Part shown: positions 1-50,744 of the stretch, piece after piece
Position numbering within the stretch: position 1 is the stretch's first letter
Layout of the letters: each line of letters starts with the position of its first letter
Assembly (NCBI GenBank): GCA_029862185.1
Contig: JAOTXX010000025.1
Location: 1-50,744, forward strand
Origin: Myxococcales bacterium
GTDB lineage: Bacteria > Myxococcota_A > Polyangia > Polyangiales > Houyiibacteriaceae
DNA: 50,744 bases
Reading direction: 5' to 3'
The notes under the pieces: generated by a model
What the model was told of the DNA's origin: nothing
The model's input: the letters and a program-made list of their open reading frames with translations, nothing else
Databases searched by the model: none
Position numbers and translations under genes: made by a program

Positions 1-395
1 CGTTACGGACCTCGACGAACGCGTACACCCTCTCGTCATGCGGTCCAAAAACCGAGGACGCCGCGAGCGGCTCGCGACGCTTTACCTCGGGCGCCGTGAC
101 CAGTCGCTGAATCGTGAGCCCGTCGACGCTCTCGAGCTCGGGCTCGAAGGACGGAGATGTTTCGATCGGCTTCGCTTCGGCCGGTGTTGCCTCGACGAAG
201 TCCGCGACCGGCGGCTCGGGCTTCTTCTCTTCGATGGGCTTTGGCACGACGGCCGGCACGGTCGAAGTCAGCATGGCTTGAGTTGGTTTGTCTCGATCGA
301 TCGACTCGGGTTTCTGCGGCTCTGCGGGACTGCACGCTACGGTGACCAGCAGGGCGACGAGGAAGGGAATGGTGATGTTGGGCACGATGTTCATG
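1..395 (-). CDS. Lipoprotein, C-terminal part off the window (possible DUF2914 protein)
   Basis: The gene runs off the left edge, so only the first 131 residues are visible. The ATG at 395 follows a strong GGAGG ribosome site. The protein begins with a hydrophobic stretch ending in LLVTVAC, a lipobox-like signal that would put the mature N-terminal Cys at about residue 20. Next comes a Pro/Glu/Lys-rich linker typical of surface lipoproteins. The last visible residues (GPHDERVYAFVEV) look like the start of a DUF2914-type beta domain. That last point is a guess from a short stretch. The frame is open to the window edge with no stop. It lies downstream of the NUDIX gene on the same strand, 104 bases away. 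Confidence 0.7.
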
Positions 396-499
396 GGACC
401 TCCTGCCTGAGGACACAGCACGCTCCATGCCAATCGAAATTCCCAAGCTTTTGGCCCGTTGGCGCTCGTTCGCCGTGTCAGCTGCGACGCGGCCGTGTG

Positions 500-1048
500 T
501 CAGCGGCCACGATTCATCTCACCGCCGTGCCCCGGTGGATTCCGAAACGGCACGAACGACTCCGCGCCTCGCACTCGTTGAAAATGGTCGATCGCCCAGT
601 GGACCGAAGGAAAAGCCAGATCGGTGGCCGGCAAGTCGTCGAAACTGAAGAGCCCCACCTCTTCGCTCTCGATCCCAGCCGTGACGTCCGGCGAGATCAA
701 GCGGGCACGATAGAAGAGTTGAAGCTGGCTGATGTGGCGCAGGCTGTACACCGCAAGAAGGTCGATGATTTCGAGCTTTGCACAGGCTTCTTCCCACGCC
801 TCGCGCGATGCGCCTTCTTCGGGGGTCTCGCCGAGCTCCATGAAACCCGCGGGCAAGGTCCAGAAACCGCGGCGCGGTTCGATCGCGCGCTTGCACATCA
901 GCAACTTGTCTTCCCAGGTCGCGACCACGCCGACGACGACCTTGGGATTCTCGTAGGCAACGTACTCGCAGTCTGGACAAACCAGTCGCTGACGGTTATC
1001 CCCGGCGGGAACCGTTCGAATGCGGGGACCTTTGTCTCGCTCCGTCAT
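500..1048 (-). CDS. NUDIX hydrolase with half zinc-ribbon N-terminus
   Basis: A 182-residue NUDIX hydrolase, probably a nucleotide-diphosphate or ADP-ribose/NADH-type pyrophosphatase. The N-terminus carries CPDCEYVAYENPKVV, the second half of the zinc-ribbon plus linker seen in NudC-like and Nudix_N_2 proteins; only one CxxC is present. The NUDIX box is clear: G, five residues, E, seven residues, then REAWEEAC. The Gly that normally ends the box is Cys here, while the metal-binding Glu residues are kept. The ATG at 1048 (MTERDKGPRI) is preferred over an upstream in-frame ATG at 1141, which would add a low-complexity tail and overlap the divergent ABC gene. Substrate cannot be told from sequence. 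Confidence 0.85.
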   Translation of the reverse strand: MTERDKGPRIRTVPAGDNRQRLVCPDCEYVAYENPKVVVGVVATWEDKLLMCKRAIEPRRGFWTLPAGFMELGETPEEGASREAWEEACAKLEIIDLLAVYSLRHISQLQLFYRARLISPDVTAGIESEEVGLFSFDDLPATDLAFPSVHWAIDHFQRVRGAESFVPFRNPPGHGGEMNRGR

Positions 1049-1131
1049 GAACCAAACACGCCTGCGGAGTGGTACCACGGAGCTTGCGGGCGGGCTATGG
1101 CGTGAAGCGACGGGCGCTCTAGACTCGGCCG

Positions 1132-2949
1132 ATGGATGCACGACCCCGGCTCGATCGGCCTCAGCTTCTCGGCGTGTTTCGCCAGTTGAAGCAAGGGTTC
1201 GGTCTAGTGTGGACGACCAGTCACGCCTTGAGCTTCGCGCTCGGGCTGCTGAGCTTGGTCGCCGGTGTGATCCCTGCGGCAGCCGCTTGGGTGGGGAAGC
1301 TCATCGTCGATGCCGTGGTCCGCGCAGCCGAAACGGGTGCGACCGAAGACCAGCAGGCCGCGTTGACCTGGGTGTTGCTGGAGCTCGGTCTGGTGGCTGT
1401 CATGGCGGGCGCACAAAAGGGGCTGAGCACCTGTAACCAGCTCCTGCGTGCACTACTGGGGCAACGGGTCAACGAGATGATTCTCGAGAAAGCGCTGACC
1501 CTCGACCTGGCGGCCTTCGAAGACTCGGAGCTCTACGATCGAATGACGCGCGCTCGACGCGAAGCATCCCAGCGGCCGCTCAGCTTGGTGATGCGGAGCT
1601 TCCAGCTCGCGCAGCATTCGTTCTCGCTAATCGCGTACGGCGGGCTTCTGCTTCAGCTATCCGTCTGGGCCCTGGCGGTCCTGGTGGTTGCCGCCATTCC
1701 TTCGTTCTTCGTCGAGACGCGATTTTCGGCAGACGCGTTTAGGCTCTTCACGTGGCGCGCTCCAGAAACACGAAAACAGAATTACCTCGAGGTGCTGCTC
1801 GCCCGTGAAGACTTCGCCAAGGAGGTCAAGCTCTTCGACCTCGGCCCCGTTTTTCTCGACCGGTACCGCGAAATCTTTCGCGAGCTGTATGTCGAGGATC
1901 GCGCGCTCACCCTGCGTCGGGGTGCTTGGAGCTTCCTGCTCGGTCTATTGAGCACGGCGGCCTTCTACGGCGCGTATGCCTGGATCGCCATCGAGACGAT
2001 CGCCAAACGCATCACGCTCGGTGACATGACGATGTATCTCCTGGTGTTCAAGCAGGGGCAATCCGCGTTGGCGTCGATCCTCACCTCCATTGGAGGGATG
2101 TACGAAGACAGTCTCTACCTCTCGAACCTCTACGAGTACCTCGACTACGAGTCGCCGGACGAAGGCGGCTCCGCAACCAAAGGCCCAAAGCCAGGAGATG
2201 GCATTCGATTCCAGAACGTGAGCTTCACCTACCCCGGCATTGAAACGCCTGCCCTGCGCAACGTGAACCTGCACCTAAACCCCGGACGCAAGCTCGCCCT
2301 GGTCGGCGAGAATGGGGCCGGAAAAACCACCCTGATCAAGTTGCTCACCCGGCTTTACCAGCCGACCGAGGGCCGGATTACCCTGGATGGGCTCGAGCTC
2401 AACGCATGGAGTCTCGATGTCCTTCGAAAACGCATCGGCGTGATCTTTCAAGACTTCGTGCGCTACCAGCTCGTCGCGGGCGAGAACGTCGGCGTCGGCG
2501 ACGTGCAAGGCTTCAGCGACTCGAAGCGATGGCAGACCGCTGCCGAAAAGGGCATGGCCCACGAGTTCATCGAGCGGCTCCCATCGGGCTACGAGACACA
2601 GCTTGGTCGTTGGTTCGAAGACGGGCACGAGCTCTCGCTCGGTCAATGGCAAAAGATCGCGCTCTCACGAGCGTTCATGCGCGACGAGGCGGATATCTTA
2701 GTCCTCGATGAACCGACGGCCTCGATGGACGCAGAAGCGGAGGCCACGGTCTTCGAACGCTTCGGCCGCCTCGCCAAAGACAAGATGGTGATTCTGATCT
2801 CGCATCGATTCTCGACGGTCCGAATTGCCGACGAAATCGTGGTGCTCGAACGCGGCCAGGTGACCGAGCGAGGTACGCACCAATCCCTGATGAACCAAGA
2901 CGGCAAGTACGCGCACCTGTTCACGCTCCAAGCCGCGGGCTATCGCTAG
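1132..2949 (+). CDS. ABC exporter half-transporter (fused membrane and ATPase domains)
   Basis: A 605-residue fused ABC exporter. The N-terminal half (about 25-330) holds hydrophobic segments of an exporter membrane domain. The ATPase half shows Walker A GENGAGKTT (392-400), Q-loop IFQDF (about 438-442), signature LSLGQ (501-505), Walker B ILVLDEP (522-528), D-loop SMD and H-loop ISHRF (H558). All catalytic positions are intact. The Q-loop region and insertion resemble the NisT/SpaT peptide-exporter branch, but no peptide precursor, modification enzyme or peptidase domain is nearby, so the cargo is unknown. It would work as a homodimer in the inner membrane. It is divergent from the NUDIX gene and convergent with fadJ, whose stop lies 15 bases away. 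Confidence 0.88.
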   Translation: MDARPRLDRPQLLGVFRQLKQGFGLVWTTSHALSFALGLLSLVAGVIPAAAAWVGKLIVDAVVRAAETGATEDQQAALTWVLLELGLVAVMAGAQKGLSTCNQLLRALLGQRVNEMILEKALTLDLAAFEDSELYDRMTRARREASQRPLSLVMRSFQLAQHSFSLIAYGGLLLQLSVWALAVLVVAAIPSFFVETRFSADAFRLFTWRAPETRKQNYLEVLLAREDFAKEVKLFDLGPVFLDRYREIFRELYVEDRALTLRRGAWSFLLGLLSTAAFYGAYAWIAIETIAKRITLGDMTMYLLVFKQGQSALASILTSIGGMYEDSLYLSNLYEYLDYESPDEGGSATKGPKPGDGIRFQNVSFTYPGIETPALRNVNLHLNPGRKLALVGENGAGKTTLIKLLTRLYQPTEGRITLDGLELNAWSLDVLRKRIGVIFQDFVRYQLVAGENVGVGDVQGFSDSKRWQTAAEKGMAHEFIERLPSGYETQLGRWFEDGHELSLGQWQKIALSRAFMRDEADILVLDEPTASMDAEAEATVFERFGRLAKDKMVILISHRFSTVRIADEIVVLERGQVTERGTHQSLMNQDGKYAHLFTLQAAGYR

Positions 2950-2964
2950 AGACCGACGCAGTCG

Positions 2965-5151
2965 CTAAGAATAGAAGGACCGCCCTTTGGCGGCCATGTC
3001 GCGAAGAAGCTTCGGCGGCTCGAATCGCGCTCCGTAGCGAGCGCTGAGCGAGTCGGCGTCGCGAACGAACTCGGAGAGCCCGTAGTTGTCGATGTAAGTG
3101 AACGGGCCACCCGTGAACGCTGGGAACCCGACCGCCATGATGACTCCGACGTCGCCGTCGCGGACGTCGGTGATGACGCCCTGCTCGAGACAGCGGGCGG
3201 CTTCCAAACACTGCGTAAACAAGTAGCGCTGTCGCACGACCTCGGCGCTCGGCTGCTGGTCGTTTCGCGCTATCCAGGGGCTCATCGCGGTGCTGAGCTC
3301 GGGCCACAGATTCTTACCCGTCTCGTGGTAGTCGTAGAATCCGCCCGGGGCGCGGGGGGTTCCGTCTTCTTTTGCGGGTGGGTGGGCGCCCCATCGATCG
3401 TGGTCTTCGATCAGCGACGCGATGATCGCCTGCGCCGGAGACGGCTCCCACTTCTTCCCGGCAGCACGGGCGTCCTTCTCGGCCTGCTTGGCGACCTTAT
3501 GCATCGTGCCGAGCCCGACTTGGTCCGAGATGCCGAGCGGCGGCATGGGCATGCCGGCTGACTTGGCTGCGTTCTCGATCAATGCGGGTTTCACACCTTC
3601 GACCAGAAGGTGATTGCCTTCCGAAATGAACGTGCCGAACACACGGCTCGTGTAGAAACCAGGGCTGTCGTTGACGACGATACCGGCCTTTTTGATCTTG
3701 AGAATGTAGTCCCAGGCCTTCGCTAGCGTCGTCTGCGAGGTCTCTTTGCCCACGACGATCTCGACCATCTGCATCCGCTCGACGGGCGAAAAGAAGTGCA
3801 GGCCGATGAAGTTCTTTGGGCGGCTCGACGCCTTTGCGAGATCGGTGATGGGCAGGCCCGAGGTGTTGGATGCGAAAATTGCGGCGTCGCCGAGTTGGTC
3901 GTCGGAGGCTTTCGTGACCCGAGCCTTGATGTCCCGGTCTTCGAAGACGGCCTCGACGACGAGGTCACAGCCCTTCAAATCCTTATAGTCGGCGCTCGGG
4001 TGGATCCGGCCGAGTATCCCCTCGACCCGATCCGCCGTGGTTCGGCCCTTCGCAAGGCGGCGTTCGAGGGTCTGGGCAACCTTCTTCTTGCCACGCTCGG
4101 CGCTGGCCAGGTCCCGATCGAGTAAGACGACGTCGATCCCCGCCTTTGCAGAAACGTGAGCGATGCCCTGCCCCATCAGGCCGGCGCCGATGATGCCAAC
4201 TTTCTTCACGTCGAAGCGGGGCACGCCCTTGGGTCTGCGCGCGCCCTTTTGACACTCTTGAAGGCTGAAGAACAGCGTACGGAGCATGCTGCGCGCCGTC
4301 GGGTCCTGAAGGACGCGAATGAACTGTCGCGTCTCCACCTTGCCGGCCCGGTCCATTGGAAGCCCGAGGCCTTCATAGACCGACTGCAGGATCGCTTGCT
4401 GCGAAGGCATGTTTCCGAATGTGGCCGCGTGGGTCATCGCGTTTGAGCCCATCAGGGTTTGCGCAAAGGCCACCGAGCCGGCGCCGCCACCAGGCACGTC
4501 GTAGCGCTTCCGGTCCCAGGGTTGCGTCGCATTGCCGTGCTCTTGGATCCATTTCTTCGCGGCCGGGATCAAGTTTGCCGACTCGACCAGCTCGTCCACG
4601 AGGCCCTGTTCGAGCGCCTGGTCGGGGCCTAGCTGCTTCCCCTGCATGATGAGCCCAAGCGCGCCCTGCAAACCGATCAGGCGCGGAAGCCGCTGCGTGC
4701 CACCGGCGCCCGGCATCAAGCCGAGACCCGCCTCGGGCAAACCCACCTGCGCGTGCCGCTGATCGACCAGAATCCTGCGGTGGCAGGCGAGCGCGATCTC
4801 GTAGCCACCGCCCAGCGTGACGCCATTGAGCGCAGCGACCACAGGCTTGCCACAGGTTTCCATCCGTCGAAGTTGATCGAGAACCGCGCCCGTGCGCTTC
4901 AAGAGATCGGCCGCATCGATGGGCCCGGAGCCCAGCGATTCGAGTTGCTGAAGGTCACCCCCAGCGACGAAGACGCCCTGCTTGCCCGACGTGACAATAA
5001 TGCCCTTCACCTGGTCGTCCGCCACGGCCTTCTCGATCGCCACGCTGAGCTCGGCGAGCGCGTCGCCGCTGAGCACGTTCATCGGGCGCTCCTTGTCGTC
5101 CCAGCTGAGGATCGCCGCTCCGTCTTCCACCCGATAGTCGATAATCGCCAT
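2965..5151 (-). CDS. fadJ: Bifunctional enoyl-CoA hydratase / 3-hydroxyacyl-CoA dehydrogenase
   Basis: The 728-residue multifunctional alpha subunit of beta-oxidation, close to the FadB/FadJ family length (714-729). The crotonase domain has both expected Glu-bearing motifs, GGGYEIALA and GLPEAGLGLMPGAGGTQRL. The second half starts with a Rossmann motif KVGIIGAGLMGQGIAHV near residue 315, followed by the dehydrogenase His motif FIGLHFFSPVERM and two C-terminal dehydrogenase domains. It would hydrate enoyl-CoA and oxidise the hydroxyacyl-CoA with NAD. The start ATG at 5151 lies 4 bases after the thiolase stop, so the two genes are one operon in thiolase-first order as in fadI-fadJ. FadB and FadJ cannot be separated by eye. 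Confidence 0.92.
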   Translation of the reverse strand: MAIIDYRVEDGAAILSWDDKERPMNVLSGDALAELSVAIEKAVADDQVKGIIVTSGKQGVFVAGGDLQQLESLGSGPIDAADLLKRTGAVLDQLRRMETCGKPVVAALNGVTLGGGYEIALACHRRILVDQRHAQVGLPEAGLGLMPGAGGTQRLPRLIGLQGALGLIMQGKQLGPDQALEQGLVDELVESANLIPAAKKWIQEHGNATQPWDRKRYDVPGGGAGSVAFAQTLMGSNAMTHAATFGNMPSQQAILQSVYEGLGLPMDRAGKVETRQFIRVLQDPTARSMLRTLFFSLQECQKGARRPKGVPRFDVKKVGIIGAGLMGQGIAHVSAKAGIDVVLLDRDLASAERGKKKVAQTLERRLAKGRTTADRVEGILGRIHPSADYKDLKGCDLVVEAVFEDRDIKARVTKASDDQLGDAAIFASNTSGLPITDLAKASSRPKNFIGLHFFSPVERMQMVEIVVGKETSQTTLAKAWDYILKIKKAGIVVNDSPGFYTSRVFGTFISEGNHLLVEGVKPALIENAAKSAGMPMPPLGISDQVGLGTMHKVAKQAEKDARAAGKKWEPSPAQAIIASLIEDHDRWGAHPPAKEDGTPRAPGGFYDYHETGKNLWPELSTAMSPWIARNDQQPSAEVVRQRYLFTQCLEAARCLEQGVITDVRDGDVGVIMAVGFPAFTGGPFTYIDNYGLSEFVRDADSLSARYGARFEPPKLLRDMAAKGRSFYS

Positions 5152-5155
5152 GGCC

Positions 5156-6367
5156 CTAGACCCGCTCGATGATGGTTGAAGTGCCCATGCCGGCGCCGAC
5201 GCACAAGGTGATCAGCGCGGTGTTGAGGTCGCGCCGCTCGAGCTCGTCGACCATGGTTCCAAGGAGCATCGCTCCGGTGGCCCCCAGCGGATGCCCAAAG
5301 GCAATGGCGCCGCCGTTCACGTTGGTCACCGAGTGGTCGACTCCCATCTCCTCCATGAAGAGAAGACAAACCGCGGAAAACGCCTCGTTGATCTCCCAAA
5401 GATCGATATCGGACGTCTGCATGCCGGCCTTTGCGAGAGCCTTCCTAGTGGCGGGCATTGGACCGGTCAGCATGATGCAAGGCTCGCTGCCGACAGTCGC
5501 AGACCTCACGATCCTCGCGCGCGGCTCGAGGCCAAGGCGCCTGCCAGCGTCCCTGCTGCCGAGCAAGACCGCCGCTGCGCCGTCGACGATACCCGATGAG
5601 TTGCCTGCATGATGGACGTGATCGATCTGCTCGACGTCCGGGTGCTTCTGAATCGCAACCGCATCGAAGCCGAAGTTCCGGCCCATCATCTCGAAACTCG
5701 GTTTTAGGTGCGAGAGGTCTTCGAGAGTCGTGCCCGGTCGCATGTGCTCATCGCGCTCGAGCATGGTGACGCCAATGCAGTCATTCACCGGGACGATCGA
5801 CTTGCCGAAGTAGTCGCCCTCCCATGCGGCTGCCGCGCGACGTTGGCTCTCCACCGCGAAGGAGTCGACGTCTCGACGGCTGTACCCGTACTTGGTCGCG
5901 ATCAGGTCGGCGGCAATCCCCTGAGGCACGAATGATGTATCCCACGCGAGCTCCGGGTCGGTCGACCAGGCGCCGCCCGCAGCGCCCATTGAAATTCGGC
6001 TCATACTCTCCATCCCGCCGCCAACGATGAGATCGACATCGCCGGCTTTCACCTTGGCCGCCGCAACGTTCACGGCTTCGAGGCCCGACGCGCAAAATCG
6101 ATTGAGCTGAACGCCCGGAACGCTGTCGTCGTATCCCGAGATCAAGGCGGCCATTCGACCGACGTTGGCGCCCTGCTCCCCTACGGGTTCGACGCAGCCG
6201 AGAATCACGTCTTCGATCTCCTTGCTGTCGAAGTCCGATCGTTCCGGAAGCGCCCGGAGGACGGTCTTGGCCATGCGCAAAGGCGGTGCATCGGCGAGCG
6301 AGCCGTCCTTCATGCGTCCTTTGCCGCGAGGGGTGCGCACCGCATCGTAGATGAAGCAATCCGTCAT
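5156..6367 (-). CDS. fadA: Acetyl-CoA acyltransferase (beta-ketothiolase)
   Basis: A 403-residue thiolase, the normal family length. It cleaves 3-ketoacyl-CoA to acetyl-CoA and a shortened acyl-CoA. The nucleophile is C92 in NRFCASGLEAV, the catalytic His is H359 in GGAIAFGHPLGATGA, and the second Cys is C389 in CVGAGMGTS. The active-site Asn-Glu motif (EINEAFS) is also present. It is the first gene of the fadA-fadJ operon and has an AGGAACC ribosome site. About 70 bases upstream is a palindrome resembling TetR-type fatty-acid operators. It could act in degradation or as a biosynthetic acetoacetyl-CoA thiolase; coupling to the hydratase/dehydrogenase favours degradation. Confidence 0.92.
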   Translation of the reverse strand: MTDCFIYDAVRTPRGKGRMKDGSLADAPPLRMAKTVLRALPERSDFDSKEIEDVILGCVEPVGEQGANVGRMAALISGYDDSVPGVQLNRFCASGLEAVNVAAAKVKAGDVDLIVGGGMESMSRISMGAAGGAWSTDPELAWDTSFVPQGIAADLIATKYGYSRRDVDSFAVESQRRAAAAWEGDYFGKSIVPVNDCIGVTMLERDEHMRPGTTLEDLSHLKPSFEMMGRNFGFDAVAIQKHPDVEQIDHVHHAGNSSGIVDGAAAVLLGSRDAGRRLGLEPRARIVRSATVGSEPCIMLTGPMPATRKALAKAGMQTSDIDLWEINEAFSAVCLLFMEEMGVDHSVTNVNGGAIAFGHPLGATGAMLLGTMVDELERRDLNTALITLCVGAGMGTSTIIERV

Positions 6368-6434
6368 CGAGGTTCCTTTCGGCGGTTCCGAGCGCGAGGC
6401 TTCGGACGCCTAACCCGGCCGGGCAGGCCGAAAC

Positions 6435-6448
6435 TGAAACGTGTTCTA
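6435..6448. promoter_or_regulatory. Candidate TetR-type operator upstream of fadA
   Basis: The 14-base sequence TGAAACGTGTTCTA fits the palindromic pattern TNNAACNNGTTNNA of the acyl/sterol-CoA regulator KstR. It also resembles the GAAAC-N-GTTT pattern of PsrA, a fatty-acid regulator in Pseudomonas. It lies 68-81 bases before the fadA start, in the only gap ahead of the operon. A match to eight fixed bases would be expected by chance roughly once per 50 kb, so the position is what gives it weight. Confidence 0.35.
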
Positions 6449-6483
6449 GTTTGCGCGGGGCCCGAGCGCAAACAGGCGTGAAT

Positions 6484-7380
6484 TCACTGCCCGAGGGCCC
6501 AGAAAAAGTCTGCTGAGCGTTCTTCTCGCGGCAATTTCAGCTCCGCTTTGAGCTCTTGCTTGGTCACTGGTAGGACCACCGCATAGGGAGCCGCGCCGCG
6601 CTTTGCCGCTCGGTCCGGGATGCCTAGGCCCCGCTTTACATGCACCCGGCCGGCAAATACCACCATCTTGGCAGGCCCATCTGCCCGCCCAAGCGTCTCG
6701 GCCACGCGCGAACCCATGGTCTCATCCCAAACCACCTGCGCCTGGTAGTACCGATCGACCCCGTCTTCCGCCGCGTGCTCCCCGACGTCGAACTCGGCGT
6801 CGAAAAGGCCCCGGTGTTCTTGGTTCGCGAGGTCGAGCTCCGGCAAGTCCGACGCCAGCTCCGGAGGTAGCCCGTCGACACCATCCTTTGCAACGGCAAA
6901 GGCAAGCTCCTTCGGGGCGTTGAGTGCAACGACCTCGATGCCTCGGTTCCGCGCGTACTCGAGGATCGGACGATACATGCTGAAGTCGAAGCCCCAGCGC
7001 TTGTCATACTCGGTGTCGCGCCGGAGCACGGTCTCGTCGATCTCTCCGGCGCTCCATTTGTCGAGCGGCTCCTGGAATGGAACTTGGAACATCTCCATTC
7101 CGATCGCGAGGGATGCCTCGTCCCGATGCAGCTGCCGAAGGATCGCATACTGTGCGCCGTGATCGCCGGGACGGTCGTGACGCTCACCCACATAGATAAC
7201 CGCCTTCGTTCGAAGGGCGGCGAGAAACGCCTCCGGTTCGATCGACTTCCCGGTCGCCGCGTCGACCAGGGAAATCGGCGCTGATTGGCTGCGGACGATC
7301 GACTCGGCCGTCTGCGGGTCGGGCTTCACCGCACCCGCGCAGCCAGCGCAGACCAGCAATAGCAGCGCCCCGAGCCTCAT
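6484..7380 (-). CDS. ChaN-like haem-binding lipoprotein
   Basis: A 298-residue lipoprotein of the ChaN / haem-binding uptake family (PF04187). The signal peptide ends in VCAGC with the lipid-carrying Cys at residue 14. The family signature VIYVGERHDRPGDHGAQ and the downstream IGMEMFQ are both present. ChaN family members are outer-membrane-associated lipoproteins linked to haem iron uptake. The ATG at 7380 overlaps the oligoribonuclease stop by 4 bases (ATGA), so it is translationally coupled to orn. No TonB receptor lies near it, so the uptake role rests on family only. Confidence 0.85.
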   Translation of the reverse strand: MRLGALLLLVCAGCAGAVKPDPQTAESIVRSQSAPISLVDAATGKSIEPEAFLAALRTKAVIYVGERHDRPGDHGAQYAILRQLHRDEASLAIGMEMFQVPFQEPLDKWSAGEIDETVLRRDTEYDKRWGFDFSMYRPILEYARNRGIEVVALNAPKELAFAVAKDGVDGLPPELASDLPELDLANQEHRGLFDAEFDVGEHAAEDGVDRYYQAQVVWDETMGSRVAETLGRADGPAKMVVFAGRVHVKRGLGIPDRAAKRGAAPYAVVLPVTKQELKAELKLPREERSADFFWALGQ

Positions 7381-7922
7381 GATTCCGGGGGAAGGAACAA
7401 GGCCTTCCGGTAATACTTGAGCTCTTCGATCGACTCCATCAGATCGTCCATCGCACGATGGCTGCCCTTCTTCGTGGGGCGCCCGGCGTATTGTGTCGGG
7501 TACCAGCGCCGCGCGAGCTCTTTGATGGTCGAAACGTCGACATTGCGGTAGTGGAGCCAGTCCTCGACCTCGGGAAGGTAACGGGCGACGAAGCGGCGGT
7601 CTTGATGAATCGAGTTGCCGGCAAGGGGTGCTTTGTTCTTCTTGGTGTGTTCCGAGAAGAAGCCGAGAAGCGCGGCAGACGCCTGCGCCTCGTCGACGGT
7701 CGACTCGCGAACGCGCTGGGTCAGACCTGACTCGCCGTGGTGCTTCGTATTCCAGTCATCCATCGCAGAGAGGACCTCGTCCGACTGATGCAGCACCAGA
7801 TCGGGCCCCTCAGCGACGACGTTGAGCTCGCCATCGGTAATGAGGACCGCGACCTCCAAGATGCGCTCGGTCTCGGGCTCGAGCCCGGACATCTCCATAT
7901 CCATCCAAACGATAGCCGACAT
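7377..7922 (-). CDS. orn: Oligoribonuclease
   Basis: A 181-residue DEDD-family 3'-5' exoribonuclease, the same length as E. coli Orn, which degrades 2-5-mer RNAs and pGpG. Motif I is WMDMEMSGL with the catalytic Asp/Glu, the central Asp lies in SIHQDRRFVARYLP, and the C-terminal motif is SHRAMDDLMESIEELKYYR with the general-base His and Asp. The ATG at 7922 (MSAIVWMDMEMSG) is chosen because family members start here; an upstream start would add 44 unrelated residues. It is divergent from cysD and coupled to the ChaN-like gene. Confidence 0.95.
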   Translation of the reverse strand: MSAIVWMDMEMSGLEPETERILEVAVLITDGELNVVAEGPDLVLHQSDEVLSAMDDWNTKHHGESGLTQRVRESTVDEAQASAALLGFFSEHTKKNKAPLAGNSIHQDRRFVARYLPEVEDWLHYRNVDVSTIKELARRWYPTQYAGRPTKKGSHRAMDDLMESIEELKYYRKALFLPPES

Positions 7923-7984
7923 TTGATGCAGTCCGCTTCTTAGCACGACGCCCCGCGCGTTGCTTTCACCAGGGAGGTTCGGGA

Positions 7985-8012
7985 TTGAACTCGCGCAAAT
8001 CTCGCGTATAGA
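7985..8012 (+). promoter_or_regulatory. Probable sigma-70-type promoter of cysDN
   Basis: TTGAAC (7985-7990), a 16-base spacer, then TATAGA (8007-8012). Each box matches its consensus at four of six bases. Transcription would start near 8019, leaving about 30 bases before the GTG start of cysD. No riboswitch was recognised in the leader. Confidence 0.45.
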
Positions 8013-8048
8013 CTGGCGTCCAATCGACGTCTGCCCTAGGAAAAGCCG

Positions 8049-8963
8049 GTGCAAGCAAGCGCGCGCAAACTAAGCCAGCTCCGCCAACTCGAAGCGGAGA
8101 GCATTCAAATCATCCGCGAAGCGGCAGCCGAGTTCGATAATCCGGTCATGATGTATTCGGTCGGGAAAGACTCCTCGGTCATGCTTCGGCTGGCCGAAAA
8201 GGCGTTCGCTCCCGGGCCACTTCCCTTTCCCTTGCTCCACGTCGATACCACCTGGAAGTTCCAGGACATGTATCGGTACCGCGACAAGATCGAGGCGACC
8301 GTCCAGGCCGAGTTGATCAAGTACACCAACCCCGAAGGGGTCGCGATGGGGATCAATCCCTTCGACTTCGGCAGCAAGAAGTACACCGACGTCATGAAGA
8401 CCGAGGCTCTGAAGCAAGCGCTCTCGAAGTATGAGTTCGACTGCGCATTTGGCGGCGCGCGGCGCGACGAAGAGAAGTCTCGGGCCAAAGAACGCATTTT
8501 TTCGTTCCGCGACAGCCACCATCAGTGGGACCCGAAGAACCAGCGCCCGGAGCTCTGGAATGTCTTCAACGCGAAAATCAAAAAGGGCGAGAACGTCCGC
8601 GTGTTCCCTTTGAGCAACTGGACGGAGCTCGACGTTTGGCTTTACGTCTGGCTCGAAGACATTCCGGTCGTGCCTCTGTACTTCGCAAAGGAGCGGCCGG
8701 TGGTCGAGCGCTCGGGAACCTGGATCCTGGTCGATGACGACCGCATGCGGCTCGAACCCGGTGAAGAGCCGACGATGAAAAAGGTGCGCTTTCGGACGCT
8801 CGGCTGCTATCCGCTCAGCGGGGCGGTCGAATCGGTGGCCGATACGGTGCCCAAAGTCATCCAAGAAATGCTCCTCAACCGCTTCTCGGAGAGGCAGGGA
8901 CGTCTCATCGACTTCGACGAAGAGGGGTCGATGGAAGTCAAGAAGCGCGAGGGCTACTTCTAG
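8049..8963 (+). CDS. cysD: Sulfate adenylyltransferase subunit 2
   Basis: The 304-residue small (catalytic) subunit of ATP sulfurylase; E. coli CysD has 302. It makes adenosine phosphosulfate (APS) from ATP and sulfate, driven by GTP hydrolysis in CysN. The PP-loop motif [13 protein letters not shown] is near residue 38, followed by [14 protein letters not shown] and [16 protein letters not shown], all typical. The C-terminus ends KREGYF as is usual. The start is a GTG with AGGA upstream. It lies 30 bases before cysN in the same direction, so it is the first gene of a sulfate-activation operon. Confidence 0.95.
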
Positions 8964-8993
8964 GCCCAGCGCGGGGCTCTTCTAGGGAATGCC

Positions 8994-10820
8994 ATGACGG
9001 ACGAAAGAGATCTGATTCGCGATGATATCGAGGCTTATCTCGCGAAGTATCGAAAGAAAGAGCTGCTCCGCTTCGTGTCGGTCGGCTCGGTCGACGACGG
9101 CAAATCCACGCTCATCGGACGGATCCTCTACGACACCGGAATGGTGTTCGAAGACCAGATGGCCGCCGTCCGTGCCGCATCCCAGACCGACGAGCCGGAC
9201 CTGGCGCTACTGACCGACGGGCTCAAGGCCGAGCGCGAGCAAGGCATCACCATCGACGTGGCGTACCGCTACTTTGCGACCGACAAACGGAAGTTCATCA
9301 TCGCGGACACGCCAGGGCACATCCAGTACACGCGCAACATGGTCACAGGCGCTTCGACTGCCGACGTGGCGTTGATTTTGATCGACGCACGACACGGCGT
9401 CCTTCAGCAGTCGCGCCGGCACGCATACATCGCTTCGCTGCTAGGCATTCCGCATCTTGCGGTTTGCGTCAACAAGATGGACCTCAAGGACTACTCGCAG
9501 AAAGTCTACGAAGAGATCAGCGCCGACTTCATGGAGTTTGGCAAGACTCTTCGCTTCAAAGACGTTCAGTTCTTCCCGGTTAGCGCTCTGGTCGGTGACA
9601 ACGTGGTGAGTGACAGCGAGAACACGCCCTGGTACGACGGGCCGAACGTTCTCGGCTATCTCGAAACGGTTCCGGTATTCGAAGATCGGAACTTCACCGA
9701 TTTCCGCTATCCGGTGCAGTACGTCATCCGGCCTGACCTCGACTACCGAGGGTTCGCTGCCGAGGTCGCTGCGGGCGTCATTGCCAAGGGCGACGACATC
9801 GTGGCCCTTCCCTCGGGCAAGGCGTCGAAAGTCAAAGCCATCGACACCTACGACGGCGAGCTCGACGAGGCATTCGCGGGCCAATCGGTGACCATTCGAC
9901 TCGAAGACGAGATCGACATCAGCCGGGGCGACATGATCGTGAAGCCCGACAGCCTGCCGCGGGTCACGCGCCGCTTCGATGCACATTTGGTCTGGATGCA
10001 CGAGAAGCCGCTCGACACCGAAAAAGCGTACCTGGTCAAGCACAGCACACAGACGGTCCGCGCTCAGATCGACAAGATCTATTGCGAGATTGACATGGAC
10101 AGCCTCCAAGAGAAGCCAACCGACGGCATCGCGCTGAACGACATCGCGAAAGTACGGCTGAGCTGCCACCGGGCGCTGTACGTCGACGACTACCAGCGCA
10201 ATCGTGAAACGGGCGCTTTCATCGTCATCGATTCGCTGACCAACAACACCGTGGCGGCGGGCATGATCTCGCTCGAAGGTGCCGATCAGAACATGGGCGA
10301 AGTCATGAAGGAGCTGCACGCCGAATCGGCGATGGAGCCCAAGACCTTCGTCAGCGACAACGAGCGCATGGAGCGCTTCGGCCAGCGAGGCGCGACGGTT
10401 TGGCTCCAGGGGCTTCCTGGTTCGGGCCGCTGGACACTAGCGTACGCGCTCGAGCGAAGGCTTTTTGATGATGGTCGTACGGCGACGGTCGTCAACCCCG
10501 TCGGTGAGGATCTTCGATCCATGATATCCGCCGCGAAGGCCGTGACCGATGCGGGCCTGATCAACATTTGCGCCTTCCCAAGCCCTACGCGTACGGACCG
10601 AGACAAGCTCAAGGCACGCATCGGTGAAGGCCGCGTCATCCAAGTCTACGTGAACACCGATGAAGCCCTTTGCCGCGAGCGCCGTCCAGACGCCGACTTC
10701 TCCCAGTTCGAGGCTCCGGAGGACCCGGACATCACGGTCGCGCTCAATGAAATGAGAATCGACAAGGCCGTCGAGATCATCATGGAAGCGCTGAGAGAGC
10801 GCGGCCAGTTCGAAGACTAG
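8994..10820 (+). CDS. cysN: Sulfate adenylyltransferase subunit 1 fused to a degenerate APS-kinase domain
   Basis: A 608-residue CysNC-type fusion. The GTPase part is intact: GSVDDGKST (31-39), DTPGH (105-109), NKMD (160-163), followed by EF-Tu-like beta domains. From about 462 a CysC-like domain follows, but its key motifs are lost. The P-loop reads GLPGSGRWT (473-481) where APS kinases have GLSGSGKST, so the Lys is Arg and the next Ser is Trp. The DGD-x2-R motif and the following DRxxNIRR segment are missing, while AFPSPTRTDRD and the end of the fold remain. The kinase half is therefore probably inactive and may have a structural or regulatory role. No separate cysC, cysH or sulfite reductase gene lies in this window. 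Confidence 0.92.
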   Translation: MTDERDLIRDDIEAYLAKYRKKELLRFVSVGSVDDGKSTLIGRILYDTGMVFEDQMAAVRAASQTDEPDLALLTDGLKAEREQGITIDVAYRYFATDKRKFIIADTPGHIQYTRNMVTGASTADVALILIDARHGVLQQSRRHAYIASLLGIPHLAVCVNKMDLKDYSQKVYEEISADFMEFGKTLRFKDVQFFPVSALVGDNVVSDSENTPWYDGPNVLGYLETVPVFEDRNFTDFRYPVQYVIRPDLDYRGFAAEVAAGVIAKGDDIVALPSGKASKVKAIDTYDGELDEAFAGQSVTIRLEDEIDISRGDMIVKPDSLPRVTRRFDAHLVWMHEKPLDTEKAYLVKHSTQTVRAQIDKIYCEIDMDSLQEKPTDGIALNDIAKVRLSCHRALYVDDYQRNRETGAFIVIDSLTNNTVAAGMISLEGADQNMGEVMKELHAESAMEPKTFVSDNERMERFGQRGATVWLQGLPGSGRWTLAYALERRLFDDGRTATVVNPVGEDLRSMISAAKAVTDAGLINICAFPSPTRTDRDKLKARIGEGRVIQVYVNTDEALCRERRPDADFSQFEAPEDPDITVALNEMRIDKAVEIIMEALRERGQFED

Positions 10821-10852
10821 GCACCGGCGTCGCACGTCGCGGCGGAACGCGC

Positions 10853-11422
10853 CTATATCTCGTCCAAGGGCATCTCGCATTCCTCGCGGAGGCGGCAGTC
10901 GGCACATTCGGCGCCACGCCAGATGCGGTCGTAGCGTCCTTGGACTTGGTCGATGGTTTGTTCATCGGACGTAAGGATGCCCATCTCGAAGTTGCGGCGG
11001 CCGTCGCCTTTTGCGCCGAGACCCGCGCCGGTCCAGTTGGCGCTCCCGAGATAAACCAGCCGTGCGTCGACCACGACCGTCTTGAGGTGGACTCGGGGAC
11101 AGACGCGCATTTCGATTCCGCCTGCGACGAGGTCGGGCTGAGCGTCGAAGCTCCGGCGGAACGCCCGCGATGGGACGGACGCGTGTAGGATTCGTAGCTC
11201 GACTCCACGTCGTGCAAGCTCCGCGAACACCTCGAGAACCGATCGGTAGTTGCCGCGGCGCCCCCGGCGCCGACCCGGAACGACCCGAGGATCCTCGACC
11301 ATGACGTCCTTGAGATTGGCGGTCGCTACCCAGACACTCTGCTCGGCCGCCAACACGGCCTGCATGACCTGCTCGTAGTGGTCGCGTTCGGAGAGCAGAT
11401 GCAGGGGGATCGAGCGGGGCAT
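10853..11422 (-). CDS. Small phospholipase D-like protein with one HKD motif and C-terminal Cys motif
   Basis: A 189-residue protein of the PLD superfamily with a single HxKxxxxD motif (HLKTVVVDARLVYLGSANWT), like bacterial Nuc-type endonucleases that dimerise to build one active site. There is no signal peptide, so it may act in the cytoplasm on nucleic acid or phospholipid. The C-terminus carries CADCRLREEC, a CxxCx5C arrangement not usual in the family, which could bind metal. The ATG at 11422 (MPRSIPLHLLSERDHY) is chosen because upstream sequence in this frame is low-complexity repeat. It is convergent with cysN. Function is unknown beyond the family. Confidence 0.75.
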   Translation of the reverse strand: MPRSIPLHLLSERDHYEQVMQAVLAAEQSVWVATANLKDVMVEDPRVVPGRRRGRRGNYRSVLEVFAELARRGVELRILHASVPSRAFRRSFDAQPDLVAGGIEMRVCPRVHLKTVVVDARLVYLGSANWTGAGLGAKGDGRRNFEMGILTSDEQTIDQVQGRYDRIWRGAECADCRLREECEMPLDEI

Positions 11423-11476
11423 GGGGCGGAGGATACGAGAAGGAGTGCGGGCGTCCGAGAAACCCACGGTCACGGC

Positions 11477-11536
11477 CACTGACACTGACACTGGCACTGG
11501 CGCTGGCGCTGGCGCTGGCGCTGGCGCTGGCGCTGA
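11477..11536. repeat. Hexanucleotide tandem repeat (10 units)
   Basis: Ten consecutive 6-base units of pattern C-R-C-T-G-R: four CACTG(A/G), five identical CGCTGG, one CGCTGA. It lies 55-114 bases upstream of the start of the phospholipase D-like gene. The graded change from CACTGA to CGCTGG is what slipped-strand expansion with drift would leave. It is a non-coding repeat on the chosen gene start; if the true start were further upstream it would encode Ala/Pro/Val repeats. Confidence 0.85.
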
Positions 11537-11554
11537 CGCGGATGTTGGGCAGCC

Positions 11555-11714
11555 GGGGGGTGGGTGGGTGGCGTCGTTTGGCTTAATTACACCGCCCGCC
11601 CACCCCCACCCGTAATCCTCCCTGCCGCGGCATTCGCTTCGCTTCGCCTTGGCGGCGCTCCGCGCCGGGCTTCGCCCTTCGGGCTCGCGCTGCCGCCTGC
11701 CCTTTTTGGGAGGG
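11555..11714. repeat. Dispersed G-rich repeat, copy 1
   Basis: Copy 1 of an element found again at 43204-43390 in the same orientation. It has a G-rich tract on the plus strand (11555-11573), a short AT-rich centre (TTAATTAC), then a C-rich tract (11592-11612) that can pair with the first. A conserved segment CGTAATCCTCCCTGCCGCG follows, then palindromic GC-rich sequence. The minus strand of 11595-11611 has four G-runs separated by one base, a canonical G-quadruplex pattern. With the hexamer array and the inverted-repeat element it fills the 508-base gene-free stretch 11423-11930. No gene is supported in this gap. Confidence 0.75.
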
Positions 11715-11738
11715 TTGGTGATCCTGTCTCCGTAGGGA

Positions 11739-11927
11739 GGGGCGCGGAAAAAACCCGTCATGGGGTGGAGTCGACGTAACGAGTGACAATCTGCACGACA
11801 GCAACCACCGCAGATTGGCGCGAGTTCCGAGGCTCGGCTTGCGTGGTCAAGGCCCGCAAGTGCATCCGACCACATCTGCAAGCCGAGCCGTTCGATGGAA
11901 CCCCATGACGGGTTTTTTCCGCGCCCC
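11739..11927. mobile_element. 189-base element with perfect 27-base terminal inverted repeats (MITE-like)
   Basis: The 27 bases at 11739-11765 are the exact reverse complement of 11901-11927. Inside is a second inverted repeat: 12 bases at 11831-11842 pair with 11878-11889. The interior has no convincing gene. Short size, perfect terminal repeats and non-coding interior are the features of a miniature inverted-repeat transposable element. No target-site duplication could be seen at the ends, so mobility is unproven. Each arm also contains CCC-ATGAC-GGG followed by six T, so it could act as a weak two-way terminator. The right end stops 3 bases short of the transporter stop codon. Confidence 0.6.
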
Positions 11928-11930
11928 GGT

Positions 11931-13961
11931 TCAATCCATTTCCCTGAACTGCTCTTCTTCGGGATTCTCGTCTGCGTCTAAGAAGGCGAGGTCTCTTTGT
12001 GTATACATCCGTCCGAGGAAATGGCGGATCGGAACGAGCAGCGCGATGAAGAGGGGAAACAAGACGCCGAACGATGACTCCTTCACGAACCAGAGCACGG
12101 CCAAGCAAGTGAGCTGGACCAACGTGAAGCTGTGAAGCACGGTCCGAGAGACGCGGCGAATGTAGTGTGTGGGCGGATACAGAGTCGGGTCTGTGACCCA
12201 GAGCTTGAGGCGGTCGACGAACTGATTGCCTTGGAGCGAAGCGATGCCCATGAACAGAAACAAGCCGAACACGACCGACATCGGAATTGCACGAAGCAGG
12301 CCGAGAACGAGCAACGACGCGCCGATCAACAGGTGAACGACGAGTGGGGTGAGGCGGTTCTCCATGACCGAAATGATGTGTTCCCCTCGCGCGTGATGGC
12401 GGACGGTTGCCAGGCTGCGAGTGTGATTCAGCGATCGAACCGTCGCGGCAACGACCCACGGCAGGCCGATGGTCGCGCAAATCGCGACGAGCACGGCAAT
12501 CACCGCCATGTCGAGGTTATAGCCCGCGCCCTTCTTGAGCCGGTGCTGTGGGCTATTGACCAGGCGGACCGTGATGTTCTGATCCAAGAAAAGGAGCACA
12601 GCTGCCAAGCCTGCGATCGGTATCGCTGCCAGCGGAAACCAGCCCGGCACGTCCATCGGGTTGACCAGCCAAGGTCGCCCGCTCGTCGTGGTGAACTCGT
12701 GCGGAACTGCCAGGTGCGCAAGCTCGATGGGGTGCATCGTCCAAGCTGCCGCCGTCATCGTGAAGATCGCGATCGTCGGTCCGAAGTCCGTGAGGAACTC
12801 GCGCACGGTTTTGGTGAGGAGCGGTTTTTGCCGGACCCTGGAGAGCTGCTGGGCGATCATGTACGTCCCGAGCGCGAGGATGAGCGCCAAAAGCTCCCCG
12901 TTCGTTGCCACTTCGGGACCGAAGATGTCGCCAAAAATGTCGCGGAAGGCTTCGGTAATGAAGATTAGCGCGATCAGCGCCCCGAAAATCTCGTCGGTGA
13001 AGCGTGTGAAGTGTTGGATGTAGCGACTCGTGTTGGTGACGGCCAACACCAACATGATCACCGCGGTCCAGATGCCGATCCAGAACAAGCCAGGAAGGAA
13101 GGAAACGCCGAGCTGCTTACAAAGAAGGTAGAGGAGAGCAAGGAAGATGGTGACCGGGCCGGTGGTGCCGAGAAGCGTCAGCGGCTGCCCAGAGAAAAGT
13201 GCGTAGACTACGCCTCCGATTGCCGTCGCGAGAAGGGCCTCGACAGCGCCGATTTCGCCGTCGGTCAGGAACGCCAGAAGCCCACCGAAGGCAATCGACG
13301 GCGCCAAACAGGCAAAGAACAAGAACAGAATCGTCGCCAGACCCTTGACGTTGAATCCGTCGACGAAGTCGCTCGCATAAAAAGGGAGCTTTCGGCGAAT
13401 GTCCGCAACGAGCCCCGCCGCGAAGCCGGTGACTGGCGGCGGTATGCTTGGATAGCTTGGAACGAGCGACGGCCTTCGTTGGTCGGGCGGCGCCTCGACG
13501 TACTCCAGATAGAGCTGGTAGGTCGCGAGCACTTGCATCGGATCGTTGGCACCGATGATCGACGCGCTGAAGCGCTCGTCGTGCAACATCCATCCGAAAG
13601 GCTCCAGGTCTTCGTTGGGCGGGGTGGAAGCGCCGTACGGCGCAACGATGAGCCAGACGTAATGAACCTTTTCGTGGTCGCTCGCGCGGACACCTTCGGG
13701 AATGCGCATGAGCAAGCAGCTGTAGACGTCACCGTTCTGCGCCTCGTAACGAACGCGAAGCACGCCCACCCCACCGCCGAGGTCATGGATCTCCCCCTCG
13801 CCCCTCTCGTCGAGCGTAGCTTGAATCGCCCCGCGTTGGCGCTCGCTCAGCTTGCCCAGGCGGACGAGCTCATCACCCGCCTGCTCGACCAGGCCCTGCA
13901 GATCGCTAGCAGTCAGGTCGAGTAAGATCTCACTGTCGTGAAGACGCTTCTGCAAGGCCAC
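11931..13961 (-). CDS. SLC4-family bicarbonate/anion transporter with EIIA-like cytoplasmic domain
   Basis: A 676-residue bacterial homologue of the animal SLC4 (Band 3 / Na-bicarbonate) family. Residues 200-656 are the membrane domain with many family segments: ALFSGQPLTLLGTTGPV (254-270), FTRFTDEIFGALIALIFI (318-335), FLDQNITVRLVNS (458-470), RLKKGAGYNLD (474-484), GLPWVVAATVRS (499-510), RVSRTVLHSFTLVQL (603-617). Asp460 sits where NBCe1/NDCBE have Asp and AE1 has Glu, the ion-site residue, so sodium-coupled bicarbonate transport is a reasonable inference. Residues 1-155 resemble the EIIA/Band-3 cytoplasmic fold, but the region matching the EIIA phospho-His loop reads GGGVGVLRV, with no His. 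The C-tail has LDADE (661-665), like the AE1 LDADD motif. The start is GTG. The terminal-repeat element abuts the 3' end. Confidence 0.88.
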   Translation of the reverse strand: MALQKRLHDSEILLDLTASDLQGLVEQAGDELVRLGKLSERQRGAIQATLDERGEGEIHDLGGGVGVLRVRYEAQNGDVYSCLLMRIPEGVRASDHEKVHYVWLIVAPYGASTPPNEDLEPFGWMLHDERFSASIIGANDPMQVLATYQLYLEYVEAPPDQRRPSLVPSYPSIPPPVTGFAAGLVADIRRKLPFYASDFVDGFNVKGLATILFLFFACLAPSIAFGGLLAFLTDGEIGAVEALLATAIGGVVYALFSGQPLTLLGTTGPVTIFLALLYLLCKQLGVSFLPGLFWIGIWTAVIMLVLAVTNTSRYIQHFTRFTDEIFGALIALIFITEAFRDIFGDIFGPEVATNGELLALILALGTYMIAQQLSRVRQKPLLTKTVREFLTDFGPTIAIFTMTAAAWTMHPIELAHLAVPHEFTTTSGRPWLVNPMDVPGWFPLAAIPIAGLAAVLLFLDQNITVRLVNSPQHRLKKGAGYNLDMAVIAVLVAICATIGLPWVVAATVRSLNHTRSLATVRHHARGEHIISVMENRLTPLVVHLLIGASLLVLGLLRAIPMSVVFGLFLFMGIASLQGNQFVDRLKLWVTDPTLYPPTHYIRRVSRTVLHSFTLVQLTCLAVLWFVKESSFGVLFPLFIALLVPIRHFLGRMYTQRDLAFLDADENPEEEQFREMD

Positions 13962-14044
13962 CCCGGCCGGACCGGCCGGATGATCCCCGATCGCGGCACA
14001 GATGGAAAGCGCGAACTGGGCTGCGGCGGTCTAATCGTCGAAAA

Positions 14045-15382
14045 CTAGGCGCCAATGCAGCGGCGGACGACGTCCATCAAGGTTTGCGTCCCCCAGGCCA
14101 GGCCATCGACGGGGATTCTTTCGTTGTGCCCATGGAACATGTCGGCGAAGCGGAGCGTAGGCGGAAGCTTCACCGGCGCGAAGCCATACCACTTGGCCCC
14201 AATCGAGGTGAACGCCTTCGCATCGGTGAACCCCTGCAGAATGAACGGCACCATCGGCGCGTCGGGCGCGCGCTCCCCCATGACCTCGTAAATCAACGAG
14301 TACAAGGACGACTCCTTTGGCTCGGTCACCACGGGTGGCAGCGAATGCATCACCTCCAGCTCGATGTCTTGACCCAAAACGTCAGCCAGCTCGCGCAGAA
14401 AGCCCTCCTGGCTCTGGCCCGGCAAAATCCGGCCATCGATTTCGGCCTCGGCAAAGCCCGGGATGACGTTGGTCTTGTTCCCGGCGCGGAGCACCGTCGG
14501 CGATGCCGTGTTGCCAAGCAGTGCGCGAAATGCGCGCCGTACTCCGGGATCGGGCAGTACGTTGAGCATCGCAGGACCAAATGTCGGGTTGGCCAGCATC
14601 TTGATCAGCGGCCGCAAGGGAGCAGGCAGGTGCGATGCGATCGCGCCAATGAACCCCTCGACCGACTCCGACGCGTGGCGCGGCAAGCCCTGGCTACCCA
14701 AGCGTGCAATCGCCTCACTCAGTTGAACGACCGCGGAGTCTTCACGCGGCATCGAACCGTGACCCGGTTCCCCGGTCGCTCGCGCGCGAACCCAACACAC
14801 GCCCTTCTCCGCAACTTGCACCGTGAAAAAGCTCTTGCCGGCAACTTGGATGTTGAAGCCACCGCCCTCCCCGATTGCGAACTCACTCTGAACCAGGTCA
14901 CGGTGGTTCTCGCAAAGCCACAGCGAACCGTGACGGCAACCCGCCTCCTCGTCGGCTACCCCGGCGAAGATGAGATCTCGCTTGGGTTTCACCCCTTCGC
15001 GCGCAAGCCGCGTGATGATCGCAACCGACATCGCAGCCATGTTCTTCATGTCGATCGCCCCTCGACCCCAGAGGCAGCCATCGTGAACCTCACCGCAAAA
15101 AGGTGGATGGGCCCAGGACGAAGGCTCAGCCTCGACGACGTCGAGGTGGGCGGTGAGCAGCAGCGGCGACAGCTCGCCCGAGCCGCGTAGGCGGGCGACG
15201 ACATTTCCCCGCCCGGGCGCGCTCTGCATCACGAGGGGGTCTAAACCGGAGCTGCTCAGCTCCGCGGCGAGCAGCTCCGCGGCAGGCAACTCGTTGCCCG
15301 GAGGGTTGGTCGTGTCGATCCGAATCAGTTGCTGGCAAAGGCCGAACGCGTGCTCGGAGAGCTCCGGATCATCTTTGGTCAT
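14045..15382 (-). CDS. M20-family metallopeptidase (carboxypeptidase/deacylase type)
   Basis: A 445-residue zinc peptidase of the M20/M25/M40 family, which includes carboxypeptidase S, ArgE/DapE-like deacylases and Gly-X carboxypeptidases. It opens with LIRIDTTNPPGNE, has the metal motif LLLTAHLDVVEAEPSSW, the bridging Asp in WGRGAIDMKNMAAM, the catalytic Glu pair in GVADEEAGCRHGS, and the dimerisation-domain His in GEPGHGSMP. There is no signal peptide. The ATG at 15382 (MTKDDPELSE) has GAAGGG 6-10 bases upstream; an in-frame ATG at 15442 would add 20 residues and has a poorer ribosome site. It is divergent from the globin gene. Substrate is not defined. Confidence 0.88.
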   Translation of the reverse strand: MTKDDPELSEHAFGLCQQLIRIDTTNPPGNELPAAELLAAELSSSGLDPLVMQSAPGRGNVVARLRGSGELSPLLLTAHLDVVEAEPSSWAHPPFCGEVHDGCLWGRGAIDMKNMAAMSVAIITRLAREGVKPKRDLIFAGVADEEAGCRHGSLWLCENHRDLVQSEFAIGEGGGFNIQVAGKSFFTVQVAEKGVCWVRARATGEPGHGSMPREDSAVVQLSEAIARLGSQGLPRHASESVEGFIGAIASHLPAPLRPLIKMLANPTFGPAMLNVLPDPGVRRAFRALLGNTASPTVLRAGNKTNVIPGFAEAEIDGRILPGQSQEGFLRELADVLGQDIELEVMHSLPPVVTEPKESSLYSLIYEVMGERAPDAPMVPFILQGFTDAKAFTSIGAKWYGFAPVKLPPTLRFADMFHGHNERIPVDGLAWGTQTLMDVVRRCIGA

Positions 15383-15463
15383 GACTTGCCCTTCGTGGTA
15401 GGTCGGCAGCCACGCTCGCGCAACTTGATCGACGGACGACATTGGCTCAGGGTCATCGATTAG

Positions 15464-15838
15464 ATGAGCCTATTCGAACAGCTCGGCGGAGAGCCTGTGT
15501 TACGCGCAATTGTCGACGACTTCGTCGATCGATGCTTTGACGACGTGATGATTGGCTTTCTCTTCGCGCGCGCCGAGCGCCAAAGAATCAAGCGCTTCGA
15601 GTACGAGCACGCGGCGAAGAACCTGGGGGCGGAGATCGAATACGGCGGCCGCCCCCTCGACGAAGCCCACCGTCCACACAAGATCTTTGGCGGGCAATTC
15701 GACCGCCGCAGGCAGATTCTACTCGAAACCCTTCGCGACCACGACGCTCCCGACGAGGTCGTCGAGGCCTGGATCGCTCACCAGGATTCGCTCCGCCCGA
15801 TGATCACCCGCGACCCAGATTCGAACTGCCGGGGCTGA
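15464..15838 (+). CDS. Truncated haemoglobin (group I-like)
   Basis: A 124-residue 2-on-2 globin, within the usual 115-135 range. The start MSLFEQLGGEPVLRAIVDDF is typical of the family. The proximal haem-binding His is H69 in the pattern H-x4-I-x4-F (AHRPHKIFGGQFD), with a second His at 72. Such globins bind oxygen or nitric oxide and are used in NO detoxification or redox sensing. Only two bases separate its stop from the rsgA start, so the two genes are co-transcribed. The group assignment (I rather than II) is by eye. Confidence 0.87.
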   Translation: MSLFEQLGGEPVLRAIVDDFVDRCFDDVMIGFLFARAERQRIKRFEYEHAAKNLGAEIEYGGRPLDEAHRPHKIFGGQFDRRRQILLETLRDHDAPDEVVEAWIAHQDSLRPMITRDPDSNCRG

Positions 15839-15840
15839 TC

Positions 15841-16749
15841 ATGGCCGAAACGATGGAAGGTCTCGTGGTTCGCTCGACTGCTGGCTTCGTCGATGTCCGC
15901 CTCGATGGCGGGGTCGTGCAGGCACGGTTGCGCGGGCGACTCAAAAACACGCCGCGAACGACCGACCTCTGCGTCATTGGCGACCGTGTGCTGCTGTCGC
16001 GCCCGGACGATCGCAGCGTCGTCGTCGAGGAGGTCTTGCCGAGGCACAGCCGCTTCTCGAGACGCCAACCCGGCAAAGGGCCAATCAAAGAAGACGTCCT
16101 CGTTGCAAACCTCGACCAGCTGCTGATCACCTTTTGCCACGGCCGACCGGTGCTCAACACGCGGCTGCTCGATCGCTTTCTCGTCATCGCAGAGCACCAG
16201 CAGGTTCAGCCGATCATCGTCATGAACAAGGCGGACCTACGAGAGCCGGGGGATTCGACTTGGCAACGAGTCTATGAATCCATCGGCTACCCCATCTTGA
16301 CGGTGAGCGCCGGAACCGGGGAAGGCATGGATTCCTTGCTCGACGCGCTGCACGACAAGATCTCCGCGTTCGTGGGCCCCTCGGGCGTCGGAAAGAGCAG
16401 CCTGATCAATCGCATCCTTCCAGGCCTCGATCTCAACATCGCGAGCGTCAGTGACCATCACGGCAAAGGCCGCCACACGACACGGGTTGCTTCACTCCAT
16501 GCCCTCGCCCGTGGCGGGTTTCTCGCCGACACCCCCGGAATTCGAGAGCTCGGGACTTGGGCACTGCCGATCGAGCACCTCGATCGATGCTTTCCCGAGT
16601 TCAGCTCGTACCGTGAGCAGTGCGCGTTTCGCAGTTGCAGCCACACGCATGAGCCACGATGCGCCGTCGTCGACGCCCTTAGCGAGGGCGCCATCGATCC
16701 GGAACGCTACCAAAGCTATGTCCGGCTACGCGAAGATTCGAGCGCCTAG
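15841..16749 (+). CDS. rsgA: Ribosome small-subunit-dependent GTPase A
   Basis: A 302-residue circularly permuted GTPase involved in late 30S subunit maturation. The permuted order of motifs is visible: G4 NKAD (MNKADL) first, then G1 GPSGVGKSSLIN, then G3 DTPGIRELG. An N-terminal OB-fold region (about 8-75) precedes the GTPase. The C-terminal zinc-binding region CAFRSCSHTHEPRCAV keeps the Cys/His pattern. The ATG lies two bases after the globin stop. The pairing with a globin gene is not part of the usual rsgA context (psd, orn). Confidence 0.94.
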   Translation: MAETMEGLVVRSTAGFVDVRLDGGVVQARLRGRLKNTPRTTDLCVIGDRVLLSRPDDRSVVVEEVLPRHSRFSRRQPGKGPIKEDVLVANLDQLLITFCHGRPVLNTRLLDRFLVIAEHQQVQPIIVMNKADLREPGDSTWQRVYESIGYPILTVSAGTGEGMDSLLDALHDKISAFVGPSGVGKSSLINRILPGLDLNIASVSDHHGKGRHTTRVASLHALARGGFLADTPGIRELGTWALPIEHLDRCFPEFSSYREQCAFRSCSHTHEPRCAVVDALSEGAIDPERYQSYVRLREDSSA

Positions 16750-18677
16750 CGCTTCGCTTTAGTGAGGTCGAAGCGCGCACGGGCGACGTTGTTCGATTCG
16801 ACCTTGACGTTGCGGCTGATGTTGCGACCATCGGGAAGCTTGAAGTCGAACGTCACGAGCCCGAGCGGCGCATAAACCGTCTGCATCGGTGTCCGTCCAA
16901 TTAGATCACCGGCGATGTAGACATCGGAAGGCGGCGTCGTTTCGACATTCACGCGGCCAAAGGCGCCGGGCTTTGCACCCCCCTGCTTCCCGAGAAGCTT
17001 TGCGGTCACCCCTGCCGTCTCACCCTGCGAAACCTGGACCTTCGTCGTCCAGGATGCGAATCCTGGCGCTTCGACGCGAACCCGGTAGTCGCCTTCCATC
17101 AATCCGGTCAATGCGACCGGCGCAACGCCCTGCTCGATCCCATCGAGAAAAACTTTGGCGCCTGGTGGCGAAGAGGCAAGCAAGATGCGCGCTCCGTGTT
17201 CGCGCAGGAGCGGATTCTCGTCGACCGCGACCTCGGGCGGTCCCTTCTCCTCGAACACGACCGCGAAGCCGTCGACGGCCTCTTTGACGGCATCGTTCTG
17301 ATGGTAGGCGGCGGCGGCGCCACCGACTAGTAGCAAGAGAAGCGCCGCAGACTGCTTCCAGCCGAATCGAGAGGGCTTTTTCGAGGCAGGCTTTGGCTTC
17401 GGCGATGCCGCCTTCTTCGGAGGCTTGACCTCCGCTGGCTCGGTCGGGCGTTGGCTGAGGTCCGGTGCGGGCGAGGCGTCCTTGTTGGCGGGCGCGGCAT
17501 GCGGCAAGACGACCGGCGCATCGATCAGGTGTCCCAGGTCGCCGCCGCCGGCATCCCCATCGATCTCGAGATCCCGAATCGCGCCAGGCAGCTGCGACAC
17601 GTAGGACTTCTGCGAGTCCAGGCCTTCCGCGTTGAGTATGTTGACCGCGATCGATGCGCCAAAGGGCACCGTGTCGACACGCGGTCCGCGGTTGAATTCC
17701 TCTGGAAAGACTTTCTTGATGAAGTCGGCGACTTCGCGCTGCGTGGCGAGCTGATTCGTCGACTTGCCAAACGCTTCGAGCTCGGCGGCGAACTCCTCTG
17801 CGGTGGCGAATCGATCGTTCGCCTCTTTGGCGAGGGCCTTCTGCAAAATCCGCTCCAGCTCGTCCGGAGCGTCCGGCAGACGCTCTTTGAGAGAAGGAAC
17901 GGGGTCCATGATCACCGCACGCATGGTCGCAGCCTCGGTTTTCCGCCGGTAGAGCGATCGGCCGGTCATGGACTCGAAAACGCAGACTCCAAGCGCAAAG
18001 ATGTCGAGCCGATGGTCCGACGGCGCGGCCGTGCACTGCTCGGGAGCCATATAGGCGAACTTGCCCTTCACCACGCCGGCTTGGGTCTTGTGCGCACGGT
18101 GGTCGGCCCTTGCGATGCCGAAGTCGAGCAGCTTCGCCGTACCGTTGTAGCCGATCATGATGTTGTGTGGCGAGACGTCCCGATGAACGATGTTGAAAGG
18201 CTCGCCGTGCTCATCGTTCGCGATGTGCGCATAATGAAGCGCCTTAGCGACGTCGACCGCGATGCGGACCGCGATCGGAAGACCGACTCCACCGGAGTTG
18301 CGCGCCTTGCGAATCAATCGCCCGAGAGGCACGCCATTGACCCATTCCATCACGATGAAGTGCGACCCTGCGTCCGCACCAAACTGATGGAATTGGCAGA
18401 TGTTCGGATGCTTGAGCTGCATGCCGATCCGCGCCTCGTCGAGAAACATCTGCACGAAGTCGCTGTCCGCCTCGAAGTGCGGAAGGATTCGCTTGACCAC
18501 CAAGAATCGATGGTCGCCGTCCGTGTCTGCGTGACGGGCGAGAAGGATTTCCGCCATTCCTCCGAGCGCCAGCCGCCCCAAGATGTCGTAGCCGGCAAAC
18601 TTCCCGAGAACGGGCAGGTCGACCGGTGGCTTAGGCAATTGGCTAGCTGCGGATTGTTGCGTCAATGCTTTCCCCAA
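16746..18677 (-). CDS. Ser/Thr protein kinase with one transmembrane segment and two PEGA domains
   Basis: A 643-residue Hanks-type kinase. The kinase domain (about 28-305) has the Gly-rich loop GRLALGGMAE, Lys62 in LVVKRIL, HRD at 165-167 (IVHRDVSPHN), DFG at 185-187 and APE at 211-213, so it looks active. A Lys/Pro-rich linker and a single membrane helix (about 442-458) lead to two PEGA repeats (about 496-562 and 573-640), each with the PPG/PPS-turn pattern. This layout, cytoplasmic kinase and outside PEGA, is common in Myxococcota. The only start codon before the kinase domain is TTG (18677 or the in-frame TTG at 18665), so initiation may be weak. Four bases overlap the rsgA stop, convergently. 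Confidence 0.9.
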   Translation of the reverse strand: MGKALTQQSAASQLPKPPVDLPVLGKFAGYDILGRLALGGMAEILLARHADTDGDHRFLVVKRILPHFEADSDFVQMFLDEARIGMQLKHPNICQFHQFGADAGSHFIVMEWVNGVPLGRLIRKARNSGGVGLPIAVRIAVDVAKALHYAHIANDEHGEPFNIVHRDVSPHNIMIGYNGTAKLLDFGIARADHRAHKTQAGVVKGKFAYMAPEQCTAAPSDHRLDIFALGVCVFESMTGRSLYRRKTEAATMRAVIMDPVPSLKERLPDAPDELERILQKALAKEANDRFATAEEFAAELEAFGKSTNQLATQREVADFIKKVFPEEFNRGPRVDTVPFGASIAVNILNAEGLDSQKSYVSQLPGAIRDLEIDGDAGGGDLGHLIDAPVVLPHAAPANKDASPAPDLSQRPTEPAEVKPPKKAASPKPKPASKKPSRFGWKQSAALLLLLVGGAAAAYHQNDAVKEAVDGFAVVFEEKGPPEVAVDENPLLREHGARILLASSPPGAKVFLDGIEQGVAPVALTGLMEGDYRVRVEAPGFASWTTKVQVSQGETAGVTAKLLGKQGGAKPGAFGRVNVETTPPSDVYIAGDLIGRTPMQTVYAPLGLVTFDFKLPDGRNISRNVKVESNNVARARFDLTKAKR

Positions 18678-18802
18678 ACACTGTCACCACCGACTGTCCC
18701 CCCGGCGAAAAGTGTCACATCGCACAGCATAGCCGCTCGAAACATCCGTTCGCTACTTAGCGAGGCGAAAATACCGAGGAAGTTCTGATGATGTGGGGTT
18801 AA

Positions 18803-19981
18803 TCACAAAATGCGGTCGGTGCGACCGAGCTCTCGGCACATGTTCTTTTGGTGCGCTTCCAGCGTGCCGCCTCCGATTTCCAGGAGCTTGGCATCACGCC
18901 AGAGCCGCTCGACGCCGTACTCCGCTACGTAGCCATACCCCCCTAGCACCTGGATCGCGCGGTCGGCCACGTCTTTGGCCATGGTCGAGGTGAAGAGCTT
19001 TACGCCGTCCGAGTCGAGACGCTGGCCAGGGGTCTCCAAGCTCATCGTCGAAGCCGTCCAATAAGTGTAGGCGCGCCCGGCCATGTACTCTGCGTAGGAC
19101 TGCGAGATGTAACGCTGGATTTGGCCAAAATCGCGCAGCGGTTTGCCAAAGGAGGTCCGCTCACCGGCATATCGGTTCATCACCTCGATCGATCGGCGGG
19201 CGATGCCCAGGCTCATCGCAGCAAGGGCGACACGCTCGAGCTCCAAGTTGCGCATCATGTGGAGCGTCGCCGCACCTTCGCTACCCACCAGATTCTCCGC
19301 CGGCACTTGGCAATCTTCGAAAACGAGCTCGGCTGTAGTCGAAGCTCGCATGCCGAGCTTACCCGTGATCTTTTGGCCGAGGCTGAACCCTGCAAATCCC
19401 TTTTCGACGATGAACATCGAGAGTTGGTTGCGCGCGCTGCCTTCCATGCGCGCATAGACGAGGTATGTATCGCCAAGCTCGCTGTCGTTGATCGCCCCGT
19501 TGGTGATCCACATCTTGGCGCCATTGAGCACGTACGTGTCGCCCTTTCGGACCGCGGTGGTCTGCATGCCGAGGACGTCAGTTCCGGCGCCGGGCTCGCT
19601 CATGCACATTCCACCGACCTTATTACCGCTGCACGCATCGGGCAGGTATTTGCTGCGCTGCGCGTCGCTTCCGTTGATCTGCAGGTTGTTTGCGAAGAGC
19701 ATCGAGTGCGCGAGATACGCAAGGGTAAAACCCGGGTCCGCCGCCGAAAGCTCCTCGTGCGCGATGACGGCAGCGACAGGGTCCAAGCCCGCACCACCAA
19801 AACGCTCCTCCACGGTAACTCCGAGGAGGCCGAGCTCGCCGAGCTTGCCGAAAAGCTCGATGTTGAACCGCTCCTCATGATCCGAAGCCTCGGCCTGCGG
19901 GTCGACTTCTCTTTCGGCAAATGAACGAACGAGCTCGCGAAGCGCGCGATGCTCGGCGGATGGATTGAACAGGTCAGTCAC
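18803..19981 (-). CDS. Acyl-CoA dehydrogenase, isovaleryl-type catalytic Glu
   Basis: A 392-residue FAD acyl-CoA dehydrogenase that makes the 2,3 double bond of acyl-CoA and passes electrons to ETF. The signatures MCMSEPGAGTDVLGMQTTA and KMWITNG are present, plus QVLGGYGYVAEYGVERLWRDAK near the C-terminus. The usual catalytic Glu before Gly-Thr (YEGT) is Gly371 here (EIGGGT). Glu249 in NLELERVALA lines up with the Glu that serves as base in isovaleryl-CoA and long-chain dehydrogenases. This suggests a branched or long acyl-CoA substrate. It lies 91 bases after the TetR gene on the same strand and may be under its control. Confidence 0.9.
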   Translation of the reverse strand: MTDLFNPSAEHRALRELVRSFAEREVDPQAEASDHEERFNIELFGKLGELGLLGVTVEERFGGAGLDPVAAVIAHEELSAADPGFTLAYLAHSMLFANNLQINGSDAQRSKYLPDACSGNKVGGMCMSEPGAGTDVLGMQTTAVRKGDTYVLNGAKMWITNGAINDSELGDTYLVYARMEGSARNQLSMFIVEKGFAGFSLGQKITGKLGMRASTTAELVFEDCQVPAENLVGSEGAATLHMMRNLELERVALAAMSLGIARRSIEVMNRYAGERTSFGKPLRDFGQIQRYISQSYAEYMAGRAYTYWTASTMSLETPGQRLDSDGVKLFTSTMAKDVADRAIQVLGGYGYVAEYGVERLWRDAKLLEIGGGTLEAHQKNMCRELGRTDRIL

Positions 19982-20072
19982 AGCTGGGGCCTAACATGCA
20001 AGCAACCCCATCGAAAGGTGACCAGAGCGGGGACACCGGTGATCCGAACGCGGGGCTGCGGAGGCCGGGCCC

Positions 20073-20678
20073 TCAGGCAGCGTCGGCGACCGAGGAGGTC
20101 GTCAAAATGCTGGTGACAATCGCGCGCGAAGCCGTCGCGGTGGCACGGTCGAGATTGTCGATGCGGCCGTCGAGGTGGGCTTCAGCCAGGCCAAAGATGA
20201 TGCTGACCAGCAGCTCGGCGTGGAGTGCCGCGTCGGCTGGCGTCGCGTCCGGGCGGACCTGAACCACGATCTGCCTCATTCGCTCGCGGAGGCTCCCGGT
20301 GAGCACGCTCCAGCGCCTACCGAGCGCCGAGGTTTGATCACGCCGGTTGCTGAGGAAGACCTCGGCCATTTTGCGATCGTGAACCAAGGAGCGCGTGCAT
20401 TTACGCACGGCTTCTTCGAGCACTTCAGCGGCGCGATCGAGCTCGGCCGATGCCTCAGGGTTGAGGCCGGGGCTGAGCTCCTGGGCAACCCACTCGGCCA
20501 CCTGCTCGAGGGCCTGATCCATGCTGCGGAAGTGAACATAGAACGTTGGCTGCGCGACTCCGGCGAGCTGAGCGACTCGTCCCGTAGTCAGAGTCCCGCG
20601 TCCGTACCGCTGGATCGTTTTTAGAATCGCCTGAAGCAGGCGACGCCGAGTACGTTCCTTGTTGATTTGGCGTGACAT
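20073..20678 (-). CDS. TetR-family transcriptional regulator
   Basis: A 201-residue regulator with an N-terminal helix-turn-helix: RTRRRLLQAILKTIQRYGRGTLTTGRVAQLAGVAQPTFYVHFRSMDQ, the typical TetR DNA-binding pattern with TFYVHF at the recognition helix. The ligand-binding half has no recognisable signature. The ATG at 20678 (MSRQINKERTRRR) is chosen as family members begin a few residues before the HTH. It is divergent from the Rieske oxygenase gene (118-base gap) and is followed by the acyl-CoA dehydrogenase, so it probably controls one or both. The ligand may be an acyl-CoA or an aromatic compound, by context only. Confidence 0.87.
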   Translation of the reverse strand: MSRQINKERTRRRLLQAILKTIQRYGRGTLTTGRVAQLAGVAQPTFYVHFRSMDQALEQVAEWVAQELSPGLNPEASAELDRAAEVLEEAVRKCTRSLVHDRKMAEVFLSNRRDQTSALGRRWSVLTGSLRERMRQIVVQVRPDATPADAALHAELLVSIIFGLAEAHLDGRIDNLDRATATASRAIVTSILTTSSVADAA

Positions 20679-20750
20679 GGCATGCGTGTAGCAGTGGAAC
20701 CCACCTGGTTCCATCGAAACTTGGGCCGCGTTCGTGCTAATTACGCAAAT

Positions 20751-20767
20751 GAAACAAAACTCGTTTC
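20751..20767. promoter_or_regulatory. Candidate operator between TetR and Rieske genes
   Basis: GAAAC (20751-20755) and GTTTC (20763-20767) form a short inverted repeat with a 7-base spacer in the divergent gap. TetR-type regulators usually bind such palindromes next to their own gene. The arms are short, so this is only a candidate. Confidence 0.3.
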
Positions 20768-20796
20768 CGTGAGACGCAGAAATTGCGCAGAACAGC

Positions 20797-21855
20797 ATGA
20801 GCGAAGAATCACAACCGCCGGCGAACACCAAGCCAAGTACGAGCTTTGCGCCGGGTTGGTACGTCGTTGCGGCGAGCCGGGACGTGGAATCGAAACCCAA
20901 GCCCTTTTTGTTGAATGGCTTACCAATCGTTACATTTCGCGACTCGACCGGACAGAGTGTGGCGCTTCTGGATCGCTGTGCGCATCGCAACGCGCCACTG
21001 TCCGCAGGCCGTGTGATCGACGGGAACATCCGGTGCCACTACCACGGCTGGGAATTCGACGGCGCCGGGACGTGCAAGGCGGTGCCTGGACTGTGCGGCG
21101 AGCCGGATCATCCGGGGCGGCGCGTTCCTTCCTTTGCGTGCCGAGACTCCCAAGGCTGGCTGTGGGTTTACTCGGAAGCCGACGTGACGCCCAGTCGTGA
21201 GCCGTACCTAATCCCCTGTGCGGATCAGCCCGGATACCTCACCATTCGAGAGCGGCTCGAAATGCCAGGGCCGCTCGACGCCGTGGCGGAAAACGCCTTG
21301 GACGTTCCGCACACCGCATTCGTTCACGCGGGGCTTTTCCGCAAGAACAAGGATCGCACGCCGATCGACGTTGTCATCAGGTCGGTGGACGACGGGGTGG
21401 AGGCTCAATTCATCGGTGAGGAACGCCCAGAGGGTGTGGCCGGCCGCATTCTCGCGCCGCAAGGGGGCGAGGTGTTTCACTGGGATCGCTTCATCCTCCC
21501 TTGCATTGCGCAAGTCGAGTACCGGCTGAGCGACCGCAGTCACATCGTCGCCACCACCGCCCTGACGCCGCGAACGCCAACGGTCACGGACATGTTTGCC
21601 ACAGTTGCCGTGAAGGCTCCCATCCCGAACGCGATCTTGCGGACGGTCTTCAGGCCCGTGGCGATGCGCATCCTTCGGCAGGACATGGAAATCCTCAGGC
21701 GCCAGACGGAGCAGGTGGCGCGCTTCGGAGCGGAACACTTCGCATCGACCGAGATCGACGTCCTCGGACTCCGCATCAAAAAGCTCCTTCGGGAAGCTGC
21801 CAGCGGCAGAGCCAGCAGCACACAGGACGAGCGACAGATCAAAATGCTCGTTTGA
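20797..21855 (+). CDS. Rieske non-haem iron oxygenase, catalytic subunit
   Basis: A 352-residue Rieske oxygenase alpha subunit. The [2Fe-2S] ligands are C61-x-H63 and C80-xx-H83 (CAHRN ... CHYHGWEF). The mononuclear iron site is N166/D169/H172/H177 in AENALDVPHTAFVHAG. Such enzymes hydroxylate or demethylate aromatic, sterol or other ring substrates and need a reductase partner, which is not in the window. Size and motif spacing fit the phthalate/vanillate or PaO/Rieske branch rather than the larger naphthalene type. It starts at ATG 20797 with no strong ribosome site. It is divergent from the TetR gene and 26 bases before the HEAT-repeat gene. Confidence 0.9.
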   Translation: MSEESQPPANTKPSTSFAPGWYVVAASRDVESKPKPFLLNGLPIVTFRDSTGQSVALLDRCAHRNAPLSAGRVIDGNIRCHYHGWEFDGAGTCKAVPGLCGEPDHPGRRVPSFACRDSQGWLWVYSEADVTPSREPYLIPCADQPGYLTIRERLEMPGPLDAVAENALDVPHTAFVHAGLFRKNKDRTPIDVVIRSVDDGVEAQFIGEERPEGVAGRILAPQGGEVFHWDRFILPCIAQVEYRLSDRSHIVATTALTPRTPTVTDMFATVAVKAPIPNAILRTVFRPVAMRILRQDMEILRRQTEQVARFGAEHFASTEIDVLGLRIKKLLREAASGRASSTQDERQIKMLV

Positions 21856-21881
21856 GGCCGATTGGTGTACCCTCGAGATCG

Positions 21882-23078
21882 ATGGGGTCAGGTAACAAAT
21901 CGGACTCGACGTATCTGATCAAGAACGCGCCCTCCGACCGCGTCGAGGCAACGAATCCAAGCGACGCGCCCGAGTCCTCTCCGCCTGATGGCCGTTGGCG
22001 AACGTCGAGCCCACCTCCGGGCGACAGCCTCGAGGCCAAGTGGTGGCCTGACCGCGAGCTCGGCAAGGCCTTTCGCCGTTGGACGGGGATCCCCCCGGCA
22101 CGGGGCGATGCTGCCAAAGCGACGACCATGAAGTTCCTGGTCGAGCACCTGAACGTCGGCTCGCTCAGCGCCGTGGGGACCGCTCCGCGAAGCCTCTTGC
22201 CTCCGGAGCTGCCCGATTTCTCCGCGCGCGTGCACAGCACGGTCACCCGGCTCGGGACGTACGGCCCAAATGAAGAAGCGCCGGAGCACGCCGCCCTCCT
22301 CAAGATGGGGGAGGACGTCCTTCCAATCTTGACCGACCTCTTCCCGGGGCGGCTCTGGTTCAATCGCTGGGAACCGCACGTACAGCCTCCACGTGGCCGA
22401 AGCGTATCGGCTCTGTGCAGAACGTTCGTCGCCTTTGGTGATGCGGCAGCGCCTTACGTCGCCGAGCTGTTGAAGTCCGACGAGCCCGAAATCCGGTACT
22501 ACGCCACACTGGTCGCCGCGGAGCTGCCCCATCCGCTGGTGATCGAGCCGCTCGCCGCCGCCTTGTTCGATGAGGATCAAGGTGTCTCTCGGGGCGCGCT
22601 CTATGCCCTGGAGGTCTTCCACGAACAGGAAGGAGTGCAGGGGCTCAAGGAGTCGCTTCGCGCGCTTGCGACCGCATCGGATTCGGACCAACGCTCGCGC
22701 CTGCTGGCGATGCGCGCGCTCGCCGTTCTCCGCGATGAAGGCTGCGTCGGGGTGCTCATTCCGGTTCTTTCGGCTCACAGCGTGTTGGGCGAAGCAGCAT
22801 GGCGGGTGCTACGCATGCTGACGGCGCAGGATTTCGGGGCCAATGAAGCCGACTGGAGCGCCTGGTATTCACGCCATCGCGATCGGCGGCGGGTGGAGTG
22901 GCTCATCGACAGCCTCGATCACGACGATCCCGAGATCCGTGCCATCGCAAGCCGCGATCTCGGGCGCGCATCGGCTCAGGAGTTCGGCTACCGCGTCAAC
23001 ATGCCGGGCGACCAGCGTCGAGCGATCCAAGAGCGATATCGGCTTTGGTGGTCGACTCAAAACGAGCCGGATAGCTAG
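21882..23078 (+). CDS. HEAT-repeat protein
   Basis: A 398-residue protein with a low-complexity N-terminus (about 1-60, rich in Ser, Pro, Asp) followed by alpha-helical repeats of HEAT type, for example LLKSDEPEIRYYATLVAAELP and SLDHDDPEIRAIASRDLGR. Such proteins are scaffolds or lyase-like binding proteins and are abundant in Myxococcota. There is no signal peptide. A recurring Trp pattern closes the protein (RYRLWW). The ATG at 21882 is the first after the Rieske stop in this frame; the open frame extends further up only as a shadow of the Rieske gene. Function is unknown. It could be co-transcribed with the oxygenase. Confidence 0.75.
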   Translation: MGSGNKSDSTYLIKNAPSDRVEATNPSDAPESSPPDGRWRTSSPPPGDSLEAKWWPDRELGKAFRRWTGIPPARGDAAKATTMKFLVEHLNVGSLSAVGTAPRSLLPPELPDFSARVHSTVTRLGTYGPNEEAPEHAALLKMGEDVLPILTDLFPGRLWFNRWEPHVQPPRGRSVSALCRTFVAFGDAAAPYVAELLKSDEPEIRYYATLVAAELPHPLVIEPLAAALFDEDQGVSRGALYALEVFHEQEGVQGLKESLRALATASDSDQRSRLLAMRALAVLRDEGCVGVLIPVLSAHSVLGEAAWRVLRMLTAQDFGANEADWSAWYSRHRDRRRVEWLIDSLDHDDPEIRAIASRDLGRASAQEFGYRVNMPGDQRRAIQERYRLWWSTQNEPDS

Positions 23079-23081
23079 GTC

Positions 23082-23501
23082 TCAGTCGAGCAGCTGTCCC
23101 GCGATCGACGAAGCCAGCTTTCCGTCGACCTGCCCAGGAAAGCGAGCCTTGATCTCTTTCATGACCCGGCCGAGCTCCTTCTTACTCGACACACCGAGCT
23201 CCCCGACGATTGTAGCGATCGCCTCGCGCGCTTCGTTCTCGCTGAGCTGCTTTGGGAGGTAGCGCTCGATCACCCCGATCTCGGCTTGCTCCTTGTCGGC
23301 GAGGTCCTGCCTACCGCCTTCGATGTAGCTCTTGATGCTGTCTCGCCGCGACTTCACGGCTCGGGAAAGCACCGCAATGTCGTCAGGCTTGTCGAGCATC
23401 AGCAGCTCGGACTTGACCATGCGAAGGGTGTCGCGCGTCAACTCGTCGCGCTCGAGCATGGCCTTTTTGAGGTCCGCGTTGATCTTTTCCAGGAGTGACA
23501 T
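23082..23501 (-). CDS. GatB/YqeY domain protein
   Basis: A 139-residue YqeY-like protein, the usual family length (about 147). It starts MSLLEKINADLKKAMLERDELTRDTLRMVKSEL and continues with the family motifs YLPKQLSENEAREAI and GRVMKEIKARFPGQVDGKL. YqeY resembles the C-terminal tRNA-binding domain of the amidotransferase subunit GatB but its role is not established. AGGAGTG before the ATG at 23501 is not on the coding side; the true ribosome site is weak. It ends 3 bases from the HEAT gene stop, convergently, and is downstream of the dipeptidase gene (24-base gap) in the same direction. Confidence 0.9.
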   Translation of the reverse strand: MSLLEKINADLKKAMLERDELTRDTLRMVKSELLMLDKPDDIAVLSRAVKSRRDSIKSYIEGGRQDLADKEQAEIGVIERYLPKQLSENEAREAIATIVGELGVSSKKELGRVMKEIKARFPGQVDGKLASSIAGQLLD

Positions 23502-23524
23502 GACCAAAGCCTGGGCGCGCACGG

Positions 23525-24562
23525 TTAGCCGCGCAACGCCTCGATGGCGCGCAGCGCATTCCCGCCGAGGATTTTCCGAATCCGCGGCTCGGACCAGCCT
23601 CGATCGAGCATTTCTTGAACCAAACGCGGGAATGCCCAAATCCCCGGCATGTCCTTCGGTGGAATGATCAATCCGTCGTAGTCGGTGCCGATCGATGCAT
23701 GATCCTCGCCAACCGTGTCTACGACATGTTGAAGATGGTCGACCACGGTAGCCACGGTGACGTTGCGTCGTCCGAGAAATGCACTGTGCATCATCACCCC
23801 GACGGTGCCGCCGCTGTCGGCCACCAGGGCGAGCTGCTCGTCGGTGATGTTGCGCCAATGCTCGTAGACACCGGCCAGTCCGGTGTGGGTCACGAACAGG
23901 GGCAAGGTCTTGTCGTGTACTTCGACAGCATCGAAAAAGCCGGGGCGGCTGATATGTGCCAGATCCACGCCCACACGAAGCTCGTTCAAGCGCTCGACGT
24001 ACGCTCTGCCAAAGTGGGTCAGTCCCGCGCTTCGCCTCCCACCCGGGGCGCTCGTGGCGCCGAGACGCGAGGACGTCAGATGAAGCAAGGTCACTCGCAA
24101 GACCGACCGGTCGGCAAGCACCTCGAGCGCGTCGATGCCGTCGTCGAGAGCGTTTCCGCCTTGGATGCCGATGAAGGCCGCGTGGTCGCCGGCCGCTCGC
24201 GCAGCGCGAAACTCCGCGGCGTTCCGAACGTGTCTCACCCCGGACGCATTTTGGAGAAGCGTTCGGAGGGCGCCGAGGTTCTTCTCGAATGCGTGTTGGC
24301 GGCCGCGCGCGAACCGGGCCGGATTGGTGGAGATCACCCAGGTCGCACCCGCGAGCCCGATCTGCCGCGCCGTCGGAAAGTCAGCGTGGCCGAAAAAGCG
24401 TCGCCCGAGAAATCCGCCTCGATGGACACGGTTCAGGTCGTAGCCGAAGATCCGGCGCCACACGAAGGACTCCAGGTGCAGGTCGATCGCGTCCGAGCTG
24501 CGAAAGAGCTCGACGGCCTCCTCGGTGACTCCGAGCTCCTGAGCGACGCTGCCTGCCTCCAT
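23525..24562 (-). CDS. M19 renal-dipeptidase-like protein with altered metal ligands
   Basis: A 345-residue protein of the membrane dipeptidase (M19) family, cytoplasmic by lack of signal. The fold motifs are there: IDLHLES (27-33), FIGIQGGNALDDGIDAL (130-146), DLAHISR (200-206), FVTHTGLAGV (223-232), SIGTDYDGL (290-298). Compared with renal dipeptidase, His29, His203 and His226 match the zinc His ligands. The Asp of the HxD motif is Glu31, and the bridging Glu is Gln134. A carboxylate bridge between two zincs may thus be missing, and the enzyme may use one metal or another substrate. A near-palindrome GGGAAG-G-CTTCCC touches the start codon. It is divergent from the dehydrogenase-thiolase operon. 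Confidence 0.83.
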   Translation of the reverse strand: MEAGSVAQELGVTEEAVELFRSSDAIDLHLESFVWRRIFGYDLNRVHRGGFLGRRFFGHADFPTARQIGLAGATWVISTNPARFARGRQHAFEKNLGALRTLLQNASGVRHVRNAAEFRAARAAGDHAAFIGIQGGNALDDGIDALEVLADRSVLRVTLLHLTSSRLGATSAPGGRRSAGLTHFGRAYVERLNELRVGVDLAHISRPGFFDAVEVHDKTLPLFVTHTGLAGVYEHWRNITDEQLALVADSGGTVGVMMHSAFLGRRNVTVATVVDHLQHVVDTVGEDHASIGTDYDGLIIPPKDMPGIWAFPRLVQEMLDRGWSEPRIRKILGGNALRAIEALRG

Positions 24563-24640
24563 GGGAAGGCTTCCCTAACACGGCCTGTGGGAGATCGCTT
24601 GAATCCCGGTGACTTGGCCGAAAATCGCTCGCTGACCCGA

Positions 24641-24738
24641 TTGTAAATCGCTTGTAAACGCCTGTTTTTGCGCACTTTCGATTGACTCGGCGCGTCTCTG
24701 CACCCACATTGGACGTTCCCGGTTAGTTAAGTTGTAAA
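24641..24738. promoter_or_regulatory. Three TTGTAAA repeats in a divergent promoter gap
   Basis: TTGTAAA occurs at 24641-24647, 24652-24658 and 24732-24738 in the 202-base gap between the M19 gene and the dehydrogenase-thiolase operon. The first two are 11 bases apart, one helical turn, as expected for direct-repeat binding sites. A possible promoter lies between them and the gene: TTGACT (24682-24687), 17 bases, CACATT (24705-24710). No regulator is assigned. Confidence 0.35.
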
Positions 24739-24764
24739 CAGCCGAGGCAGCGAAAGGAAAAGAG

Positions 24765-26108
24765 ATGTTGGCGGCGACCAGAGCAGCAGCAGGTGGCAGG
24801 TCCTCGGATCTGCTGAGCTCACGCTCGATCAAACACGTGGTGGTCCTCGGTGCCAATGGCGCGATGGGCCTCGGAAGCGGCGCGCTGTTCACGACGGCGG
24901 TACCGCGGGTGACCTTCTTGGCGCGAACCAAGGACAAGGCCGACGGCGGGCTTTCCGCAGCGGTGAAGATGGTGCGGTCGAGCACGGTGGCAAAGCGAGT
25001 CGACACCGGCAGCTACGACGCGGACTTCGATCGGGTGGTCGGAGAAGCCGACCTCATCTTCGAGGCGGTCACCGAGCAGCTCCCGCTCAAGAAGGAGTTT
25101 TTCGACCGTATCGACAAGGTGCGCCGTCCCGATTCGATCGTCGCGACCGTGACGTCGGGTCTGTCGATCAATCAGCTCGCCGAAGGTCGGAGCGATTCCT
25201 TCCGCAAGAACTTCCTGGGCCTGCACTTCTTCAACCCGCCGAACGTCATCGTCGGAACCGAGCTGATCGCGGGGAAGGACACCGACCCGAAGCTGGTCGA
25301 CTTCCTCGACGAGTACTGCACGAAGCTTCTCGGGCGCGCCATGGTTCGAACGGCGGACACCGCGGGCTTCGCCGGCAACCGAGTCGGCTTCAAGCTGCTC
25401 AACGAGTGCGCGATCCTCGCCGAGGAGCACGGCCCGCTGCTGATAGACGAGCTCGTCGGTCCGTATACCGGACGCGCTCTGACACCGCTTGCCACGGTCG
25501 ACCTGGTTGGCTGGGACATCCATCGCGCGATCGTCGACAATATCTACGAGCTCGCCCCGGACGAAGCGCACGAGACCTTGAAACTTCCGAGCTACATGGC
25601 CGACCTGATGGCCAAGGGTGTCCTCGGCCGCAAGACGGGCGCGGGGTTTTTCGGGAAGGACGACGGCGGACACCGCATCGTGCTCGACCCGAAGACGCGG
25701 AAGTACGTTCCGAAGGCTTCGATTTCGCGGCCGGACCTCAGCTTCATCGACGAGATCGCGAATCTGCACCGTGTAGGCCGCTACGTCGAAGGCATGCAGG
25801 CCTTCGCGGCAGCAACCGGTCCGTATGCCGCAATCGCGCAGAAAGTGATCGCCGGATACATCAGCTACTCGTTCCACCGGGTCGGCGAGGTCACCGACGA
25901 CATCTCCGGCATCGACCGCATCATGGGGTACGGATTCAACTGGGCGCCGCCGAGCGTCTTGGTCGACACGATTGGCGTCCGGCCCACCATTCAGATGATT
26001 GAAAAGGCTGGGCTCCCGGTGCCGCCTGCACTTGCAAACGCCCAAGAGGGCACGACTTTCTTCGATGACCCACAGGTCAATGTGGGCAAGTTCTTCGTCG
26101 CTGCGTGA
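24765..26108 (+). CDS. 3-hydroxyacyl-CoA dehydrogenase (monofunctional)
   Basis: A 447-residue NAD-dependent 3-hydroxyacyl-CoA dehydrogenase without a crotonase domain. The nucleotide-binding motif is slightly unusual: [15 protein letters not shown] near residue 25. The catalytic His motif is [12 protein letters not shown], and two C-terminal dehydrogenase domains follow, the first with [13 protein letters not shown] and KTGAGFF. It oxidises 3-hydroxyacyl-CoA to 3-ketoacyl-CoA. The ribosome site AAAGGAAAAGAG precedes the ATG. The thiolase gene follows after 22 bases, giving a two-gene beta-oxidation set that lacks its own enoyl-CoA hydratase, so it must borrow one. Confidence 0.9.
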
Positions 26109-26130
26109 GCGAAAGGTTTTGGTGAAAGAA

Positions 26131-27366
26131 ATGGCACAGGTTCCAGCAGTCTACGTTCTCGGCGGCTACCAGACCGACTTTGCTCGCAACTGGAGCAAAG
26201 AAAAGAAGCACTTCGTCGCGATGATGCGCGAAGCGGTACTCGGCGCGCTCGAGAAAACGAAGATCGAGCCAGGCGACATCGAAGTCGCTCACACCGGCAA
26301 CTTCGCTGCAGAGCTCTACAGCAAACAAGGGCACCTCGGCGCGTTCTTTTTGGAGATCGACCCGGCGTTCAGCGGGCTTCCGACGTCGCGTCACGAGGCA
26401 GCATGCGCATCGGGCAGCATCGCGATCCTAGCTGCTTCGGCGGAAATCGAAGCGCAACGCTACGACTTGGCCTGCGTGGTCGGCGTCGAGCAGATGAAAA
26501 CCGTCGGTGCCGGAGAAGGCGGCGACTTCCTCGGCACAGCCGCCTGGTACGAGCTCGAGGCCAAGGGAATCGAATTCCCGTTCCCCAAGCTCTTCGGGAA
26601 GCTCGGCGACGAGTACGACAAGCGCTACGGGCTCAAGGACGAGCACCTCGCGGAGATCAGCACGATCAACTACGCAAATGGCAAGCTCAATCCAAATGCG
26701 CAGACGCGCACTTGGTATATGAACTACGAGCACGCGATGAGCCGGGACGAGTTCAACGGCAGCATCGGCGGGCGGATCCACATCTCGGATTGCTCGCAGG
26801 TGACCGACGGCGCGGCTGCGCTGCTTCTTGCGTCACCCGCATACGCGAAGAAGTGGGCCGACCGCATGGGCGTGCCGCTCGAATCGATTCCGCGCATCAA
26901 GGGCTGGGGCCACAACACGGCTCGGATGCGCTTCGAGGACAAGGTCGCCGAAAGCAAGGGCGCGGAGTACGTCCTGCCGCATGTGCGGAGCACGGTCACC
27001 AGCGCCATGAAGCGCGCCGGCATCGCCGACGTGAGCGGTATCGACGCGATCGAAACCCACGATTGCTTCACCACCTCCGAGTACATGGCGATCGACCATT
27101 TCGGCCTCACCGCGCCCGGCGAAAGCTGGAAGGCGATCGAAGCCGGCGATATCGCGCTGGGCGGCAAGACCCCCATCAACCCAAGCGGCGGCCTCATCGG
27201 CGCCGGCCACCCTGTCGGCGCCACCGGTGTCCGCCAGGCGCTCGACTCGTTCAAGCAGGTCAAGGGCGAAGCTGGCGAGTACCAAGTCGAAGGCGCCAAG
27301 AACGTCCAGACCTTGAACATCGGCGGTTCCGGCACGACCAGCGTCAGCTTCGTCGTCGGAACCTGA
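26131..27366 (+). CDS. SCP-2-type thiolase (acetyl-CoA acyltransferase)
   Basis: A 411-residue thiolase of the sterol-carrier/SCP-x branch. The nucleophile is C92 in [13 protein letters not shown], and the catalytic His is in [20 protein letters not shown]. The C-terminal Cys of classical thiolases (CxGxG) is not found; the end reads [16 protein letters not shown], as in this branch. It splits 3-ketoacyl-CoA to acetyl-CoA and a shorter acyl-CoA, often with branched or sterol side-chain substrates. The ATG at 26131 is used; a GTG at 26122 with AAAGG upstream would add three residues and is equally possible. Same operon as the dehydrogenase before it. Confidence 0.88.
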
Positions 27367-27380
27367 TTCCCAACGGGAGA

Positions 27381-27403
27381 CACCGGGGTCGAGGACCCCG
27401 GTG
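27381..27403 (+). terminator. Stem-loop between thiolase and proS
   Basis: A perfect 10-base-pair GC-rich stem (27381-27390 with 27394-27403) with a 3-base GAG loop. It lies 14 bases after the thiolase stop and 33 bases before the proS start. No T-run follows, so it is not a standard intrinsic terminator. It could attenuate read-through, protect the upstream mRNA end, or act in the proS leader. Confidence 0.5.
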
Positions 27404-27436
27404 GAAACCCTCCGCCCTGCCTGCTACGACGGCGCG

Positions 27437-29152
27437 ATGCGATACTCGCGCGCCTTCATTCCGACGCTCAAGGAAGTTCCCAAGGACGCGACCATGCCGT
27501 CGCATGTGCTCATGCTTCGCGCGGGGTACGCGCGAATGGTTGGCGCCGGAATCTACGAGCTGCTCCCTCTGGGGACGCGGGTTCTCCACAAAATCGAGCA
27601 AATCGTCCGTGAAGAGATGGACGCGGCCGGCGCGCAAGAGTTGCTCATGCCGACCTTCGTGCCCGGAGAGTACTTCAAGGAAACCGGGCGCTGGGACCTG
27701 TACGGCCCTACCCTCCTACGCATCAAGGATCGCAAGGGTGGCGAATACCATCTGGCGCCAACGCACGAAGAGATCATCACCGACCTCGTGCGTCGCGAGG
27801 TCAAGAGCTATCGGCAGCTCCCTCTGAATCTCTACCAGATCCAACTGAAGTACCGCGACGAGCCACGACCTCGGGCAGGGCTGCTTCGTTGCCGCGAGTT
27901 CATCATGAAGGACGCATACTCCTTCGATGTCTCCGAAGAAGCGGCGCTGAAGAGCTACGAGCAGATGCGCGACACCTATCACCGCATCTTCAAGCGGCTT
28001 GGGCTCGAGTACCGTGTGGTCGAGGCGGATAGCGGCGCAATCGGGGGTAAGCAGAGCGCCGAGTTTCAGGTCCTGGCGCAAACGGGGGAGGACTGGATCG
28101 TCGCCTGCGGCGCCTGCGACTACGCGGCCAACGCAGAGGTCGCGCAAGCCGGCCCGGCAGCGCCCCCGGCGAACGGTGCGGCCGACTTGCAGCCGCTCGA
28201 GAAGGTCAAAACACCCGACACCCGGTCGATCGAAGAGGTCGTGCGCTTCTTTGGCGGTGAAACCACGGCAGCCCATACACTCAAGTCACTGTTCTATGTT
28301 GCCGGCGAAGACGTCTACCTGGCGATCGTTCGCGGTGACCACGAAGTCAACGAGCTCGGCTTGGCCCGACACTTGGGCGTCGAAGAGGTCCTTCTTGCTT
28401 CCGATGCTGCCGTGAAGGAAGCGACCGGAACGGAGGTTGGATTCGTCGGCCCGGTCGGATTCGCCGGGCGCATCGTCGCAGACCCGGACGCGGTCGCCGT
28501 GCCAAACGCGATCGCGGGTGCCAGCGAAACTCCCTACCACTACAAGAACGTCAACCACGGCCGGGACTTCGAAGCGGAGGTCGCGTCGATCCGGCAAGCC
28601 GCCTCCGGCGACCCCTGCCCGAATTGCGACGGCAAGCTCGAGCTCTACCGCGGCATCGAAGGCGGCCACATCTTCGTCCTCGGCACCCATTACAGCGACA
28701 AGATGCAAGCAACCTTCCTCGACGAAGAAGGGAGCAGCCAATCGATCGTCATGGGCTGTTACGGTATCGGCGTCAGTCGCCTGATCGCCGCCATCATGGA
28801 GCAACACCACGATGAGCACGGAATCCGTTGGCCGATCCACGTCGCGCCCTATCCAGTGATCATCACGCCGATTGGCAAGGAGGAGGCGCCTCTGACCAAG
28901 GCCACCGAGATCTACGACGCGCTCCGTGCGGAGGGTGTCGGCGCCCTCCTCGATGACCGCTCCGAGCGGCCGGGGGTGAAGTTCAAAGATGCCGATTTGC
29001 TAGGGATTCCCCTCAGAGTCACGGTGGGATCCCGGGGCCTCAAGCAGGGCACCGTCGAGCTGAAGAAGCGCACGGAAAGCGAGTCGCAAGACGTGCCGAT
29101 CGACGGTGCCGTGTCCGCCGTTCTCACGGCTATCGCCGACCTCGAGGGCTGA
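27437..29152 (+). CDS. proS: Prolyl-tRNA synthetase (bacterial type with editing domain)
   Basis: A 571-residue class II synthetase, matching E. coli ProS (572). It charges tRNA-Pro and edits mis-charged alanine. The opening MRYSRAFIPTLKEVPKDA, the motif-2 region YRDEPRPRAGLLRCREFIMKDAYSF, motif 3 CYGIGVSRLIAAIMEQ and the C-terminal anticodon domain (SERPGVKFKDADLLGIPLRVTVG) are all present. The editing (INS) domain between motifs 2 and 3 is kept, about residues 220-400. The ATG at 27437 fits the family; a GTG at 27401 would add 12 odd residues and overlap the stem-loop. A small membrane-protein gene follows after 4 bases. Confidence 0.96.
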   Translation: MRYSRAFIPTLKEVPKDATMPSHVLMLRAGYARMVGAGIYELLPLGTRVLHKIEQIVREEMDAAGAQELLMPTFVPGEYFKETGRWDLYGPTLLRIKDRKGGEYHLAPTHEEIITDLVRREVKSYRQLPLNLYQIQLKYRDEPRPRAGLLRCREFIMKDAYSFDVSEEAALKSYEQMRDTYHRIFKRLGLEYRVVEADSGAIGGKQSAEFQVLAQTGEDWIVACGACDYAANAEVAQAGPAAPPANGAADLQPLEKVKTPDTRSIEEVVRFFGGETTAAHTLKSLFYVAGEDVYLAIVRGDHEVNELGLARHLGVEEVLLASDAAVKEATGTEVGFVGPVGFAGRIVADPDAVAVPNAIAGASETPYHYKNVNHGRDFEAEVASIRQAASGDPCPNCDGKLELYRGIEGGHIFVLGTHYSDKMQATFLDEEGSSQSIVMGCYGIGVSRLIAAIMEQHHDEHGIRWPIHVAPYPVIITPIGKEEAPLTKATEIYDALRAEGVGALLDDRSERPGVKFKDADLLGIPLRVTVGSRGLKQGTVELKKRTESESQDVPIDGAVSAVLTAIADLEG

Positions 29153-29156
29153 GCAG

Positions 29157-29351
29157 ATGGGCACCAGCGACCAAGAATACGAAACACCAAAGCGGCGCAC
29201 GGCGTTGCTCTTGATCGCCTTTGTCTTGCTCGTCGGAATCGGTGTCGTCACCGTGCTGCAACCCGAGGTCGAAGACGAGCCGAGCGAGGATCCGGCCGGC
29301 GAAATCGAGACGAGCGAGGCGCAGGGAGCGGACAAAACTTTGCAGGAATGA
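29157..29351 (+). CDS. Small single-helix membrane protein with acidic tail
   Basis: A 64-residue protein starting 4 bases after the proS stop. It has a short charged N-terminus ending in KRR, then one hydrophobic helix (about 15-34, ALLLIAFVLLVGIGVVTVL), then a strongly acidic tail (EVEDEPSEDPAGEIETSE). The positive-inside rule puts the tail outside the cytoplasm. No family recognised. Tight spacing to proS suggests it is translated, but there is no direct proof. Confidence 0.6.
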   Translation: MGTSDQEYETPKRRTALLLIAFVLLVGIGVVTVLQPEVEDEPSEDPAGEIETSEAQGADKTLQE

Positions 29352-29383
29352 AGCGCTCTCGGGCCGATTGCGTATAAAGAGTC

Positions 29384-31813
29384 GTGCATGCAACGCGATC
29401 TTTGCGCCCCACCTCCCAAATTTGTAATGTTATAGGGAGCTTGGCCATTCGCGTCCCCATACCAGCGGCCCTCACGGCGCTGATCTTCGCATTGCTTTCG
29501 GTGCGGGCATACGCATCGCCCGACGTCCCCATGTGCATCGCGGAAGCGCCCAACGCGAGCAGCGCTCCGATCGACCGTAGTCCATGGCGCGGACCCATGT
29601 GCGGTCCGTACTTCAACGCATTCGCGGTCGCTGAGGTTCAGCCGCTCAAGACACGAGCCATCGAAGCCTATCGCGAAGCCGGCGAGCAGATTTTGGCGGC
29701 GAACTACGAAGGGGCCCGCCTGCAGCTCGACCTGGCCCTTCAGGGGCTCCCCCGAATCAGCGATCGCATCGCACTGCAGATCGCTCGGCTGGAGCTTCTT
29801 CGGAATCGACCGGAACGGGCCGCGGAGTTCTTCCGGGAGGCCTCAGATAGCCCCCATGAATCGGTCCGAGTCGAAGCTGAATTCGGCAGGGCGCTGGCGC
29901 TGCTTCGCTCGAATGACCCAGGCGCGGACCAGGCCCTCTATGACCTTTTGGTGACCTACCCCTCGGTGCCCGATGCGACCGAGCTTCTCTTCGAGCATGC
30001 GCAGAGCCTCATGCGCCGATCGCGCTACGGGGAGGCGATGCAGGTGATGCACACGGTTCGCGTCGATTACCCGGGAACCCGAACGGCGGCCTGGGCCGAG
30101 TCCGAGCTCGCACGCCTGAACGCGCGAGGCCACGACACGCCCACGATATCCGACGAAGAGCGGGTGCGCCGGGCGCGCCACCTCGTTCGCACTGGCCCGC
30201 TCGACGAAGCCAAGGGGACGATCCGAGAGCTCCTCGACAGCCCTCTATCGGGAACCCTGCACGCAGAGGTTCACTACTTGGCGGGTCGACTCGCGCGAGA
30301 CGAGGGGCGCTGGCTGGCGGCAGAGTCATACTTGCGCACGGCGCAACTCTTTCCGATCGAAGACGTCGCGAAGGCCCAACACATCGAAGACCGCGCGAGC
30401 GACATGGCGGAAACCGTGGGGGCCCGAGACCCCAAGCGTGCGCGCCTGCAGCTCGCCAACTTGCGTTTGGGCCGCTCCGACGCGTCGATTCCGACCAACC
30501 GGATCGTCGACATGGTTCGCGTAGCTTCGGCAGCGGGGCTTCACGAGGAGGTCGACGGTCTCCTCATCGCTTTGAGCAAGCGAGCCGCGGCGCCCTCTGC
30601 CCGTCTATTCGAGGCTGCGATGGCCGCCGTGGGGACGGGCGGCGAAGGACTGATCATCGGACTTCTGCAGCCGATCGCGAAGCGCCCCGGATCTCGCTTG
30701 CGAACAGCCGCCATCTATCATCTGGCCAGAGCCCACGAGCGCGCCCAGCGGCCTGCGCAGGCGGCCCTGTTCTTCGCCCGGGCGCGGGCCGAAGCCGCGC
30801 TCGTCGGGGACGACTACTACGCGCTTTGGGCCAGCAACGGGCTAATGCGCATGGAGCAAGGCGCCCCGAACCCGGCAGAGGAGGGGCTCTCCAATCCCGA
30901 AGACCAGGCCGTTCCCCGCCCTCCGCGGACATCCAACCGCACGCTCGCCAAACAGCTCCAGCCGATCGGCGAGCGGCACCTGAACAGCTACCCGTGGATC
31001 GCGCGCGCGGTGGACCTACTGCGGTTGGGAGAGCGAGACGCCGCAACGGCCGAGTTGTTCGAGGCCTATCTGAGTTGGCGCGAGGCGCTCGGGAAGCCCG
31101 TCGCGCGGGCTGGACTGAACTGCGTGGCGCGTTCAGACGGCAGACCGCAAGAAACGATTGCGAGTGATGTTCGGGCTGCCCGACTCGATCTCTCCGATGA
31201 TGATCGTAGGACGCTTTCGATGGTGGCCGCGACTCTTGGCGACATGGGCACCGCCGGTGGCTTTGCCGGTCCGGGCTTCATCGAGACGCTGCCGCGCGCG
31301 TACGAATGGCTCGTCGTGCCAGCCGCGAGGCGATACGGACTCGACCCCAATCTCTTGCTCGCCGTGATGCGAGTCGAAAGCGCCTATCAAAAGCACATCG
31401 TGTCGTACGCAGGTGCCGTCGGTCTCATGCAAATCATGCCTCGGACAGGACAGCTGATCGCCCATACGCTCGGCCACGACGACTTCACTCCCGCCGACCT
31501 CCTCGACCCGGACCTCAATCTGGAGTTCGCTGCCTGGTACCTGACCTCCCTGATCCAGCGTTTCGACGGGCATCTTCCGCTCGCGATCGCCGCGTACAAC
31601 GGCGGGCCGCACAATGTGCGTCGCTGGATTCAAGAGGGTGCGGCGGACGCCCCGCTCGATGTCCTCCTGGAGCGGATTCCCTACACCCAGACTCACCGAT
31701 ACGTCCGTAAGGTTCTGGTCCACTACGAGGCCTACAGGAAGCAGCGGGAGCTTGCGATGCCGCAGCTCTCGGTCCACCTACCGGAGCCGCGCATCGATCC
31801 ACTGGCCTTCTAA
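29384..31813 (+). CDS. Slt70-like soluble lytic transglycosylase with TPR-like superhelix
   Basis: An 809-residue periplasmic protein. A signal peptide-like segment (about 20-44, PAALTALIFALLSVRAYA) precedes a long alpha-superhelical region of TPR type (about 85-560). The C-terminal SLT domain carries the catalytic Glu665 in LLAVMRVESAYQKHIVSYAG, then AVGLMQIMPRTGQ and IAAYNGGPHNVRRWI, which are family signatures. It cleaves peptidoglycan to 1,6-anhydro-muropeptides. The start is uncertain: ATG 29384, or an in-frame TTG at about 29441 that would give a more typical signal peptide. It is likely to be separate from proS, as a 32-base gap with no ribosome site precedes it. Confidence 0.9.
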   Translation: MHATRSLRPTSQICNVIGSLAIRVPIPAALTALIFALLSVRAYASPDVPMCIAEAPNASSAPIDRSPWRGPMCGPYFNAFAVAEVQPLKTRAIEAYREAGEQILAANYEGARLQLDLALQGLPRISDRIALQIARLELLRNRPERAAEFFREASDSPHESVRVEAEFGRALALLRSNDPGADQALYDLLVTYPSVPDATELLFEHAQSLMRRSRYGEAMQVMHTVRVDYPGTRTAAWAESELARLNARGHDTPTISDEERVRRARHLVRTGPLDEAKGTIRELLDSPLSGTLHAEVHYLAGRLARDEGRWLAAESYLRTAQLFPIEDVAKAQHIEDRASDMAETVGARDPKRARLQLANLRLGRSDASIPTNRIVDMVRVASAAGLHEEVDGLLIALSKRAAAPSARLFEAAMAAVGTGGEGLIIGLLQPIAKRPGSRLRTAAIYHLARAHERAQRPAQAALFFARARAEAALVGDDYYALWASNGLMRMEQGAPNPAEEGLSNPEDQAVPRPPRTSNRTLAKQLQPIGERHLNSYPWIARAVDLLRLGERDAATAELFEAYLSWREALGKPVARAGLNCVARSDGRPQETIASDVRAARLDLSDDDRRTLSMVAATLGDMGTAGGFAGPGFIETLPRAYEWLVVPAARRYGLDPNLLLAVMRVESAYQKHIVSYAGAVGLMQIMPRTGQLIAHTLGHDDFTPADLLDPDLNLEFAAWYLTSLIQRFDGHLPLAIAAYNGGPHNVRRWIQEGAADAPLDVLLERIPYTQTHRYVRKVLVHYEAYRKQRELAMPQLSVHLPEPRIDPLAF

Positions 31814-31833
31814 TGGCATTGTAAGGGGTGGAC

Positions 31834-32943
31834 ATGTCCGAAGCGGTGGATGCGGTGGTGATCGGCGCAGGCGTGGTTGGCCTCGCATGCGCGTACGAGC
31901 TCTCGAAGAGGCTCGACTCGGTGCTGGTTCTCGAGCGGGAAGTGGGTCCCGGACGCGAGATCTCGAGCCGAAATAGCGGAGTGGTGCACGCGGGGATCTA
32001 CTATCCTCAGAGCTCGCTGAAGACGCGGCTCTGTATCGAAGGAAATCGTCGCCTCTACGCCTGGTGCGAAGCGCACGACGTGCCTCACAAGCATACCGGG
32101 AAGCTCATCGTCGCTACGAGCGCAGAGGACGAGGAACGTCTTCGCACGATCGCCCGCCATGCACGAGACGTGGGGGCAGGCGACCTTCGTCTCATGACCG
32201 GGGCCGAGGCACGCGATCAGGAACCAGAGCTGCGCTGCGAGCTAGCGCTTCACTCTCCGACCTCCGGGGTCGTCGACGTGCACGAATTCATCGCGAGCCT
32301 CGTGCACCAGATCATCGAAGCCGACGGCATGGTCGTCTATCACACGGGGGTCGACTCGATCCAGAAGACCGAAGCTGGGTGGCTCGTTCAAACCACGGAC
32401 AGCACGGGAAGCCAGATGGAGCTCTTGGCTCGGCGCGTGGTGAACTCGGCGGGTCTTTCGGCGCTCGATGTCGCAGAGAGGTCCGGCCTCGCCGACGCTG
32501 AGAGACCGTGGCAGCTGTACCCGTGCAAGGGCTCGTACTTCGCGCTCGGCTCCGGCGCTCCCAAGACGCGCAACAGCCTGATCTATCCACTGCCTTCGGG
32601 CGGAGGGCTTGGTGTTCACATCACTGCGGACATCACTGGATCGCGACGCGCCGGCCCGGATGCCGAGTTCATCGATACGATCGACTACGCGGTCGACGAG
32701 TCGCGCGCCGAGCGTTTTGCCAAAGCCGTCGCTCGATACCTCCCGGCAATCCGCCCAGAGCACTTGACGCCGGACTATTGCGGGATCCGGCCGAAGCTGG
32801 TCGGTCCCGCGGGTGGATTCGCGGACTTCGTGATTCGCCGTCCAGAGTCACAGCCCGGCATGGTGCATCTGATAGGCATCGAATCTCCAGGGCTTACCGC
32901 TGCCCTTGCGATCGGCGCCCACGTGTCCAATCTGATCCCTTAG
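31834..32943 (+). CDS. lhgO: L-2-hydroxyglutarate oxidase / FAD-dependent oxidoreductase
   Basis: A 369-residue FAD enzyme of the L2HGDH/LhgO family. The FAD-binding motif is VVIGAGVVGLACAYEL at the N-terminus. The family hallmarks are SSRNSGVVHAGIYYPQSSLKTRLC, the C-terminal YCGIRPKLVGP and IGIESPGLTAALAIG. It oxidises L-2-hydroxyglutarate to 2-oxoglutarate, a repair step for side-products of 2-oxoglutarate metabolism, and passes electrons to quinone or oxygen. The ATG at 31834 has AAGGGG 6-7 bases upstream; a GTG at 31828 is also in frame. It follows the transglycosylase by 20 bases and precedes trxB. Confidence 0.87.
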   Translation: MSEAVDAVVIGAGVVGLACAYELSKRLDSVLVLEREVGPGREISSRNSGVVHAGIYYPQSSLKTRLCIEGNRRLYAWCEAHDVPHKHTGKLIVATSAEDEERLRTIARHARDVGAGDLRLMTGAEARDQEPELRCELALHSPTSGVVDVHEFIASLVHQIIEADGMVVYHTGVDSIQKTEAGWLVQTTDSTGSQMELLARRVVNSAGLSALDVAERSGLADAERPWQLYPCKGSYFALGSGAPKTRNSLIYPLPSGGGLGVHITADITGSRRAGPDAEFIDTIDYAVDESRAERFAKAVARYLPAIRPEHLTPDYCGIRPKLVGPAGGFADFVIRRPESQPGMVHLIGIESPGLTAALAIGAHVSNLIP

Positions 32944-32997
32944 GGGTTGCGCTACTCGCTGGGCGTATGCATAACCCGGGCGTCAAAAAGGAGCACC

Positions 32998-33945
32998 ATG
33001 AGCCATCGACTCTTGATCATCGGAAGCGGACCTGCAGCCCACACGGCAGCGATTTACGCGGGGCGCGCCGAGTTGAAACCCGTGCTCTTCGAAGGCTTCA
33101 TGGCTGGAGGCATCGCCGCCGGCGGCCAGTTGACGACGACCACCGACGTCGAGAACTACCCGGGCTTCCCCGAGGGCATCATGGGCCCGGACATGATGGA
33201 TCGCTTTCGTGCGCAATCGGAGCGCTTCGGCACGACGATCTACACCGAGACGGTCAATGAGATCGACTTGTCGAGCCGGCCGTTCCGCTTCAAAGCCGAC
33301 GCCCAGGAGGGCAGCGCCGACTCGGTCATCATCGCGACCGGCGCAACGGCCAAGCGGCTCGAGATCCCAGGCGCCAACGATGGCGAGCTCTGGCAGAAGG
33401 GCATCTCGGCGTGCGCGGTCTGCGACGGCGCGCTGCCGGCGTTCCGCAATCAGCCTCTTGCGGTGATCGGCGGGGGCGACTCCGCGGTCGAGGAGGCGTC
33501 CTTTCTCACAAAATACGGCTCGACGGTGTACCTGGTTCACCGGCGCGACGAGCTCCGCGCCTCGAAGATCATGCAGCAGCGCGCGTTGGACAATCCGAAA
33601 ATCGAGATCCTCTGGTCGCACGTCGTCACGCAGGCCAAGGGCGCGGATTTCCTCGAGGCGGTTCGTGTCAAAGACCTGAAGACGGACGAGGAACGAGACA
33701 TCCCCGTGGCAGGTCTCTTCTTCGCGATCGGACACACGCCCAACACCGCGTTCTTGAACGGTCAAATCGACACCGACGAGCAGGACTACATCGTGACGAA
33801 GCCCGATTCGACGCAGACCAACATTCCAGGGGTGTTCGCCGCGGGCGACGTCCAGGACAAGAAGTGGCGCCAGGCGATTACCGCGGCCGGAAGCGGTTGC
33901 ATGGCCGCCCTCGAGGCCGAGCAATTTCTAGCCGGCCACGGATAG
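32998..33945 (+). CDS. trxB: Thioredoxin reductase
   Basis: A 315-residue low-molecular-weight thioredoxin reductase, the usual size. It reduces thioredoxin with NADPH. FAD motif [20 protein letters not shown], redox-active C139-A-V-C142 ([12 protein letters not shown]), NADPH motif [16 protein letters not shown] and the C-terminal FAD motif [23 protein letters not shown] are all present. AAGGAG precedes the ATG at 32998. The GGDSA motif followed by HRRDELRAS fits an NADPH enzyme. It is convergent with the metallophosphoesterase gene. Confidence 0.95.
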
Positions 33946-33956
33946 GCCAGCGCAGC

Positions 33957-34943
33957 TCAGGAGTTGAAGCCGGCGTTGTTGCCGTTTCGGCGTTCGCGCT
34001 TTTGCTGCTTGCGGAGCACGGCCTGCGCCCGGCGCTCCTTGGTCTTTTCGGAGGGAATGCGACCTGGATGGGCCTCCTGCTCGCCGTGATGCTCGTCGAA
34101 GGCGCCCGGCTGCGTCCCGAGCTCGAAGAACGCCACCTCTCGCTTGGCTCGCTCACCCAATCGCAGAGGAACGATCGCGGCCCCCACCCCGGCGCCGACG
34201 TAGACCGCACCTTTGGGGTCCTCGGTGTCCCGCGAACCATAGAGCCCGTGGATGTACTTGTGCCCGGCGAGCTTCCCGACGGAGAGCTCGTGCAGCCGCG
34301 CGACCGTGATCTGCCCGGCGTGCGTATGACCGGAGAAGACGAGCGGAACCCCAGCCTCCCAAAGCGCATCGGCTTCCTCAGCGATGTGTGAGAGCCCGAT
34401 GACCGGCAAGTCGGCGCGCAAGCCCTTGACAGCGGCACGTCGCTCCGCATGACCGGTATAGGCATCGTCGAGGCCGACGACTTGCAAGGCTTGGTGCCCG
34501 ACGTGAATGGTGGTGTTCGCATTGTCGAGCACCTCGGCTCCGCCTCGTCGAAGCGCCTTTCGCACCGGGCCCGCTCCCGCCCAGTGATCGTGATTGCCGA
34601 GGACGGCGAACACTGGCGCGTCGATCTGGCTGATCACATCTGTCAGATCGTCGAGATACACCTGGCTGTGACAGACGAAATCGCCGCTAATGACCACGAT
34701 ATCCGGGTTTCCAGCGTTGGTCATCGAAACCGCGTCGTACTGAACCTCCATTGGCGTGACCCGGCCCACGTGCAGGTCCGTCAAGTGCGCGACCCGTACT
34801 CCTTCGAGGTGCTCGAGAAAACACTCCGGGCCGGCGAACCGGCGAATGCGAAACCGGCGCGAGCTATCGTGCCAGGGGTCGCGCTCGCGCAGCAGCTTCT
34901 TTCGAAACTTCCGTAGCCCTTCGATGGTTGCCGATCGGCTCAT
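33957..34943 (-). CDS. Metallophosphoesterase (YaeI/calcineurin-like)
   Basis: A 328-residue calcineurin-type phosphoesterase with the complete metal motif set: DLHVGR (near 55), SGDFV (near 86), GNHDHW (near 116), and GHTHAGQ (near 204). Such proteins act on phosphate esters, including UDP-diacylglucosamine or phospholipids. The C-terminus is a basic tail (KTKERRAQAVLRKQQKRERR) beyond the catalytic fold. The N-terminus carries a basic region and no clear transmembrane helix, unlike YkuE, which has a Tat signal. Its substrate is unknown. It lies 25 bases downstream of the small membrane gene that follows feoB, in the same direction. Confidence 0.87.
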   Translation of the reverse strand: MSRSATIEGLRKFRKKLLRERDPWHDSSRRFRIRRFAGPECFLEHLEGVRVAHLTDLHVGRVTPMEVQYDAVSMTNAGNPDIVVISGDFVCHSQVYLDDLTDVISQIDAPVFAVLGNHDHWAGAGPVRKALRRGGAEVLDNANTTIHVGHQALQVVGLDDAYTGHAERRAAVKGLRADLPVIGLSHIAEEADALWEAGVPLVFSGHTHAGQITVARLHELSVGKLAGHKYIHGLYGSRDTEDPKGAVYVGAGVGAAIVPLRLGERAKREVAFFELGTQPGAFDEHHGEQEAHPGRIPSEKTKERRAQAVLRKQQKRERRNGNNAGFNS

Positions 34944-34968
34944 TTCTAGTTCAATGTAGTTCTTCTGG

Positions 34969-35136
34969 TCAGTGGTCGCACGAATCTGACGGCGGGGGTT
35001 TTCGTGTCAGTCTGGAAATCGGCACGTCCGGGCCCGTCGGGCGACGCGGGCGGGTCTTCCTCCCGCGAAACCGTCTCAGGACATAGAGACACGCAAACGC
35101 GACAATCAACCCTGCCATGATTTGCTGCCACGGCAT
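34969..35136 (-). CDS. Small membrane protein following feoB (FeoB-associated type)
   Basis: A 55-residue product starting 9 bases after the feoB stop. It has a short start MPWQQIMAGLIVAFACLYVL forming one membrane helix, then a strongly basic segment (RRFRGRKTRPRRP) and a C-terminus SDSCDH. Size, location and topology resemble the small FeoB-associated membrane proteins, which usually carry several Cys; this one has a single C-terminal Cys and one in the helix. No ribosome site is strong. It is supported mainly by position and shape. Confidence 0.55.
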   Translation of the reverse strand: MPWQQIMAGLIVAFACLYVLRRFRGRKTRPRRPTGPDVPISRLTRKPPPSDSCDH

Positions 35137-35145
35137 ACTCAAACC

Positions 35146-37311
35146 CTAGCCGTAACCAAGCAGCTGGCCACCCTGATAAACCGCGAGAGAGGCCAGGTAC
35201 GCGAGTACGGTCATGTACGAGAACAGGAACACCGGCCATTTCCAGGAGCCAGATTCCTTCTTCACCACGGCGATGGTGCTCATGCACTGACAAGCCAGCA
35301 AGAAGAAAATCATGAGTGAAACGCCGCTGAGTGGGGTCATCACCGGGCTTCCGTCCGCATGACGCGCATCGCGGAGCGCTTGTCGCAAAGGCTTGTTTTC
35401 CTCGTCCGCCTCCCCGATTCCGAAGACCACGCCGAGCGTCGAAATGAACACCTCTCGTGCGGCAAACGCGCCGATGATTCCGACGCCAATCTGCCAGTCG
35501 AAGCCGATTGGCCGGAGCACGGGCTCGATCGCATGGCCGAACCTGCCGCCCAGGCTGTGGGCGAGCTGCTCGCCGGCTTCTCGGGCATCGAGCGCCTGCA
35601 AGGCCTCAGCCTTCGTCGTCTCGGACGATGCCGACTGCAGGACCTGTGCGCGCTCCGTAGCGTAGTGCCCGGACACCTCGGTCGACTTTGGAAACGACAG
35701 CAGAGCCCAAAGAAGAATCGTCATCGCCAAAATGATCGTGCCGGCGTCGACCAGGAAGACGCGGAGACGGCGCCAGGCGTTGATCCAGAGAATGCCGGCG
35801 GATGGCCAACGATAGGGCGGCATCTCGAGGACGAAGGTAGGCGCGGGGCCCGGAAGCACGGTGCGCCGGAGGACCGCTGCGGCTGCAAGCGTGACCAGGA
35901 CCGACAGCGTGTACATCGAAAAGAGTGCGACGGCCCCTGCGCTGAACCATCCAAGAGACTGTCCCGCGAACACCGTGCCTACGACGAGGATGTAGATCGG
36001 CAAGCGCGCGCTGCAGGACATCAGCGGAAGCGCCAACATGGTGACCAAGCGATCTCGGCGGCGTTCGATGGTGCGTGTGGCCATGACGGCTGGAACCGCG
36101 CAGGCGAAGCCGGAGAGGAGGGGAACGAACGCCTTTCCGTGCAAGCCCACCCCTTTCATCACGCGGTCGATGACGAATGCAACGCGCGCGAGGTAGCCCG
36201 AGTCTTCGAGAAAGCCGATGAATAGAAAGAGCATCAGGATCTGCGGCGCGAACACGATCACATTTCCGACACCGGCAATTACGCCATCGACGATCAAGTC
36301 CTGAAGAACGCCCGGAGGCAGGATCGCTGCCGACTGCGTCTGCATGAAACCGGTGAAGGTCTCGATCGCGCCGATCAGTGGCTCAGCCCCTGCAAAAAGC
36401 GCCTCAAAAATGCCAAACATCACGACCGCGAAGATCGAAATTCCGGCGATCGGATGCGTCAGCACGCGGTCGATGCGCTCGCTCCAGCTGGGTTTAGGGC
36501 CTTGTGGGGAACAGGTCTCGGCGACGGCGCGGTCGAGCCAGACGTAGCGAGAGGAGACGATCTCGAGGTCGAGGTTTCGTCCCCGCTCCGCGGCCGCTCG
36601 ACGAATGTTTCCCACGGCCTTCCGCACCTCGTCGGGGACGCCGCGAAGACTGTCTTCGCCTAGGGACAGCAGGCACCAGAGTGCGAACACGCGATGCTGA
36701 CTTGCTGGCATCTGTGGACGCCACCGTGCGATCACTGGCGCGAGCGTTGCCAAATCGGCCTGGAGCTCCGCTGGGTAGGTCACCTCAGGCGTCGCAATCC
36801 CACTCCTGGGCTCGAGTTGCGCCTCGAGCGCGGCCAGGAGCGCGTCCAGGCCACGCCGCTTGGTCGCAACGACGGGGATGACGGGCGAAGCAAAGAGCTC
36901 CGACAAGCGTTCGGTATCGACGCGAAGCCCGATGCGCGCCGCAGCGTCCATCATGTTGAGCGCAATGACGACCGGGACCCCCGACTCGATGAGCTGCAAA
37001 GGTAGATAGAGCCCACGCTCCAAGGTGGTCGCATCGACGACGCAGATCACGGCCCGCGTATTGCTTTCGGTGAGTGCGTCGACGGCGAGCTGCTCCTCCG
37101 GCGAGCTCGCCGTCAAACTGTACATGCCAGGCACGTCCACGAGCTCGATCTGCTCCGACCCGAGTTGCAGAGTCGCAGTCGTTCGGTCGACGGTCACGCC
37201 CGGGTAGTTGCCGACGTGTGCGCTCCCGCCCGAGAGGGCATTGAAGAGCGTGCTCTTTCCACAGTTGGGGTTGCCTGCAATGAGCACCTGCGGGGAGGCC
37301 TCGTCGCTCAC
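35146..37311 (-). CDS. feoB: Ferrous iron transport protein B
   Basis: A 721-residue FeoB. The N-terminal G domain has G1 GNPNCGKST, the switch I region VGNYPGVTVD, G3 DVPGMYSL and G4 NMMD. The membrane part has many hydrophobic helices, two gate-like regions and the conserved FVPLLSGFACAVPAVMATRTIERRRDRL. It imports Fe(II) across the inner membrane. The start is the GTG at 37311, which overlaps the feoA stop by 4 bases (GTGA); a longer frame upstream is only a shadow of feoA. The Fur box ahead of feoA implies iron-repressed expression. Confidence 0.95.
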   Translation of the reverse strand: MSDEASPQVLIAGNPNCGKSTLFNALSGGSAHVGNYPGVTVDRTTATLQLGSEQIELVDVPGMYSLTASSPEEQLAVDALTESNTRAVICVVDATTLERGLYLPLQLIESGVPVVIALNMMDAAARIGLRVDTERLSELFASPVIPVVATKRRGLDALLAALEAQLEPRSGIATPEVTYPAELQADLATLAPVIARWRPQMPASQHRVFALWCLLSLGEDSLRGVPDEVRKAVGNIRRAAAERGRNLDLEIVSSRYVWLDRAVAETCSPQGPKPSWSERIDRVLTHPIAGISIFAVVMFGIFEALFAGAEPLIGAIETFTGFMQTQSAAILPPGVLQDLIVDGVIAGVGNVIVFAPQILMLFLFIGFLEDSGYLARVAFVIDRVMKGVGLHGKAFVPLLSGFACAVPAVMATRTIERRRDRLVTMLALPLMSCSARLPIYILVVGTVFAGQSLGWFSAGAVALFSMYTLSVLVTLAAAAVLRRTVLPGPAPTFVLEMPPYRWPSAGILWINAWRRLRVFLVDAGTIILAMTILLWALLSFPKSTEVSGHYATERAQVLQSASSETTKAEALQALDAREAGEQLAHSLGGRFGHAIEPVLRPIGFDWQIGVGIIGAFAAREVFISTLGVVFGIGEADEENKPLRQALRDARHADGSPVMTPLSGVSLMIFFLLACQCMSTIAVVKKESGSWKWPVFLFSYMTVLAYLASLAVYQGGQLLGYG

Positions 37312-37547
37312 ACCGCACCTTCGGGCCGGACGGCGATCTTGGCCGCCTCGGCTCGGCGCACCGACAAGGAATAGTTGCGGACTCGGAGCTCGATCGGGTC
37401 TCCGAGAGGTGCCACACGCACGACGCGAACCCTCGTCCCGGGGAGAAGGCCCATCTCCATCAGACGCCGCGAGAGGCGGCGTTCGCAGTCGATCGACGCG
37501 ATTTCGGCATGCTGGCCCAGGGGCAAATCGACGAGGGACCGCTTCAT
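37308..37547 (-). CDS. feoA: Ferrous iron transport protein A
   Basis: A 79-residue SH3-like FeoA, the small cytoplasmic partner of FeoB. It shows the family pattern: LDLPLGQHAEIASI-like start (SLVDLPLGQHAEI), ERRLSRRLMEMGLLPGTRVRVVRVAPLGDPIELRVRNYSLSVRRAEAAKI in outline. The ATG at 37547 has no clear ribosome site, and the predicted transcript start falls on or next to it, so it may be translated from a leaderless or near-leaderless mRNA. Coupled to feoB by a 4-base overlap. Confidence 0.93.
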   Translation of the reverse strand: MKRSLVDLPLGQHAEIASIDCERRLSRRLMEMGLLPGTRVRVVRVAPLGDPIELRVRNYSLSVRRAEAAKIAVRPEGAV

Positions 37548-37553
37548 CCACTA

Positions 37554-37582
37554 TTGATAATGAATTTCTTTATCGAGGGCAA
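37554..37582 (-). promoter_or_regulatory. feoAB promoter (predicted)
   Basis: On the minus strand: TTGCCC (37582-37577), 17 bases, TATCAA (37559-37554). The -10 box ends 6 bases before the feoA start codon, which puts transcription start about at the ATG. The Fur box covers the -10 and the spacer. Confidence 0.5.
37556..37574. promoter_or_regulatory. Fur box upstream of feoA
   Basis: The 19 bases from 37556 match the classical Fur consensus (GATAATGATAATCATTATC) at 15 of 19 positions, with both GATAAT and TTATC ends intact. It covers the -10 region of the predicted feoAB promoter, as expected for iron-dependent repression. The divergent tpx promoter starts 13 bases beyond it and might also be touched. 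Confidence 0.8.
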
Positions 37583-37586
37583 CCGC

Positions 37587-37614
37587 TTGGTAATTTGGGT
37601 GAAGTCCCTATAAG
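37587..37614 (+). promoter_or_regulatory. tpx promoter (predicted)
   Basis: TTGGTA (37587-37592), 16 bases, TATAAG (37609-37614). The -10 box is close to consensus. A short leader of about 25 bases with AGAAGGAG precedes the tpx ATG. Confidence 0.5.
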
Positions 37615-37645
37615 ACCGGCCTACTCGAGCCTCAGAAGGAGAATC

Positions 37646-38143
37646 ATGGCCACCACCGCGCTCAAAGGAACCCCGGTTCACACCAATCGCGACCTGCCTG
37701 CCAAGGGCAGCACCGCCCCCGACTTCCTCCTCGTCGCCAGCGACCTCAGTGAGAAAACGCTCGCCGACTTCGCGGGAAAGAAGAAGATCCTCACGATCAA
37801 CCCGAGCTACGACACGCCGGTTTGCCAAACCGCGGCACGCACGTTCAATCAGCGCGCAGCAAGCCTGGGCAACGCCGTGGTGCTGGTCGTGAGCTCCGAC
37901 CTGCCGTTTGCTCAGAAACGTTTCTGTGTTGCCGAGGGATTGGAAGGTGTGGTTCCCCTTTCGACGTTCCGAGGGAGCTTCCTTCAGGACTACGGAGTAG
38001 AAATGATCGACGGCGCCATGAAGGGACTCGCAGCGCGCGCCATCGTCGTCGTGGATGAAAACGACAAAGTCGTTCACACGGAGATGGTCGCCGACATCGT
38101 CCAAGAACCCAACTACGACGCCGCGATCGCTGCCGCCAGCTAA
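37646..38143 (+). CDS. tpx: Thiol peroxidase (atypical 2-Cys peroxiredoxin)
   Basis: A 165-residue Tpx, close to E. coli (168). It reduces hydrogen and lipid peroxides using thioredoxin. The peroxidatic Cys is C60 in [15 protein letters not shown] and the resolving Cys is C94 in [12 protein letters not shown], the same spacing as E. coli C61 and C95. AGAAGGAG precedes the ATG at 37646. Its stop overlaps the transketolase stop on the opposite strand by 4 bases. TrxB encoded at 33 kb would supply the electron path through thioredoxin. Confidence 0.95.
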
Positions 38144-40143
38144 GACAGCAATCTCTGCGCTTCGGCGACCACCCGTTCGACGGTGATGCCGAACTTGTCG
38201 TAGAGCACCTCGTAGGGCGCTGACGCACCGAACTGATCCATGGTGACGAACGCCGCGTCGTTGCCGACCCAGCGGTCCCAGCCCTGGCGAATCCCAGCCT
38301 CGACGACGACCTTGACGGCATCGCCGCGTGGAAGGACTTCCTGCCTGTATGAAGTGTCTTGCTTTTCGAAGAGCTCCCAGCAAGGCATGCTGACAACTCG
38401 AACGGCGGCGCCCTCTTGCTCGAGAAGGTCTGCGGCGGAGATCGCAATCGCGACCTCGCTCCCCGTGGCCACGAGAATCGCATCCGGTCCGCCCCCTCCC
38501 GCCTCACGTAGGGTGTATGCACCGCGCTTCGCCTTTTCGGCGCTCGCGAGCGCGTCTCGATCGAAGATCGGCACGTTCTGCCGGGTCAGGGCGAGCGCCG
38601 CAGGCCCGTTCCATTCGAGAGCGGCCTTCCAACACTCGCGAACCTCGTTCGCGTCCGCCGGCCTGAACACGGCGAGATTCGGGATCGCACGCAAGGCGGC
38701 GAGCTGCTCGACCGGCTGGTGGGTGGGGCCGTCTTCGCCGAGACCGATGCTGTCGTGCGTGTAGATGTAGCGCGTGTGGAGCTTCATCAGCGCCGCGAGT
38801 CGCACCGCAGGCCGCATGTAGTCACTGAACACGAGGAACGTCGCACCGTACGGGATCACGCCACCGTGAAGCGCCATGCCATTCATCGCGGCACCCATCG
38901 CGTGCTCGCGAATGCCCCAATCGACGTTGCGTGGAATCCCCTCGGCGCCTGAAAGGAAGCTCGCAAAACCCTTCATGTGGCTGTTGTTCGAGCCTGCGAG
39001 ATCGGCGGAGCCCCCGACGAGGCCATCGAGCTTGGCCGCAAGCGCGTTCAACACGGTTCCGCTCGCCTTTCGGGTTGGCATTCCTTTCGGGTCAGCGTCG
39101 AAGGTCGGAAGGTCGGCATCCCAACCAGCCGGTAGCCCACCCGCTAAGGCCGCCTCGAGGTCCTTGGCTGCATCCGGAAACACTGCGCGGTAGCCGGCCA
39201 GACGCGCCTCCCAGTCCTGATAGCTCTTTGCACCGCGCGCTCGAATCGACTCGGCCGCCGCCGCGAGCTCGTCGGGCACGAAGAACGAGTCGGTCGGCCA
39301 TTCCATGAGCTGCTTGGTGGCGATGATCTCGTCTGCGCCGAGGGGCGCACCGTGCGCAGCCGACGAGTCGCGCTTGTTGGGCGCCGGGTCGCCGATGATG
39401 GTTCGCACCCGAATGAAGCTCGGACGGTCGTCCGCGATCGCCGCTCGGGACGCCGCGATGATGGCGGCGATGTCATTGCCGTCGTCCACGCTTTCGGTGT
39501 GCCAGCCGTATGCAGCAAATCGAGCGGGGACGTCTTCGCTGAAGCTAAGGTCAGTCCTGCCGTCGATCGTGATGTGGTTGTCGTCCCAGAAGACGACGAG
39601 TTTGCCGAGCTTCAAGTGACCGGCGATCGATGCGGCTTCGGACGCCACGCCTTCCATGATGTCGCCGTCCGAAGCGATGACCCAGGTACGGTGATCGAAG
39701 AGTGTATGCCCTGGCTTGTTGAAACGGGCCGCGAGGTGGCGCTCCGCCATCGCCATCCCCACGCCATTTCCGACGCCCTGTCCGAGCGGGCCGGTCGTCG
39801 TCTCGACGCCAGGCGTGGCGTGCGACTCCGGATGCCCGGGTGTGAGACTGCCCCACTGCCGAAACTTGCGAATGTCGTCGAGGGAGACCTCGTAACCACT
39901 CAGGTGAAGCAGGGCGTACTGGAGCATCGACGCATGCCCACAGGACAGCACGAACCGGTCGCGGTCCGGCCAGTCCGGATGGGTCGGGTCGTGCCGCCGC
40001 AGCCCGGAGAAAAGCGCCCAGCCGAGCGGTGCGAGCGCCATGGGCGTGCCGGGGTGACCCGAATTGGCCGCTTGCACCGCATCCATGCTCAGGCCTCGAA
40101 TCGTCTTGATTGCGAGCTCGTCGAGCTTCGCGGGGTTCCCCAT
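38140..40143 (-). CDS. tkt: Transketolase
   Basis: A 667-residue transketolase of the pentose phosphate and Calvin-type rearrangements; E. coli TktA has 663. It moves two-carbon units using thiamine diphosphate. The N-terminal [20 protein letters not shown], the GHASML motif, the thiamine motif GDGDIMEG (here [13 protein letters not shown]) with the Asn region [20 protein letters not shown] and the active-site [14 protein letters not shown] are all present. A strong AGGAGGA site precedes the ATG at 40143. The 190-base gap to pntAA holds both promoters; no clear consensus was found there. Confidence 0.95.
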
Positions 40144-40333
40144 GCTGATGTCCTCCTGCTGTGGCGCGCCCGATCTAGCAGGCCACCGCCAAACGCAAAA
40201 GGTGCGCCGCCGGTTTTTCGACGGCCGCTGGACATGACCCCAAATCGCCACTAACAACCCCGAACGCGGGCGGCCGGTTGTTGACTGTTTCAATCGGGTT
40301 TGCCTCATCACGGGGCCCGCGCAGGAGGAATGA

Positions 40334-41467
40334 ATGCCTCAGGTTTTCGTGCCCAAGGAAATCACCGAAGGTGAGACTCGGGTCGCCTGCACACCAGAAA
40401 CGACGAAGCGGTATGTCAAAGAGGGCTTCGATGTCGTCGTAGAAAGCGAAGCGGGGAAGCATGCCCACTTCACCGACGAGCAGTATCGCGCAGCGGGCGC
40501 CACGGTCGTCTCCGGCGCCGAGGCGGAAGCAGCCTGGGGTAATGCGGACATCGTGTTTCGGGTCTATCCGATCACCCCGGCGGAGGCGTCCAGGATCAAG
40601 GAGGGCGCGCTCCTGATCGGCTTCATCTCCCCGCACAAGAACCTCGACTCGGTGCGCATCCTGCGCGACCGCAAGATCAGCACCCTGGCGATGGAGCTCG
40701 TGCCGCGAATCAGCCGCGCCCAGTCGATGGACGCGCTGAGCTCGCAGGCTTCGATTTCGGGTTACCAAGCCGTCCTCATGGCTGCGACCTACCTCGACAA
40801 GTACTTTCCACTGCTGATGACCGCGGCCGGCACGATTCAACCCGCGAAGATCGTCATCATGGGCGCGGGCGTCGCCGGGCTTCAAGCGATCGCGACGGCC
40901 CGACGTCTCGGCGCGGTGGTCGAGGTCTCCGACATTCGGCCGGCGGTCAAAGAGCAGGTCGAGTCTCTCGGCGGACGCTTCATCGACTTCCCGATGGACC
41001 AAAGCGGCGAAGGCGAAGGCGGCTACGCGCGCGAGCTGACTCCGGAGCAGCTCAAGGCCCAGCAGGCAATCGTCCGTAAGAAAGTCGTCGCCGCAGACGC
41101 CGTCATCACCACTGCGCTCGTCCCAGGACGCCCGGCGCCAAAGCTGATCACCAAAGACATGGTGGAGGAGATGCGCGAGGGCGCGGTCATCGTCGACCTC
41201 GCCGTGGAGCAAGGCGGCAACTGCGAGCTCAGCAAGAGCGGTGAAATGGTGGTCGTGAGCGGCGTGACCATCATCGGCCATCCCAACCTGCCCGCCGCGA
41301 CCCCCGCGGACGCGAGCTTGCTCTATGGACGCAACATCCAGGCTCTTCTGCTCAGCACTCTGTCCGAGGGAGAAGTCGTGTTGAACCTCGAGGATGAGGT
41401 CGTCGCGGGCGCCCTACTCACCCACAACGGCGAAGTCCGGCACGGACCAACCGCCGAGGCTCTCTAG
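40334..41467 (+). CDS. pntAA: NAD(P) transhydrogenase alpha subunit, part 1
   Basis: A 377-residue soluble domain I of the proton-translocating transhydrogenase, which binds NAD(H). It has the Rossmann motif [29 protein letters not shown], the mobile-loop region with [14 protein letters not shown], and the end [20 protein letters not shown]. This is the split alpha arrangement seen in Rhodospirillum and many other bacteria, unlike the fused E. coli PntA. GCAGGAGG precedes the ATG. It is first in a three-gene operon that makes NADPH from NADH using the proton gradient. Confidence 0.95.
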
Positions 41468-41482
41468 GAAAGGAGACCGAAC

Positions 41483-41773
41483 GTGACTTTGGGACCTCTG
41501 CTCATAGGCATCTACGTATTCGTCCTCGCGAGCTTCGTCGGCTTCGAGATGATCACGAAGGTACCGCCGACCTTGCACACCCCCTTGATGAGCGGCGCAA
41601 ACGCCATCAGTGGAATCACCATCGTCGGCGCGGTCGCCGCCGCGACCACCGCCCCGCCCACCGTCGCCAACATCCTCGGCGCGCTGGCCATCGTGACGGC
41701 AACGATCAACGTCGTCGGCGGCTTCCTCGTGACCGACCGCATGTTGCGCATGTTCGGAAAGAAGAAGAAATGA
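41483..41773 (+). CDS. pntAB: NAD(P) transhydrogenase alpha subunit, part 2
   Basis: A 96-residue membrane protein with three helices forming the alpha-side part of the proton channel. It has the typical FVGFEMITKVPPTLHTPLMSGANAISGITIVGA segment. The start is GTG with AAGGAG upstream. Its stop overlaps the pntB start by 4 bases (ATGA), so the subunits are produced together. Confidence 0.93.
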   Translation: MTLGPLLIGIYVFVLASFVGFEMITKVPPTLHTPLMSGANAISGITIVGAVAAATTAPPTVANILGALAIVTATINVVGGFLVTDRMLRMFGKKKK

Positions 41774-43203
41774 GCCACGACGTCATCAGGTCGACCGTGG
41801 TCCCGATCATCTATTTGCTTTCCACGGTCCTGTTCATCTTCGGGATCAAGCGGCTTTCGAAGGTCAAGACCGCCCGCCAGGGCAACACCTTGGCCGCCTT
41901 GGGCATGCTCTTGGCCATCGTCGGCGCGATCTTGGAGCTCGGAACTGTCGACTACCGATGGATCGCCGGCGGCATGATCCTCGGCACAATCATTGGCGCT
42001 ACGTTCGCCATCCGCGTCCAAATGACGTCGATGCCAGAGATGGTCGCGCTCTTCAACGGCTTTGGCGGTATCGCTTCGGCCCTCGTGGCGACCTCGGTGT
42101 ACTGGGAGCTCGTCGTCCAGCAGGGCGCGTCCGGTACCGTCGCGGACGTCGTCGGCACCGACGAGGCGATCACGGTGATGCTCTCGATCCTCATCGGCGG
42201 CATCACGTTCACGGGCAGCATCATCGCCCTCATGAAACTTCAAGGGAACCTCAAGAAGGGTCAGCCGATCCTGCTGCCAGCGCGACATTTCATCACCTTC
42301 GGGCTTCTGTTTGCGTCGATCGCGTTCGGTGCCACCGCCGTCGTGGCGGCGGGCTCGGACTCGATCCTCTGGGTCCTGCTGCTGGCGGGAGGCTCGCTAG
42401 TCCTCGGTATCCTGCTCACGATCCCAATCGGCGGCGCGGACATGCCGGTCGTCGTCTCGCTGCTCAACTCGTACTCGGGCGTCGCCGCCTCGATGGCCGG
42501 CTTCGTCATTGGCAACCCGCTTCTGATCATCGGCGGCGCGATGGTTGGCGCCGCCGGCCTGATCCTCACCCAGATCATGTGCGTGGCGATGAACCGCTCG
42601 CTTCTCAACGTCTTGGTCGGCGGCTTCGGTGTCGCCGATGGCGCAGGCGGCGGCGGAAGCGACGAGTACACGAACGTGACCTCCTGCGGCCCCGAAGAGG
42701 CCGCCATGGTTCTCGAGGACGCCGAATCGGTGATCATCATTCCCGGGTACGGCTTGGCGGTCGCACAGGCACAGCACGCGGTCCGCGAGCTTGCAGATAT
42801 GCTCAAAGCGCGTGGAACGAAGGTGAGCTACGGCATCCATCCGGTCGCGGGCCGCATGCCCGGCCACATGAACGTCCTCCTGGCGGAGGCCGACGTCCCC
42901 TACGAGGAGCTCCTCGAGATGGACGTGATCAACCCCGAGTTCAAGAGCACGGACGTGGTGATCATCCTCGGCGCCAATGACGTCGTGAACCCCGTGGCCA
43001 GCAAGGACCCGAGCAGCCCCATCGCCGGCATGCCCATCCTCAATGCTCACGAAGCCCGGTCTGTCTTCGTCGTCAAACGAAGCCTCAGCCCAGGCTACGC
43101 CGGCATCAAGAACGAGCTCTTCGAGTACGACAACACGATGATGATCTTCGGAGACGCAAAGAAGGTGTTGCAGGGGCTGATTGGCGAGGTGAAGGCGCTC
43201 TGA
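41770..43203 (+). CDS. pntB: NAD(P) transhydrogenase beta subunit
   Basis: A 477-residue beta subunit. The N-terminal half is membrane helices (to about 270) and the C-terminal domain III binds NADP(H), with IIPGYGLAVAQAQHAVRELADMLK, YGIHPVAGRMPGHMNVLLAEADVPY and VVKRSLSPGYAGIKNELF. All signatures are full-length. Last gene of the operon. The dispersed G-rich repeat begins directly after its stop. Confidence 0.95.
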   Translation: MSHDVIRSTVVPIIYLLSTVLFIFGIKRLSKVKTARQGNTLAALGMLLAIVGAILELGTVDYRWIAGGMILGTIIGATFAIRVQMTSMPEMVALFNGFGGIASALVATSVYWELVVQQGASGTVADVVGTDEAITVMLSILIGGITFTGSIIALMKLQGNLKKGQPILLPARHFITFGLLFASIAFGATAVVAAGSDSILWVLLLAGGSLVLGILLTIPIGGADMPVVVSLLNSYSGVAASMAGFVIGNPLLIIGGAMVGAAGLILTQIMCVAMNRSLLNVLVGGFGVADGAGGGGSDEYTNVTSCGPEEAAMVLEDAESVIIIPGYGLAVAQAQHAVRELADMLKARGTKVSYGIHPVAGRMPGHMNVLLAEADVPYEELLEMDVINPEFKSTDVVIILGANDVVNPVASKDPSSPIAGMPILNAHEARSVFVVKRSLSPGYAGIKNELFEYDNTMMIFGDAKKVLQGLIGEVKAL

Positions 43204-43390
43204 GGGGGATGGCTTGGGGGGGATGGCTTGGGGGGGCGTCGATTGATGCTGGCCTGGTCTGGTTTAATTACACCCCCCGCCCGCCCCCACCCGTAATCCT
43301 CCCTGCCGCGCCCTGCGCTGCGCTTGGGCTTGGCGGCGCGTTGCGCCGGGCTTCGCCTTCGGCTCGCGCTGCCGTGCATGTTTGGGGGGC
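43204..43390. repeat. Dispersed G-rich repeat, copy 2
   Basis: The second copy of the element at 11555-11714. It starts with G-runs on the plus strand, including two near-copies of a 14-base unit GGGGGGATGGCTTG (43204-43236). Then come an AT-rich centre TTTAATTAC, a C-rich tract (43273-43292), the shared CGTAATCCTCCCTGCCGCG and GC-rich palindromes. The minus strand at 43273-43292 has G-runs of 3, 5, 3 and 6 separated by single bases, a G-quadruplex pattern. It fills the convergent gap between pntB and dnaB and could stop transcription from both sides. Confidence 0.75.
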
Positions 43391-43391
43391 C

Positions 43392-44780
43392 TCAGTTATC
43401 CCGAAAGTCCGCTGCCCCCCTCGAAGCGCCGCCGTAGTAATCGGACTCTGCAAGGTCGTCGAACCTGGTGTACTCGTTGAAGAACCGCACCCGGCATGTG
43501 CCGGTCGGGCCGGCACGCTGCTTGCCGATGATGATCTCGGCAATTCCCCGGTCATCGCTCTCGCGATTGTAGACCTCGTCCCGATAGATGAACCAGATCG
43601 TGTCCGCGTCCTGCTCGATCGCGCCGGATTCTCGAAGGTCAGACAGCTGTGGCCGCTTGTCTTTTACGCCGCGGGATTCAACGCCTCGGTTGAGCTGCGA
43701 GAGCGCGACCACGGGAATCTCGAGCTCCTTGGCGAGTGCTTTCAAGCTTCGGCTGATCTCGCTGATTTCCTGCTCGCGTGAGTCGTTGCGCGACCCCGAG
43801 CGCATCAGCTGCAGGTAGTCGACCACGATCATGCTGAGCCCGACCTCGGACTTGAGACGGCGCGCCTTCGCGCGAAGCTCGAGCAGTGTGATCGCCGGCG
43901 TGTCATCGATCCAAATCGGCATTTCGCTCAAGGTCCCGGCGGCGTCCGCGAGCTTCGGCCAGTCATCCTTGTGCAGCTGCCCGGTGCGAATGCGGTTGCC
44001 GTCGACGCGGGCTTGACTACCGAGGAGGCGGCGAACCAGCTGCCCCTTCGGCATTTCGAGCGAAAACACGGCGACCGGCGCCTTGGTTTTGTCGCAGGCA
44101 TGGTGCGCCACGTTCAACGCGAACGATGTCTTGCCCATGCCAGGACGCCCGGCGACGATGATCAGGTCGCCGGCGTGCATACCGGCGGTCATTTCGTCCA
44201 GCTTCTTGTAGCCCGTCGGAAGGCCCGTGATCGCCTCGCCACGATTGGCCGTTTCATGGATCTCCTGAAACGTCCGCATCACGACATCCTTGACGTGCTC
44301 GTAAGGATTTCGTGCGCGCTCTTTGGCAACGGCAAAAATCGACGACTCCGAGTCGTCGAGAAACTCTTCGATCGGGCCGTACTCTCCGTAGCCGCGGGAA
44401 ACCACCTCGTGGCAGGCCTGAATGAGCGAGCGGACGACCGATTTTTCGCGAACGATCCGCGCGTGCGACTGAATGTTCGAGACGCTGGGGATCGTATTGC
44501 TGAGCGAGAGCAGATACTCGTCGCCACCGATCGAAGCTAACTTGCCGCTGTGAACCAGGGATTCTCGAAGCGTGACGTGATCGACCGGTTGGCTCCGGCG
44601 GAACAACTCGGTCATCGCGTCGAAGATCTTCGCGTTCGCGTCGCTGTAGAAGTCGTCGGCGGAAAGCACCTCGACCACGAGGTTCATCGCGTCGTTTTCG
44701 AGGAGGATGCCGCCGAGCACAGCTCGCTCCGCTTCGAGTGAGTTGGGTGGGACCTGCCCGGTTCTGTGCTCGGAAGTGAT
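43392..44780 (-). CDS. dnaB: Replicative DNA helicase
   Basis: A DnaB helicase that unwinds DNA at the replication fork. The RecA-type part has Walker A GRPGMGKTS, Walker B SMIVVDYLQLM and RESGAIEQDADTIWFIYRDEVYN. The conserved DnaB start PPNSLEAERAVLGGILLEN lies in frame, but the first ordinary start codon in that frame is a GTG at 44720 inside it. The frame is open up to a TAA at about 44807, with no ATG, GTG or TTG before 44720. An ATC at 44780 has a GAGGGGG site 7 bases ahead and gives 462 residues, so an AUC start is proposed. The annotation here uses 44780; the conservative start is 44720. Confidence 0.88.
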   Translation of the reverse strand: MTSEHRTGQVPPNSLEAERAVLGGILLENDAMNLVVEVLSADDFYSDANAKIFDAMTELFRRSQPVDHVTLRESLVHSGKLASIGGDEYLLSLSNTIPSVSNIQSHARIVREKSVVRSLIQACHEVVSRGYGEYGPIEEFLDDSESSIFAVAKERARNPYEHVKDVVMRTFQEIHETANRGEAITGLPTGYKKLDEMTAGMHAGDLIIVAGRPGMGKTSFALNVAHHACDKTKAPVAVFSLEMPKGQLVRRLLGSQARVDGNRIRTGQLHKDDWPKLADAAGTLSEMPIWIDDTPAITLLELRAKARRLKSEVGLSMIVVDYLQLMRSGSRNDSREQEISEISRSLKALAKELEIPVVALSQLNRGVESRGVKDKRPQLSDLRESGAIEQDADTIWFIYRDEVYNRESDDRGIAEIIIGKQRAGPTGTCRVRFFNEYTRFDDLAESDYYGGASRGAADFRDN

Positions 44781-44893
44781 TGTCTTGCCCCCTCGAGCTT
44801 GGTTTTAGCGCCTAGGGCCAGCAGGTGGAAGCGGTATTGCGATGCGAGCCCCCAGGGGGCCCGCATCAGCAACTAGCCCGCCTCTGCGGACGC

Positions 44894-45355
44894 TTAAGCG
44901 CGGGTCTTGACCTCGACCCGGATGATCGCCGTCAAGCCGTACGGTAGCTTCACGCCCACCTCGTAGGTGCCGACCTCTTTGATGGTCTGAGCCGGCATGA
45001 CGAGTTTCTTCTTGTCGACTTCGATGCCCTTGGCCGTGATGCCCTCGATGACGTCATTCGAGGTGACCGAGCCAAAGAGCTTCCCATCCTCGCCCGCTTC
45101 TTTGGCGATCATGACGGTGACCTTGGCCAGCTCGGCGACGATTTTTTCCTGCTCCGAGCGAAGCTTGGCGATGCGTTGAGCCTGAATCGCCTTCTCGTGC
45201 TCGATCTGTCGGACGTTTCCGCGGCTTGCAACGACTGCGAGGCCGCGAGGCAACAAGAAGTTGCGAGCGTAGCCGCGGCGGACGCGCACCACGTCTCCAA
45301 TCGAGCCCAGGTGCTCGAGGTTTTCCTTCAGTACGATTTCGACGGTAGATGCCAT
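44894..45355 (-). CDS. rplI: 50S ribosomal protein L9
   Basis: A 153-residue L9; E. coli has 149. It has the N-terminal rRNA-binding domain VEIVLKENLEHLGSIGDVVRVRRGYARNFLLPRGLA in outline, a long central helix and the C-terminal GKLFGSVTSNDVIEGI. The ATG at 45355 is 7 bases after the rpsR stop. Part of the rpsF-rpsR-rplI-dnaB block. Confidence 0.97.
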   Translation of the reverse strand: MASTVEIVLKENLEHLGSIGDVVRVRRGYARNFLLPRGLAVVASRGNVRQIEHEKAIQAQRIAKLRSEQEKIVAELAKVTVMIAKEAGEDGKLFGSVTSNDVIEGITAKGIEVDKKKLVMPAQTIKEVGTYEVGVKLPYGLTAIIRVEVKTRA

Positions 45356-45362
45356 GACTGCC

Positions 45363-45629
45363 TCACTTCGTCGCCGTGTAGGGGAGCAGCGCGATATTGC
45401 GGGCTCGCTTGATCGCACGCGTCAGATCGCGCTGTTGCTTCGCGTTCAGGCCGCTGATCCGCCGTGGCGTGATCTTCCCACGGTCCGTGATGAAGTTCCG
45501 CAGTTGTTGCGGGTCTTTGTAGTCGAACTTGAAGTCGGGTGGTAGCGAATGACCCGGGGCCTTTTTGCGCCCACCACGTCCGCGCCCGCCAGCTTCAACG
45601 TCAAAATCTTGTCGGATATCGTCGGCCAT
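45363..45629 (-). CDS. rpsR: 30S ribosomal protein S18
   Basis: An 88-residue S18; the conserved core runs [49 protein letters not shown] in outline. The N-terminal 28 residues are a Gly/Arg/Lys-rich extension. It pairs with S6 on the 30S subunit and starts 3 bases after the rpsF stop. Confidence 0.97.
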
Positions 45630-45632
45630 GGC

Positions 45633-46292
45633 TTAGCCCTCCTCGCGATTGGGGTCAGCGGACTCCGCTTCCGTGGGTGCCTCTGCGGGTGCCTCTGCGG
45701 GTGCCTCTGCGGGTGCTTCCGCGGATGGTTCGGCGGCCGGAGCCTCTTTGGGTGCGGCTTCAGCGCTCGGGGCGGCGGCCTCGGCTTCCGTTGGCTCTTT
45801 CGGCGCCGCCTCCTCCGCGGGAGCGTCAGACGGCGCCCCGCGCGGTGCGCGCGGCACCATCCCTAGGCTGCGGGCACGCTCGAGCTCGGCGTCCTCGGCC
45901 AGCTCCTCTTCCTCGACGTGCAGGTACTGCACCTCTTCGGGGTCGACAGAGACCGAAGCCGGGTCGATGTCCTCATCGAGAAGAACGGTCTGGAACCGCA
46001 CCACGTCGTCGAGCAAGCGTAGGTTCCGCTCGAGCTCTGCGACGAGGTCGTTGAAACCCACGTACTTCAGGTAGACGAAGATCCCACGGGTGTTCTTTTG
46101 GATGGGATAGGCAAGCTTGCGCTTGCCCCAGTTGTCGAGCTTCGTCAGCGTGCCGTCGAGACGCGCGATGACGTCCTTGGCACGTTCGACGATCTTCTCG
46201 GCCGCGTCGTTGCTGACGTCGGGCCTGAGGATGTAGATCGTTTCGTATTCACGCGCCCATCGCGTGACGGGCGCTGCCGCTGTGCTTGCCAT
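45633..46292 (-). CDS. rpsF: 30S ribosomal protein S6 with long Ala/Pro/Glu-rich tail
   Basis: A 219-residue S6. The first about 110 residues are the normal fold (YETIYILRPDVSNDAAEKIV, NWGKRKLAYPIQKNTRGIFVYLKY in outline). The remaining about 110 are an acidic Ala/Pro/Glu tail with four APAE-type repeats. E. coli S6 also has an acidic tail, where RimK adds glutamates, but this tail is much longer. AGGAGGAGAT precedes the ATG. First gene of the small-subunit block after pth. Confidence 0.95.
   Translation of the reverse strand: MASTAAAPVTRWAREYETIYILRPDVSNDAAEKIVERAKDVIARLDGTLTKLDNWGKRKLAYPIQKNTRGIFVYLKYVGFNDLVAELERNLRLLDDVVRFQTVLLDEDIDPASVSVDPEEVQYLHVEEEELAEDAELERARSLGMVPRAPRGAPSDAPAEEAAPKEPTEAEAAAPSAEAAPKEAPAAEPSAEAPAEAPAEAPAEAPTEAESADPNREEG
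45675..45722. repeat. 12-base tandem repeat within rpsF
   Basis: Four head-to-tail copies of a 12-base unit (GGGTGCCTCTGC on the plus strand; the fourth differs by two bases) encode the AEAP repeats of the S6 tail. In frame, so copy-number changes would lengthen or shorten the tail by four residues without breaking the gene. Confidence 0.85.
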
Positions 46293-46313
46293 ATCTCCTC
46301 CTGGTCTAGTCGG

Positions 46314-46332
46314 CCCCAGCGCATGGCTGGAG
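46314..46332 (-). promoter_or_regulatory. Hairpin in the rpsF leader
   Basis: A seven-pair stem (46326-46332 with 46314-46320, one G-U pair) and 5-base loop, 22 bases before the rpsF start. In several bacteria an rpsF leader is bound by the S6-S18 complex for feedback control. The known consensus could not be matched, so this is only a possible equivalent. Confidence 0.3.
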
Positions 46333-46377
46333 CGAGGGAGGCCGAGGCATAGCCGATCTTCGCCTCTACGCCAGTCG

Positions 46378-46947
46378 TCAGGATCGGCTGTGGTGACGAT
46401 TCATCGACTGTCGTGCCCCTTCGCGCACCGCAGTTTCGGCCATATCAGCGGCAAGCTCGAGGACCACGCCGAGCTCGACACGTTCCAAGCTGTTGAAATC
46501 ACTGAGAACGTAACCCTCGGGGCGCCCTCTGGCCGGTCTTCCGATGCCCACTCGGCAGCGCACGAAGCCCGGGCCGCCGCAGTGTGCGACCATGGAGCGC
46601 AGCCCGTTGTGCCCGGCGGTGCCGCCGCCGACCTTGATGCGAACCACTCCGAACTCGAGATCGAGCTCGTCGTGCACAGACAGGACCCGGTCGACGGGCA
46701 CCTTGAAGAATTGCATCGCGGCCTGCACTGACTCGCCGCTCAGGTTCATGAAGGTCATCGGCTTGAGGAGCACGAGATCATGGTCGCCCAGCGCGACCTT
46801 GGTGAACTCGCCCTTGAATTTCTCCCGGAAGCTAGGCGCGCCCCAACGCCGCGCCAGCGCATCGACCACCATGAATCCGACATTGTGGCGATGGCCCGCG
46901 TACTTGGGCCCTGGGTTCCCGAGGCCCGCGATGAGATGCGTGCTCAC
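46378..46947 (-). CDS. pth: Peptidyl-tRNA hydrolase
   Basis: A 189-residue Pth (E. coli 194) that frees tRNA from stalled peptidyl-tRNA. The N-terminal LIAGLGNPGPKYAGHRHNVGFMVVD has the catalytic His, followed by LLKPMTFMNLSGESV with the catalytic Asn and HDELDLEFG with the Asp. Located between rplY and rpsF, as is common in bacteria. Confidence 0.96.
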   Translation of the reverse strand: MSTHLIAGLGNPGPKYAGHRHNVGFMVVDALARRWGAPSFREKFKGEFTKVALGDHDLVLLKPMTFMNLSGESVQAAMQFFKVPVDRVLSVHDELDLEFGVVRIKVGGGTAGHNGLRSMVAHCGGPGFVRCRVGIGRPARGRPEGYVLSDFNSLERVELGVVLELAADMAETAVREGARQSMNRHHSRS

Positions 46948-46961
46948 GGCCGGCCAGCTGC

Positions 46962-47609
46962 CTAGGTGGCGTCTTTCTCGGGCTCAGCGGCGGGCTTCGC
47001 GGCTTCAACGGCCGCTGCTGCGGCTGCATCCTCTTCGACTTCGGCGGCAGTAGCCTTGCGCGGCTCCAGGATGATCACGAGGGTGAGCTTGGGTTGCAGG
47101 CTGCACTCTACCCCGTCGGGGAGCTCGATCTCCTCGACCGAAATCGTGTCTTTGAGAGCAAGATGCGTCACGTCTACTTCGATGGACACCGGGATGTTGG
47201 CCGGCGTCGTGCGAAGGGGCAGAACCCGCCGCGTGACGTTGAGCACCCCGCCCTGAACGACGCCTACAGAGCGGCCGTACGTACGGAACGGAACGTTCAC
47301 CTCGAGCACCTTGTCCTCGATAATTCGATACAAATCGATGTGGAGGAGCTCCTGCGTGACAGGATCGGTCGTCAGATCTTTGACCATCGCCAGCTCGTCC
47401 TTGCCGTCCAGGGACAGCTTGAACACCACGTTCCGCCCTCGCTCGCCTCGGAGCGCTTTGGTCAGTTCTTTGGGGGACAGGGTCAGCGGCGTGGGCTCGA
47501 CGCCCGGACCGTAAAATACGCCCGGGACCTTTCCTTCTGCACGCAGCCGACGCGCTGGCCCCTTTCCGCGCCCAGCGCGGACCTCAGCCTGCAACGTCGT
47601 CGTTTCCAT
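46962..47609 (-). CDS. rplY: 50S ribosomal protein L25 (Ctc form)
   Basis: A 215-residue L25/Ctc, the general stress form with an additional C-terminal beta domain that E. coli L25 lacks. The N-terminal domain binds 5S rRNA (TLQAEVRAGRGKGPARRLRAEGKVPGVFYG in outline). The tail is Ala/Glu-rich. The ATG at 47609 (METTTLQ) is preferred to an in-frame TTG at 47624. A GGAG lies 9 bases ahead. Follows prs by 15 bases. Confidence 0.95.
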   Translation of the reverse strand: METTTLQAEVRAGRGKGPARRLRAEGKVPGVFYGPGVEPTPLTLSPKELTKALRGERGRNVVFKLSLDGKDELAMVKDLTTDPVTQELLHIDLYRIIEDKVLEVNVPFRTYGRSVGVVQGGVLNVTRRVLPLRTTPANIPVSIEVDVTHLALKDTISVEEIELPDGVECSLQPKLTLVIILEPRKATAAEVEEDAAAAAAVEAAKPAAEPEKDAT

Positions 47610-47624
47610 TCTCAATTGCTCCAA

Positions 47625-48566
47625 TCATACAAACAGCGAGCTCACCGAGTCGCTGTGGTGAATCCGTTTGATGGCCTCTCCTAGCAAACCTGCCACGGAA
47701 AGCACGCGGAAGCGGCCGGTCGCGATCGCTTCCTCCCGAAGGGGGATGGTGTCGGTCACGATCACCTCTTCGAGAGGGGAATCGACGATGCGCTCGAGGG
47801 CCGGACCCGACAAAACCGGGTGCGTGGCGGCTGCCATGACCCGCTTGGCGCCCTGCTCCTGCAGGGCGCGGGCCGCGTTGGTCATGGTTCCGGCGGTGTC
47901 GATCATGTCGTCCAGAATCATGCATTCGCGCCCGTTCACGTCGCCGATGATGTTCATGACTTCGCTCACGTTCTCGAGCTCACGGCGCTTGTCGATGATG
48001 GCTAGGTCAGCGCCCAGGCGTTTTGCGTAGGCGCGTGTGCGCTCGACCCCGCCGGCATCGGGCGACACAAACACAGGCGGCGTGCGGAAGTGGGGCCTGA
48101 GATGCTGCAGGAAGACAGGCATGGCGTATAGATGGTCGAACGGCTTGTTGAAGAAGCCCTGAATCTGGCCGGCGTGCAAATCCATCGAGACGACGCGATC
48201 GACGCCGGAGGTCGTGAGTAGGTCCGCGACCAGCTTCGCGGTGATCGGCGTCCGAGGAGCGGCTTTCCTGTCCTGCCTTGCATATCCGTAATAGGGGATG
48301 ACCGCGGTGATGGAACCGGCGGACGCACGCCTCAGCGCGTCCATCATGACCAAGAGCTCCATCAGGTTGTCGTTGACCGGGGCGCAGGTCGACTGGATCA
48401 GGTAAACATCCACGCCACGGACGTTTTCTTTAATCTTTGCGAACACCTCGCCGTCCGAAAAGCGTGAGACTCTCGCGCGGCCTACCGGCAATTCGAGGTA
48501 GTTGGCGATCTTCTCGGCGAGGCTCGGATTTGAGTTGCCCGTGAAAATGCAGGTCGACTTGAACAT
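47625..48566 (-). CDS. prs: Ribose-phosphate pyrophosphokinase
   Basis: A 313-residue PRPP synthetase (E. coli 315), which makes PRPP from ribose 5-phosphate and ATP for nucleotide, His and Trp synthesis. Motifs: [16 protein letters not shown], the catalytic flexible loop [28 protein letters not shown], and the PRPP loop [14 protein letters not shown]. The first gene of a seven-gene same-direction block that ends with dnaB. A good promoter is found at 48618-48646. Confidence 0.97.
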
Positions 48567-48617
48567 CGCGGGGTCCCCTTAACGTAGCGAAGAGTTGCCA
48601 CCCGGTAAAGGCGAACG

Positions 48618-48646
48618 GAGGTAGCAAAGCGACCGACGAGTGTCAA
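48618..48646 (-). promoter_or_regulatory. prs operon promoter (predicted)
   Basis: On the minus strand: TTGACA (48646-48641), a perfect -35 box, a 17-base spacer, and TACCTC (48623-48618) as a weak -10. The transcript would start near 48611, leaving a leader of about 45 bases before prs. The divergent regulator gene starts on the far side at 48760. Confidence 0.55.
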
Positions 48647-48759
48647 CCACGGCGTGCATCGGAAACCACTGGACAAAACGGGCTCGGTTGTTTCCGACGA
48701 TACACAGTTGAGGTTCCTGAGCTGGGAGTGTACACCTCATCCTTCCTGCACCCGGAGGA

Positions 48760-49587
48760 ATGATGACGTCGAGTGTGACATTGTTGACGGAGCGCGAGCG
48801 CGTGGCGCAGCAGTGGCGAGATGCCCTGGGCGAGCACGGCGTTCAATCCAAGGTCGTGGCGCCCTCCGATCTGGCGATTGCGGCCGACGGCCAAACTGCA
48901 GTCGTCGTCGATGTCGATAGCGCGCAGCTCGATGCCGACGAGCTCCTCTGCACGTTGGGCTTTCTTCGCGCCTCTGGGGTGTTGCCGATCGCCCACGTCG
49001 AACACGGTCGCCACGACGTCGAAGACATCATCGCGGAGCTCTGCGACGGGCTGATCACGAGCGGCGAGCCGGACGTCGCACGCGTTGCGGCAGCCATCGC
49101 GCGACGCGCAGATCGACGACGCCACCTTCGATTGGAGTTCGTGACGCTGAGCCCTTGTGGCGACGATGTCTTGGCCATCCTGGGCAACGGCGACGCTTCG
49201 CTTCACCACCGACCGATCGATGCCTCCGATGACGGCTCCGAAATCACCAGCATCACCATTGATCCGAGTGCGACCAGAGCCGTTCTTCAACTGGAGAGCG
49301 GCGGGATCTGTCAGCTGACGATTGCATCCGTGCGGGCTTCCTCCAGCACGAACGATGGGCAAGGCGACATCGCGATCGACGGCGAGAGGCTCGGCGCGCG
49401 TCTTCGCGAGCTTCGTCTTGCGGCCGGTCTCACCCAGGCCGAGCTGGCGCGTCGCACGGGCATTCACCGTCCGAACATCGCGCGCGTCGAAGCCGGGCGC
49501 CATACGCCCTCGCTCGAGACCTTGGCGCGAATTGCCAACGCGATCGGCGTGTCAACCACGCACGTGTTGGTGTCGCACGAGTCATGA
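48760..49587 (+). CDS. Three-part HTH regulator: receiver-like, DUF2442-like, XRE HTH
   Basis: A 275-residue protein with three visible parts. Residues 5-120 look like a degenerate receiver domain: a strand VVVDVDS supplies Asp51/Asp53 at the phosphoacceptor place, but the N-terminal acidic pair is replaced by Thr-Glu and the conserved Lys is not evident. Residues about 125-195 resemble DUF2442-type beta sequence (ITSITIDPSATRAVLQLESGG). Residues about 205-270 are a clear XRE/Cro HTH: LGARLRELRLAAGLTQAELARRTGIHRPNIARVEAGRHTPSLETLARIANAIG in outline. GGAGG precedes the ATG. The stop overlaps the NUDIX start by 4 bases. Its target is unknown, perhaps its own operon or prs. Confidence 0.78.
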   Translation: MMTSSVTLLTERERVAQQWRDALGEHGVQSKVVAPSDLAIAADGQTAVVVDVDSAQLDADELLCTLGFLRASGVLPIAHVEHGRHDVEDIIAELCDGLITSGEPDVARVAAAIARRADRRRHLRLEFVTLSPCGDDVLAILGNGDASLHHRPIDASDDGSEITSITIDPSATRAVLQLESGGICQLTIASVRASSSTNDGQGDIAIDGERLGARLRELRLAAGLTQAELARRTGIHRPNIARVEAGRHTPSLETLARIANAIGVSTTHVLVSHES

Positions 49588-50429
49588 GCGCAGACGCGGC
49601 CGGGAAACCGATCGAGGACGCATCGACTGTCATCGTGTTGCGCGAAATCGGAGCGGGGATTGAGACCTTCATGCTTTGCAGGCACCAGCAAAGCGGCTTC
49701 ATGGGCGGAGCACACGTGTTCCCGGGCGGTAAGGTCGACCCGAGCGACAGCGCGGCTGGCTGGATCGACCGTGTCGACCAGGCGGCCGAATGCCTGAGCC
49801 AAGCTCTCGGGGAAGCCGACGCCGAATCGGGGCTTGGTCTGCTCGTCGCCGCGGTGCGCGAGACCTTCGAAGAAGCGGGTGTGCTCTTCGCAACCACCGC
49901 CCCGAACGCGGACCTGCCGCAGGCTCGCGGACAACTTCACAGAGGGGATTCGTTCCTCGAGCTGGCGAGTCAGCTCGACATGAAGATCGACTCGACCGTA
50001 CTGACACCCTACGCACGTTGGGTCACGCCCAAGATGGAGAGCCGCCGTTTCGATACGCGCTTCTACATCGCTGTGCTCCCTGAAGGACAACGTGCGTCTC
50101 ATGACGGGACGGAAACGACGTCTGCCGTGTGGCTGCGGCCCGCCAACGCGATCGACGAGATGTCGGCGGGGCAAATCAAGTTGGCGCCTCCAACGGTGCG
50201 AACCTTGCAGTGGCTCGCGGATTTCAACGATGCTGAAGCGGTGATCGCCGAAGCGCGCTCACGGAAGCCCCCCTTGGTGCGGCCGCGCATCGTGAGCGGT
50301 GACTCAGGCTGGTTTCTGGCCTTACCCGGCGACCCGGAGCATCCGGAAGACGATGCGGTGCTGCCAGGCGCGACACGAATGGTCTTCGACGATGGCGCCT
50401 GGCGAGATCTGCCCTCGCCTGTTCGCTAG
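49584..50429 (+). CDS. NUDIX hydrolase (NUDT19/CoA-type)
   Basis: A 281-residue NUDIX hydrolase. The opening GGAHVFPGGKVDPSD and the box AAVRETFEEAGVLFA match the NUDT19/RP2p-like branch, which hydrolyses CoA and acyl-CoA derivatives. An insertion separates the N-terminal Gly from REUXEE (about 40 residues), as in this branch, so the exact box spacing differs from classical NUDIX. It would cut CoA esters to 3',5'-ADP and acyl-phosphopantetheine. It is translationally coupled to the HTH regulator. Confidence 0.82.
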   Translation: MSADAAGKPIEDASTVIVLREIGAGIETFMLCRHQQSGFMGGAHVFPGGKVDPSDSAAGWIDRVDQAAECLSQALGEADAESGLGLLVAAVRETFEEAGVLFATTAPNADLPQARGQLHRGDSFLELASQLDMKIDSTVLTPYARWVTPKMESRRFDTRFYIAVLPEGQRASHDGTETTSAVWLRPANAIDEMSAGQIKLAPPTVRTLQWLADFNDAEAVIAEARSRKPPLVRPRIVSGDSGWFLALPGDPEHPEDDAVLPGATRMVFDDGAWRDLPSPVR

Positions 50430-50497
50430 GGTACAGTTTTTCCAGTTTCTTCGGATTGTTCCTTGTCTCCGTGCGAGCGGAGCCGTTATCCAAGGGG

Positions 50498-50744
50498 ATG
50501 GTGGCTCGATCCGGAAGGCCGAAGGACTTGCTGACGGCGTCGCAGATTGCACGTTTCTGCCAGGTCGACCTGAAGACGATTCACAACTGGGCCGATCGGG
50601 GTCGAATCGCGCATTTCCGAACTCCCGGCCGACACCTTCGGTTCCGCCGACCACACGTGCTCGATTTCCTGCGCAAGTACGGCTACCCGATCCCGGAGGA
50701 GCTCGACGCAGCGCGACCCCGCGTGGCGCTGCTCGTCGATGGAA
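50498..50744 (+). CDS. Excisionase-type HTH protein, start only
   Basis: The first 82 residues are visible and the gene continues beyond the window. The segment LLTASQIARFCQVDLKTIHNWADRGRIAHFRTPGRHLRF is a MerR/excisionase-type (HTH_17) DNA-binding helix pair, followed by HVLDFLRKYGYPIPEEL. The last visible residues (RPRVALLVDG) look like the first strand of a receiver domain, giving an HTH plus response-regulator layout known from Myxococcota. Start at ATG 50498, though GTG 50501 or 50471 is possible. Confidence 0.7.
   Translation, partial: MVARSGRPKDLLTASQIARFCQVDLKTIHNWADRGRIAHFRTPGRHLRFRRPHVLDFLRKYGYPIPEELDAARPRVALLVDG

Follow-up and report, generated by a model that had tools for sequence, protein, structure and literature searches.

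The closest described systems are the mammalian SLC4 transporters (AE1/Band 3, AE2, NBCe1, NDCBE, NBCn1 and SLC4A11), of which Band 3 carries bicarbonate in red cells. Structures have shown that the cytoplasmic fold of SLC4 proteins resembles EIIA-Ntr (PMC4664831; PMC5608694), and the Na+/carbonate site of NDCBE comprises Thr538, Gly539, Asp800, Thr804, Thr847 and Lys970 (PMC8478935). According to a 2026 review, what chiefly separates Na-independent from Na-dependent mammalian members is the TM10 Arg together with the TM8 Glu/Asp (PMC13263692). An uncharacterised bacterial SLC4-like protein is already known from Nitrococcus mobilis (PMC8738779); it resembles the protein studied here in being a bacterial member of the family, and enters this comparison through its citation. 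A review of 2015 stated that bacterial SLC4s do not have the N-terminal domain and that isolated homologues of it cannot be identified in any genome (PMC4664831). The bacterial SLC4 proteins described below, which do carry a Band 3-type domain, contradict this statement. In the literature searched, from which most subscription journals were absent so that a prior mention is possible, we found no report of a bacterial EIIA-SLC4 fusion; domain databases may include such an architecture without describing it as such.

The gene under study lies in a stretch of DNA of 50,744 nucleotides, which we call the window, at positions 11931-13961 on the reverse strand. It encodes a protein of 676 aa with a GTG start, as identified from the ORF, Pfam, PDB matches and a structural model, and in the relatives L034 and L035 the start codon is ATG at the same position. 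The first-pass annotation had called the product a bacterial SLC4 transporter, and this was borne out: PF00955 (HCO3- transporter) is matched at 544.7 bits (cut-off 27), and all the motifs quoted at that time (FTRFTDEIFGALIALIFI, FLDQNITVRLVNS, KKGAGYNLD, VAATVRS and LDADE) were found. The NCBIfam model for anion exchange protein (TIGR00834) stays below its cut-off (476.8 vs 599.45). The best PDB relatives by phmmer are NDCBE, NBCe1, SLC4A10 and NBCn1, with E-values from 1e-105 to 5e-107. In the full-length AlphaFold model (pLDDT 82.6), the 7+7 transmembrane domain matched by PF00955 (residues 180-655; 11997-13424, reverse strand) finds AE2 first in the fold search (8jni; Z 49.6, 1.8 A over 483 residues), with further matches to Band 3, Bor1, NBCn1, NDCBE and NBCe1. 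SLC26Dg ranks lower (Z 32), so that the best matches do not come from SLC26, UraA or another fold family.

The membrane domain shares 34-41% identity with the sampled mammalian AE and NCBT proteins (41% to NBCe1/NDCBE; 35% to AE1). Plant and yeast Bor1 have the SLC4 fold as well, but they are without the N-terminal domain and reach 26-31% identity. SulP/BicA transporters (SLC26) show the same 7+7 fold, but they belong to another family, have 16-17% identity to the model and carry a STAS instead of an EIIA domain. Across its genus the window gene is under purifying selection, with dN/dS of 0.05-0.13 overall (N-terminal domain 0.07-0.13, membrane domain 0.05-0.09).

Residues 1-160 of the protein (13482-13961, reverse strand) form an alpha/beta domain that had not been mentioned in the first-pass annotation. 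We assigned it to the EIIA-Ntr / Band 3 cytoplasmic type on the basis of the AlphaFold model, its fold matches and the Pfam scores of its relatives. In the model (pLDDT 86.9) the fold is about equally similar to PTS EIIA-Ntr (PtsN; Z 11-12.3) and to the animal SLC4 cytoplasmic domains (Z 12.4 for SLC4A11, 11.4 for NDCBE and about 11 for Band 3 and AE2, with AE3 also matched). The fits to the Band 3-type cytoplasmic domains range from Z 10.2 to 12.4 over 142-162 residues, mostly at 3.3-4.3 A. With about 160 residues, the window domain is without the extra sequence that the animal domains have at the EIIA histidine loop. Taken alone, it stays below both Pfam cut-offs (14.1 vs 27 for PTS_EIIA_2, PF00359; 11.7 vs 34.3 for Band_3_cyto, PF07565), and a sequence search with it reaches PtsN at E 0.46. 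The single-sequence search thus fell short, and the assignment of the window domain is based on its alignment to relatives, on their profile and on the model.

The relatives make the kinship detectable in sequence. The N-terminal domain of L019 scores above both cut-offs (PTS_EIIA_2 75.1 bits, Band_3_cyto 48.4 bits), and so does that of L050 (84.1 and 92.7 bits). Among 50 aligned bacterial SLC4 N-termini, PF00359 was found in 46 and PF07565 in 44 at E<=0.1. A phmmer search with the single L019 N-terminus matched both PtsN (1.5e-12) and NBCe1 (3.9e-5). A profile built from the bacterial SLC4 N-termini alone matched PtsN at 3.7e-26, NBCn1 at 3.8e-22, NBCe1 at 4.7e-21, AE2 at about 2e-20, Band 3 at 2e-15 and SLC4A11 at 1.3e-7. 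NBCn1 and NBCe1 match this profile in two pieces, separated by the extra sequence, about 70 residues long in NBCe1, that takes the place of the EIIA histidine loop region. A control profile from 27 stand-alone EIIAs, all PtsN-type and from the window's order, detected PtsN at 6e-33 and no animal SLC4 up to E=10, and the PtsN of the host genome gave no PF07565 match. On this evidence, we consider it highly probable that the protein combines an EIIA-derived N-terminal domain with an SLC4 carrier and that the domain is of common descent.

The fusion differs from PtsN in an important residue. Where EIIA has GVAVPH, the window protein has GVGVLRV, with Arg69 (13755-13757, reverse strand) at the position of the phosphorylatable histidine, and the catalytic histidine is lost in this way throughout the window's genus. 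Relatives keep the GxAVAVPH motif with the phospho-histidine; the histidine was present in 50 of the 67 related domains scored and in every one from Planctomycetota (38/38). EI and HPr were found in all seven genomes tested that encode a His-bearing domain, and were not found in one Mycolicibacter genome, whose SLC4 is without the N-terminal domain. The host genome itself has a complete PTS-Ntr, with HPr, EI and a separate PtsN together on one contig (L111, L112). The relay thus exists in the host, yet the window SLC4 domain cannot be phosphorylated at the Arg69 site because the histidine is gone. The His-bearing domains of the relatives, judged from their sequences, may be phosphorylated via EI/HPr. 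One of them, from Bythopirellula polymerisocia (L051), has a named strain record and not a MAG as its source, which makes a binning artefact less likely.

All six residues of the NDCBE Na+/carbonate site are kept in the window protein. On the reverse strand, TM3 Thr267-Gly268 (13158-13163) is equivalent to Thr538-Gly539 of the carbonate site, TM8 Asp460 (12582-12584) aligns with Asp800, TM8 Thr464 (12570-12572) with Thr804, TM10 Thr507 (12441-12443) with Thr847 and TM13 Lys627 (12081-12083) with Lys970, which is Lys851 in AE1. Asp460 also aligns with NBCe1 D754 and AE1 Glu681, so that the earlier designation of this aspartate as the ion-site residue was correct: it occupies the TM8 position of the substrate site and does not lie outside it. 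A further residue that had been overlooked is TM10 Arg509 (12435-12437, reverse strand), equivalent to AE1 Arg730 and to NDCBE Leu849. This position holds the substrate Arg in AE1-3, and Leu or Ile in Na-dependent members such as NDCBE and NBCe1. As read from the alignment, the substrate site is a hybrid, with NBC-type Asp460/Thr464/Thr507 and AE-type Arg509, because Asp460 and Arg509 occupy exactly the two positions that define the mammalian subgroups in the 2026 review.

The Asp-plus-Arg pair is absent from the mammalian SLC4 subgroups. Among 82 sequences, made up of the window protein and its bacterial relatives, 61 carry it; Asp is paired with His in nine others, and TM8 has Asn, Ser or Glu in a few. 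Such a site would uncouple the two residues to which the Na+ dependence of SLC4 proteins is attributed. Several variants deserve a record of their own. In L057, L067, L079, L094 and L053, Asn replaces the acidic residue of TM8 and TM10 reads VGAVVRS or VGAAVRS; the coupling of these proteins is probably different. A TM8 Ser with an altered TM13 lysine region is seen in L072, L085, L101 and L109, mostly from Planctomycetota, and the contig of L085 also carries another SLC4 copy, L077. The SLC4s of Actinomycetota (L063, L066, L068, L084, L093 and L110; mycobacteria, Nocardia and Segniliparus) have a TM10 His in place of Arg and are without the N-terminal domain.

What the protein transports, and with which ion, can be weighed from these residues. 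The first-pass annotation had matched it to the Na-coupled NBC members and not to AE1. This stands in part: Asp460, Thr464 and Thr507 have the TM8 Asp plus Thr and TM10 Thr of NCBT proteins, but Arg509 is of the AE type, the long EL3 is missing (17 residues vs 83-88 in NBC-type members) and the protein is placed outside the NCBT clade. Asp460 itself does not mark the Na-coupled type, and we rejected it as a Na+ signature because AtBor1 and yeast Bor1p have Asp at the same position. By the tests run, the window protein is thus an SLC4 member outside the Na-coupled subgroup. An NBC-type Na+-coupled bicarbonate or carbonate symporter, in which Asp460 would be the Na+ residue and the Arg would have little effect, is a tentative reading that we place below even chances; the NDCBE-like site and the higher membrane-domain identity to NBCe1/NDCBE than to AE1 speak for it, while Arg509, which the Na-dependent mammalian members lack, the short EL3, the position in the tree and the shared Bor1 Asp speak against it. 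Arg509 in particular argues against a strict Na+ dependence. Conversely, Arg509 and Lys627 correspond to AE1 R730 and K851, and the membrane part finds its best structural matches in AE2 and Band 3, as would suit a Na+-independent exchanger of Cl- and HCO3- (or another anion) that works through Arg509 and uses Asp460 as a proton site like AE1 Glu681. Such an exchanger is possible but rather unlikely, since nearly all bacterial members have Asp instead of Glu, and the change from Glu to Asp strongly lowers anion exchange in AE1/AE2 (PMC4664831). A transporter of borate or another anion, either Bor1-like or for sulfate, has in its favour the Bor1 Asp at the same place and cysD/cysN at a distance of 1.1 kb, but the TM10 motif of Bor1 (SNGVIPQSP) is fully unlike VVAATVRSL, the identity to AtBor1 is about 31% vs 41% to NBCe1, cysDN is on the other strand and relatives adjoin carbonic anhydrase, which makes this reading very unlikely. 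Overall, we regard inorganic carbon as the likely substrate, while Na+ coupling of the window protein, as far as its residues indicate, comes only slightly short of an even chance. The most likely function would be inorganic-carbon transport with an EIIA-derived regulatory domain.

The genomic context of the relatives supports inorganic carbon as the substrate of the family. Of about 49 loci examined, eight encode a beta-carbonic anhydrase close to SLC4 (these belong to Planctomycetota, Acidobacteriota, Verrucomicrobiota and one bacterium without classification) and six a SulP transporter; five carbonic anhydrase and five SulP genes were checked by Pfam, and the rest were assigned by BLAST clustering and, for carbonic anhydrase, by the active-site motif. 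Besides, SLC4, beta-carbonic anhydrase and SulP are clustered together at L051, L059, L097 and L100, which are possible inorganic-carbon uptake islands. Neither carbonic anhydrase nor SulP is found near the window SLC4 gene itself, and the beta-carbonic anhydrase of the host genome lies elsewhere.

To place the protein, we built an IQ-TREE phylogeny of the membrane domain from 50 sequences. The animal AE and NCBT proteins form one clade (100/96) and the bacteria another (90/91), with Bor1 as a long outgroup. The window protein falls in the bacterial clade, which is the sister group of the sampled animal AEs and NBCs taken together, and is nested neither in NCBT nor in the animals. In the tree of the N-terminal domain, which includes two animal sequences trimmed of their loop, the animal domains group with those of the bacterial SLC4s, apart from stand-alone EIIA (100/100). 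The direction of descent can only be inferred, because Bor1 is a long outgroup and both trees were built without SLC4A11 and most other eukaryotes. The simplest history would be that the fusion of EIIA and carrier is older than the split between bacterial and animal SLC4s, and that the cytoplasmic domain of Band 3 descends from a PTS regulator.

Two other histories were considered. The animal and bacterial domains could be independent fusions of EIIA-like domains to SLC4; the domain is missing from Bor1 and from several bacterial SLC4s (Actinomycetota, Verrucomicrobiota and Bacteroidota), and the general PF00359 model just reaches NBCe1 (27.5 bits vs a cut-off of 27). However, the stand-alone EIIA profile misses the animal domains whereas the profile of bacterial SLC4 N-termini finds them at 1e-22, and with the grouping in the domain tree this makes independent fusion unlikely. 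That bacteria recently acquired an SLC4 gene from an animal would agree with the patchy presence of SLC4 (22 of 97 genomes across the genus and order), but the bacterial clade is sister to the animal members instead of nested among them, the bacterial domains keep the EIIA histidine and are without the animal insert, and many phyla are involved; we regard such a transfer as extremely improbable. A common origin of the fusion is thus preferred, and the bacterial EIIA-type domain suggests where the regulatory domain of animal SLC4s came from. Its origin would be explained by bacterial SLC4s that have this domain, in many cases with the EIIA histidine still in place.

The family is wider than the few lineages named in the first-pass annotation, as homologues were found in Myxococcota, Planctomycetota, Actinomycetota, Acidobacteriota, Verrucomicrobiota and Krumholzibacteriota. 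In the sampled genomes, PF07565 was matched at its cut-off in 11 of 294 from the phylum of B. polymerisocia and in 3 of 284 from the window's phylum, counts that are lower bounds because the model misses the window's own domain. Most of these matches lie in frames of 680-800 residues, which is the length of the fusion.

The proposed mechanism thus has two fused parts, an N-terminal cytoplasmic domain that would derive from a PTS EIIA-Ntr protein and an SLC4 7+7 membrane domain. The latter would work as a dimeric elevator carrier for bicarbonate or carbonate, in which the TM3/TM10 helix ends would bind the anion together with Arg509 and Lys627, and Asp460/Thr464/Thr507 would bind a cation, most likely Na+. 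The N-terminal domain would act in the window's genus as a non-phosphorylated scaffold or regulator, as in animals; in Planctomycetota and the other His-bearing relatives, EI/HPr would phosphorylate the domain, which would gate transport. As a whole, we hold this two-part explanation with high confidence. Opinion is evenly balanced on the joint proposal that the domain of Planctomycetota and relatives still links bicarbonate transport to the EI/HPr phosphorelay via the histidine and that the bacterial carriers represent a third, Asp-plus-Arg, type of site. If so, the His-bearing proteins would offer a simple system for the gating of transport by phosphorylation.

The surroundings of the window gene are an ordinary chromosomal stretch in a 4.3-Mb genome, to which Myxococcota MAGs are the nearest relatives with a name. 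An M20 peptidase gene (14045-15442, reverse strand) lies 83 nt upstream on the same strand and is possibly co-transcribed with the SLC4 gene, without an evident functional link. It is also found upstream of SLC4 in three relatives of the genus, where synteny gave no informative link. A PLD-like protein (10853-11881, reverse strand) is encoded 49 nt downstream on the same strand; its homologue adjoins SLC4 in L036 only, and its presence here is probably incidental. Neither neighbour is informative on the function of SLC4. The PLD-like protein has a weak match to DISARM DrmC (38.6 bits vs a cut-off of 133), and its N-terminal part looks low-complexity or mis-started. The cysD/cysN genes are on the opposite strand, and we rejected sulfate transport as a reading of their proximity, as this gene order is common to the genus only. 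Their CysN (8994-10820, forward strand) is fused to an APS-kinase-like C-terminus with the P-loop GLPGSGRWT. In this loop an Arg takes the position of the Walker A lysine and the kinase profile is matched only in part; judged from the sequence, the kinase part is probably inactive.
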